Assembly: GCA_012729675.1 (NCBI GenBank)
Contig: JAAYCR010000067.1
Span: forward strand, 1 to 44,011
From: Phycisphaerae bacterium
GTDB lineage: Bacteria; Planctomycetota; Phycisphaerae; Sedimentisphaerales; Anaerohalosphaeraceae
Direction of reading: 5' to 3'
Length of the DNA: 44,011 bases
Below the pieces are notes generated by a model that saw only the letters and a list, made by a program, of their open reading frames with translations, was not told the DNA's origin and ran no database searches. The translations under genes and the position numbers were made by a program. Positions 1-44,011 of this stretch are shown piece after piece (within the stretch, counting starts at the first letter, position 1; the number at the start of each line of letters is the position of its first letter).

Positions 1-73
1 TCCATTGTATTGCAACGTATCCCTTTTAAAAATCTGGCTTCGGTTGGGGGGTGTTTGAAAAGCATAAATCAGC

Positions 74-88
74 ATCGCCGAAGGCGAT
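74..88 (-). terminator. Hairpin downstream of the polyphosphate operon
   Basis: A perfect 6-bp stem (ATCGCC/GGCGAT) with a 3-nt loop lies about 40-50 nt after the end of the last small gene of the minus-strand operon. On the minus strand it is followed by a T-rich but interrupted stretch, so intrinsic termination is possible but not strong. The rest of positions 1-124 shows no convincing gene. Confidence 0.35.
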
Positions 89-124
89 TCCCATTATTTT
101 TACCCACAAATTATTCCGAAGAGC

Positions 125-281
125 CTATATTTCCTCAGGCTTACAGAGGCAGGCCTTTTTTTTTGGAAACGCGGCCGCATTCTATGCAAAAATACTCCGC
201 GTCTTTGACCAACTCCCTAAATTTGCCGGGTTTTTCTTTCAGCATTTTCTTTTTTGTCAATTCGCAGATTATTTTGCTCAT
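125..281 (-). CDS. Small zinc-ribbon-like protein with apparent frameshift at an A9 run
   Basis: The ATG at 281 has a very good ribosome binding site (GAGGTGA, 5 nt spacer) and lies 44 nt after the ppk stop on the same strand, so it is probably the last gene of that operon. Read straight, it gives 46 residues with a stop at 141-143; a CIEC motif sits at residues 32-35, then a KKK run encoded by nine A (156-164). If one A is dropped, the frame continues to a stop at 125-127 and the end becomes KKKACLCKPEEI, adding two more cysteines (CxC). From memory this resembles short PVC-type proteins that end in a Cys-Gly-Arg ... Lys-Lys-Lys ... Cys-Lys-Pro pattern. I infer that the 51-residue shifted form is the functional protein. 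Either the A run carries a sequence error or mutation, or slippage produces both forms. Function unknown; a bound zinc ion is inferred from the cysteines. Confidence 0.6.
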
Positions 282-325
282 TTAAGTCACCTCGGCTTTC
301 TTTGTATCAGAAAATGCGTTCTCTT

Positions 326-2431
326 TCACTTTTTTTCGGATTTTATGGGTTTAAAGCGTGCCGAGACGATGCGACTTTTCTTTTGGGATTCGGTGGCCAG
401 ACGATACAACTCGGTCTGGGCCGAGAGCGGCTTTTTGCCCGGTTTTGAGGGGGTATAGATGCCGTTGGGGCCGAGTTTCCACGACTGGGCGGTATCGCGA
501 AAATATAATTCCAGAATATCCGAAAGACGCTTGCGATGCCGCGTCTCCAGCACCGGAATCAAGGTTTCAAATCGCTTATCCAGATTTCGCCCCATCAGAT
601 CGGCGCTGCTAAGGTATATTTCGGGGTGGCCGGCGTTGCTGAAATAATAGATGCGGGCGTGCTCCAAATACCGATCCAGGATTGACACCACCTCGATGGT
701 GTCGGAAACGCCTTTGATGCCCGGCCGCAGACAGCAGATGCCGCGGACGTTGAGCCGCACCCGGACTCCGGCCTGCGAGGCCCGATACAGGGCCAGGCAG
801 ATGTCCTTGTCTTCCAGCGAGTTGGTCTTGGCGATGATCAGGCCGGGGCGGTCGGGCGAGGAGGCGGCGATCTCGCGATCGATCAGTTCGGCGAGCTTGC
901 GGCGAATATTCAGCGGGGCGATGAAGAGCTTTTCCATCGCTGTGCTTTCGGAAAACCCCGTCAACAGATTGAAGAACGTCGCCACATCCGACGCCAGTCG
1001 GCTGTCGCAACTCATCAGCCCGATATCCGAATAGAGGCGGGCGGTCTTGTCGTTGTAGTTGCCGGTTGCCAGATGCACATAGCGGCGAATGAAGCCGCTT
1101 TCGCGACGGACGATCAGCAGCGCCTTGGCATGTGTTTTGAGTCCCGTTACGCCGTAGATGACGTGGCAGCCTGCGTCCTCAAGGCGACGCGCCCAGACGA
1201 CATTGCGCGCCTCGTCGAAGCGGGCTTTCAACTCCAGCAGTACCGTTACTTCTTTGCCGTTCTCGGCGGCCTGCTCGAGCGCGTCGATGATGGGTGAGTC
1301 GCCGCTGGTGCGGTAGAGGGTCTGCTTGATCGCCAGCACGTCGGGGTCTTCAGCCGCTTCTTTGAGCAGCTTGACCACCGGCTCAAAACTTTCATACGGA
1401 TGCACCAGCAGGATGTCCCGGTCGCTGATCGCTTCCCAGAGCGAATCATACCCCTGCAAGTCCTGCGGCCACTGGGGGGGCCAGTCCGGCAGACGCAGCC
1501 GTTCATAGCCGCTGCGCCCGACGATTTCCCAGAACGAACCGCCGTTGAGCCGGCCGTCAATGGTGTAGAATTCCTGCCGGTCCAGCCCATACGTTGCGCT
1601 AAGCCAGTCCAGCAGCGTCTGCGAAGCTCCGGCATTGACCTCGATGCGCACAACTGCGCGCCGTCGCCGCGCCAGCACCGCGTCCTCGACTGTTTCAAGC
1701 AGGTCGCCCGCCTCGTCTTCCTGAATGCTGACATCGGCGTCGCGCGTCAGGCGAAAGAAATCGACGGATAAGATCGTCGCATTCGGGCACAGCAGCGCGG
1801 CGTTGTCGGCCACGATATCTTCGACCGCCGCCAGCACCGTGCCTTCGGGCGCCGGAACCGTCATATAGCGAATAAACATTGCGGGAATGGGCACAACCAG
1901 CAGCCGTGCAGCCTCGGCGCCGCCGACGGTCACGGCCAGATGCATCTGAAGCCCCGGAAGGAGCGGACAGGGGTTAAGCTCCTGAACCGCCAGCGGGGTC
2001 AGCACCGGCAGCATCTCCTGCTCGAAAAAATCGCACAGGTGGTCGCGCTGTTCTTTGGTCCATTCGTGCCGCCGGAGTACGTGAAGGCCGTGCGGACGCA
2101 GTTCGTCCAAAAGGGCGTTGACGGCCTGCGTATGCCGCTGCACCAGCGGCTGTGCGGTGCGGGCGATGGCCTTAAGCTGCTTGGCCAGCGTCAGGCCGGC
2201 GGGGTCTTGTTTACGCACGCCCGCGGCGGCCTGCTGCATCAGCCCGGCGACGCGAATCATAAAAAACTCGTCCAGATTCGTGCTGAAGATCGCCAAAAAC
2301 TTGAGTCGTTCCAGCGGCGGCAGCGCCGCGCGAAGCCCCTGCTCCAGCACTCGTTCATTGAACGCCAGCCAGCTCAATTCGCGGTTGATGAATAAATCCG
2401 TCTTTTTTGATTTGTCGTGTTTTTTGGCCAT
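326..2431 (-). CDS. ppk1: Polyphosphate kinase 1
   Basis: This 701-residue protein has the length and motif order of PPK1, which transfers the gamma phosphate of ATP to a growing polyphosphate chain through a phosphohistidine. Visible features are the N-terminal FINRELSWLAFNERVL motif, the KTHAK motif with the presumed phosphorylated His434, and the YVHLATGNYND block just after it. The C-terminal PLD-like domain contains further conserved stretches (GRNLDKRFE). It follows the exopolyphosphatase gene by 14 bp on the same strand, so synthesis and breakdown of polyphosphate are encoded together. The 3' end is followed closely by the small zinc-ribbon-like gene. Confidence 0.96.
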   Translation of the reverse strand: MAKKHDKSKKTDLFINRELSWLAFNERVLEQGLRAALPPLERLKFLAIFSTNLDEFFMIRVAGLMQQAAAGVRKQDPAGLTLAKQLKAIARTAQPLVQRHTQAVNALLDELRPHGLHVLRRHEWTKEQRDHLCDFFEQEMLPVLTPLAVQELNPCPLLPGLQMHLAVTVGGAEAARLLVVPIPAMFIRYMTVPAPEGTVLAAVEDIVADNAALLCPNATILSVDFFRLTRDADVSIQEDEAGDLLETVEDAVLARRRRAVVRIEVNAGASQTLLDWLSATYGLDRQEFYTIDGRLNGGSFWEIVGRSGYERLRLPDWPPQWPQDLQGYDSLWEAISDRDILLVHPYESFEPVVKLLKEAAEDPDVLAIKQTLYRTSGDSPIIDALEQAAENGKEVTVLLELKARFDEARNVVWARRLEDAGCHVIYGVTGLKTHAKALLIVRRESGFIRRYVHLATGNYNDKTARLYSDIGLMSCDSRLASDVATFFNLLTGFSESTAMEKLFIAPLNIRRKLAELIDREIAASSPDRPGLIIAKTNSLEDKDICLALYRASQAGVRVRLNVRGICCLRPGIKGVSDTIEVVSILDRYLEHARIYYFSNAGHPEIYLSSADLMGRNLDKRFETLIPVLETRHRKRLSDILELYFRDTAQSWKLGPNGIYTPSKPGKKPLSAQTELYRLATESQKKSRIVSARFKPIKSEKK

Positions 2432-2445
2432 GGGTTGCGTCGCCG

Positions 2446-4038
2446 TTAGGTTCCTTCAAAATCAAGTCGAATGCCGAACACGTTTTCGAACATATCGCTG
2501 CGCATTTCAAGCGATCGCTTGCGCAGTGAGATGTTGGCCAGACCCGGCACAAAGATTGTCATTGCATCCGGTTCCAGCCGAAGCTTCAATTGATCGGCCT
2601 GACGAACATCGCTGATATCGAGCGCTTTGGCCAATTGTAAAATCGCCGCCAGCTTGTTGACGACGATGCGGCTTTCCTGCGGCAGGCTCATATATTCCAG
2701 ATGTGACGGCTTTGGCGCACTGCGGCGATGATACCGCGCCACATGCGCGACAATCTGCACCTCGTGGTGATTGAGGCCGTAAATTTCGCTGTTGGCCACC
2801 AGATAATAGGTATGCTTATGATAGGCTCGCGAGGCGACAAACGTACCCGCCTCGTGCAGCAGGGCCGCCGCTTCCAGCAGGACGCGGTGACGCGGCCCCA
2901 GCCCGTGTTCGCGCGTCAGCTCGTCAAACAGCCGCACCGCACAGTCCGCGACGCGCTGAGCGTGCAGCAGGTTGACTTTGTATTTTTCTGCAATCGACAG
3001 CGCCGATTGAATGACCTCGCGGCCAAAGCCGGGGTCTTCCTGCTTTTGCGAGCGGCGGGCCAGTTCCAGCAGCAGCCCGTCCCGCATCGTAATTGATGCG
3101 ACGACCACCTTGGCGGCCCCGGTCTCGTGCAGCAGCGTCTGGTATATCATCAACGCCGGGGCCAGCGTCTCGGCGTCGTTGTAGCCCATGCTGAACTGCA
3201 CCATCAACTGCTCAATCGACAGTGTTCGAATGGTATCGACGAATTTGTCAAACGCCTTGCGCGAAATCGCCGAGAATTTATGATTGGGAAGTTGGCGTCC
3301 CGCGCGGGCGGCGGCAAACCGGGCGTCCGAGCCGATGATGAACAGGTTGCGTATAGACTTCAGCGCGATCAGGCCTTCCAGCGAGGCCAGCGTGGCGTTG
3401 ACCTCGTTTTGAATCAACTCGCTCGTCGGTTCGGAGGACTGCTCACCGGTGCCGAGTATTTCCTGCAGCCGGATGGAGCCCAAGCCCAGGTTGTGCGAGG
3501 CCTCGATACTGCCGCGATTAAGAACCGTTAGTATCGTTCCGCCGCCCCCGACCTCGCAGATCAGCGTATGTTTTCCCAATGACGGCGGCTTGTCATTGAG
3601 TGCCGCACGCACGGCCGTCACCGTCAGGCGGCCTTCCTGCGGGCCGTCGATGATGTCCACCGTCAGCCCCGTCGCCATCAGGACGCGGTCGCAAAAGACA
3701 TCGGCGTTGCGGGCTTCGCGGAGGGCGCTGGTGGCAACCGTCCAGACGTGCTTGACCTTGTACAGTTCGAGCATACGCTTAAACTCGCGCAGGATGGAGA
3801 CCGCCGCCTGCATCGTTGTGCGTTCCAGCCGCCCCTTGCGAAACGAATCCTGACCGAGGCGTACCGTGCGGTAGGCCTTTTCGAGGATGTCGATGCGTCC
3901 GTCCGGCGTCAATTGCCCGATCAGCAGGCGAATCGAGTTGGTGCCGATGTCGATGGCCGCCAGCGTTTGTGCCTCCGGCGGCGTTTCTGTCTTCTCTGTC
4001 TGTGTCATTTGAGCCAATTGTGTCTCTTGCGGGGTCAT
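2446..4038 (-). CDS. ppx: Exopolyphosphatase / Ppx-GppA family phosphatase
   Basis: The 530-residue protein carries the ASKHA-fold phosphate-binding motif AIDIGTNSIRLLI at residues 28-40 and a second conserved segment LICEVGGGGTILTVL. These are typical of Ppx/GppA enzymes that release phosphate from polyphosphate or hydrolyse pppGpp. The last 170 residues or so form an HD-like domain, but its motif reads HE instead of HD and the later metal Asp is Lys (QLAKALD), so that domain is probably not catalytic; E. coli Ppx also has HE at this place as I recall. It sits between the stand-alone HD gene and ppk1. Which of the two substrates it prefers cannot be read from sequence; context argues for polyphosphate. 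Confidence 0.93.
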   Translation of the reverse strand: MTPQETQLAQMTQTEKTETPPEAQTLAAIDIGTNSIRLLIGQLTPDGRIDILEKAYRTVRLGQDSFRKGRLERTTMQAAVSILREFKRMLELYKVKHVWTVATSALREARNADVFCDRVLMATGLTVDIIDGPQEGRLTVTAVRAALNDKPPSLGKHTLICEVGGGGTILTVLNRGSIEASHNLGLGSIRLQEILGTGEQSSEPTSELIQNEVNATLASLEGLIALKSIRNLFIIGSDARFAAARAGRQLPNHKFSAISRKAFDKFVDTIRTLSIEQLMVQFSMGYNDAETLAPALMIYQTLLHETGAAKVVVASITMRDGLLLELARRSQKQEDPGFGREVIQSALSIAEKYKVNLLHAQRVADCAVRLFDELTREHGLGPRHRVLLEAAALLHEAGTFVASRAYHKHTYYLVANSEIYGLNHHEVQIVAHVARYHRRSAPKPSHLEYMSLPQESRIVVNKLAAILQLAKALDISDVRQADQLKLRLEPDAMTIFVPGLANISLRKRSLEMRSDMFENVFGIRLDFEGT

Positions 4039-4057
4039 CTGTCAATAAGCTGTTTCG

Positions 4058-4675
4058 TTAGGGTTTGATTAGCGTTTTCGAAAGTTTCACGTCGCGCCCG
4101 AAGACCTGTTCCAGCAGATCCGCCTTAGTCTTGCCGAAGTGCAGCTCGTCCTCGGCGGGTCCGTGCGTGTGGCATACGAGATGGATTTGTTCGACCTCAA
4201 GGGTTACCTCAATCTCCTCGACGGCGTCGGTGTGGCTGCGATCCAGTCCGTCAGCCAGCCGCAGGATCGCGGCCAGTTTATCGACGACGCTTTTCCGGTC
4301 TTCGGGTAAGTCGGTATACACTGTATGCGTCGGCTTGGGCAGCGCCTTGCGATGATACCGCGCGACCAGTGCGATGGCCGCACGCTCGTCGGGCGTCAGC
4401 GGAAGCGTCCGGTCGTCCAGAATCATCCGCATCGACTGCTTATGATGCCCTTTCTGGCCGTCGATCCAGCCGATATCGTGAAGGATGCCCGCACAGGTCA
4501 GCCAAAACCGTGCCGTCTCGTCCAGCCCGTGCAGCGGTCGCAGCCCGTCAAACAGCATCTCGGCCAGGCGCGTCACCTGCTCCGAGTGCCCTTTTTCATA
4601 GCAGCAGGCCGTCGCAAACCGTCGCACCGCCTTTAGCCGTGCCTTATTGTCCAAGTTCGAAGTCCTCTTCGTCAT
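4058..4675 (-). CDS. Stand-alone HD-domain phosphohydrolase related to the Ppx C-terminal domain
   Basis: About 205 residues. It is clearly related to the C-terminal domain of the neighbouring Ppx (shared VARYHR...P and KLAAIL stretches) but keeps the metal ligands that Ppx has lost: His31, His67-Asp68 in ILHDIG, His78/79, His109 and Asp143 in RLADGLD. It is therefore likely an active metal-dependent phosphohydrolase, with unknown substrate (nucleotide, polyphosphate or alarmone are all possible). The start is placed at the ATG at 4675, 8 nt after GGA; an upstream GTG at 4678 is the alternative. Its 5' end overlaps the 3' end of the CHAD gene by about 30 bp, which suggests translational coupling. 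Confidence 0.85.
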   Translation of the reverse strand: MTKRTSNLDNKARLKAVRRFATACCYEKGHSEQVTRLAEMLFDGLRPLHGLDETARFWLTCAGILHDIGWIDGQKGHHKQSMRMILDDRTLPLTPDERAAIALVARYHRKALPKPTHTVYTDLPEDRKSVVDKLAAILRLADGLDRSHTDAVEEIEVTLEVEQIHLVCHTHGPAEDELHFGKTKADLLEQVFGRDVKLSKTLIKP

Positions 4676-5732
4676 CACTATCGTCCGTGGTGTTTAATAT
4701 TTCAGCGTTTTCTTTAACCGCCTCGCCGATCCGGTTCCAGAAATCCTCGGCCTCCAGTATTTCGACATGCGCTGCGGTCTGTTCAAGCAACGCTTCCCGC
4801 CGCTGACGCTGCTGCGTCTGCAAATAGCGCAATCCCGTGACCAGCCGCCGCATCGGGCGGGGGTGGCCATAAAACGCGATGGCACGCTCGGTCTCTTCAG
4901 CGATAAATGCCTCAATCTGCTCGTCCCAGACATCGCAGTCGTGCAGGTCGCCCAGCAGGGTCTGGAGCTTTTTGAGATGCTTGACGAGTTTTTTGAGCCG
5001 CCCGTCCAGCGCCATATCGCACAACTCCAGCGTGTATCGCAACTTTTTGACCGCGATGCGCAGGGCGTGATGGCCTGCCATATCGTTCGGATCGTCGAGG
5101 GCGGGGCGTTTGTCCAGCGTCTCGGCCAGCCGGTCGCCGACCCGCACGGCCGCCCGCTCATAAAAACCCAGTCGCTCGGTCGGTTCGTCGGTGTGTTCGA
5201 CCTCATACGCAAGCCGCTCGGTCTCCAAATGCAGATGCATTGTCAGCCGCTGCCTCTGGAGCCGCCGCACGGCCATGACAAGCCCTGGCTGAAGCGCATC
5301 ACGCTGCTGCTGCAAGCGCAGCAACAATCGGGCAATGCCGGGGCGAATGGAATGGGCATTGAATTTTGTGAAGGCTGCATCCAATACAGCATCGGTTGAG
5401 CTTGATGTGGACACCTCGGATTGGTGCCGGTCCAGCCCCGCCAAAAAATCCTGTAAAAACGTGATCTGCACGTCACAGTCCCTCGCCGGGCCGAACCGTT
5501 TGAGCATCTTCTTGAGCGCCTTACGCCAGCCCTTGGCCTTGTCGTCGTCAAAGCAATCGCTGAAAAACGCCAGCCCCGCCCGCAGCCGCCGACAGGTCAC
5601 CCGCACCTGGTGCACATCTTCGATATCGCCGCCGGTCTTGGCGCCGTCCAGATGCCCGGCCAGCGCCTCGGCCTGTGTCCGCACAAACCGCCGCACCAAC
5701 GCGCACAACACATTGTCCGGTAAACGTTGCAT
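4644..5732 (-). CDS. CHAD domain protein (polyphosphate-binding)
   Basis: The protein of about 362 residues shows the CHAD pattern: regularly spaced His/Arg/Lys-rich helices such as DVHQVRVTCRRLRAGL, RDCDVQITFL, HHALRIAVKKLRYTLEL and LGDLHDCDVWDEQI. CHAD domains bind polyphosphate and occur on polyP granules. It is the first gene of an operon with an HD protein, ppx and ppk1, which fits that role. The start is set at the ATG at 5732; the longer frame would begin with a TTG that lies inside the -35 box of the likely promoter. The C-terminal tail is acidic (DDSDDEEDFE). Confidence 0.88.
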   Translation of the reverse strand: MQRLPDNVLCALVRRFVRTQAEALAGHLDGAKTGGDIEDVHQVRVTCRRLRAGLAFFSDCFDDDKAKGWRKALKKMLKRFGPARDCDVQITFLQDFLAGLDRHQSEVSTSSSTDAVLDAAFTKFNAHSIRPGIARLLLRLQQQRDALQPGLVMAVRRLQRQRLTMHLHLETERLAYEVEHTDEPTERLGFYERAAVRVGDRLAETLDKRPALDDPNDMAGHHALRIAVKKLRYTLELCDMALDGRLKKLVKHLKKLQTLLGDLHDCDVWDEQIEAFIAEETERAIAFYGHPRPMRRLVTGLRYLQTQQRQRREALLEQTAAHVEILEAEDFWNRIGEAVKENAEILNTTDDSDDEEDFELGQ

Positions 5733-5775
5733 CGCTGGGTTCTCGTTTCTCCACACAAATCTGGTATTCAGATAT

Positions 5776-5804
5776 AGTATAAGAGATTCCGGAATAAGAC
5801 GCAA
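5776..5804 (-). promoter_or_regulatory. Sigma70-type promoter of the CHAD-HD-ppx-ppk operon
   Basis: On the minus strand TTGCGT and TATACT are separated by exactly 17 nt. The predicted transcript would start near 5769, about 37 nt before the CHAD start codon. Confidence 0.6.
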
Positions 5805-5866
5805 CCACGTCTATTATTAATACGCGATATTGTTCAGCTTGTTTGGTGCGGGAGTTTTTGACTGGC

Positions 5867-6223
5867 TCAGCGGGGCGAAGGCTCTTGAAATTCGATGTTT
5901 TCGAGCAGCAGGGGGGCGTCGGGCTGGAAGTCGTAGTGCGTGCTGCCGCAGGCCGTGCAGGTCGGGCGCTGCACGTTGAAGTCAAACGTCGTGTGGCAGT
6001 CTTTACAGGTCGCCCGCAGCGGAATATGGCGAATCTCCAGCCGCATCCCTTCACAGGGCGTGCCTTCGATGAGGGTTTCAAACGCAAACCGCATCGCTTC
6101 ATCGTTGATCGCGTTGAATTGGCCGCAGGAAATTCGTGCTGCAACCGGCTTGGCATTGCCCAGCCGTTCGACATGCTCCAGAATTGTGTGCAGAATACTT
6201 TCAGCAACCGCGGTTTCGTGCAT
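5867..6223 (-). CDS. hypA: Hydrogenase maturation nickel metallochaperone HypA
   Basis: HypA delivers nickel to the large subunit of [NiFe]-hydrogenase together with HypB. The protein begins MHETAVAESIL; the conserved MHE start carries the nickel-binding His2. It then has two CxxC pairs, CKDC and CTAC, that form the structural zinc site, in a protein of 118 residues, normal for the family. The start at 6223 is supported by the hypE stop overlapping the ATG as TGATG, a coupling arrangement; a TTG two codons upstream would bury the MHE motif. HypB is encoded 28 kb away; HypC, HypD, HypF and the hydrogenase are not in this window. Confidence 0.94.
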   Translation of the reverse strand: MHETAVAESILHTILEHVERLGNAKPVAARISCGQFNAINDEAMRFAFETLIEGTPCEGMRLEIRHIPLRATCKDCHTTFDFNVQRPTCTACGSTHYDFQPDAPLLLENIEFQEPSPR

Positions 6224-7239
6224 CAGCAAATCCTCGGTAATTCACGGCCGTAGGGCATCTGGACGATCCGTCGGCCGCCGGTTTTGGTCAACAGTTCCAC
6301 CAGCGATTCGGTTCCGGCAACCACCTCGCCGATCACCGCCGCTCGCCGTCCCAGCGGCTGAGTGCGGCAGATCGCGACGACGCGGTCAGCGATATCCCCG
6401 GCGACAATCACAACGATCTTGCCTTCGTTGGCGATGTTCAACAGGTCAAAACCGAGCATATCCGCCGCCGCCTGCACGGTATTGTCGATGGGGATGGCCG
6501 CCTCGTCCAGTTCTATCGGCAGACCCGTTTGCCGGACGATTTCGTTGGCGACCGCCGCCAGTCCGCCGCGCGTCGGATCGCGCATAAACTTAACCCCGTC
6601 GCCGAATTTGTCGAACAGCAGTTCCGCCAGGCCGTTCAGGCATGCACAGTCGCTTTGCATCGACGACGTGAACGCCAGCCCCTCGCGCTGCGACATAATC
6701 GTCATCCCGTGATCGCCGAGCGTGCCGGTCACGAGCACCTTATCGCCGACGCTGATCCGCTCAAAGCCGACGCGGGCGTTTTTCCGCTTGACGCCGATGC
6801 CGGCGGTGTTGATATACAGCCCGTCGGCGGCGCCCTTCTCGACGACTTTGGTATCGCCGGTGACAATCGGTACGCCCGCACGCTGGGCTGTCGAGGCGGC
6901 GCTGTCCAACAGCGTCTCCAGTAGCCGCATATCGAAGCCTTCCTCGATAATCAGCGACAGGCTTAGGGCGACGGGTTTTGCGCCCGCCACGGCCAGATCG
7001 TTGACCGTACCGGCCACGGCCAGCGTGCCGATATTCCCGCCGTTAAAGACCAAGGGCTTGACCACAAAGCTGTCCGTCGTAAAACAGACCGCCCCCGCCT
7101 CAAGCGTCAGCTCCGCCGCGTCGGTCAGCCGCCCCAGCGCCGCATTGGCAAACCGCGGCACGATGAGTTTGTCGATTAACTCCGCCATCAACCGCCCGCC
7201 GCCGCCATGCGCCAGCATTATTTTTTTGTTATCCGCCAT
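6223..7239 (-). CDS. hypE: Hydrogenase expression/formation protein HypE
   Basis: HypE (338 residues) dehydrates the C-terminal S-carboxamide to a thiocyanate that supplies the CN ligands of the [NiFe] centre. It is recognised by the PurM-like ATP-binding fold (HGGGGRLMAELI, TTDSFVV, GGNIGTLAVAGTVNDLAV, RDPTRGGLA) and by the diagnostic end PRIC, whose terminal cysteine is the modified residue. AGGA lies 3 nt before the ATG. Its stop codon overlaps the hypA start. A possible promoter upstream (TTGTGG, 17 nt, TATTAT) is seen on the minus strand at about 7250-7280. Confidence 0.96.
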   Translation of the reverse strand: MADNKKIMLAHGGGGRLMAELIDKLIVPRFANAALGRLTDAAELTLEAGAVCFTTDSFVVKPLVFNGGNIGTLAVAGTVNDLAVAGAKPVALSLSLIIEEGFDMRLLETLLDSAASTAQRAGVPIVTGDTKVVEKGAADGLYINTAGIGVKRKNARVGFERISVGDKVLVTGTLGDHGMTIMSQREGLAFTSSMQSDCACLNGLAELLFDKFGDGVKFMRDPTRGGLAAVANEIVRQTGLPIELDEAAIPIDNTVQAAADMLGFDLLNIANEGKIVVIVAGDIADRVVAICRTQPLGRRAAVIGEVVAGTESLVELLTKTGGRRIVQMPYGRELPRIC

Positions 7240-7420
7240 AATTCCTCATATAATAATATAGTCAAACTACGAAGTCCACAAAGAACACGAAGATTCGAAC
7301 CTTTCAAACAAGGGCCATTCTATTGAGTATGTCAAAATAATCAACAAAAACACCTTAACTCCGCCCAACAGGCTATACGCTTGAACTGCGAACGATGGAA
7401 CGACATGGGGAGGCAGGGCG

Positions 7421-8179
7421 TTACGACATCGCATTTGCTCGTGTGACGAAATATTTCGCCATTTTCGGCGGGCGGTGCATCAGTTCGGTGAAGTGATAGA
7501 CCAGCAATTGCTCGGCCTCCGTCAAGAGGGCGGGCGGCGCGGCGGTGAATGCGGCCCTTCGGTTAAGCATCGCGCAGCAGGCGGGCGAGAGGCGGCGTTT
7601 TTCGGTAAAGGCCTGTTCGCAACCGCCGCACAGCAGGCCGTTGGCGGCGCTGCTGAAGTAAAGGTCTTTGCCGCCGCTGCCGGTCGGCGCGCCGCAGTTG
7701 GTGCAGGCATCCAGACGCGGGGCAACGCCCGCCTCGTCCAACAGCGTCAGTTGATAGTCAATCAGCACCGGCAAAACGGCCTGCATCTTGTCGTACTGTC
7801 CGAGCCGATCCAGCATATCCACCAGCGCATCAAACAAGGTCGGATGCGGGTCGGATTGTTCGAAAGACGCCTCCGTCAGTTCCAGCGCAAACAGGCCGGC
7901 GTGCATCGCGGCCAGATTGCTGCGGAGCGAACGGAACCGGCCGGACTGGACAAACTCGGTCAGCGTTGAGAGTGTATCGTGCGATTCGGAGATCATCACC
8001 ATCACCTGCCCATACGCAAACGGCTCGATCGCGCCATCAAACGCCGACTTGGGCCGCCGCGCGCCTTTGGCAATCGCGGCAATCTTGCCGTGCTCGCGCG
8101 TCAGCAGCGTTACGACCTGCGAGGTATCGGAATAATTGACCGCCCGCAGACATAAAGCAACCTCTTTGAGTTTTATCAT
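7421..8179 (-). CDS. recO: DNA repair protein RecO
   Basis: RecO (252 residues) loads RecA onto SSB-coated DNA with RecR. The N-terminal OB-fold segment (LCLRAVNYSDTSQVVTLLT, then GKIAAIAKGARR) matches the family, and the middle carries a four-cysteine zinc finger (CTNC at about residue 158 and CGGC about 25 residues later). Length is normal. It lies about 60 bp after the CNNM gene on the same strand and ends the cluster; 7240-7420 before hypE shows no gene. Confidence 0.93.
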   Translation of the reverse strand: MIKLKEVALCLRAVNYSDTSQVVTLLTREHGKIAAIAKGARRPKSAFDGAIEPFAYGQVMVMISESHDTLSTLTEFVQSGRFRSLRSNLAAMHAGLFALELTEASFEQSDPHPTLFDALVDMLDRLGQYDKMQAVLPVLIDYQLTLLDEAGVAPRLDACTNCGAPTGSGGKDLYFSSAANGLLCGGCEQAFTEKRRLSPACCAMLNRRAAFTAAPPALLTEAEQLLVYHFTELMHRPPKMAKYFVTRANAMS

Positions 8180-8239
8180 TGCGACACCACGGATTTAGAT
8201 TGTTTTCTGTGTCATCTGTGAAATCTGCGGTATCATTTA

Positions 8240-9505
8240 TCAGCCGGTTTTGGTTTCCGGCGTCAGCTTTCGGATACGGATGCGTTTGATGCTGCGCGGG
8301 CCGGCGGCGGCGACGATGAACTTTAATCCGTTAAAGACAAACGATTCGCCCGTTTTGGGAATGCAGCCCAAATGCGAAAAGACAAACCCGCCGAGTGTGT
8401 CGTAATCCTCGTCTTCGGGCAGTTCGATCTCCAGTTCGCTGTTGACGTCGTCGATGTACATCCGGGCATCGACGTCGAAGGTGGTCTCGTCAATTTTGCG
8501 GAACGATTCGCTGGCGGGGGTTTCGTATTCGTCGGCGATTTCTCCGACCAGCTCTTCGAGAATATCTTCGATGGTGACCACGCCGGCCGTGCCGCCGTAT
8601 TCGTCCACCACGACGGCAAAATGCAGTGTTTGTTTCTGAAACTCGTGGAGCAGATCGCGCAAGGGTTTGCTTTCGGGGACAAAATACGCCGCCCGCATCC
8701 GGTCGCGCAGGGTGAACTGCGTCGGGTCTTTTCCGATCTCATTGAGCAGATCCTTGGCATAGACCAGGCCAACGATGTTGTCAACCGTCCCCTCATACAC
8801 CGGCAGACGCGAATGGCCTTCGCTGCGAATGGCGTTCAGCACCGTCTGCAGGTCGGCGTCGGCGCTAACGGCGATCAGGTCGGTACGCGGCGTCATAATC
8901 TCCTCGGCGGTCGTCTCATCCAGCTCCAAAACATTCTCGATCATCTCCAGCTCTTCGGCATCGACGACGCCTTCCATCCGGCTCTGCTCGACGAAGTTGA
9001 GGATTTCTTCCTGCTTGTCTTCCTGTGCCTGTTCGGGGTTGGCGACCGGAACGCCCGCCAGCCGCCGGACGAGCCGGTCGTGCAGATCAAACAGGTAAAT
9101 CGCCGGGCGCAAGAGCCGTACCAGCAGCGCCAGTATGCCGTAGGTGCGGGCCAGAATGTGTTCGCCGGCGTGTTTGGACCAGGCATGCGGAATGGCCAGC
9201 GTGAAGATTTCAAGAATCACCAGTGCCGCCAGAAATGTCAGGAGGATATGACGTTCAACCAGCAGATTCGCCAGCAGCAGGATGATTGCTGCGTTGGCCG
9301 CCACCCGTAAAACGCCGCAGGCCAACATCATCTGTTCGGCATTTTGCAGAAATACCTCTATCCGGTCCTCGCGCCCCGCCAGACGAAACGCCTCCTGAAG
9401 TTTTATCCGGGCAAAAGACCGCAGCGCAAGGGTATTGAGCGCAAAAAACAGCGACACTGCTGTACTGATACAAAGCAAAACAATCGACCAGCCAACTTCA
9501 TCCAC
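8240..9505 (-). CDS. CNNM/CorC-HlyC family transmembrane protein with CBS pair
   Basis: This 421-residue protein has the order DUF21 transmembrane domain (three to four hydrophobic segments within residues 5-145), two CBS domains (about 200-320, starting near EEIMTPRTDLIAV) and a C-terminal CorC/HlyC domain (about 335-415). The motif FAVVVDEYGGTAGVVTIEDI is strongly diagnostic. Members are linked to magnesium or cobalt export and resistance; the older name hemolysin is historical. It follows ybeY by 20 bp, a very common neighbour pair. Confidence 0.93.
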   Translation of the reverse strand: MDEVGWSIVLLCISTAVSLFFALNTLALRSFARIKLQEAFRLAGREDRIEVFLQNAEQMMLACGVLRVAANAAIILLLANLLVERHILLTFLAALVILEIFTLAIPHAWSKHAGEHILARTYGILALLVRLLRPAIYLFDLHDRLVRRLAGVPVANPEQAQEDKQEEILNFVEQSRMEGVVDAEELEMIENVLELDETTAEEIMTPRTDLIAVSADADLQTVLNAIRSEGHSRLPVYEGTVDNIVGLVYAKDLLNEIGKDPTQFTLRDRMRAAYFVPESKPLRDLLHEFQKQTLHFAVVVDEYGGTAGVVTIEDILEELVGEIADEYETPASESFRKIDETTFDVDARMYIDDVNSELEIELPEDEDYDTLGGFVFSHLGCIPKTGESFVFNGLKFIVAAAGPRSIKRIRIRKLTPETKTG

Positions 9506-9525
9506 AACAACAAGTCCTTTCCATT

Positions 9526-9993
9526 TTATAAGTCACTGTCAAAATAGACGCGTCCGAATCCCGCTTTTTGAAGAATGGTGTCTTCGGCACGGTGCATTCG
9601 GCGTGCGTGTTCGGGAGTGTCGTCGTCAAACCCCAAATGGTGCAGCAGGCCGTGGGTGATATACAGCGCTAACTCGGCCTCGGCGGAGTGGCCGCGCTGG
9701 CGCGCCTGCCGCACCGCCATCTCGGCGTTGACCGCCAGAGCGAAAACCCGCTTTCGCTGGAATGTATCGCTCAAATCAAAGCTGAGGACATCGGTTGTTG
9801 ACGATTTTTTCAGAAATTGTTTATGTATCTTTTTCATTTCTGCATCGTCAACGATGCTGATGGTAATGGTCGCCGGTCGCTCACGGTATTGCCGCATAGC
9901 AATCTCAGCCGCGGCGTGAAGCTTTTGGATGTCCGCCGGGAGCAGATCGGCCTGCACCTCGAATTCAATTGTCCATTTTGAGTCAGCCGTCAT
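9526..9993 (-). CDS. ybeY: Endoribonuclease / rRNA maturation factor YbeY
   Basis: YbeY (155 residues) acts in 16S rRNA 3' end maturation and ribosome quality control. The zinc-site region HGLLHHLGFDD followed by an ExAxRM-type helix is present at residues 114 onward, as is the upstream STTDVLSFDLS segment. It overlaps the 7TM-HD gene by 4 bp (start within its end) and belongs to the phoH-HD-ybeY-CNNM order seen in many bacteria. Confidence 0.94.
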   Translation of the reverse strand: MTADSKWTIEFEVQADLLPADIQKLHAAAEIAMRQYRERPATITISIVDDAEMKKIHKQFLKKSSTTDVLSFDLSDTFQRKRVFALAVNAEMAVRQARQRGHSAEAELALYITHGLLHHLGFDDDTPEHARRMHRAEDTILQKAGFGRVYFDSDL

Positions 9994-11552
9994 GGGCGTT
10001 CGTCCTGTTCTCGATTTTTTCCACTGTTGTGGCCGTTATCGTTTTTATACAACTCTTCCGGTTTGGGGTACGGGATGCGGCCGTGGTGATGGGCGGCCAG
10101 TGACTTGGACAGGCAGGCTTCGATGCGGCTCAATTCGCGCAGCGTCAACTCGCACTCGTCAAACTGGCCGTCCTGCAGCCGCTTCATCGCAATCGTATGC
10201 ACCAAGGTCTCGACCTTGGTCGGCGAGGCCTCGGGCAGCGTGCGGACGGCGCTTTCGGCGGCGTCGGCCAGCATGACAATCGCCGCCTCTTTGGAGCGGG
10301 GTTTGGGGCCGGGATAGCGAAACTCCGATTCGGACACCGTCGTTTGCCGCTCATCCTGTTTCTTGCGGGCTTCGTTATAGAAGTATTCCATCAGCGTCGT
10401 GCCGTGATGGGTCTCGATGAACTGACGCAAGACGGCGGGCAGACCGAATTCTTTGGCGATCTCGATGCCGTCCTTGACGTGCCCGACGATGACCAATTGG
10501 CTCATCGTGGGCGACAACTGCTCGTGACGGCTGGCCAGCCCCATCTGGTTTTCTATAAAATACGTCGGCTTGTTGATCTTGCCGATGTCGTGATAGTACG
10601 CCCCGACCCGACACAGCAGGCCGTTGGCCCCGATGGATTCGGCGGCGGATTCGGCCACCGAGCCGATCAGCAGGCTGTGGCTGAATGTGCCGGGTGCATC
10701 CAGCGCCAGCTTTCGCAGCAGCGGCTGGTTGGCGTCGCTGTAATCCAGCAGTGTCATACTGGTCGCAATGCCGAACACCGACTCGATGATCGGCAAGAAC
10801 GCCTGAATGATCACGCCGATGGCAAACACCGACCCGGCGGCCGTACCCGACTGAAACAACGTTTGTTTGAACGGCAAAGCCTGTATCACGCCCAGTGCAA
10901 AGGCCGTGGTAAAAACGGCAAGGGTCGAGGCGACGGAGACCTCAATCAATTTTTTTCGTGTGCGAATCTCGCGCAGGCTGAAACAGCACACCATACAGCC
11001 GGCCATCATCGTCAAATACAGCTCGACCGTGGCGATCTTGCCGACGGCAAAGCAGGCCAGAACCGCATAGAACATCGTCATTCCGATGGCGAACCGCTGG
11101 TCGTAGGCAATGGTCAGCACGATTGCGCAGGCCGCCGCTGAACCGGTCGCCACGTACATCCATTTTTCCGACAGCGACAAAAACCGCGTGGCTGTCAGCA
11201 GCAGCCAGAACAGCATCGCCAGAGCGAACGTGCGCGTTGGACGGGAGACAATACGGGGTTGGTACGCATAAATATAGAACGCAGCGCCGACGGCGATGAT
11301 GCCGACGATTACACCGAGCGCTGCAATTTGCGGCCAGGGCTTGAACACATGAAAGCCGCGAATGTAGAACTCCTCGTGGGCGGTGTCCAAGCCTAAAATC
11401 AGCAGGGTCGCGGCGACAAAGCACACCAGAATCGACAGCCCCATCGGGAGCGGACCGTTTACGACAGCGCGGATTCTGTCAAACCGTTCCGAGGCGAAGG
11501 TCTCGATAACGCGCTGGCCGCGAACACTGACTTTTTTCTTTGCGATACCCAC
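9990..11552 (-). CDS. 7TM-HD phosphohydrolase (PgpH-like cyclic-di-AMP phosphodiesterase family)
   Basis: The protein (520 residues) has a membrane domain of about seven to eight segments (residues 36-280) followed by an HD domain with GTFSHSLLIGSVAESAAESIG and YYHDIGKINKPTYFIENQ, the signature of the PgpH family that hydrolyses c-di-AMP in Firmicutes. Typical PgpH proteins are about 700-800 residues with a large extracellular domain between the first helix and the rest; that domain is absent here, as the chain goes almost directly from the first helix to the others. The C-terminal tail is hydrophilic and low in complexity. Whether the substrate is c-di-AMP is inferred from family only. It follows phoH by 3 bp. 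Confidence 0.88.
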   Translation of the reverse strand: MGIAKKKVSVRGQRVIETFASERFDRIRAVVNGPLPMGLSILVCFVAATLLILGLDTAHEEFYIRGFHVFKPWPQIAALGVIVGIIAVGAAFYIYAYQPRIVSRPTRTFALAMLFWLLLTATRFLSLSEKWMYVATGSAAACAIVLTIAYDQRFAIGMTMFYAVLACFAVGKIATVELYLTMMAGCMVCCFSLREIRTRKKLIEVSVASTLAVFTTAFALGVIQALPFKQTLFQSGTAAGSVFAIGVIIQAFLPIIESVFGIATSMTLLDYSDANQPLLRKLALDAPGTFSHSLLIGSVAESAAESIGANGLLCRVGAYYHDIGKINKPTYFIENQMGLASRHEQLSPTMSQLVIVGHVKDGIEIAKEFGLPAVLRQFIETHHGTTLMEYFYNEARKKQDERQTTVSESEFRYPGPKPRSKEAAIVMLADAAESAVRTLPEASPTKVETLVHTIAMKRLQDGQFDECELTLRELSRIEACLSKSLAAHHHGRIPYPKPEELYKNDNGHNSGKNREQDERP

Positions 11553-11555
11553 CGA

Positions 11556-12515
11556 TCAACCCTCGTGCGACGGCGATTTGCCGCTTTTTTTGTCGTCGTA
11601 GGCCTGAACGATTTTGTGGACGAGCTTGTGGCGCACAATGTCGGCCTTCTCAAGTTCGACCACGCCGATTCCGGGAATTTTACTCAGTGTGCGAATGGCA
11701 TCCACCAAACCGCTGGTCTGGCCGGCTTCGAGATCGACCTGCGTGACATCGCCGGTGATGATCATCTTGGAGCCGCGTCCCATGCGTGTCAGAAACATCA
11801 GCATCTGCGATGTGGAGGTGTTCTGTGCTTCGTCACAGATGATGACCGCTTCATTGAGCGTGCGGCCGCGCATAAAGGCCAGCGGGATTACCTCGATGAT
11901 GTCCATCTCCATAAATTTGCGCATTTGGGCAAACTCGATCATATCCTCAAGGCTGTCAAACAGAGGACGCAGGTAGGGGTTGACCTTGGCCTGCAGGTCG
12001 CCGGGCAAAAAGCCCAGCCGCTCGCCCGCTTCGACCGCCGGGCGGGCCAGGACGATCTTGCGAATCTGCTTTTTACGGAGCATCGAGACGGCCACCGCCA
12101 CGGCCAGATAGGTCTTGCCCGTTCCGGCCGGTCCGATGCAGAATGACAGGTCGTTTTTGAGCATGGTTTCGATGTAGCGAAGCTGGCCCTTGGTGAACGG
12201 TTCGATGACGCCTTTGCTGGAATAGACCTCGATGACGTCGGCTCGCGTGGGAGCGATGTTGTTTTCGGTCTGGCTCATCAGCTCGCGGACATCCGACTCG
12301 GTCAGCGCCCCGCGTTCGATGAGGCGTTTTTGCATTCGGTCGATGACGTCAGCGGCCAGACGCACCGCGGTTGAGCCGCCGTGCAGGACGACCGTGCCGT
12401 TGCGGGCGCCGATCTGGACGTTCAGCGTGTCGCGGATCAGCCGCAGGTGCGTGTCGGCCTGCCCGAACAAATCCAGCCGCTGGGCGGCCGATTCAAGTTG
12501 TATCTTTAGTTCCAA
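11556..12515 (-). CDS. phoH: PhoH family ATPase
   Basis: The 319-residue protein has the Walker A motif GPAGTGKTYLAV and Walker B-like VIICDEAQNTS of the PhoH family. PhoH-like proteins are predicted RNA-associated ATPases and commonly sit next to ybeY, as here with one gene between. The N-terminal 100 residues form the usual small RNA-binding-like domain. The start has no close alternative. Confidence 0.93.
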   Translation of the reverse strand: MELKIQLESAAQRLDLFGQADTHLRLIRDTLNVQIGARNGTVVLHGGSTAVRLAADVIDRMQKRLIERGALTESDVRELMSQTENNIAPTRADVIEVYSSKGVIEPFTKGQLRYIETMLKNDLSFCIGPAGTGKTYLAVAVAVSMLRKKQIRKIVLARPAVEAGERLGFLPGDLQAKVNPYLRPLFDSLEDMIEFAQMRKFMEMDIIEVIPLAFMRGRTLNEAVIICDEAQNTSTSQMLMFLTRMGRGSKMIITGDVTQVDLEAGQTSGLVDAIRTLSKIPGIGVVELEKADIVRHKLVHKIVQAYDDKKSGKSPSHEG

Positions 12516-12576
12516 ATACCTTTCCTGTGCGATACATTATATTTGATGGGCTAAAACCCATCCTGCGTATTCCATA

Positions 12577-13437
12577 CTACAGCAAAAACATAAACACCGC
12601 AAACGCCGCCGGCGCGGTCGCCAGCGGCGAGTCAATCACATCCAGCAGGCCGCCGAAGCCGGGAATCTTGTTGGACGAATCTTTACTCGCCGCGTCGCGT
12701 TTGATCATCGATTCGACCAAGTCGCCCAATTGCCCCAGCACACCGAACACGGTCCCGAAAGCCACCGCCTGCAAACCCGTCATTATACCACAATAATGGG
12801 AAAACACAAACGATACAACGGCCGCAACCGCCGCTGCCCCGGCCAGCCCTTCCCACGTCTTGCCGGGGCTGATGCGGGGACATAGCTTGTGCTTTCCGAA
12901 CAGACGGCCAAATGTGTAAGCCCCTATGTCAGAAGACTTTATGGTTAATACAAAGAACAGCAGAACCCACGGCCCCCACAGGATGCGGATGCCGAGAATA
13001 AACATACAAAAAAGCCCCAAATAAATGATCGAAAAAAATGAGGCCGAGATGTTGCGAATGGTTCCTTCCGTGCCGAATATCAAGGCTTGAGCCAAAAACA
13101 ACGCCAAAAACGATAAGGCAGGGACAAAGAGAAGCCAAGCGGTCATAAGCCGATGGGTATCGAAATACTGTGCGACGTAGAAGGTAATTGCCAGCAGGAT
13201 AGTCGTAGGAATCGTCACACTTGCCAACAGGTGCCCTCCGGTCTGTTTGATCAGGTTGCCCAACTCAAGCTGCGCCGGAATGGCCAGCAGGGCGATCAAC
13301 ACGGTAAAAATTGTCGCCTGAACCGGTTTATTTGGCAGATGTTTGCCCAGCGAACCATCCATCCGGCCGTCCAACAGCACCAGCCCGACAAACGTAATAA
13401 TCATCAATGTTCCGAACAACAGGCGATATTTGAGCAT
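12577..13437 (-). CDS. cdsA: Phosphatidate cytidylyltransferase
   Basis: CdsA makes CDP-diacylglycerol from phosphatidic acid and CTP at the inner membrane. The 286-residue chain has about seven to eight hydrophobic segments and the signature region near residues 163-200 (KSSDIGAYTFGRLFGKHK, then SPGKTWEG). It follows uppS, the usual arrangement, but the two are separated by a 65-bp double-hairpin repeat. Confidence 0.93.
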   Translation of the reverse strand: MLKYRLLFGTLMIITFVGLVLLDGRMDGSLGKHLPNKPVQATIFTVLIALLAIPAQLELGNLIKQTGGHLLASVTIPTTILLAITFYVAQYFDTHRLMTAWLLFVPALSFLALFLAQALIFGTEGTIRNISASFFSIIYLGLFCMFILGIRILWGPWVLLFFVLTIKSSDIGAYTFGRLFGKHKLCPRISPGKTWEGLAGAAAVAAVVSFVFSHYCGIMTGLQAVAFGTVFGVLGQLGDLVESMIKRDAASKDSSNKIPGFGGLLDVIDSPLATAPAAFAVFMFLL

Positions 13438-13454
13438 TTACAGTCCCTTAAACT

Positions 13455-13520
13455 GTTGGGGCGAACCTATGTGTTCGCCCGTGCGCTTTCGAAAGGGCAG
13501 ACACGCAGGTCTGCCTCTAC
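13455..13520 (+). repeat. Double-hairpin dispersed repeat, copy A
   Basis: Two 8-bp hairpins (stem GGGCGAAC/GTTCGCCC, loop CTATGT; and stem GGGCAGAC/GTCTGCCT, loop ACGCAG) are joined by 14 nt. The two hairpin arms are themselves imperfect reverse complements, so the whole element is a palindrome made of palindromes. It starts 3 bp beyond the uppS stop codon, inside an otherwise compact operon. A second copy lies at 17029-17093. Confidence 0.85.
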
Positions 13521-13522
13521 GT

Positions 13523-14299
13523 TTATGGTTTTGTCGCCGTGATATCGCCGAAGCGGCGGTTTCGCGCGGCGTAGGCGCTGACGGCCTTTTCCAGCGCTTC
13601 GGGCGAAAAGTCCGGCCACATCGTCTCGGTGACATAAAACTCCGCATAGGAAATCTGCCACAGCAGAAAGTTGCTGATCCGCATCTCGCCGCTGGTGCGC
13701 ACGACCAGATCGGGGTCGCGCCAGCCGGCGGTGTTCAGGTGGCCGGCGATGCAGGCTTCATCGATCGCGTCGGGCGCAAGTTTGCCTTCGCGGCATTCTG
13801 CGGCAATCGCCCGCACCGCGTCGGTAATCTCCTCACGCGAACCGTAGTTGAGGGCAAGGCCCAGCACCATCCCGGTATTGACGCCGGTCATCTCCATTGT
13901 CTCATCCAATGCGTCCAGCAACATCTGCGGCAGTCGTTGGCGAGACCCCAGATGCAGCAGCCGCACGTTGTCGCGCATCAGGTTCGGGCGAATCCCTTCC
14001 AGATAAGCGGCGATCAGATGCATCAGAAAGCTGACCTCCTCTTCAGGCCGCTTCCAGTTCTGCATACTGAACGAATACAGCGTCAGACATTCAATCCCGA
14101 TATCGACGCAGTGCTGGGCGACGATCTGCACGGCCTTGCCGCCCTGTTCGTGGCCGCTGATCCGCGGCAGGCCGCGCTGCTGCGCCCAGCGTCCGTTACC
14201 GTCCATAATGATCGCGATATGCCGCGGAATGGCATCCGGATGGATACCGAGCCGTTCGGCGGTCGCTTGACGTTTCTGGTCAAAATTCGCAGCGCTCAC
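13523..14299 (-). CDS. uppS: Isoprenyl transferase (undecaprenyl diphosphate synthase)
   Basis: UppS makes the C55 lipid carrier for cell wall and surface glycans. The 258-residue protein has the catalytic motif IIMDGNGRWAQQRG with Asp33, and the SGEMRISNFLLWQISYAE and MWPDF segments that mark cis-prenyltransferases. It starts with GTG and overlaps the purA stop in a GTGA arrangement, so translation is probably coupled. Confidence 0.95.
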   Translation of the reverse strand: MSAANFDQKRQATAERLGIHPDAIPRHIAIIMDGNGRWAQQRGLPRISGHEQGGKAVQIVAQHCVDIGIECLTLYSFSMQNWKRPEEEVSFLMHLIAAYLEGIRPNLMRDNVRLLHLGSRQRLPQMLLDALDETMEMTGVNTGMVLGLALNYGSREEITDAVRAIAAECREGKLAPDAIDEACIAGHLNTAGWRDPDLVVRTSGEMRISNFLLWQISYAEFYVTETMWPDFSPEALEKAVSAYAARNRRFGDITATKP

Positions 14300-15579
14300 G
14301 GTATTGTCCTGTAAATGATCTGTGTGCGTTTGGGGCCGACACCGAGCATGGTAATGGGCACACCCACAAAGCGTTCGACGGTCGCCACGTAGTGCTTAAC
14401 CGCGTCGGGCAAATCGGCATACTGCTCAATTGCGCTGAGGTCTTCGGTCCAGCCGGGCAGGGTTTCATAGAGGCACTCAGCGCGAGCCAGTTGTTCGGCG
14501 TCGCCGGGAAAGAACGTCGTCTCCCGGCCGTCGATGCGGTAGGCGCGGCAAATCTTAATCTCCTTTAGCCCCGCCAGCGTATCCAGGTGCATCATGGCGA
14601 TCTGGGTGATGCCGCCCAGCCGGGCCGTATAGGCGACGGCCACCGCATCGAACCACCCGCAGCGGCGCGGCCGCCCGGTCGTCGTGCCGAACTCATGCCC
14701 GCGTTCGCGGATCCAGTCTCCCGTTTCGTTGTCCTGTTCGGCCGGGAACGGCCCGGCCCCGACGCGAGTCATATAGGCCTTGACCACGCCGAGAAACGTA
14801 TCGACATGCTTGCTTGGCACGCCGCAGCCAGGGCCAAGCCCCAGTGGGCTGGCGTTGGAACTGGTGACGAACGGAAATGTCCCGTGATCCAGATCGAGCA
14901 GCGCGCCTTGGGCGCCTTCAAAGAGAATGCTTTTCTCGGCGTCCAGTGCGGTATGCAGATATTCGGTGGTATTGGTGATGCAGCCGGCGAATTTTTCACT
15001 CCAGCGTTTGCATTTTTCAAAGATCTCGCCGGCGTTGATCGGCGCGGCGTTGTACAGCGCTCCGAAGAGTTTGTTTTTGTAGGCGACGATGGTGTCGAGC
15101 TTTTCCCGCAACACGGCCAGATTGCGCAGGTCGGCCATTCGCACCGCGTAGCTGCGGCCGATCTTGTCGGCATAGCACGGCCCGATGCCGCGGGCGGTCG
15201 TGCCGATTTTGTGCTTTCCGAGCGCCTCTTCGCGCAGCCGATCTTCGAGCTTGTGATAATCCAGCACAACGTGGGCGTTTTCGCTGATAAACAGCCGCCC
15301 GTCCAGCGAGATTCCTTTTTCGTTCAGCCCATCGATCTCGCTGAGCAGCACATCGGGATCCACGACGACGCCGTTGGCGATGACGCAGACTGTGCCGGGC
15401 CGCACCGCACCGGACGGCATCAGATGCAGCGCAAAACGCGTATCGCCGATGATGACCGTGTGTCCGGCGTTGGCGCCGCCGCCATAACGGACGACGATAT
15501 CCGCCTTTTCGGCCAGAATATCGACCACCTTGCCTTTACCTTCATCTCCCCATTGTAGACCAGCTACGCAGCAATTCAT
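14296..15579 (-). CDS. purA: Adenylosuccinate synthase
   Basis: PurA joins IMP and aspartate using GTP in AMP synthesis. The 427-residue chain opens with GLQWGDEGKGKVVD (residues 7-20, P-loop and catalytic Asp12) and later shows GTTARGIGPCYADK, EGAQGALLDLDHGTFPFV and TTGRPRRCGWFD, all standard. Length is normal. It lies directly upstream of uppS. Confidence 0.97.
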   Translation of the reverse strand: MNCCVAGLQWGDEGKGKVVDILAEKADIVVRYGGGANAGHTVIIGDTRFALHLMPSGAVRPGTVCVIANGVVVDPDVLLSEIDGLNEKGISLDGRLFISENAHVVLDYHKLEDRLREEALGKHKIGTTARGIGPCYADKIGRSYAVRMADLRNLAVLREKLDTIVAYKNKLFGALYNAAPINAGEIFEKCKRWSEKFAGCITNTTEYLHTALDAEKSILFEGAQGALLDLDHGTFPFVTSSNASPLGLGPGCGVPSKHVDTFLGVVKAYMTRVGAGPFPAEQDNETGDWIRERGHEFGTTTGRPRRCGWFDAVAVAYTARLGGITQIAMMHLDTLAGLKEIKICRAYRIDGRETTFFPGDAEQLARAECLYETLPGWTEDLSAIEQYADLPDAVKHYVATVERFVGVPITMLGVGPKRTQIIYRTIP

Positions 15580-15662
15580 TGGTTTTGGTTTCCTTTATTC
15601 AACGACCTCGGCGCAAGCCGATTCCTTGTGTTTACTTTTTTTATTTGTAATCCGTTTCGATG

Positions 15663-16133
15663 TCAGCTTATCTTGGCGACCAGATGATCCAGCACGGTTT
15701 TCAGATTGTCATACGTGCGGTCGCTCAGTTTCATTTGGCAGCTATTGCCCTGCGGGTCTTTGTAGCCGACGACAAAATAGCCCTTCGTGTCAAAATACGT
15801 CTTATTGATCAGCTCGATGTCTTTGTACTCAATCGTTTTGCCGTTGGCCGTCAGGCCGGTCTCGTCAGCGGTCACTTTTTTGTTGCGTATCACAAAGAAA
15901 TAGACCGCGACAAATCCCGCGCCGACAAACAATATCGGCGGCGTCTTTCGATTGAACGCCAGCGTACTGTTGGGCCGCTCGTTGCCGTCCTCGTCCACGA
16001 TGGTATGCTTTTCGATAAATTTCTCATTGTAATGGCCGTCGTAATAAAACCAGATACCCAAGCCAATCATTACCGCAATGGCAATCATCAGGTTTTGTTT
16101 TTTATACCGACTGAGGGGTGCATCAATAGTCAT
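15663..16133 (-). CDS. Small membrane protein with PH-like domain, unknown function
   Basis: The 156-residue protein has two predicted membrane segments (about residues 15-30 and 65-84) separated by a short polar loop, then a soluble beta-rich tail of about 70 residues that looks like a bacterial PH-type fold (VTADETGLTANGKTIEYKD). I do not recognise a named family. An AAGGAC box precedes the ATG. It lies 30 bp after the next unknown gene on the same strand and 83 bp before purA. Confidence 0.75.
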   Translation of the reverse strand: MTIDAPLSRYKKQNLMIAIAVMIGLGIWFYYDGHYNEKFIEKHTIVDEDGNERPNSTLAFNRKTPPILFVGAGFVAVYFFVIRNKKVTADETGLTANGKTIEYKDIELINKTYFDTKGYFVVGYKDPQGNSCQMKLSDRTYDNLKTVLDHLVAKIS

Positions 16134-16162
16134 CGTTTCGAAGTCCTTTTCCAGAGTTTTCG

Positions 16163-16915
16163 TTAACGTCGCTGCGCGATGGCGTTATTAATCGGCTGCA
16201 CAAAACAGGGAATGATCTTGTCGAACATCAACTGCTCGGCTATCCGGCACTGCTCCAAAAAAGCCTTTGCGGCATCGAACCCCGGCGTCGGCTGCGGATA
16301 CCGCCGCACCGTAAAGTACAGACTGATCGGCTCTTCGGATTTGTATTTTTCGTTGCGTACGTCAAAGGCCGTCGTGCGCGACTCGACCGCCACCCGTGCC
16401 TGCAAGCGGCAGTCTTCCGACAGCGAGACGACAAACGACGGACAGCATCCGATCGGCCGCGATTTGGGCAGATCCAGCAGCGCCGAAAAACTCGACGCCC
16501 CCAGCAGCGCCTCGACGATGACCTCGTCGTGGTTGCCCTGATAATCGAAATCCATCGAGAACGTCACGTCCAGCGAATCCATATCCAGCACGTTGACGCC
16601 GAGCATAAATGGAATCAGCTCCAGCACCGCCGTCTGAAACGCATACGCGTCGTGCAGCTTGTGCGGCTCGGCCCACCCGACCGTGATGCGATCCAGCTCG
16701 AGGCTGACCCATCGCGTCCGCTGGCCCTGCTCTTCCTGCTCGAGCGAATACTCGCCGGTTTCGCGACGGCTGAAGCTGCTCAGTTGCGGATATTGTTTCT
16801 GAATCCTCTCGAAAAAAGAGAGTATGGTGTCGCGCTGCGTCGGCAGATCGAGCTGCGTATTGACACACATCTCTACAAAAAAGTCGTCACAAAACGACCC
16901 AAAACTATTCGTCAT
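16163..16915 (-). CDS. Conserved-looking protein of unknown function
   Basis: About 250 residues, soluble, without signal peptide or membrane segment. The start at 16915 is chosen because GGAG stands 7 nt before it; a frame five codons longer exists. Composition is that of a normal cytosolic protein, mixed alpha/beta, with a stretch of alternating hydrophobic residues (LDVTFSMDFDYQGNHDEVIV) near the middle. No motif I can assign. It is the first gene of the run that leads into purA. Confidence 0.7.
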   Translation of the reverse strand: MTNSFGSFCDDFFVEMCVNTQLDLPTQRDTILSFFERIQKQYPQLSSFSRRETGEYSLEQEEQGQRTRWVSLELDRITVGWAEPHKLHDAYAFQTAVLELIPFMLGVNVLDMDSLDVTFSMDFDYQGNHDEVIVEALLGASSFSALLDLPKSRPIGCCPSFVVSLSEDCRLQARVAVESRTTAFDVRNEKYKSEEPISLYFTVRRYPQPTPGFDAAKAFLEQCRIAEQLMFDKIIPCFVQPINNAIAQRR

Positions 16916-17028
16916 AATAAAACTCCACAAAAAACCCCGCTATTGACACCACCATATTTTCGCACAAATCCAGCCCAATTACAAGATTTTTTGTAAATTT
17001 TAGCTGTTTGTTGTACCGCTGGCAAACC

Positions 17029-17093
17029 GTAGGGGCGAACCTATGTGTTCGCCCTGCGTTCTGCAAAGGGCAGACACACAGGTCTGTCCCTAC
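17029..17093 (+). repeat. Double-hairpin dispersed repeat, copy B
   Basis: Same architecture and orientation as the copy at 13455-13520: hairpins GGGCGAAC/GTTCGCCC and GGGCAGAC/GTCTGTCC joined by 13 nt, bounded here by a perfect 6-bp terminal inverted repeat GTAGGG/CCCTAC. It sits between secA and the unknown gene ending the next unit. Confidence 0.88.
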
Positions 17094-17096
17094 GGG

Positions 17097-17123
17097 ACCG
17101 AAAAAATGATCTGATTTTTCGGT
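17097..17123 (-). terminator. Likely secA terminator
   Basis: A perfect 9-bp inverted repeat (ACCGAAAAA/TTTTTCGGT, 9-nt loop) begins at the secA stop codon. The T-run is part of the stem, so it could work in both directions. Confidence 0.5.
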
Positions 17124-20100
17124 TATGGGGTTTGGCCGCAGCATTTTTTGTATTTTTTGCCGCTGCCGCAGGGGCAGGGGTCGTTCCGGCCGACTTTGGG
17201 CTGGTCGAGCTTGATTTGCTTGACCTTTTGTTCGCCCTGTGGGGCGGTTGCGGCGGCCCGCTGGCGCTGGCTCATCTCAAACTGGCTGACTTCCTGCTTT
17301 TGCGTCTGGCTAACGTTATAGACGCTGCGGCTCTGCTGGCCGGCCTGCAAACGCACCCGGAAAATGATGTCCGTAACGCGATCCTCGATGGTCTCGAGCA
17401 TCTCGTTGAACATCCGAAAACCTTCCTGTTTATATTCGATTTTCGGGTCTTTTTCGGCGTAGGCGCGGAGCATAATGCTCTCTTTGAGGTGATCCATCGC
17501 GTATAGATGATCTTTCCAGGTCGTGTCGAAAATCTGAATCAGGACAAAACGCTCCAGATCAGACAGTTCCTTACGCAGAAAACTTTTGGCCGTGTCAAAA
17601 AGCGTCTTGGCGGCGGCGTCCTTGTCTTTGAGGGCGTCGGGGGGCAATTTTGCCCCAAACCGCTCATTTGCCCACTCGGCCAGCACCTCCGGTCCCGCAG
17701 TGCGCAGTTTGTTTTCGATGGTTTGCGTAATCCGGTCGTCATCCCAGGCCTTGCTCATCTCCAGCAGCCGGGTGAAAATATCTTTGGGCTGCATCTCGGC
17801 CAATTGCTCAGCGGTCAGGTCGGATTCATACTTGCGGCGTGCCCACTCGGCCAGCGCCTCAAACGCATAAACGTTTGGTCCCTGCGGCCCAAAGACCATA
17901 TTCATTGCGTATTCGACCGGGTATTCAATCTCGCGTTTGCGGTAGAGCGCGGCGACGTGATCGACGACTTTCTGTTTGGCGGCGGCAGGTTCGGCGTCTT
18001 TGAGTTCCTGCGGGTCGATCTTGAGGTCAAACTTGCCCTGTGCCCAGACGGCGAACATCAGCGCGGCATAATCTTCTTTGAGAAAGTCGTCCATTCTCGC
18101 CATGCTTTTTTTGGCCACCTGTTCGCAGGCGGCTTCAACGAGCGTTTCTTCAATCTCCTCCGCATTCATCTGGCGGAGTTTGGAAGCGGACAGACTGGCC
18201 TTAAACGCGCTCATTGCCCATTTGCACAGCGCCTCAATATTCCATGTCCCGGAGTCTTCATAATCTTCAAGATATTCGCCCAGCGAGACGGAGATATCGT
18301 TGGCAACATTCTTTTTGGCCTGCTCGCGGATCGTCTCTTCAATCCACTCGGCGTCCGCCCCGTCAATGCGTTTGGGGTCGATGTCCACGCCGAAGTCGGC
18401 CTTGGCCCATTCGCTTAGACAACGGAGGGCGTAGTCCGGGGCGAGAATTTTGTCGGCCGTGTCGTTGATGACATCGCCGATCATATCGTCGATGGTTTTT
18501 TTGAGATCAACGCCTTCAATGATTTTGCGGCGGCGCGAGTAGAAAATCTTGCGCTGGTAGTCCATCACCTCATCGTATTCAAGCAGGCTCTTGCGGGCTT
18601 CGAAGTTGCGTTCTTCGACCTTCTTCTGGGCTTTTTCGACGCCCTTGCTGATGCGTTTGTGCTGGATGGGCATCCCTTCTTCCCAGCCGATCATCGATAG
18701 CGCCTTGACCGTCCAGTCCGGCGCAAAGACGCGCATCAGGTCATCGTCGAAGGACAAAAAGAACACGCTGCTGCCGGGGTCGCCCTGACGCCCGGCACGG
18801 CCGCGAAGCTGGTTGTCGATGCGTCGCGATTCGTGGCGTTCGGTACCAAGGATGTGCAGGCCGCCGATCTTGGCGACGCTTTCGCCCAGTTTGATGTCCG
18901 TGCCGCGCCCGGCCATATTCGTCGCAATCGTTACATTACCGCGGACCGAGCCGTCGCGGGCGGTGTGCTGATGGCCGGCCTTTTCGACGATGACGGCTTC
19001 GCGGGCGTGCTGCTTGGCATTGAGGACTTCGTGTTCGACGCCGTGCCGGCGTTTGAGGGCATCGGAAAGCGCCTCGCTTTTTTCGATGCTCACCGTCCCG
19101 ACCAGCACCGGACGACCGGCACAGCAGACCTCGTGAATTTCATCGACGATGGCCAGAAACTTTTCGCGCATCGATTTATAAATCATATCCTCGCGGTCGT
19201 CGCGGACACAGGGCTTGTTGGTCGGAATCGTCACCACGTCCAACTTGTAAATCTTCATAAACTCGTCGGCCTCGGTGGCGGCGGTTCCGGTCATGCCGGA
19301 GATTTGGCCGTAAAGCTTAAAGAAATTTTGCAGCGTAATCGTCGCCAGCGTCTGCGATTCTTCCTTGATCTGGACGTTTTCCTTGGCCTCAACGGCCTGA
19401 TGGAGACCGTCCGACCACTGCCGCCCGTGCATCAGGCGGCCGGTAAATTCATCGACGATGATGACCTTGCCTTCCATCACGACGTAATTTTTTTCCTTCT
19501 CGAACACCAGATGTGCCCGCAGGGCCTGCTCGATCATGTGCGGCCATTCGGCGTTCTGGCCGAGATAGAACGACCCGACGCCGGCCAAATCCTGGGCGGC
19601 GGCGATGCCCTTTTCCATCAGCGACACTGATTTGCGTTCAAAGTTGACGTTGTAATAAAGCGTCTCTTCTTCGATCTGGTCTTCGGTGCCGCGCAGTTCC
19701 TCGGCCAGCCGTGCCTTGGCGTCGTCAAGCTGTTTTTGTGTCTTGTCGATGACGGCCTGCGCTTTTTGTATGCGAAGATCATCTTTGCCGCGTTTGGCAT
19801 CAGCCAGTTCGCCCTGCGCGTTGGCAATGGTGCGTGTATATTCGTCGATGGCTTTTTTGAGCCGGTCATAGGAGCTTTGCAGATTCAAAAGCTGTCGGGC
19901 GACGCCGTCGGCCTTTTTGTAGCGACTGACATCGTCCTGCGCCGGGCCGGAGATAATCAGCGGCGTTCGCGCCTCGTCGATCAGAATCGAGTCCACTTCG
20001 TCGATGATGGCGTATTCCAGCGACCCTTGCGCCATCTGTTCAACCGCGATTTTCATATTGTCGCGGAGGTAGTCAAAGCCGAATTCGTTGTTCGTGCCGT

Positions 20101-20647
20101 AGGTGATGTCGCAGGCGTACTGGGCGCGGCGTTCGTCACCGGTGGTGTCCATATCCGCCTGAATCGCCCCGACCGTCATCCCGAGGGCGTTATACACCGG
20201 TCCCATCCACTCGGCGTCGCGTTTGGCCAGGTAGTCGTTGACAGTTACGACGTGCACGTGACGGCCGGTCAGATGCACCAGGTACGCCGCCAGCGTCGCC
20301 ACCAGCGTCTTGCCCTCGCCGGTGGACATCTCGGCGATCTTGCCTTCATACAGCACGTTGCCGCCGACCAACTGCACGTCAAAATGCCGCATTTCCAGCT
20401 TCCGCCGCGCCGCTTCCCGCACGACGGCAAACGCCTCGGTGAGAATCTGTTCCGGGCTTGTGCCCCCGGCAAGGGCCTCTTTAAACGCGGCGGTCTTGGT
20501 CTTAAGCTGCTCGTCACTGAGCGCCTGCATCTGCGATTCATATTCTCCCGCCGCCACCGCTGCCTGCATATACGACCGCACCAGCCGCTCGTTGCGGGAA
20601 CCGAATATTTTCAATAACCACGTATTGAATGTCGCCAACTTCATCAT
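17123..20647 (-). CDS. secA: Preprotein translocase ATPase SecA, enlarged
   Basis: SecA drives proteins through the SecYEG channel. At 1174 residues it is far longer than E. coli SecA (901). Standard parts are Walker A (GEGKT, 110-114), DEVD box (216-219), GMTGTA (451-456), the second helicase half ([29 protein letters not shown]) and the C-terminal SEC-C zinc motif ([13 protein letters not shown]). Two extras explain the size: a Lys/Glu/Ala-rich coiled coil at about 244-330 inside the ATPase half, and five copies of a roughly 60-residue unit centred on Trp747, 810, 868, 935 and 992. E. coli has one such unit (WDIEGL...). The double ATG start follows AAGGA. Confidence 0.96.
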
Positions 20648-20800
20648 TGCATCCTTACATATAACCGTAAATATTGCTCGATAATATCCTGACTTTATAT
20701 TAAGTGTTCTATTTTACTCTCGTTGCATACAGATTTGTACCTTTTTTTTTCCCACCTGTCCGGAAAGACCAATCGGCGGGATAGGGCCTTGTGCAATAAA

Positions 20801-20828
20801 TTGGACAATGGTAAAATACCGATAGTAT
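20801..20828 (+). promoter_or_regulatory. Possible promoter of the surface-glycan cluster
   Basis: TTGGAC and TAGTAT are spaced by 16 nt, about 55 nt before the first gene. An overlapping alternative is TTGTGC, 17 nt, TAAAAT (about 20790-20817). The remainder of 20648-20881 is AT-rich and holds no gene. Confidence 0.4.
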
Positions 20829-20881
20829 CCATAGGGTTTGCCTGTCGAGATACAGCGCCTTTAAAAAAAGGATGATTTCAA

Positions 20882-21541
20882 GTGGATAAAAAAATCGACG
20901 TTTCTTACAAGGAAGTGTACAAAAAGGCGTTTTGGGATATCCAGAATTCGCGAGCGCCCGGTTTTTTCGATGAGGCCGCACTTCCTTCATATACACACCC
21001 GAATGGACTTATGAGTCGGCTCTTTTGGGATAGGGTCGAGACTGCATTGACGATAGCAGGAGATATCCAAAATCATACGGTATTGGATTTTGGATGCGGA
21101 GGAGGTCCGATCTTTCTATATTTGCAGCGCTGCCATTGCAGCATATCAGGGTGTGACAATAAATTTTCTGAACTGTCAAAAGATATGTGTGGACGTCTCA
21201 GCACCCAGGTTGCGATATCAACAGATGTTTTCGAACTTGGCGGGCGTTTTGACACGATTTTTGCACTGGATGTGCTGGAGCACATTCCTGATCTTGAAAA
21301 AGTGTCGGTGAAATTAAAAGAATTGATAGAGGATTTTGGTCAACTGATCATTTCGGGGCCGACCGAAAACACGTTTTATCATCTCGGCCGCAGGCTGGCG
21401 GGCTTTTCGGGCCATTATCATGTCAGAAATATTTATGATATCGAACGCCAGCTTAGTGAAATCGGACTTCGAAAAACTGAACTGAAGACCTTATATTGGC
21501 CGATGCCGCTGTTCCGCATCAGTCGATGGACAAAACAATAA
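20882..21541 (+). CDS. Class I SAM-dependent methyltransferase
   Basis: The 219-residue protein shows the Rossmann motif I VLDFGCGGGPIFLYL at about residues 62-76 and the post-motif FDTIFALDVLEHIPDLE, typical of small-molecule or glycan methyltransferases. The start is GTG, about 9 nt after AAGGA. It opens a plus-strand cluster with glycosyltransferases, 15 bp before the next gene, so a sugar or lipid-linked glycan is a likely substrate; this is inference from context. Confidence 0.8.
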   Translation: MDKKIDVSYKEVYKKAFWDIQNSRAPGFFDEAALPSYTHPNGLMSRLFWDRVETALTIAGDIQNHTVLDFGCGGGPIFLYLQRCHCSISGCDNKFSELSKDMCGRLSTQVAISTDVFELGGRFDTIFALDVLEHIPDLEKVSVKLKELIEDFGQLIISGPTENTFYHLGRRLAGFSGHYHVRNIYDIERQLSEIGLRKTELKTLYWPMPLFRISRWTKQ

Positions 21542-21556
21542 GGAGAAAAGTCACCC

Positions 21557-22537
21557 ATGGATTATCCTAAAACCGCTGTAATTATCCCCGCGTTTCGGGT
21601 TGCCGATACAATATGCGACGTGGTTCTGTCGCTGCCGGGGTGGGTGGAGACGATTATCGTCGTCGATGACGCTTGTCCGGCCCATTCAGGCAAGATCGCG
21701 GAAAGCCTGCATCATTCAAAAGTACTTGTCATTTATCATGAGCAAAATCTGGGTGTCGGCGGAGCGGTGCAGACCGGTTACAGGAAAGCATTGGAGATGG
21801 GCTGTAATATCATGGTGAAAGTGGATGGCGACGGCCAAATGGATCCTCGCTATATTCCCGCCCTCATCGCGCCGCTTGTCCACGGCGAGGTTGACTATGC
21901 CAAAGGGAATCGGTTTTGGGATTTTTCAGCCCTGCGGGCGATGCCGAAGATGCGCTTGTTGGGAAACAATTTTCTGTCGTTTCTTGAAAAAATGTTTTCC
22001 GGATACTGGCACATTATGGATCCGACCAACGGCTTTACCGCCCTCCATCAACGAGCGGCCCGAAGATTAAACCTAAACAAGATATCCAAAGGATATTTCT
22101 TTGAATCCGACATGCTGCTGCACTTGAACCTGAGCGGCGCCGTGGTTCGGGACGTGCCGATACCGGCCAGATATGGCGATGAAATAAGTTCATTAAGCAT
22201 CAGAAAAGTGCTGATCCAGTTTCCGCCGCGTCTGCTGTATGGATTGATGAAACGTATCTTTTTCAACTATTTCATCTATGATTTCAATATGGCCTCTGTT
22301 TATCTGGTCACCGGAATTCCCTTATTTTTGTGGGGTGTGCTGTTTGGGTTGTATCAGTGGATCGATTCGGTTGCCGCGGGAACCCCCAAAACCGCCGGAA
22401 CCATCATGCTGGCGGCGCTGCCGCTGATACTGGCACTGGAAATGCTGCTCCAGGCCGTTAATATCGATATTCAACGCTCACAGCAAAATCTAACACGGAG
22501 GACCTCCCTTGAAGACGAAGTGGACGGCATGGATTAA
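21557..22537 (+). CDS. GT2 family glycosyltransferase with C-terminal membrane segments
   Basis: The 326-residue protein starts with a GT-A fold (AVIIPAFRVADTICDVV, VVDDACPAHSGKIA, VKVDGDGQMDP with the DxD-like site), as in dolichol/polyprenyl-phosphate mannose synthases. Residues about 240-310 contain two hydrophobic stretches that should anchor it in the membrane. It probably transfers a sugar from a nucleotide donor to a polyprenyl phosphate. AGGAG precedes the ATG by 11 nt. Its end overlaps the DUF2142 gene by 29 bp. Confidence 0.87.
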   Translation: MDYPKTAVIIPAFRVADTICDVVLSLPGWVETIIVVDDACPAHSGKIAESLHHSKVLVIYHEQNLGVGGAVQTGYRKALEMGCNIMVKVDGDGQMDPRYIPALIAPLVHGEVDYAKGNRFWDFSALRAMPKMRLLGNNFLSFLEKMFSGYWHIMDPTNGFTALHQRAARRLNLNKISKGYFFESDMLLHLNLSGAVVRDVPIPARYGDEISSLSIRKVLIQFPPRLLYGLMKRIFFNYFIYDFNMASVYLVTGIPLFLWGVLFGLYQWIDSVAAGTPKTAGTIMLAALPLILALEMLLQAVNIDIQRSQQNLTRRTSLEDEVDGMD

Positions 22538-23882
22538 ACACACTGAAGTGCATTTTGCGGCTGTAGGTACGCTGTTCGGGCTTTTGTATTTAGTTGTCGT
22601 TCCGCCGTTTCAGGTCGCCGACGAGGACCGGCATTATTTTCGGGCGTTTCAGATTGCCGAAGGGCACTTTGTGTCCGAGGTACATGAAGAGGCTGCGGGC
22701 GGATGGTTGCCCGTTAGCGTGGCCGCATGCGGATCGAGTACGAACGCCATGCGATGGGATCTGGACGTTAAGACCCAAAGGCAGGACATCGTCAAACGGC
22801 TGCACGATCCTCTCAATGTATCCGAACGCGTGTTTGTCGGTTTTCGCTCCGCATCCTATTCACCCATAGCCTATCTGCCGGCGGCCGCGGCGATGCGGAT
22901 CGGGATAGGACTTAAGGCCTCTCCGCTTCTGCTGATGTATGCAGGCAGACTTGCCAATCTGATTGTGTGGCTGCTGTTGATCTTTCTGGCAATTCGGATT
23001 GTCCCGCTTTATAAGTGGGTATTTTTTGTGTTGGCATTGACGCCGATGTCGCTTTATCAGGGCGCCTCAGTAAGCGCTGACAGCGTGACCAATGCGCTGG
23101 CCTTTTTAACTCTTGCCGTAGTCGTTCGTCAGGGATGTTCGGAAACCGGGCCGATACATCGCAAAACGATAGTACTGCTGGTGGCGATGACAACGCTTCT
23201 TACAATGACAAAAAATATCCTCTTTCTGTTTTGCTTTTTGTATTTTTTGATTCCGGTTGATCGATGCGGTACACGAAAGCGTTATTTCCTTTTGTTTTTG
23301 TTGTTGGCGTCTATCAATTTGTCGGCGTTGCTGATATGGCATTGGCTCGTCGGAAAACTTCCCATTTACTGGAATGTCGGCGTTTTTCCGGAACAGCAAG
23401 CGGCGTATATTCTGCGGCACCCTTTTCTCTATTTGTGTACTCTGTTCGACACGGTGCGGCACTACTTCTATTCTTATTATACGGGATTTATCGGGGCTTT
23501 TGGATGGCGGTTTTTTTACCTGTCGAAATGGCACGTTCGCTTGTGGATTCTGCTGTTACTGTTCGTTTCGCTGACGGAGGGAAGATCCGATCTGTGTATT
23601 TCCCGTCGTCAAAAAGGGATACTGTTCAGTGTCTGCGCCTTGACAGGCGTGATTATTTTTACACTGCTTTACTTGTTTTGGAATCCGATCGGGGCCGAAC
23701 GCATTCAAGGGGTTCAGTCTCGCTATTTTATTCCGATCGCACCGTTGTTTTTCCTGTGCTTGTACAATCGCCGATTTGGGGTTGACGCTCCGATCAAGCC
23801 GGCGATGATATCGCTGGCTACCACCGTATCTTTATTGATCGCCTTGTCTTTTATCTCTCAGCGATTTTATGAAACGGGATAG
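22509..23882 (+). CDS. DUF2142-type polytopic membrane protein
   Basis: The 457-residue protein has about ten hydrophobic segments and a large polar loop after the first one, which opens with VVVPPFQVADEDRHYFRAFQIA. This matches DUF2142 proteins, which resemble membrane glycosyltransferases of the GT-C type. The start is TTG at 22509, supported by GGAGG 8 nt upstream; an unusual detail is that the ribosome binding site is part of a perfect dyad, GGAGGACCTCC. It presumably works with the neighbouring GT2 enzymes on a lipid-linked sugar. Confidence 0.78.
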   Translation: MKTKWTAWIKHTEVHFAAVGTLFGLLYLVVVPPFQVADEDRHYFRAFQIAEGHFVSEVHEEAAGGWLPVSVAACGSSTNAMRWDLDVKTQRQDIVKRLHDPLNVSERVFVGFRSASYSPIAYLPAAAAMRIGIGLKASPLLLMYAGRLANLIVWLLLIFLAIRIVPLYKWVFFVLALTPMSLYQGASVSADSVTNALAFLTLAVVVRQGCSETGPIHRKTIVLLVAMTTLLTMTKNILFLFCFLYFLIPVDRCGTRKRYFLLFLLLASINLSALLIWHWLVGKLPIYWNVGVFPEQQAAYILRHPFLYLCTLFDTVRHYFYSYYTGFIGAFGWRFFYLSKWHVRLWILLLLFVSLTEGRSDLCISRRQKGILFSVCALTGVIIFTLLYLFWNPIGAERIQGVQSRYFIPIAPLFFLCLYNRRFGVDAPIKPAMISLATTVSLLIALSFISQRFYETG

Positions 23883-23899
23883 ACTCGCGGGAGGATTAA

Positions 23900-23932
23900 T
23901 GACTGTACAAACAAGCTCAACGACGCATTGAA
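23900..23932 (+). other. Ten-codon mini-ORF between DUF2142 and GT2 genes
   Basis: GGGAGG stands 4 nt before an ATG that opens only ten codons (MTVQTSSTTH), ending 16 nt before the start of the next gene. It may be a leader peptide or a leftover of a former start; no function is known. Confidence 0.3.
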
Positions 23933-23948
23933 AGGAAGTGGCCACAAA

Positions 23949-24743
23949 ATGTTGCGGAATAAAAAAGTCATTGTTGTTATGCCGGCGTATAATGCGGAAA
24001 AAACCCTTTTACAGACCTATCGCGAGGTGCTGGAACAGGAAATCGTGGATCTTGTTGTTGTTGTTGACGACAGCAGTTCGGATCGGACAACGGCGATTGC
24101 AAAATCCCTGCCGCAAACGGTGGTTCATACCCATGCTGTGAATTCGGGATACGGGGCCAATCAAAAAACATGCTATCGATATGCGCTGGCGCATGGCGCC
24201 GACATCGTCATTATGGTGCATCCCGACTATCAGTACACCCCGCGGCTGATCCCGGCGATGGCATCCCTGATTGGAAACGGCCTGTATCACTGTGTTTTAG
24301 GTTCGCGTATTCTGGGCGGCTATGCGTTGCGCGGAGGGATGCCGGTGTGGAAATACATCGCCAATCGTGTATTAACTTGTGCGGAAAATCTTTTGACGGG
24401 AGCCAAGTTGTCCGAATACCATACCGGCTATCGGGCTTTTTCTCGCGAACTGCTTGAAAAGCTCCCCCTGGAAAACAACTCCGACGATTTTGTATTCGAC
24501 AACGAAATGCTGGCACAGATCCTCTGGCAGGGATACCAGATCGCCGAGATCTCCTGCCCGACCAAATATTTCACAGAGGCGTCATCGATTAATTTTCAGA
24601 GGAGCTGTAAGTATGGGCTTGGCTGTCTCGGTGTCGCCTTGAAATATCGCTTGGCGAAGATGAAGCTTTGCAGGCCTTCGCTCTTCATTCCAAAAGGCGA
24701 ATTTTCTGAAGAAAAAGAACCGGGCTCTCAATGTCGTTTGTAG
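23949..24743 (+). CDS. GT2 family glycosyltransferase
   Basis: The protein of about 264 residues shows the GT-A pattern: VIVVMPAYNAEKTLLQTY, VVDDSSSDRT and IVIMVHPDYQYTP, where HPD takes the place of the usual DxD, a variant known in some polyprenyl-phosphate glycosyltransferases. The start is the ATG at 23949. It ends the plus-strand glycan cluster and overlaps the convergent GT39-like gene by 16 bp. Confidence 0.86.
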   Translation: MLRNKKVIVVMPAYNAEKTLLQTYREVLEQEIVDLVVVVDDSSSDRTTAIAKSLPQTVVHTHAVNSGYGANQKTCYRYALAHGADIVIMVHPDYQYTPRLIPAMASLIGNGLYHCVLGSRILGGYALRGGMPVWKYIANRVLTCAENLLTGAKLSEYHTGYRAFSRELLEKLPLENNSDDFVFDNEMLAQILWQGYQIAEISCPTKYFTEASSINFQRSCKYGLGCLGVALKYRLAKMKLCRPSLFIPKGEFSEEKEPGSQCRL

Positions 24744-26290
24744 AATCGAAGGCGTTTATCACGGAGATGGTCAGGAATTAAATAAGACCCTTCGAGGACA
24801 AACCCCTTGTGCTCCATCAGCAGATCGAGATCACTGACGACATCGGGTTTGAACATGTTATCGTAGCGAGGAGAAATCGCGTAAATCCGGGAATACCCAG
24901 AGGCGTCCAGATTGAGCAGTGCATCGAGGATGTCTTCAGTCGCAAGGAAATCCAGATGGGAAAACGAGAGAGTATGAGCCAGCGGCAAAAGATATCGTCG
25001 CGTCACCTCGTTGACGACGACTAAATCCGACCCTTCCGGATCGGTTGTTTCCGCGATGAACGAACGGTACAGGGCAAGATGTCGAGGGTCGTCCTCGGCG
25101 GCCGGATGTCGGACAAGGGCGAAGGAATTCAAGGCTAAAATCGCAAGAACGAACGCCAGGCTCGCAATGCCCCACATACGTCGTTTTTGGATCACCAGCG
25201 AAATCCCCGTGGAAAGATATAAAAATAACATCGGTATTATAAAAAACAGCAGTTTTGAAATAGGCAGGGTTTGCGTCCGCAGTATCCAGTCCGCTGCAAG
25301 GTTAAACGCAAGGTAAGCGCATAGGCCGACGGCAAAGTATCGCCCGGCGGGAGTCTTCAGGCTCCAGATACCCCCAAGGCCTATCAGGGCCGTCAGTGCA
25401 ATCGCCAAAACAAATTTATACCAACTGTAAGTGCCCGGCAGTGCGGCCGTAAAGTCAAACTCCAGAAAGTAGCGATAGACATGGAGGGGATTGCTCGCGC
25501 CATGAAAGTAAAAGTTGCCCGATCGGACGACGCTCATCTGCTCGGCCATGCTCGGCAGCCAGGGGAGGTAAAAGATCAGCACAAGCAGGGGGGTACACAT
25601 TATCATCAGCAGGCGGCGATTATTGTGACGAAAACCAAGCAGTAAAAATACCCCTTGGGCGATGGCCACAAACGCAAAATGATAAATCGTGTAAAGTCCC
25701 GCAATGACGGTCAAGATATACACCCAGAAATCAAGACTCGAAATCTTCAGGGTTTGGCGGTTGTAGAGGCGTATCGCCAACCATGTAGATAATAGCCCAA
25801 GAAGCATAGCAAGCGGATAAGGTCTGACCATGTGGGCGTAATGTACGCCATACGGAGAGAACGCCAACAAGATCGCAGCCGGCAAGGCGATGATCTTTGG
25901 GAAAAGACTTTTGGACAAGACGTAGAAAAGCACAATGGACAGAGTTGAAAAAAGAACGGACGGCAATCGAACGGCGAGTATGTCATTGCCGGCATATTTC
26001 AGGACAAAATGCAGGAAAACATAGTAGAGCGGCGGATGCATTCCCGCCCTACGCATGGATGGCAAGACCTCGGTGACCGAATAGTCGTCGGAATACGCAA
26101 CCAAGTGGTTGATCCTTTCGCCGGACATCGGCATCGGCGAAATTTTATCGTGATAGACAACAGCTTTTCCGGATGCCTGAAGAAGACTGATGCTCTCATC
26201 GCCGCTCACAGGCATATCATAACAATACATCAAACGCAGCAATGCGGAGGCCGTCAAAACCAGGCACAGAAAAAAGGTCTCTTTTTTCAT
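24728..26290 (-). CDS. GT39/ArnT-like membrane glycosyltransferase
   Basis: The 520-residue protein has a signal-anchor start and about ten to twelve hydrophobic segments. The first periplasmic loop holds the conserved acidic site after MPVSGDESISLLQA, as in the PMT/GT39 family that uses polyprenyl-phosphate sugars. HPPLYYVFLHFVLKY at about residues 90-104 is another family mark. It probably transfers a sugar from a lipid carrier to a surface molecule, which fits the GT2 enzymes next door that may make the donor. It starts 13 bp after efp on the same strand, without a clear ribosome binding site. Confidence 0.82.
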   Translation of the reverse strand: MKKETFFLCLVLTASALLRLMYCYDMPVSGDESISLLQASGKAVVYHDKISPMPMSGERINHLVAYSDDYSVTEVLPSMRRAGMHPPLYYVFLHFVLKYAGNDILAVRLPSVLFSTLSIVLFYVLSKSLFPKIIALPAAILLAFSPYGVHYAHMVRPYPLAMLLGLLSTWLAIRLYNRQTLKISSLDFWVYILTVIAGLYTIYHFAFVAIAQGVFLLLGFRHNNRRLLMIMCTPLLVLIFYLPWLPSMAEQMSVVRSGNFYFHGASNPLHVYRYFLEFDFTAALPGTYSWYKFVLAIALTALIGLGGIWSLKTPAGRYFAVGLCAYLAFNLAADWILRTQTLPISKLLFFIIPMLFLYLSTGISLVIQKRRMWGIASLAFVLAILALNSFALVRHPAAEDDPRHLALYRSFIAETTDPEGSDLVVVNEVTRRYLLPLAHTLSFSHLDFLATEDILDALLNLDASGYSRIYAISPRYDNMFKPDVVSDLDLLMEHKGFVLEGSYLIPDHLRDKRLRFYKRH

Positions 26291-26303
26291 CGTTTGTTGT
26301 TGT

Positions 26304-26864
26304 TCAATCTTTGACGCGCGTCACGTATTCGCCGGTGCGGGTGTCGATACGCAGGATTTCACCGATCTTGATAAACGGCGGCACCTGCACGACCAGCCCG
26401 GTCTCCATCGTGGCCGGTTTGTACTGGTTGGTGGCGGTGGCGCCTTTGATTTCGGGCATTGTGTCGGTGACTTCCAAATCCACCGTGTTCGGCAGCGACA
26501 CCACCACAGGCTTGTCCTGATACATACTGATTTGAAGCTGAGTGTTAGGTTTTAGATACAGCGGACCGTCCCCGAAGGCATCGTCGTCCAGCGTAATTTG
26601 GTCAAAGCTTTCCAGATCCATAAAATGGTGTTCATTGCTTGATGAGTACAAGTATTCAAAATTTCGCTTTTCAAGGTAAGCATCCTCTATAATTTCCTCG
26701 GCACGGATACGGACGTCGCGGATGCCGCCGTCGATGAGGTTTTTGAACTTGGTTTGATAGACCGCTCCGCCCTTGCCGAGCTTGACGTGTTGGAAATCCA
26801 CGATCACATACAGGACGCCGTCGATCTTGACGGTCTGCCCCTTTTTCATTTCCGATGCTTTCAT
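26304..26864 (-). CDS. efp: Elongation factor P
   Basis: EF-P relieves ribosome stalling at proline runs. The start at 26864 (GGAG, 6 nt spacer) gives 186 residues, the usual length. Lys31 in KLGKGGA is the residue equivalent to the modified Lys34 of E. coli; it is preceded by Leu instead of Pro. The three beta-barrel domains and the C-terminal segment GEILRIDTRTGEYVTRV are typical. No EpmA/EpmB or EarP partner is seen here. The gene has its own consensus promoter. Confidence 0.95.
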   Translation of the reverse strand: MKASEMKKGQTVKIDGVLYVIVDFQHVKLGKGGAVYQTKFKNLIDGGIRDVRIRAEEIIEDAYLEKRNFEYLYSSSNEHHFMDLESFDQITLDDDAFGDGPLYLKPNTQLQISMYQDKPVVVSLPNTVDLEVTDTMPEIKGATATNQYKPATMETGLVVQVPPFIKIGEILRIDTRTGEYVTRVKD

Positions 26865-26954
26865 TGAAGGCTCCAGTGCCAAATATAAGGTTTACGATTT
26901 TCAACTTCCGCGGAGCGGGCAATCGTGTCCCGCCCCCGAAAATACAAGTGCGAC

Positions 26955-26983
26955 ACTATCGCAGAACACGACGGAAATGTCAA
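26955..26983 (-). promoter_or_regulatory. Sigma70-type promoter of efp
   Basis: TTGACA and GATAGT are spaced by 17 nt on the minus strand. The leader of about 85 nt contains a GC-rich hairpin (GCGGG/CCCGC) near 26915-26935. Confidence 0.65.
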
Positions 26984-27058
26984 GATACCCTCGCGATAGA
27001 ACCAAAAAATTCCGTTCGCAGTGCTTTTTTGCCGAAACGGCATCGGTGGCAGGGGGTG

Positions 27059-27622
27059 TCAGGAGGCGGGGACTGCGGACCGCTTTTGGCGTTTTCGCTG
27101 TTTTCGCCGGCGATAATAGACAACCGCCTGAAAACTGAGCCACTGGGTCAGCTTGGCGGCAATAAAGCCAATAATGACGCCGCCGATCAGGATTTCAAGC
27201 CCGATGTTCATTGCCGCCGCGGAGACCTCTTTTCAAAATGCGGTGGTATGGAATTCCGTAATCAGCCGGTAAAAAGACAAGGTTTCTTCGAATATGTCTT
27301 CCATCATTTCCGGGTCGATTTCAGGTTTTTGCGCCCTGATGCCCAGCAGCCACCGTCCCAGCCGATAGGAGGGTTAATACACAAATACCGCCGTGGCCGG
27401 GTTGCTGACCCACGCCCCCAAGAGGGCCATCGCCTTGTTGGCTTTGAACAAGGCGGCGACGGCCCAGGAAAGGGCCATCTGAATCCCCATCAACGGCAGG
27501 TACGCTACGAACACGCCAATGGCCAGCCCCCGCGATATCCGTTCGGGCGAATCGTCAGCGTGCAGGATGCGATACCTGATAAAGCGCAGTATTGGCCGCA
27601 GGCGAATCAGGAGTATCAGCAA
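27059..27622 (-). pseudogene. DUF2062 protein gene with two in-frame stop codons
   Basis: One continuous frame of 187 codons matches a full DUF2062 membrane protein from end to end: hydrophobic N-terminal half with ADDSPERISRGLAIGVFVAY, the NPATAVFVY segment, then YRLGRWLLGI, a charged middle, a second hydrophobic helix (IGGVIIGFIAAKLTQWL) and a basic tail. The frame is broken by TAA at 27374-27376 and TGA at 27233-27235, without any frameshift. It begins with TTG at 27622, overlapping the heptosyltransferase stop (TTGCTGA), with AAGAAGG upstream. The residues on both sides of each stop still fit the family, so the damage is recent, or the base calls are wrong. DUF2062 function is unknown. 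Confidence 0.8.
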
Positions 27623-28692
27623 AGGTGTCGCCTTCTTTGACGGCTGTCCCCGCTTGCTCGTCCCAGTTGTCGTCGCACCGCATCCATCACCGCCTGAACG
27701 GTGATATGCTCGATGCGGTGGGCCGGGTCTCGGCTGCGGATAGCCTTGTCGCGCTGATTTGGCTCGATAGCGACAACCGCTTCGGGCTGCTGGTACGGCC
27801 CGACCCAGGCCGGGTTGGTTGGCCCGAAGATCAGCACAGTAGGGACGCGCTGCGCGATGGCAATATGGCCGGGGCCGGTATCATTGGAGACCACCAGATG
27901 AGCCTGCCCCAGCAGGGCAACAAGCTGCGGGATTGTCGTTTTCCCGCTGAAATCCGCCACCGGCGCGACGCAGTTTTGCTGGAGGGCGGCGATGATTTTT
28001 TTCTCGCCCGCTGTACCGACGGCCGCCAGGGCAAGCCCGAAATGCTTGCTGATACCCTCGGCGACGACGGCGAACCGCTCAATCGGCCACTGTTTGCTCG
28101 TATGTGCTGCCCCCGGAATCAGCGCGGCAAACCGCTTCGGCTCCAGCCCCGCGTCTTCCAGTAGATGTCCGACGCGCTGGACGGCGGACGCGGGCGGCTC
28201 AAGTGTCCCATGCGGCTGAAACGTTGTTACGCCAATGGCTTCGAGCATCCCTCGGTAGCGGTCCACCATGTGCAGCGAATCAGAGGCCGGGCGTACCCGC
28301 TGCGTATAGAACAGCGGCGCCAGTTCCCGTGCCGTCGTCATGCCGACCCTGTTTTTACACCCCGACAGCCACGCAAACAGCGCTGTTCGCAACAGGCCCT
28401 GGAGGTCCAAAATCAAGTCGTAGCGTTCGCTGCGGAGCTGCACGAGCAGCTCCCGCAGGGCGGTCCAGCCTTCGGGCGCATACCAGCGGCCCATTTGCCG
28501 ACGCCGAAACAGCAGTGTTTCGTCCAGTCCCCGCACGCATTCCAGCAGGGGGGCGAATTCCTCGCGGATCATCCAAGAGATTCGCGCTTCCGGAAACGCC
28601 GTGCGCAGCGCATCCAGCACCGGCAGCGCATGGACGACATCACCCAGCGCCGAGGGTTTGATAATCAGGATGTTTCGATACTGCTTTTCCAT
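27616..28692 (-). CDS. GT9 family heptosyltransferase
   Basis: Heptosyltransferases add heptose to the LPS inner core. From the ATG at 28692 the protein has about 358 residues and shows the N-terminal NILIIKPSALGDVVHALPVL and the C-terminal GT9 motif VVSNDTGPGHIA, with GPTNPAWVGPY after it. A longer frame to 28809 adds residues that do not look like the family. The sequence resembles WaaC/RfaC, but the exact acceptor cannot be read. It suggests an outer membrane with a heptose-containing glycolipid. The DUF2062 pseudogene overlaps its stop. Confidence 0.88.
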   Translation of the reverse strand: MEKQYRNILIIKPSALGDVVHALPVLDALRTAFPEARISWMIREEFAPLLECVRGLDETLLFRRRQMGRWYAPEGWTALRELLVQLRSERYDLILDLQGLLRTALFAWLSGCKNRVGMTTARELAPLFYTQRVRPASDSLHMVDRYRGMLEAIGVTTFQPHGTLEPPASAVQRVGHLLEDAGLEPKRFAALIPGAAHTSKQWPIERFAVVAEGISKHFGLALAAVGTAGEKKIIAALQQNCVAPVADFSGKTTIPQLVALLGQAHLVVSNDTGPGHIAIAQRVPTVLIFGPTNPAWVGPYQQPEAVVAIEPNQRDKAIRSRDPAHRIEHITVQAVMDAVRRQLGRASGDSRQRRRHLC

Positions 28693-28959
28693 CGTTGCCT
28701 TGGACAAACAAGGGATTCTGTCACTCAAGGGGCAGATTGTACGTAAACCCATCCCCGAAAGCAAGGGTTTCTGCGACACCGACAAAGTCTTATTGATCCC
28801 GGATTTCACATTTAAATTCGTGCAAAAAGGTAAGATTTTGATAGTATAGGGCTTATGAATGCTTTTTTAACAGTTTTTGTGTTTAGAATTTGGATACCCC
28901 GATGGGTGACGTATCGAGAGATTGATGATATGGTGCAGAATTTTCAAATATATGATTTT

Positions 28960-28989
28960 TTGACAGCACGGGCGGGAGTGAATTATACT
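28960..28989 (+). promoter_or_regulatory. Strong sigma70-type promoter
   Basis: TTGACA and TATACT are spaced by 18 nt; transcription would start near 28996 and run into the lipoprotein gene at 29042, which has AGGAG 7 nt before its ATG. Confidence 0.7.
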
Positions 28990-29041
28990 GACCTTCGGTT
29001 CACAACATCTAATATCATAAATCCAGAACAGGAGTAGCTAA

Positions 29042-29851
29042 ATGAAAGAAAAATCAGCGCTTCGGAAAAAATCACCCGGAATCGTTATCTCATTAATGTT
29101 TTGGACATTGATTATAGTGTCCGGCTGTCAGCGGCCAGACCGGGTGTCCCCCGACTGGCACCACGAGGAGCAGAAGCGATTACAGGAGATTGCCGGTTCG
29201 GAACTTTATTCAAGAAACCTCACGCTGAGTGTTTCGCATGTGGCGGCTCTGGACGAACAAACGCTTCTGCTGGGAGGCTCATACCGTTCTCCTGCAGCCC
29301 CGGTCCGTTCCGCCCTTCTGCGATCGGCCGACGGCGGAAAAACATGGCAAGACACCGGCGTCTGGCTGACCGGATTTGATACGTGGCGGATATTTGTGCT
29401 GGATCAAAAACACGCCTTTGCCGCAGCCAACTATTCCATTGAGGGCTGGCTTGCCCCGTTCGTCATCTTTGGCACGACTGACGGAGGAGCAACCTGGTAT
29501 CGCAGCAAGCAGGAATTGCCTTTCGAGCATATCGGTATTCCTTCTGGAGCGGGTTTTTCCTTTGTCAGCCCTCAAGACGGCCAGTTCTGGATTGCCGGAT
29601 CATCCACTGTTAAACATTATTACCTCACCAAAGATGGTGGACGTACATGGAAACTCTCGTACGTAGCTGCATGTGGACCGGAAGGCGAATCAATCGATTG
29701 CAAATTTGAAAATGATTGGAAAAACAATCGAGTTGTCATCAATCTTCGCTTGCCTCTTGGTCCCGATGAGTACAAAACCGTCGGCATGCTCAATACCAAA
29801 TACACCATAGACGAGCGGGGAAATATAACACCGGCATCTTTGAATGATTGA
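29042..29851 (+). CDS. Ycf48/BNR-repeat-like lipoprotein
   Basis: The 269-residue protein begins with a lipoprotein signal peptide ending in VSGC (Cys29). The mature part repeats the sialidase/Ycf48-type Asp-box pattern: SADGGKTWQDT, TTDGGATWY and TKDGGRTWKL, which mark blades of a beta-propeller. At about 240 residues the mature chain gives only a partial or small propeller. Such proteins are usually exported and bind other proteins or glycans; enzymatic activity is not implied. It stands alone with its own promoter. Confidence 0.8.
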   Translation: MKEKSALRKKSPGIVISLMFWTLIIVSGCQRPDRVSPDWHHEEQKRLQEIAGSELYSRNLTLSVSHVAALDEQTLLLGGSYRSPAAPVRSALLRSADGGKTWQDTGVWLTGFDTWRIFVLDQKHAFAAANYSIEGWLAPFVIFGTTDGGATWYRSKQELPFEHIGIPSGAGFSFVSPQDGQFWIAGSSTVKHYYLTKDGGRTWKLSYVAACGPEGESIDCKFENDWKNNRVVINLRLPLGPDEYKTVGMLNTKYTIDERGNITPASLND

Positions 29852-30084
29852 ATTTGAAAATAACAGGCAATTATATTTCTTATCGCACAATTGCCCTGTT
29901 TGTGGCTTCCATCAGCGTCTGGCTGTGCAACTGTTCAATAGATGAAGCGGGTTTTAGTTTCGGCTGAAAAAATATAGTTTCGGTTGAGAATATTTCGGGA
30001 TGATTGTTTTATACAGATTCTATCCGCCCCAGACCCTCAAAGACGGGATGCGGCTTCGATTTACCCGATAAACCCCAGCCGGCG
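29852..30084. other. Intergenic region with a 20-bp tandem repeat
   Basis: Between convergent genes. Two adjacent imperfect 20-bp copies beginning TAGTTTCGGYTGA lie at 29955-29974 and 29975-29994. No gene and no clear terminator seen. Confidence 0.55.
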
Positions 30085-31896
30085 TTATTTCAGCGCGGCG
30101 GCCTGGAAGACGTCCACCTTTTGGATCGTGCCGTCTTCATTGAACCGCATCGGCGAAATGCACGTCTCGCGTTTGTAACCCGTTCCGTCCGGAATCGCAA
30201 ATCGGTGGTACGCAATGAACCATTGATCCTTCCCCGGAACCTGTACCACCGAATGATGCCCGGCGCCTTTGACCTGTCCCTCGCCCTTGAGAATGGGGTT
30301 TTCCGCGGCCTTGGTGAACGGCCCCATCGGCGAATCGGACATGCCGTAGGCGACGCTGTAGCGCGGGTCGCGCGTATCGAATTCCGACCACATCAGATAA
30401 TAGACGCCCTTGCGTTTGATGACGAACGTCCCCTCGTTGTAACCGGGCGGCGTAATCCGGCGAACCCCCGCCGGATCGAACGAGATCATATCCTCGTTGA
30501 GCTTGACCACGTGACAATGGCCCTGGCCCCAGTAAAGGTAGGCCGAGCCGTCATCATCGACGAACACCATCGGGTCGATGGCCTGGCCGGGATAGTCGCC
30601 GCGGGCCACCAAGGGCTTTCCCAGCGGGTCGCGAAACGGCCCGTGTGGCGTATCGGCTACCGCTACCCCGATGTTTTGAGCGGATGACGTATAAAAATAG
30701 TACTTGCCGTTTTGGGTTGCGATGGCCGGCGCCCAGGCGTTCTGATTGGCCCACTCCACATCGACCCCCAACCACAAGATCACGCCGTGATTTTGCCAGT
30801 GCACCAGGTCTTTGGAGGACATACAACTGAACGACCGCGACGCCCAGCCTTCGCTGCCGTCCGTGGTCGGATAGATATAATACGTATCGCCGAACACCGC
30901 GATATGCGGATCGGCGTGGTAGCCCGGCAGGACCGGCGGGGGAGGCATCCGGTGCGCATGGTCTCCAAGTCCGTCGGCGATGCGGCGGTCGATTGTCAGC
31001 AGCGTTCCGTGCCGCTGGCCCGGTACGGCAAAGATCCGGTCGGAAATATCCGTCCACGTCCTGAAATCCCGCGTCCTGATCGCCCCATAGCGGCCGTGCG
31101 TATAGTAATCGACATACATCACATAATCGTCGCCGATGCGCGCCATCGTCGGTCCCTCGGCCCGCGCCGTCAACGCGGGCGCATCGAGCAGCTTATACGG
31201 CCCGCGGGCGTCGTCGGCCAGTGCCAGCCAGATCGGCCCCCAGATGTTCCGCGCCTGCTTGTCGCCTTCTTTGATCGTCAGCACATACCGCTCGCCGGCC
31301 TTCACGATCGTCGCGTCAATATGATCAAAACCGGGGTCTAAGAAAACCGTCGGTTTGCTGAACGACTCAAAATCTTTCGTGGTGACAAAGTACGTGCGGT
31401 TGTTCATCCGGTCGTTTGAGACGGTATCGGGAAAGCGTCCCTCGACATCCGACGACCAGGTGATGATGTATTCGCCCCGCTTGTCGTCATAGAATGTTTC
31501 CGGCGCCCAGCAATTGCGCACGCCCGGCACGTCTGCCATCAGCGGCAGGAATTTCTGCTCCGTCCACGTCCTCAGATCGCGCGAAGAAGCATACCCGATC
31601 CCCGCATCGTTCCAGCCCGTCGTCCAAACCATGCGGAATACCCCGTCCGGCCCGCGCAGAAGATGCGGATCGCGCATCAGCCGGCCGCCGACCTTCGGCT
31701 CCAGAAAAATTCCATCAATCTCCGTCCATCGATATCCGTCTTCGCTGATTGCCAGATGCAGGCCGTCGCCGTTTCCGCGAAACGACGTAAACAGATAAAC
31801 GGAATCCGACGCCTGTGCCGTCATCCCGCACAAAGCCAGAATCAAAACAAACCCCGTCACTATTCGGCCGCTTCCTGCTGCGCTGCGCTGTGTCAT
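30085..31896 (-). CDS. Secreted protein with two GH43-type five-bladed propeller domains
   Basis: A signal peptide (cleavage near AQASD, about residue 30) precedes two propeller domains. The second (about 325-600) has the GH43 triad: YHADPHIAVFGDTYY (base Asp), QAIDPMVFVDDDGSAYLYWG and NEGTFVIKRKGVYYLMW (acid Glu), so it is a likely arabinofuranosidase or xylosidase. The first domain (about 35-320) also has an RDPHLLRGPDGVF and HIDATIVKAGERYVLTI pattern with AEGPTMARIGDDYVMY, so it resembles another GH43-related domain. Two such domains in one chain are uncommon. GAGGAG precedes the ATG. It follows lysA by 60 bp. Confidence 0.87.
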   Translation of the reverse strand: MTQRSAAGSGRIVTGFVLILALCGMTAQASDSVYLFTSFRGNGDGLHLAISEDGYRWTEIDGIFLEPKVGGRLMRDPHLLRGPDGVFRMVWTTGWNDAGIGYASSRDLRTWTEQKFLPLMADVPGVRNCWAPETFYDDKRGEYIITWSSDVEGRFPDTVSNDRMNNRTYFVTTKDFESFSKPTVFLDPGFDHIDATIVKAGERYVLTIKEGDKQARNIWGPIWLALADDARGPYKLLDAPALTARAEGPTMARIGDDYVMYVDYYTHGRYGAIRTRDFRTWTDISDRIFAVPGQRHGTLLTIDRRIADGLGDHAHRMPPPPVLPGYHADPHIAVFGDTYYIYPTTDGSEGWASRSFSCMSSKDLVHWQNHGVILWLGVDVEWANQNAWAPAIATQNGKYYFYTSSAQNIGVAVADTPHGPFRDPLGKPLVARGDYPGQAIDPMVFVDDDGSAYLYWGQGHCHVVKLNEDMISFDPAGVRRITPPGYNEGTFVIKRKGVYYLMWSEFDTRDPRYSVAYGMSDSPMGPFTKAAENPILKGEGQVKGAGHHSVVQVPGKDQWFIAYHRFAIPDGTGYKRETCISPMRFNEDGTIQKVDVFQAAALK

Positions 31897-31956
31897 TCTA
31901 AACTCCTCAAATGGGCGTTAACAAAATCAAAAGGTAAGACGCACGGCAAGCCGTGT

Positions 31957-33234
31957 TTATTTCTCATGGGCGACGAGGTCGTCGTACGTCTGGCGGCGGC
32001 GGATGACCGAGAAGGTATCGCCGTCAACCAGTACCTCGGCGGCCAGCGGACGGGCATTGTAGGTGCCGGCCATCGTGTAGCCGTAGGCCCCGGCGGTAAA
32101 GATTGCGATCAGGTCGCCGCGCTCGACCGGCGGCAGCGGGCGGCCCTTGGCAAAATAATCCGTCCCTTCGCAGATGGGGCCGACGACATCGACGGTCTCC
32201 AGCCCGTCGGCGGGATAGTCTTGGGTACGTTTTTTCGGGATGAATCCCTCGGCCACGGCAGCCGGCCAAATAAAATGAAACGCCTCGTACAGACACGGTC
32301 GAATCAGGTCGTTCATCCCGGCATCGACAATCACAAACGTCTTGCTGCCTCCTTGCTTCTTATAGAGCGTCCGCGTGAGCATAATCCCCGCGTTGGCGAC
32401 AATGCTCTTGCCGGGCTCCAGGATCAGTTTAAGCCATTTATCCTTGAGCAATGGAACAATGCCCGATGCGTAATCGGCCGCCGAAGGGACGGTATCGGTC
32501 TCGTAGTCGGCCCCGTAACCGCCGCCCAAGTCCAGCGCCTCAATGCGATGCCCTTTGTCGCGGAGGCTGTCGATCAGCGGCAGAATCTTCCGCACGCCAT
32601 TGACATACGGGTCAATGGTCTTGCCGCCGGAGCCGAGATGCACATGTACGGCGCACAAATCCACCGCGCCGTTGCGGCCGTATTGGGCAAAGACCCGCTG
32701 TGCCCGCTCAATATCGACGCCGAACTTGGTCTCCTTGACGCCCGTGGTGATGTGCTTGTGCGTCTGGTAGGCGACATCGGGATTGACGCGAAGGGCGGCC
32801 TTGGTCTTCTTGCCGGTTTGCTTGGCCAACGCGATCAAATTCTCCAACTCGGCCTCGGATTCGATATTGAAGTAGGCTATGCCCGCTTCCAGTGCCTCGA
32901 CAATCTCCTTATCCGTCTTGCCGACGCCGGCATAGACGATCTTATTCATATCCGCCCCCGCCTGACGGGCGCGAAACAGTTCGCCGCCGCTGACAATATC
33001 AAACCCGCTGCCGGCCTGCGCCAGCAGCCGCAGGATATGGATATTGCCGCAGGCCTTGACCGAATAGCAAATGACCGTGTCCAGGGCCGCGAAAGCCGTC
33101 TGATTCTTCTTAAGATGGTCCAGCATCGTCGCCTTGCTATAGATATAGACCGGCGTACCGACCGCCTCGGCGATCCGGGCCACGTCAACCCCTTCGGCAA
33201 AAAGACGACCATTTTTATATTGAAATAAATCCAT
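31957..33234 (-). CDS. lysA: Diaminopimelate decarboxylase
   Basis: LysA makes lysine from meso-diaminopimelate. The 425-residue protein has the PLP lysine in VICYSVKACGN, the HVHLGSG and ALDLGGGYG phosphate-site motifs, EPGKSIVANAGIM and the CEGTDYF region that supplies the active-site cysteine from the second subunit. AAGGAC precedes the ATG by 6 nt. A short GC-rich hairpin (CACGGC/GCCGTG) follows its stop at 31942-31955. Confidence 0.95.
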   Translation of the reverse strand: MDLFQYKNGRLFAEGVDVARIAEAVGTPVYIYSKATMLDHLKKNQTAFAALDTVICYSVKACGNIHILRLLAQAGSGFDIVSGGELFRARQAGADMNKIVYAGVGKTDKEIVEALEAGIAYFNIESEAELENLIALAKQTGKKTKAALRVNPDVAYQTHKHITTGVKETKFGVDIERAQRVFAQYGRNGAVDLCAVHVHLGSGGKTIDPYVNGVRKILPLIDSLRDKGHRIEALDLGGGYGADYETDTVPSAADYASGIVPLLKDKWLKLILEPGKSIVANAGIMLTRTLYKKQGGSKTFVIVDAGMNDLIRPCLYEAFHFIWPAAVAEGFIPKKRTQDYPADGLETVDVVGPICEGTDYFAKGRPLPPVERGDLIAIFTAGAYGYTMAGTYNARPLAAEVLVDGDTFSVIRRRQTYDDLVAHEK

Positions 33235-33444
33235 AACAGTCCTTTCTTAACAGTATCAACGCATATCATGCCGCACCTCAAAGGGTGGCCACTATACCCC
33301 CCGGCCGGACAAAAATCAAATCCATCTGCAATATCAATCTATGCAAAAACGTCTATTTTATAATAACGCCTATATAACCACTTAATATCCGGCAAATAAA
33401 GAAATGACAAGACAATAAACCAAGCCGATATGAAGGACTCCCTT

Positions 33445-34800
33445 ATGAAAACAGAGTCAAATCCCTCGTCCACCCGTCGTCACTTTCTCCGCCAAACCGC
33501 TGCCGCCGCCGCCTTTACCCTCGTCCCCCGCCATGTGCTGGGCAGCGGCCTGACCCCGCCCAGCGAAAAACTCAACATCGCCTGTGTGGGCGTCGGAGGC
33601 AAGGGCTTTTCCGACGCCGAGGCCGTCAGTTCGCACAATATCGTCGCCCTCTGCGATGTGGATGATCAGTGTGCGGCCCGCGCCTTTAACACCTTCCCCA
33701 ACGCCAAACGCTACCGCGACAGGCGGGTAATGCTCGACAAAGAGCCGCAGATCGACGCGGTAATGGTCGCCACGCCCGACCACTGCCACGCCCTGATTTC
33801 GTTGGCGGCGATGAAGCTGGGCAAACACGTCTATTGCCAAAAGCCCCTCACGCACACCGTAGAGGAGGCACAATTGATGGCTGCCGCGGCCGTCGAAAAG
33901 AAGGTCGCTACGCAGATGGGCAACCAAGGCCACGCCTCGGAAGGGACAGCCCGCATCCAGGAACTGATCGCCGCCGACGCCATCGGCCCCGTCCGTCAGG
34001 TGTACGTCTGGACGGACCGGCCGATGAACGGGATGTTCGGCGAATACTGGCCGCAGGGCGTCAGCCGCCCCGGCGATACGCCGCGGGTGCCGGGGCATCT
34101 GGACTGGGATATATGGCTGGGGCCGGCGCCTGAGCGTCCGTATCACGCGGCGTACCACCCGTTCCGCTGGCGCGGCTGGTGGGATTTCGGTACCGGCGCA
34201 CTGGGTGATATCGGTTGCCATGCCCTCGATTCGGTGTTCCGGGCGCTGAAGCTGGACTATCCCGAATCGGTGCAGGCCGCCTGCAGCCGGGTCAATAATG
34301 AGACCTATCCCGTAGCCTCGGTGGTCACGTACAAGTTCCCGGCTCGCGATACGATGCCGCCGGTCACGCTGACCTGGTACGACGGAGGCCTTAAACCTCC
34401 GCGCCCCGAAGAACTGGAGCCGGGCCGACAACTCGGCGACGGCGGAACCCTGTACATCGGCGACAAAGGCAAGATCCTCGACGGCCACATCTTCCCCGAA
34501 TCCAGAAGACGGGATTACACCCCGCCGCCCAAAACCCTGCCGCGTTCCATCGGCCATTACGAAGAATGGCTGGCCGCCTGCAAGACCGGCTCGCCGACTG
34601 GTTCGAATTTTGTGTTTGCCGGCCGGCTGACCGAAGCGGTGATGCTGGGCAATATCGCTCTGCGCGTGGATTTGCGCGAACAGCTCTCGCGGCAGATACT
34701 GGTGTGGGATGCGGCGGCCAGGCAGTTTTCCAACTTGCCCCAGGCAAATGCGTTCCTGAAAAAGCCCTATCGCCCCGGCTGGTCGATCTATGACCTCTGA
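33445..34800 (+). CDS. Gfo/Idh/MocA family oxidoreductase with Tat signal
   Basis: The N-terminus carries a twin-arginine signal (STRRHFLRQTAAAAAF), typical of the many exported Gfo/Idh/MocA oxidoreductases of planctomycetes. The NAD-binding fold follows (NIACVGVGGKGFSDAEAV) with MVATPDHCHALISLAAMKLGKHVYCQKPL split over residues 95-125, where the EKP motif reads QKP; a Trp-rich C-terminal half is also usual (DWDIWLGPAPERPY). The start at 33445 is preferred because AAGGA lies 8 nt upstream; a longer frame begins at 33430. The sugar substrate is unknown. Its end overlaps hypB by 13 bp, tail to tail. Confidence 0.9.
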   Translation: MKTESNPSSTRRHFLRQTAAAAAFTLVPRHVLGSGLTPPSEKLNIACVGVGGKGFSDAEAVSSHNIVALCDVDDQCAARAFNTFPNAKRYRDRRVMLDKEPQIDAVMVATPDHCHALISLAAMKLGKHVYCQKPLTHTVEEAQLMAAAAVEKKVATQMGNQGHASEGTARIQELIAADAIGPVRQVYVWTDRPMNGMFGEYWPQGVSRPGDTPRVPGHLDWDIWLGPAPERPYHAAYHPFRWRGWWDFGTGALGDIGCHALDSVFRALKLDYPESVQAACSRVNNETYPVASVVTYKFPARDTMPPVTLTWYDGGLKPPRPEELEPGRQLGDGGTLYIGDKGKILDGHIFPESRRRDYTPPPKTLPRSIGHYEEWLAACKTGSPTGSNFVFAGRLTEAVMLGNIALRVDLREQLSRQILVWDAAARQFSNLPQANAFLKKPYRPGWSIYDL

Positions 34801-35450
34801 GCGGCGGCCTTGCGCCGGTCAATCAGCCAGTCGTACCATGCCTCCAGCCCCTGTCCGGTGGTCGCCGAGACTTGCAGGACGGTCGCGTCGGGGTTGACCG
34901 CGTGAATATCGGCCAGTACCCGCTCCAATCGGAACTCAATATAGTCCATCAGGTCAATCTTGTTGATCAGGATAATCTCCGCCCCGGCAAAAGTGCCGGG
35001 ATATTTGGCGGGCTTGTCGTCGCCTTCGGGTATGCTGAGCAGCACCACCCGTCCCGCTTCGCCGAGGTCAAAGGCCGACGGACAGACCAGATTTCCGACA
35101 TTTTCAATGAAAATCACATCTTTTTCTTTTGCCTTCATCTGCCGCAGCGCAGTGCCGACCTGTCCGGCCGACAGATGGCATGCGCCTTCGGTCTCAATCT
35201 GCACCGCCTCGGCCCCGGTCTGCCGAATCCGCTGGGCATCGTGATCGGTGCGGATATCGCCTTCAACAACCGCAATCGTCAGGCGCCCCTGCATATCCTG
35301 AATCGTCCGGGCCAGCAAGGTCGTCTTGCCGGAGCCAGGTGAGGAGATCACGTTCAGACACAAAGTGCCGTTTTTCGCGAAATAATCACGGTTATTGAGG
35401 GCACATTGGTCATTTCGACTCAATATTTTTTGGTTCAGTGATACTTTCAT
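34788..35450 (-). CDS. hypB: Hydrogenase nickel incorporation GTPase HypB
   Basis: HypB is the GTPase that helps HypA insert nickel. Starting at the ATG at 35450, 220 residues show the P-loop VISSPGSGKTTLL, the metal-site region ETEGACHLSA, FIENVGNLVCP and the base-recognition NKIDLMDY. A start at 35471, seven codons earlier, is possible but not seen in homologs as I recall. The N-terminal His-rich nickel store found in some HypB is absent. It is distant from hypE-hypA (5.9-7.2 kb). Confidence 0.94.
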   Translation of the reverse strand: MKVSLNQKILSRNDQCALNNRDYFAKNGTLCLNVISSPGSGKTTLLARTIQDMQGRLTIAVVEGDIRTDHDAQRIRQTGAEAVQIETEGACHLSAGQVGTALRQMKAKEKDVIFIENVGNLVCPSAFDLGEAGRVVLLSIPEGDDKPAKYPGTFAGAEIILINKIDLMDYIEFRLERVLADIHAVNPDATVLQVSATTGQGLEAWYDWLIDRRKAAAQRS

Positions 35451-35520
35451 CGATACTCTGCCATGCTCCATAGGTTAATCTTCAGTTAATCTTTGCAATC
35501 GCCGGCACCTCTATCGGCGT

Positions 35521-35551
35521 ATTATAACGATATTGCCATCAATGCATACAA
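35521..35551 (-). promoter_or_regulatory. Possible hypB promoter
   Basis: A perfect TATAAT (35521-35526) has TTGTAT 19 nt upstream on the minus strand. Two direct copies of GATTAAC, 11 bp apart (35474-35480 and 35485-35491), lie just before the start codon. Confidence 0.45.
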
Positions 35552-35572
35552 TTTTTGTAAGCCCCAAAATGC

Positions 35573-35611
35573 AAAAAACCGGGTTTCCCGTTTTGTCGGA
35601 CCCCGGTTTTT
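35573..35611 (-). terminator. Strong intrinsic terminator
   Basis: A 10-bp perfect stem (AAAAACCGGG/CCCGGTTTTT) with an 18-nt loop ends in a T-run on both strands. It would stop minus-strand transcripts coming from the small ORF at 35706-35840 before they reach the hypB promoter. Confidence 0.75.
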
Positions 35612-35705
35612 CGGAGGAGGGTGATGGAAAGTCAAAAACGTTACGATTCAGCGGGACACTGAACCGCAACAGGCAGGCTGAGGGCCTGAAGGAGGGCTGT
35701 TATTG

Positions 35706-35840
35706 TTACGCGTCGAATTCTCTTCTTTGGGGCGGTGGTGCCGGCATAAAGGAGGCCATAGTCGTCGCTTCCAGCTGATTGGAAACGGCCGCCAGCTCGC
35801 GCAACACCATTGTCGGGAATATATACATCATGTTATTCAT
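35706..35840 (-). CDS. Candidate small protein of 44 residues
   Basis: An ATG at 35840 with AGGTGA 6 nt upstream opens 44 codons to TAA at 35706-35708. The peptide starts MNNMMYIFPTMVLRELAAV, has an amphipathic-looking helix and ends with a PAPPPQRRE-type tail; it is Met-rich (six Met). About 95 nt of hairpin-rich sequence and a strong terminator follow, so the unit 35840-35573 looks like a complete small transcript. No family is recognised. It might be a true small protein or the coding part of a regulatory RNA. Confidence 0.4.
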   Translation of the reverse strand: MNNMMYIFPTMVLRELAAVSNQLEATTMASFMPAPPPQRREFDA

Positions 35841-36099
35841 TGTTTCACCTGCTCGAAGCACACTTCCTTTGTTCGCCTCACACTGTACAAGCCTCTGGCA
35901 GGTGCGTAAACTAAGGAAAAACCTTAACTTTGACTGGGAAATATCTTAATGCACCCCCGCTTGTTCGCAAGACAATATTTTCCTTCAAAAAATATCCGTT
36001 GACAATACAATCCAATTCACTTATCTAAATCGCATCAAGGATAGACTCGTTGCTATTGTTGAGCACTGACAAACGGAAACACTGTGAAAGGTCCTGCTT
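35841..36099. promoter_or_regulatory. Divergent control region with consensus promoter
   Basis: A plus-strand promoter TTGACA-17-TATCTA lies at 35999-36027 and should start transcription about 65 nt before the lipoprotein gene at 36100. A short palindrome (TAAGG, AAAAA, CCTTA) at 35912-35926 could be an operator or part of a minus-strand leader. Confidence 0.55.
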
Positions 36100-36981
36100 A
36101 TGAAGACGCGTTTCAACATCGTGATGCCGGTGTGCGGCGTCTTGGCTGTATTGTCATATCAAGGATGCTCTAGCCCGGCCGGTGGCTCTGCCGTCAATCC
36201 CACGGTCGTCAATCCCACGGTCGTCAGTCCCTCGGTTGTCAATCCCTCGGTCGTCAGTCCCACGGTCGTCAGTCCCGCGGTCGTCAGTCCCACGGTCGTC
36301 AATCCCACGGTCGTCAATCCCACGGTCGTCAATCCCACGGTCGTCAGACCCACGGCCCTGGCCGCATCCAGCATGCCGCCTTACTTTGAACCGGCGGCAT
36401 CGGGTGTCAAGGCACCGGGGCCTGACGGCTTTCTCCAGCGATGGCTGCTGCTTGAGCCGATTCCCCAATCCATCCGCTCCAACGCCGTATTTACCGAAAG
36501 TTACATTCGGAACGCCATCGGTACGGAGTACTTCCCCAATCAGTTCACCGTGGTTCCGCGCGACGGCGACAAGGTCAAGATCGGCGATGAGGAATCGGTA
36601 TGGCATGCGCTGGACTCGAACGGCTTTAACGTCAAGCTTTTCCGTTTCGCCGAAGCGATGAACAAGCCGACCTACAGCATTCTCTTCTGGGTCGTCACTA
36701 TTGTGGACAGTCCGCGGGAAATACACGATGTGAGGATGGCCGTCGGCTCCAATTCGGCGTCCATGTGGTGGCTCAACGGCCAGGAAGCGGTTAGCCTCTT
36801 CGGCGATCGGCGAATGGTGATGGATGACTGTGTGTCCAAGCGTCTCACGATCAAGAAAGGCCGAAACATAATCCGCGGCGCCGTCATCAACGGCCCCGGG
36901 TTGAGCGATTTCTGCCTTCGCTTTATTGACGAGGCGGGTGAGCCGATCAAGGATATCACCCTGAACCTTGACACTATCTGA
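36100..36981 (+). CDS. Predicted lipoprotein with VV(N/S)P(T/S) repeat and beta-rich C-terminal domain
   Basis: The 293-residue protein starts with a hydrophobic signal and a Cys at residue 23 in SYQGC, a weak lipobox. Residues 31-85 are eleven five-residue units of the form VV(N/S/R)P(T/S/A), encoded by a 15-bp repeat (36190-36354). The rest (about 95-293) is beta-rich; SASMWWLNGQEAV and KKGRNIIRGAVINGPG resemble carbohydrate-binding jelly-roll modules attached to planctomycete glycosidases. The repeat probably forms an extended stalk that lifts the domain off the membrane. The next gene is a GH43 enzyme on the same strand. No named family. Confidence 0.72.
   Translation: MKTRFNIVMPVCGVLAVLSYQGCSSPAGGSAVNPTVVNPTVVSPSVVNPSVVSPTVVSPAVVSPTVVNPTVVNPTVVNPTVVRPTALAASSMPPYFEPAASGVKAPGPDGFLQRWLLLEPIPQSIRSNAVFTESYIRNAIGTEYFPNQFTVVPRDGDKVKIGDEESVWHALDSNGFNVKLFRFAEAMNKPTYSILFWVVTIVDSPREIHDVRMAVGSNSASMWWLNGQEAVSLFGDRRMVMDDCVSKRLTIKKGRNIIRGAVINGPGLSDFCLRFIDEAGEPIKDITLNLDTI
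36190..36354 (+). repeat. 15-bp tandem repeat, eleven units
   Basis: In-frame repeat with consensus near GTCGTCAATCCCACG and mostly single-base variants (AAT/AGT for Asn/Ser; ACG/TCG/GCG). It encodes the VV(N/S)P(T/S/A) segment. Confidence 0.92.
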
Positions 36982-37086
36982 CCTTGAATTTTCGTTCGGT
37001 CCCGGCCGTCGGTTTTTTCAGGGGCGGGATCGACTTGACGTTAAATCCTGTTCTTTGCCTTAAACCTGTTTATTCATGGAGGTTCT

Positions 37087-38526
37087 ATGAAAACCCGTGT
37101 TCTGACAGTGGCGCTGTTCGGCCTGCTTACCGTTGGGCTGTATTGTCCGGCATTACCTCTGGACGGCGAACCCTACATCCACGATCCTTCAACGATCATG
37201 GAATGTGACGGCAAATATTATACGTTCGGCACCGGCGGCGGCGGTCTGATCTCCGAAGACGGCTGGACCTGGCGCGGCGGCGCCGAGCGTCGCGGCGGCG
37301 GCCTTGCCCCTGACGCCGTTAAGATCGGCGATCGCTATTTAATCAGCTATACCTCAAGAGGCGGGGGGCTGGCGGGCGGACATGCCGGCGCGATCAATAC
37401 GATGTGGGCCAACACGTTCGATCCTCAATCGCCCGACTTCGGCTTTAATGACGACAGCGTTGTGATTACAACGGACGGCATTGAGGACTGCGACGCCATC
37501 GATCCGGGCTTTTTCCTGGATCCCACCAATGGCCGGCTGTACTTGGTTTACGGTACGTTCTTCGGTTTCATCCGGCAGATCGAACTGGATCCCAAGACGG
37601 GCAAGCGCATCAACGACGATGATCCCATTGATATCGCCATTGACTGTGAAGCCACCGTTATGATCTATAACGACGGCTGGTACTATCTCCTTGGGACTCA
37701 CGGCACGTGCTGCTCCAGCGCCAATTCCACCTATAATATCCGCGTAGGCCGCTCGCGGAATGTGTCGGGTCCCTTCGTGGATCACATGGGCGTCGATATG
37801 CTGCGGGGCGGCGGCAAACTCGTTATTGCTGCCAACGGTCGAAACGTCGGCCCCGGCCATTTCGGCCTGATCGACCAAGGCGAAGATGTCCAGAAATTCT
37901 CCTTCCATTACGAAGCCGATCTGGGCCGCGGGGGCCGCAGCGTGCTGGCCATTCGCTCACTGCTCTGGCAGGACGGCTGGCCTATCGCCGGCGAAGACTT
38001 CGGGGGCGGCACCTTTACCATTGAGTCCGTGCGCAGCGGCTTTACGCTGGAGTTGGGCGTGGAGGCCGTTTCGCTGTCCACCACCCGTCCCCGGCGCGGC
38101 GAGACCGGCCCAATCGCGGCGATTCCGGATCAGGATGTCGCGGTGGTCTCACAAAATTGGCCGGCCGGCGACATTGAGATTCGTATCGCCGACTATATGC
38201 TCCAAGCCCATCAGAAGTGGACGATCACGCCCGTCGCCGGTGTCGGGGGCTATATGGGATCGCCCTATTTCAAGATCACGGTTGCCGGAACGGATCGCGC
38301 GTTGGCCGCAACCAAGGACATCGATGTGATCGCGGTTCCCGCCTTTACCGGCGCTTCCGAGCAGTTATGGCAAATTGACCAGTTAATCGACGGCACGTAC
38401 CGGATTATGCCCAAGAGCTTGGCCAAAGAAGGCTATGCCCTGACCGCGGTGGGTCGCAGTACGCCCTCACTGACCAAGTTCAGCGCCAAGAACCTCGCGG
38501 CTCGCTGGAAATTGATCGCGCCGTAA
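37087..38526 (+). CDS. Secreted GH43 enzyme, arabinan endo-arabinosidase-like, with lectin-like tail
   Basis: A signal peptide (about residues 1-25) precedes a five-bladed GH43 domain with IHDPSTIMECDGKYYTFGTG (base Asp), DCDAIDPGFFLDPTNGRLYLV split by the second Asp, and DCEATVMIYNDGWYYLL (acid Glu). The HGTCCSSANSTYNIRVGRS segment is typical of endo-1,5-alpha-L-arabinanases. The last 120 residues or so, with LWQIDQLIDGTYRIMPKS, look like a ricin-type beta-trefoil, which would bind sugar. GGAGG stands 5 nt before the ATG. It lies 105 bp after the repeat lipoprotein and may act with it on plant or algal arabinan. Confidence 0.87.
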   Translation: MKTRVLTVALFGLLTVGLYCPALPLDGEPYIHDPSTIMECDGKYYTFGTGGGGLISEDGWTWRGGAERRGGGLAPDAVKIGDRYLISYTSRGGGLAGGHAGAINTMWANTFDPQSPDFGFNDDSVVITTDGIEDCDAIDPGFFLDPTNGRLYLVYGTFFGFIRQIELDPKTGKRINDDDPIDIAIDCEATVMIYNDGWYYLLGTHGTCCSSANSTYNIRVGRSRNVSGPFVDHMGVDMLRGGGKLVIAANGRNVGPGHFGLIDQGEDVQKFSFHYEADLGRGGRSVLAIRSLLWQDGWPIAGEDFGGGTFTIESVRSGFTLELGVEAVSLSTTRPRRGETGPIAAIPDQDVAVVSQNWPAGDIEIRIADYMLQAHQKWTITPVAGVGGYMGSPYFKITVAGTDRALAATKDIDVIAVPAFTGASEQLWQIDQLIDGTYRIMPKSLAKEGYALTAVGRSTPSLTKFSAKNLAARWKLIAP

Positions 38527-38599
38527 AGGAGATAATCCCTCTCTGGCGAATTGACGGTTTGGTGTGAAACGTAATATCCCCACCGCGCCGCTGGGCGTT

Positions 38600-39535
38600 T
38601 TATTGCGACACGGCCAGACGCGCGTTGCGCTGCAGACGCTGAAGGCCGAGGCGTTGGAGGGGCGAGCCGCTGCAAACGGCGTCAAAGTCGGTCTGCGTCC
38701 AATTCAAGACCGCTTCGGGATGGAGATTGAGACGTTCACTGTGAAACCGCAAGTCGGCATTGGCGCGGGGTGGGGCGTTTTTTTCGTAGGGGCAGGCCGT
38801 GATGCAGGCGTCGCAGCCGAACAAGCGGCCGCCGACAGTGGAGGCTATTTTCTCATCGATCGCTTCCGGCTCTTCTATCGTCAGATAACTTAAGCACTTA
38901 CGAGCATCAAACGACCCGTCGCGGCCGAGTGCCCCCGTCGGGCAGGCGGCGATACACTTGTTGCAGCCGGCGCAAAAGTCATCATTGGATAAAGGCGTAT
39001 CCGGCTTCAGCGGCAGCGTCGTGAGCAATTCGCCAAGCCAAAGTTGGACGCCCAGGTCGGGATTGATCAAGCAATGGTTGCGCCCAATGAATCCCAGCCC
39101 GGCTCGTTGCGCCAGTGCTCGCTCGGCCAGTGGAATGGCATCGACGCAGGCCTTGAATTTCAAGTGTTGGTCGGGGCAGAGGGACTGAATATAGGCGGCC
39201 AGTGCAAAAAGCCGGGACTTGATGAAATCATGATAATCGTCGTAGAGGGCGTAGCGACTGATTGACAGCGCGGCCGTGTTTGACAGTTCGTCCTTTCGCG
39301 GGCGATAGTTAAGCGCTATGCAGATAACGCTTTGTGCGCTTTCGAGCAACTTGGCGGGAGCGAAGCGTTTATCATTGTTGCGATGCAGCCAGCCCATCCG
39401 GGCCGCACACCCTTTGGCAAGCCATTGCGTATGATAAGCCGCGTACAGGGGTTCCAGTGGTGCGGCCGTCGTAATCCCGACCCGATCAAACCCTAATTCT
39501 GCGCCCTTTGTTCGAATTTGTGTCTCAAGGCTCAT
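38600..39535 (-). CDS. queG: Epoxyqueuosine reductase
   Basis: QueG reduces epoxyqueuosine to queuosine in tRNA using cobalamin and two [4Fe-4S] clusters. The 311-residue protein has both cluster motifs: CAGCNKCIAACPTGAL and GCDACITACPYEKN. The N-terminal DRVGITTAAPL and the middle FIGRNHCLI segment also fit. It is slightly shorter than E. coli QueG, which has a C-terminal HEAT extension. It lies about 50 bp after the DUF4174 gene on the same strand. Confidence 0.93.
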   Translation of the reverse strand: MSLETQIRTKGAELGFDRVGITTAAPLEPLYAAYHTQWLAKGCAARMGWLHRNNDKRFAPAKLLESAQSVICIALNYRPRKDELSNTAALSISRYALYDDYHDFIKSRLFALAAYIQSLCPDQHLKFKACVDAIPLAERALAQRAGLGFIGRNHCLINPDLGVQLWLGELLTTLPLKPDTPLSNDDFCAGCNKCIAACPTGALGRDGSFDARKCLSYLTIEEPEAIDEKIASTVGGRLFGCDACITACPYEKNAPPRANADLRFHSERLNLHPEAVLNWTQTDFDAVCSGSPLQRLGLQRLQRNARLAVSQ

Positions 39536-39588
39536 TCCCTTAGTCTATCCGCTCCGGGAAAAAGAAAAAAGGGTTTTTGGATACCGAC

Positions 39589-39972
39589 TCAAGACTCCAG
39601 AGAAATCTCCTCGTGTTTCGGCTCATTTTCCACCCGCATCACGACTTCCTCAAACGAGACACAGGAGTCGGCGACCAGCTTGATTTGATCGTCTTTGCCG
39701 ACCAGAAGCACCCGGAAACGTCCCGTCGGGATGTGGTAGTGCCGACGCAACCCGTTGCAACCGTCCGCCGGCAGGTGGTCGGAGCCGATGTGTCCCTGTC
39801 GGTCTTCAAACACCTGAGCAATCACCACGTCGTGGCCGAGCAGCAAATTTTGACGCTCCTGGATTTGTTCCATCTGCAACTGATAAAGATGATCGTTGGG
39901 CGAAGGTGAAAAAACATACAACAAGGAGCATTCAGGGGTTAGAGCATTCGAATTGGCGACATTCGATCTCAT
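39589..39972 (-). CDS. DUF4174 domain protein
   Basis: From the ATG at 39972 (GGAGG, 8 nt spacer) the protein has 127 residues. The domain opens with LLYVFSPSPNDHLYQLQMEQI and continues with GHDVVIAQVFED and FRVLLVGKDDQIKLV, the pattern of DUF4174, which resembles a thioredoxin-like fold without the CxxC. Function unknown. No signal peptide is visible from this start, whereas many relatives are exported. The longer frame to 40155 runs through the promoter and is discarded. Confidence 0.75.
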   Translation of the reverse strand: MRSNVANSNALTPECSLLYVFSPSPNDHLYQLQMEQIQERQNLLLGHDVVIAQVFEDRQGHIGSDHLPADGCNGLRRHYHIPTGRFRVLLVGKDDQIKLVADSCVSFEEVVMRVENEPKHEEISLES

Positions 39973-40021
39973 TTTTACTACCTCCGAATAGTGGTTGGCG
40001 GTTCCATCCTGACGTTTCTCA

Positions 40022-40050
40022 CTTATACACCGAATACCCTTCGTTGTCAA
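40022..40050 (-). promoter_or_regulatory. Sigma70-type promoter of the DUF4174 gene
   Basis: TTGACA-17-TATAAG on the minus strand, about 43 nt of leader before the ATG at 39972. Confidence 0.7.
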
Positions 40051-40215
40051 GAAAAAAAGGGATTTATCGGACAATTTGTTTGTGAGACTATTCTTTCGGC
40101 ACGACATTTTGGCTTTGTTTGGGTTCAAATAGTCAAAACTCAATAAAAAGCCCACACCAGTATCACCCCCAGTCCGGATATGGTATCGTTGTCGTCCAGT
40201 GTTAAATTGACCTAA

Positions 40216-40386
40216 AAACAGTATTTAAGGGGTAATTATGCCAGAATTCTGTGTTTCCATAGCAGTATGAAGCATCTTTATGCCGAACTGGGAGGCTGGT
40301 CAAAACCTGAAACACTCCATGAATACTACAGTGATGCCAACAGGGACAAGGCAAGGCAGGTGATGGATGCGTTGATGGGGGAGTGA
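40216..40386 (+). pseudogene. C-terminal remnant of a tyrosine recombinase
   Basis: An open frame ends with LGGWSKPETLHEYYSDAN and a short helix, the pattern around the catalytic Tyr at the end of phage-type integrases (LGGW...YY). The ATG-started part is 39 codons (40267-40386); the frame is open back to 40216, but no Arg-His-Arg part remains. The codons end 2 bp from the convergent Pnkp stop. It probably marks a past integration event at the edge of the RNA repair island. The interval 40051-40215 shows nothing else. Confidence 0.55.
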
Positions 40387-40388
40387 GC

Positions 40389-43022
40389 TTAGAGCCGTGG
40401 GTCTACGGGTTCGCTCTCAAGAGCCAATACACCAAATACACATTCATGAACTTTTCTGAGAGGTTCATACCGAACAAACCGCTCCAATGCCTCAATTCCA
40501 AGTGCCAATTCGCGTATTGCCAGCGAACGCTTAGTATTAAGCCCTCGCTTTCTCAGCCGTTTTAGATTGTTTTCAATTGTGTATTCGGGACCGTAAATGA
40601 TACGCAAGTATTCCCTTCCCCGACATTTTAAGGCAGGCTGGACGATCCCATGCTTGCTTTTTGTGATATATACGTAGGGCTTAATAACTATCCCCTCTCC
40701 CCCTTTTTGGGTCAGGTCTTCCCACCACTCTGTTCCCTCGGCAACACTGCCTTCGTCGGTCACATCAATAATTTTATGCGGTGTTGCCAACAAGATATCC
40801 GTATCTTGAGTGCAGATTTTGGCGATAATATCCATATGCCACTTGTGATTCATATCCTCATACACCTTACCTTCAGTGGCTAATAAATGGAAAGGAGCGA
40901 TCTTCAAATCCTCTATGGAATTAACCTTCCAGCAATATTCCCGATAAGCATCGATATACTTTGCTACGAGGTCTTTTCGAAGTCGGTATTTTTCCGTCAA
41001 GTTCTGGATATCGATACTTTTCGTAGATTGACTTTGTGATGCAGGAACAGGAATGACAAGTCCATCTCTCTTGGCAGTTTGTTCCAGCAACGGAATGGTC
41101 TCAGACAGCGATGCGGTCGCCGCTGTTCCTACCGCGGCATACTGCGACTTTAGGAGTTCCTGAGATTTTGCAGACCATGGCATAAGTTCGCAGTCAAAGC
41201 AAGCCCAATTTGTATCGAATTCATCCCAGAAATGTGTTTTGGTCATTGCTTCACGAAATCGTGAGAGAAATTCCTGCTCAAGTGCGGGCTCGTCGAAAAA
41301 GCGTCTTCCTGTCCGTGTGTAGACAATGCCAATAGATTCTTCCATGATTCCAAAACGTTTTCGGGAGACCTCCTCATCCTTGCAGATAACAACAACAGCT
41401 CTTGATCCCATGTGTTTTTGTTCGCAGACTACTTTCGGAGTACCGTGTGATCGATAATAAGCAAAAGCTTCCGTTGGATACTCCAGATAGCCTTCTTTTT
41501 CACTTGTCTCTGACGGAGACATTGTAGGCGGCAGATAAATCATCCATTTTGGATTGACTGCAAACCGACTCATAACCTCTAAAGCAGCCGTTGCATTCTC
41601 CTCACGGATTACGATGTTAGGACGCAATCTTGTCGAAATGAATCTCTTGCCCAGAACATCATCAGCATCCAGAATGTCGTCTTGGATTTGTTGAATCGTA
41701 AGCCGATCACCAGAATTCTTTTTAAAGGGTCTGACAGGTTCGCAGTATGTAAGTTTTGCGGGAACAGATACCAACTCGCTTTCCGGGTATCGAAGGGCTG
41801 TTAATTTCCCTCCAAAGACACAGCCCGTATCAACATTAATGGTATTGTTCAGCCATTCAGGTTCAGGAACAGGCGTATGTCCGTAGACCACCTGTCGAAC
41901 TCCTCTGTATTCCGCTGCCCAATTAATACGTTCCGGTAATCCGAATTCATCCGTCTCCCCGGTCGTTTCTCCATAGAGGCAGAATTCCCTGACTTTACCT
42001 GAGCCTCTGCCCTGCATTTCCTCCTTTAAACCGGCATGAGCGACCACTAATTTACCGCCATCAAGGAGATAATGACTGACAAGGTTATCAAGAAATATTA
42101 TTGCTTCTTTCTGAAAAACACTCCTTTGCTCATCGGGAAGGGCTTCCATTTCTGCAATCGTTTCTGCCAGACCATGTTTGAGCTGGACATCTTTTCCTTG
42201 CAGTTTTCGCATGAATTTAATGTCATGATTGCCGGGAACGCACAAGGCATTATCGGTTTTTACCATGTTGTAGACCAATTTGAATGAGCTCAAAATCCTG
42301 GGACCACGATCTACAATATCCCCAACAAAGACTGCTTTTCTCCCTTCAGGATGGCGATAATAGTGTCCATCCATCGCATTGTCGGGATTTTCAAGATTGA
42401 CTTGTTCATAGCCGAGCTTTTCAAGAAGTTCGACCAACTCGTCATAGCACCCATGAACATCTCCAATAATATCGAAGGGACCATGTTCGTCGGATTTGTC
42501 ATTCCAGAGAGGCTCCCTGACGACTTGTGAAACTGAATCTACATCTTCTACGGAATTAAAGACAAAGACGTGTCTAAAACCTTCCCGTCTTAAGCCCCTC
42601 AGGGAACGTCTCAACTGCATTCGATGCTGACGTATCACGTGGGGACCGAAATCCCGGTCTGGTCGTTCCTTATTTCTATTCTGACAGACGGCTTCAGGAA
42701 GGTCAAAAACAATCGCTACCGGCAGGCAGTGATAATCACGAGCCAGTCGAACCAACGGTTTTCGGGCTTCCGGTTGAACATTTGTTGCGTCGATTACAGT
42801 GAGTTTTCCGGCCGCCAATCGTTTGGCGGCAATATAATGTAACACATCAAATGCATCATTTGTCGCCTTTTGGTTATTTTCATTATCCGAGACCAATGCC
42901 CTGCAATAATCCGATGAAAGCACTTCAGTTGAAAGAAAATGCTGTCGGGCAAAAGATGATTTTCCGGAGCCTGAAGCGCCAATCATCACAACCAAAGCTA
43001 ATTTGGGTATTCTGATTTCCAT
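40389..43022 (-). CDS. pnkp: Polynucleotide kinase-phosphatase-ligase Pnkp
   Basis: Bacterial Pnkp heals and seals broken RNA together with Hen1. The 877-residue protein has all three modules: a 5'-kinase (P-loop GASGSGKSS, 15-23; Asp38), a metallophosphatase (Asp188 and His190 in GDVHG, GDIVDRG 234-240, GNHD 264-267) and an ATP-dependent ligase (Lys536 in EQKHMGSR, GEGIVIKP 775-782, Lys799). Length and order match Clostridium thermocellum Pnkp. All core residues I can check are present. The gene follows hen1 by 3 bp with only a weak binding site, so coupling is likely. Base composition is clearly lower in GC than the housekeeping genes, which suggests transfer. Confidence 0.96.
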   Translation of the reverse strand: MEIRIPKLALVVMIGASGSGKSSFARQHFLSTEVLSSDYCRALVSDNENNQKATNDAFDVLHYIAAKRLAAGKLTVIDATNVQPEARKPLVRLARDYHCLPVAIVFDLPEAVCQNRNKERPDRDFGPHVIRQHRMQLRRSLRGLRREGFRHVFVFNSVEDVDSVSQVVREPLWNDKSDEHGPFDIIGDVHGCYDELVELLEKLGYEQVNLENPDNAMDGHYYRHPEGRKAVFVGDIVDRGPRILSSFKLVYNMVKTDNALCVPGNHDIKFMRKLQGKDVQLKHGLAETIAEMEALPDEQRSVFQKEAIIFLDNLVSHYLLDGGKLVVAHAGLKEEMQGRGSGKVREFCLYGETTGETDEFGLPERINWAAEYRGVRQVVYGHTPVPEPEWLNNTINVDTGCVFGGKLTALRYPESELVSVPAKLTYCEPVRPFKKNSGDRLTIQQIQDDILDADDVLGKRFISTRLRPNIVIREENATAALEVMSRFAVNPKWMIYLPPTMSPSETSEKEGYLEYPTEAFAYYRSHGTPKVVCEQKHMGSRAVVVICKDEEVSRKRFGIMEESIGIVYTRTGRRFFDEPALEQEFLSRFREAMTKTHFWDEFDTNWACFDCELMPWSAKSQELLKSQYAAVGTAATASLSETIPLLEQTAKRDGLVIPVPASQSQSTKSIDIQNLTEKYRLRKDLVAKYIDAYREYCWKVNSIEDLKIAPFHLLATEGKVYEDMNHKWHMDIIAKICTQDTDILLATPHKIIDVTDEGSVAEGTEWWEDLTQKGGEGIVIKPYVYITKSKHGIVQPALKCRGREYLRIIYGPEYTIENNLKRLRKRGLNTKRSLAIRELALGIEALERFVRYEPLRKVHECVFGVLALESEPVDPRL

Positions 43023-43025
43023 ATT

Positions 43026-43931
43026 CTATTCTAAAGCGGTAAACACTCCCATTTGCGTTGGGCAGCCTACCCGTTCCTGTTCAGGACCAATTGACATGAA
43101 ACGTACCTGATAGTCATATTTCTGTGTTATTGTTTCGCACCAATTCTGAAATTCTTCACGTGTCCACTCAAAACGATGGTCTCCATGCCTTAGTTTATCC
43201 GCCTCAAGGGTCTCCCAGACCACATTATATTCCTTGTTGGGAGTGGTGATGATTACCGTTTTCGGCTTCGCGAATTCAAAAACAACCCGCTCAAAGGCAA
43301 CGAGCCGGGGCGGATCCATGTGTTCGATTACCTCTATGACAGTCGCCGCATCAAAGCCCTCAAAACGCTTGTCACGATACATCAATGAACCGTGTATCAG
43401 TTCGATACGTTTACGCTGTGTCGCTGGAAGATTATCTAAATGGAGTTTTTGACGGGCTATTTCCAGTGACCGAATCGAAACATCCATTCCCAGAATCTGC
43501 TCAAATTGTTTCTCTTTTAAGAGCAGCTTGAGAAGTTGACCTTCACCGCAACCGAGATCGATTACTTTTTTGACATCTGTTTCTTTCAAGACAGAAATCA
43601 CGGTCTTCAACCGCTCTTCGTTGAGGCTGATTTTCCGTTCAGCTTCCTCTTCGGTCGATGCATTTTCTTCATCTATCTCAGATATTTCTTCCTCAACCAA
43701 ACGAGCCAAGGCTTCTCTGGCAAGACTGGATCGGAATTTCAGATAACGCTTAGCGATAAGCTCTTTTTCCGGATGATGTGCAAGCCATCCCTGTCCCCTT
43801 TGTAGGAGCTTTTCGACTTCATCGCGACCGATGTAGTAATGTTTATGATTATCCAAAACAGGAATTAAAACATATAGATGTGACAGCACTACTGTCCGGT
43901 TATAAGTTGAATAATAACAATTGGTTATCAT
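43026..43931 (-). CDS. hen1: Hen1 3'-terminal RNA ribose 2'-O-methyltransferase, methyltransferase half
   Basis: Hen1 methylates the 2'-OH of the broken RNA 3' end before sealing, so that the repaired site resists a second cut. The visible protein matches the C-terminal half of bacterial Hen1: LSHLYVLIPVLDNHKHYYIG, SAM motif VIDLGCGEGQLLKLLL, then EVIEHMDPPRL and GDHRFEW, which carry the metal ligands Glu-Glu-His-His. The usual N-terminal half of about 230 residues, which activates the Pnkp ligase, is not encoded upstream in the visible frame; the residues before LSHLYVL do not look like Hen1. The ATG at 43931 is tentative, and the same frame stays open to the window edge. Confidence 0.88.
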   Translation of the reverse strand: MITNCYYSTYNRTVVLSHLYVLIPVLDNHKHYYIGRDEVEKLLQRGQGWLAHHPEKELIAKRYLKFRSSLAREALARLVEEEISEIDEENASTEEEAERKISLNEERLKTVISVLKETDVKKVIDLGCGEGQLLKLLLKEKQFEQILGMDVSIRSLEIARQKLHLDNLPATQRKRIELIHGSLMYRDKRFEGFDAATVIEVIEHMDPPRLVAFERVVFEFAKPKTVIITTPNKEYNVVWETLEADKLRHGDHRFEWTREEFQNWCETITQKYDYQVRFMSIGPEQERVGCPTQMGVFTALE

Positions 43932-44010
43932 AATCGCTCTTTTGTGTTTTGTCGAACTCTTGTGAAAACGCTTCCGAAATGGGTGTTTTCTCGAAAATCG
44001 ACACACTGGC
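43900..44010 (-). other. 3' end of an upstream reading frame overlapping hen1
   Basis: A second minus-strand frame enters from the window edge and ends with TAA at 43900-43902 after 36 codons (tail DYDNQLLLFNL). Its balanced composition looks more like real protein than the arginine/lysine-rich hen1 frame over the same bases. It overlaps the possible hen1 ATG by 32 nt. It may be the end of another gene, or the out-of-frame end of a broken Hen1; I cannot assign it. Confidence 0.35.
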
Positions 44011-44011
44011 A

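Follow-up and report, generated by a model that had tools for sequence, protein, structure and literature searches.

A probable recent frameshift in a four-Cys mini-gene at the end of a polyphosphate operon, with an insertion sequence in its stop codon

A run of nine A's (A9) is a known slip length from the dnaX gene of Thermus thermophilus (PMC1088944), where the A's are those of the sense strand, close to the 3' end of the coding sequence. In the endosymbionts Buchnera and Blochmannia poly(A) frameshifts are rescued by slippage, and corrected transcripts are reported to make up 12-50% for endosymbiont poly(A) frameshifts (PMC5009743). A stem-loop immediately preceding the slip site leads to the loss of one base in the IS630 transposase of Roseiflexus (PMC5009743), while on homopolymers the Escherichia coli RNA polymerase seldom deletes, additions being commoner (PMC5574713, PMC6260861). 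Tracts of eight or nine A's are also known as sites of phase variation (PMC2831843). The insertion sequences (IS) of the ISL3 family, finally, share a PF01610 transposase, GGCTCTT-type ends and 8-bp AT-rich target duplications.

Here we analyze a mini-gene with an A9 run from a Phycisphaerae bacterium. The window, by which we mean the whole stretch of 44,011 nucleotides analyzed, is all of contig C58 in a genome of 2.80 Mb and 96 contigs, and it ends inside an IS; it holds one end of an ISL3-family copy with no notable difference from the family. Like T. thermophilus dnaX, the mini-gene has its A9 close to the 3' end, on the sense strand; however, dnaX has a template of the length that encodes its long product in frame, whereas the long product of the mini-gene needs a lost A, and slippage in the mini-gene comes without support from conservation. 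With the Roseiflexus transposase it shares a hairpin, here a predicted one, that closely precedes the putative slip site, and one base to lose, but there the slip site is a T5C5 sequence in an IS and was experimentally shown, whereas the mini-gene is part of a chromosomal operon in a single genome. As in Buchnera and Blochmannia, a long A run is followed by the intact old frame, although the host genome (54% GC in the sample) is neither AT-rich nor reduced. The reading that we prefer, and hold to be on balance probable, is that one added A recently disabled the mini-gene closing a CHAD-HD-ppx-ppk operon and that the IS was inserted separately. A frameshift as such is ordinary, and so is an IS insertion.

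Reading frame of the mini-gene

The mini-gene starts with ATG 44 nt downstream of the ppk stop (Table 1). As sequenced, it is an ORF with the translation MSKIICELTKKKMLKEKPGKFRELVKDAEYFCIECGRVSKKKGLPL, the final sense codons of which come after the slippery run of at least nine A/T that marks the frame transition, here the A9. The first-pass annotation regarded this 46-codon gene, with its excellent ribosome-binding site, as truncated and one A fewer as giving 51 residues, and this we can confirm: removal of one A leads to a 51-aa form with the C-terminus ...VSKKKACLCKPEEI and a TAG stop at 127-125. Runs of at least nine A's are scarce, with about 10 in 691 kb of sampled genome; AAGAAGAAA stands for the interrupted version of the run.

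Table 1 Features of the mini-gene region at the end of the window.
Feature	Positions	Strand	Basis
End of multi-copy ISL3-family IS, terminal sequence GGCTCTTCGGAATAATTTGTGGGT, transposase 5' side	1-125	minus	repeated contig ends
A8-frame gene, 51 aa, C6/C32/C35/C46, stop TAG at 125-127	125-281	minus	HMM, ortholog alignment, empty-site TAA
8-bp target-site duplication GAAATATA, covering the final two codons and the TA of the stop	126-133	minus	same 8 bp on C61
Sequenced short ORF (A9 reading), 46 aa, fourth conserved Cys missing	141-281	minus	ORF reading and homolog comparison
A9 run, frame-break point	156-164	minus	sequence
Predicted RNA hairpin, 38 nt, -17.3 kcal/mol	167-204	minus	fold prediction, z -3.4
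GAGGTG ribosome-binding site of mini-gene	288-293	minus	sequence
Polyphosphate kinase (ppk1)	326-2431	minus	Pfam PP_kinase domains
Exopolyphosphatase Ppx/GppA	2446-4038	minus	Pfam
HD / Ppx-GppA domain III-like protein	4058-4678	minus	Pfam
CHAD-domain protein	4644-5804	minus	Pfam

A set of 77 intact relatives was read and used for building a family profile. An open frame reaches the conserved C-terminus in 77/77, so that the comparison of homologs in both frames, as proposed earlier, has the relatives ending like the long form. The gap from the CxxC motif to the last Cys is exactly 10 residues in 76/77 relatives, the same gap as is given by a run of eight A's (A8), and in 72/77 the first Cys precedes the CxxC by exactly 26 positions; the window shows both spacings with A8 only. 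The complete C-x25-CxxC-x10-C spacing with the LCxPxxL tail likewise requires A8, as the last Cys is missing when the sequenced A9 is read. Scored with the profile, the A8 reading obtained 63.5 bits, compared with 58.3 for A11, 56.9 for A5, 50.3 for A9 and 49.8 for A10, and among 4000 random tails from the window (best of three frames) only 2 reached 63.5 bits, both of them from the gene itself. Because of these scores and the random-tail test the match of the A8 frame to the family is more than chance. DNA alignment with four ppk-linked orthologs places one extra base at the run, and the bases 3' of the run still encode the undamaged conserved tail. From these comparisons we infer that A8 is the ancestral reading frame.

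The short form was rejected as the true gene, as no intact homolog ends that way. Ribosomal -1 frameshifting was rejected as a rescue, since here it leads to the A10 reading (VSKKKRPASVSLRKYRLFGIICG) and not to the conserved tail. The A9 run was found in none of the 77 relatives; the conserved A8/A9 run that had been looked for in related genomes is absent, the relatives having at most eight A's at this site, all in frame. The idea of both forms being made from one gene thereby loses its comparative basis, as 77/77 relatives are in one frame, which speaks against a regulated two-product gene. The exact A8 allele was absent from the viral contigs searched, the search for a close ortholog that could date the event gave a best identity of about 45%, and in the three same-genus genomes neither a ppk match at E <= 1e-30 nor a match to the DNA of the ppk region was found.

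An insertion sequence in the stop codon

Positions 1-125 of the window recur at eleven other contig ends with 98-100% identity; the similarity breaks off sharply at 125, and the flanks are unrelated. The same IS end is found in a relative ahead of a transposase with the PF01610 domain (DDE_Tnp_ISL3; 416 residues scanned, E 8e-74), and transposase 3' ends 86-87% identical to the relative's element are found at 16 contig ends of the host genome, giving a copy number of approximately 16 when judged by the ends. Contigs carrying IS 5' and 3' ends were paired by identical flanking 8 bp, which resulted in six pairs (C58-C61, C50-C65, C54-C39, C27-C78, C33-C68, and C20-C15). In the first of these, the GAAATATA beside the IS end of the window also follows the other IS end on C61. 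Both the PF01610 transposase and the 8-bp target-site duplication are those of the ISL3 family. A plasmid search with the IS end gave nothing useful. The same element explains many of the contig breaks in the assembly (C50, C54, C27, C33, C20, C34, C16, C18, C31, C6, and others).

The mini-gene lies at a contig end, and the IS is inserted in its own stop codon, which the first-pass annotation had no means of seeing. The TAG of the long form is a composite, with TA coming from the gene and G (position 125) being the first base of the IS. On the gene strand, the reconstructed empty site reads TGT AAG CCT GAG GAA ATA TAA with the junction between TA and the final A, or ...CKPEEI-TAA in the A8 frame. 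This TAA stands five residues past the last Cys, which is the usual C-terminus of the family, and it therefore gives independent support for the gene being in the A8 frame. The insertion changed TAA to TAG and, as the target duplication shows, left the A8-frame protein unchanged, making this a clean case of a stop-codon IS insertion whose empty site fixes the ancestral frame independently.

The four-Cys family and the polyphosphate operon

The invariant positions of the family are C6, C32, C35, G36 and C46, and the short form, being without C46, is therefore without a likely metal ligand. Given that Pfam, NCBIfam and PDB returned no credible match, it is from the Cys pattern that the mini-protein is judged to be probably zinc- or metal-binding. 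The first-pass annotation had called the protein a zinc ribbon, a name that fails in the strict sense: the classical zinc ribbon has two CxxC/CPxC knuckles, whereas we find one CxxC together with the lone Cys 6 and Cys 46. Nor is the restored part a second Cys pair, since only C46 is family-wide and C44 is an extra shared with no more than a few ppk-linked relatives. The Pfam/NCBIfam search gave no credible match (in Pfam no model above cutoff). For an ortholog from genome G127 a confident structure model was obtained (pLDDT 89.6), and a fold search with this model gave no PDB match. PDB sequence matches to Cys-rich zinc fingers and to eL43 were not credible as family or structure identity. 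The family is apparently undescribed. According to searches of relatives it is widespread in the order of the host and sparse elsewhere in the class, and the copies elsewhere, approximately 100, are nearly all intact. Another subgroup is repeatedly found linked to a transglutaminase-like gene (L004, L006, L010, L016, L017, L032, and others), and this is a second conserved neighbourhood of the four-Cys family.

The operon has the order CHAD, HD/Ppx-domain III-like, ppx, ppk, mini-gene. The next gene, on the partner contig C61, is convergent with the mini-gene, which therefore ends the operon, in agreement with the earlier proposal. Ten other genomes contain a ppk-adjacent family member, nine of them intact (L008, L014, L024, L074, L075, L076, L078, L080, and L081) and one decayed; eight are on the same strand as ppk at distances of 14-124 nt, one is on the opposite strand, and the tenth is the decayed copy. 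The latter (L029, G090:C168, about 1430-1640) has suffered several lesions, so the family can be lost in other lineages too. In two further genomes CHAD/HD genes adjoin a family member. In the family tree, which is built on few columns and has a long branch, the A8 form groups with the ppk/CHAD-linked rows with support 90/84; by this placement and by the same position after ppk it belongs to the ppk-linked subgroup. With a Cys family whose ppk-adjacent subgroup extends over these ten other genomes and the two with CHAD/HD, it is a reasonable guess that the four-Cys mini-protein may act in polyphosphate metabolism.

Origin of the ninth A

According to the reading preferred here, an A8 ancestor would have gained one A in the homopolymer, and the resulting A9 allele lacks both the conserved LCxPxxL tail and the fourth ligand Cys, leaving a zero-frame product that should not fold around a metal. 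The ISL3-family element would have entered the stop codon as a separate event. As the tail behind the run is intact, the break must be very recent, or there was no break at all.

The latter would apply if the ninth A arose as an error of assembly or consensus calling, with A8 as the true sequence and an ordinary intact family member of 51 residues as the gene. Such an error would agree with the difference being one base in a homopolymer that lies close to a contig end and 31 nt from the repeat edge, and with the undamaged tail, but the ending of contigs about 125 nt into the repeat suggests a short-read k-mer assembly, where homopolymer errors are rare. A homopolymer survey of 691 kb of sampled genome stretches (54% GC) disclosed no convincing A/T-run frameshift among approximately 290 A runs of at least 7, and the A runs of 7-10 found elsewhere, including A9 and A10, sit in intact ORFs. 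In a 106 kb homologous alignment with proteins from relatives there was one doubtful frameshift site. The idea that the assembly suffers generally from homopolymer errors was rejected, as no such tendency was seen in the sampled stretches. The sole frameshift match of the census (L112) looks like an antisense reading.

The genome has only one other family member, located on contig C65 (L003, 1459-1629) beside a transglutaminase-like gene. It is frameshifted as well, with A5 reduced to A4 compared to two intact same-genus orthologs and Tyr replacing the last Cys. The differences in this copy are still mostly at third positions, which means that its loss is also recent. With 2/2 copies broken in the host and nearly all of those elsewhere intact, loss of function in the host lineage is indicated. 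Under error alone, the independent frameshift in a second family member would be a coincidence. The survey and the two broken copies in one genome thus favour a recent real frameshift, and we consider an assembly error unlikely, though a serious alternative.

The predicted hairpin ends 2 nt 5' of the first A and is the strongest fold in the mini-gene. Its stability was equalled by 3.7% of random 45-mers from the genome with a stem ending as close and matched by 0.8% of synonymous recodings, and it ranked 2 among the upstream folds of 74 runs of at least eight A's in the sample, all of these being post hoc tests made with the site already seen. The relatives showed no conservation of the hairpin, as only 2/77 fold as strongly. 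An unusual hairpin just 5' of the run fits a slippage signal and counts against a plain broken gene.

It would be put to use by productive transcriptional slippage, in which the polymerase skips one A at the A9 with the help of the hairpin and both forms, or mainly the long one, are made on purpose. Strong slipping occurs on the A9 of Thermus dnaX (PMC1088944), and the stem-loop of the Roseiflexus IS630 drives one-base loss (PMC5009743), the direction needed here. We nevertheless find such a design rather improbable: run and hairpin are unconserved, none of the intact relatives is out of frame, the hairpin was singled out after the fact, one-base loss is rare compared with gain in E. coli (PMC5574713, PMC6260861), and the paralog is simply broken. 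Its extreme form, where stem-loop and A9 would cause one A to be dropped so often that the mini-protein normally depends on slippage alone for its production, in a chromosomal, non-mobile setting, seems improbable as well; if true, it would be a rare non-mobile example of hairpin-driven RNA polymerase slippage. Judging from other bacteria, slippage of RNA polymerase on the A9 of a gene broken by the added A may still turn a minority of the transcripts into A8. The gene may thus be leaky and not null, and there is a fair chance of such a leaky rescue of the full-length product.

Alternatively, the gene could be phase-variable, with replication slippage switching it on as A8 and off as A9, and the assembly having caught the off state. 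A8/A9 tracts are indeed sites of this kind (PMC2831843) and the sequence 3' of the run is fully intact, but switches of this type are expected less at a position as close to the 3' end as that of the run, the gene does not obviously belong to the surface or restriction genes, and the relatives are without a long run at the site, making phase variation an improbable explanation.

Read on the plus strand, the run is a T9 preceded by a weak hairpin (137-156), and its role as a terminator was judged to be chance. A second T9 run is present in the window at 20742-20750, between secA and the next gene.
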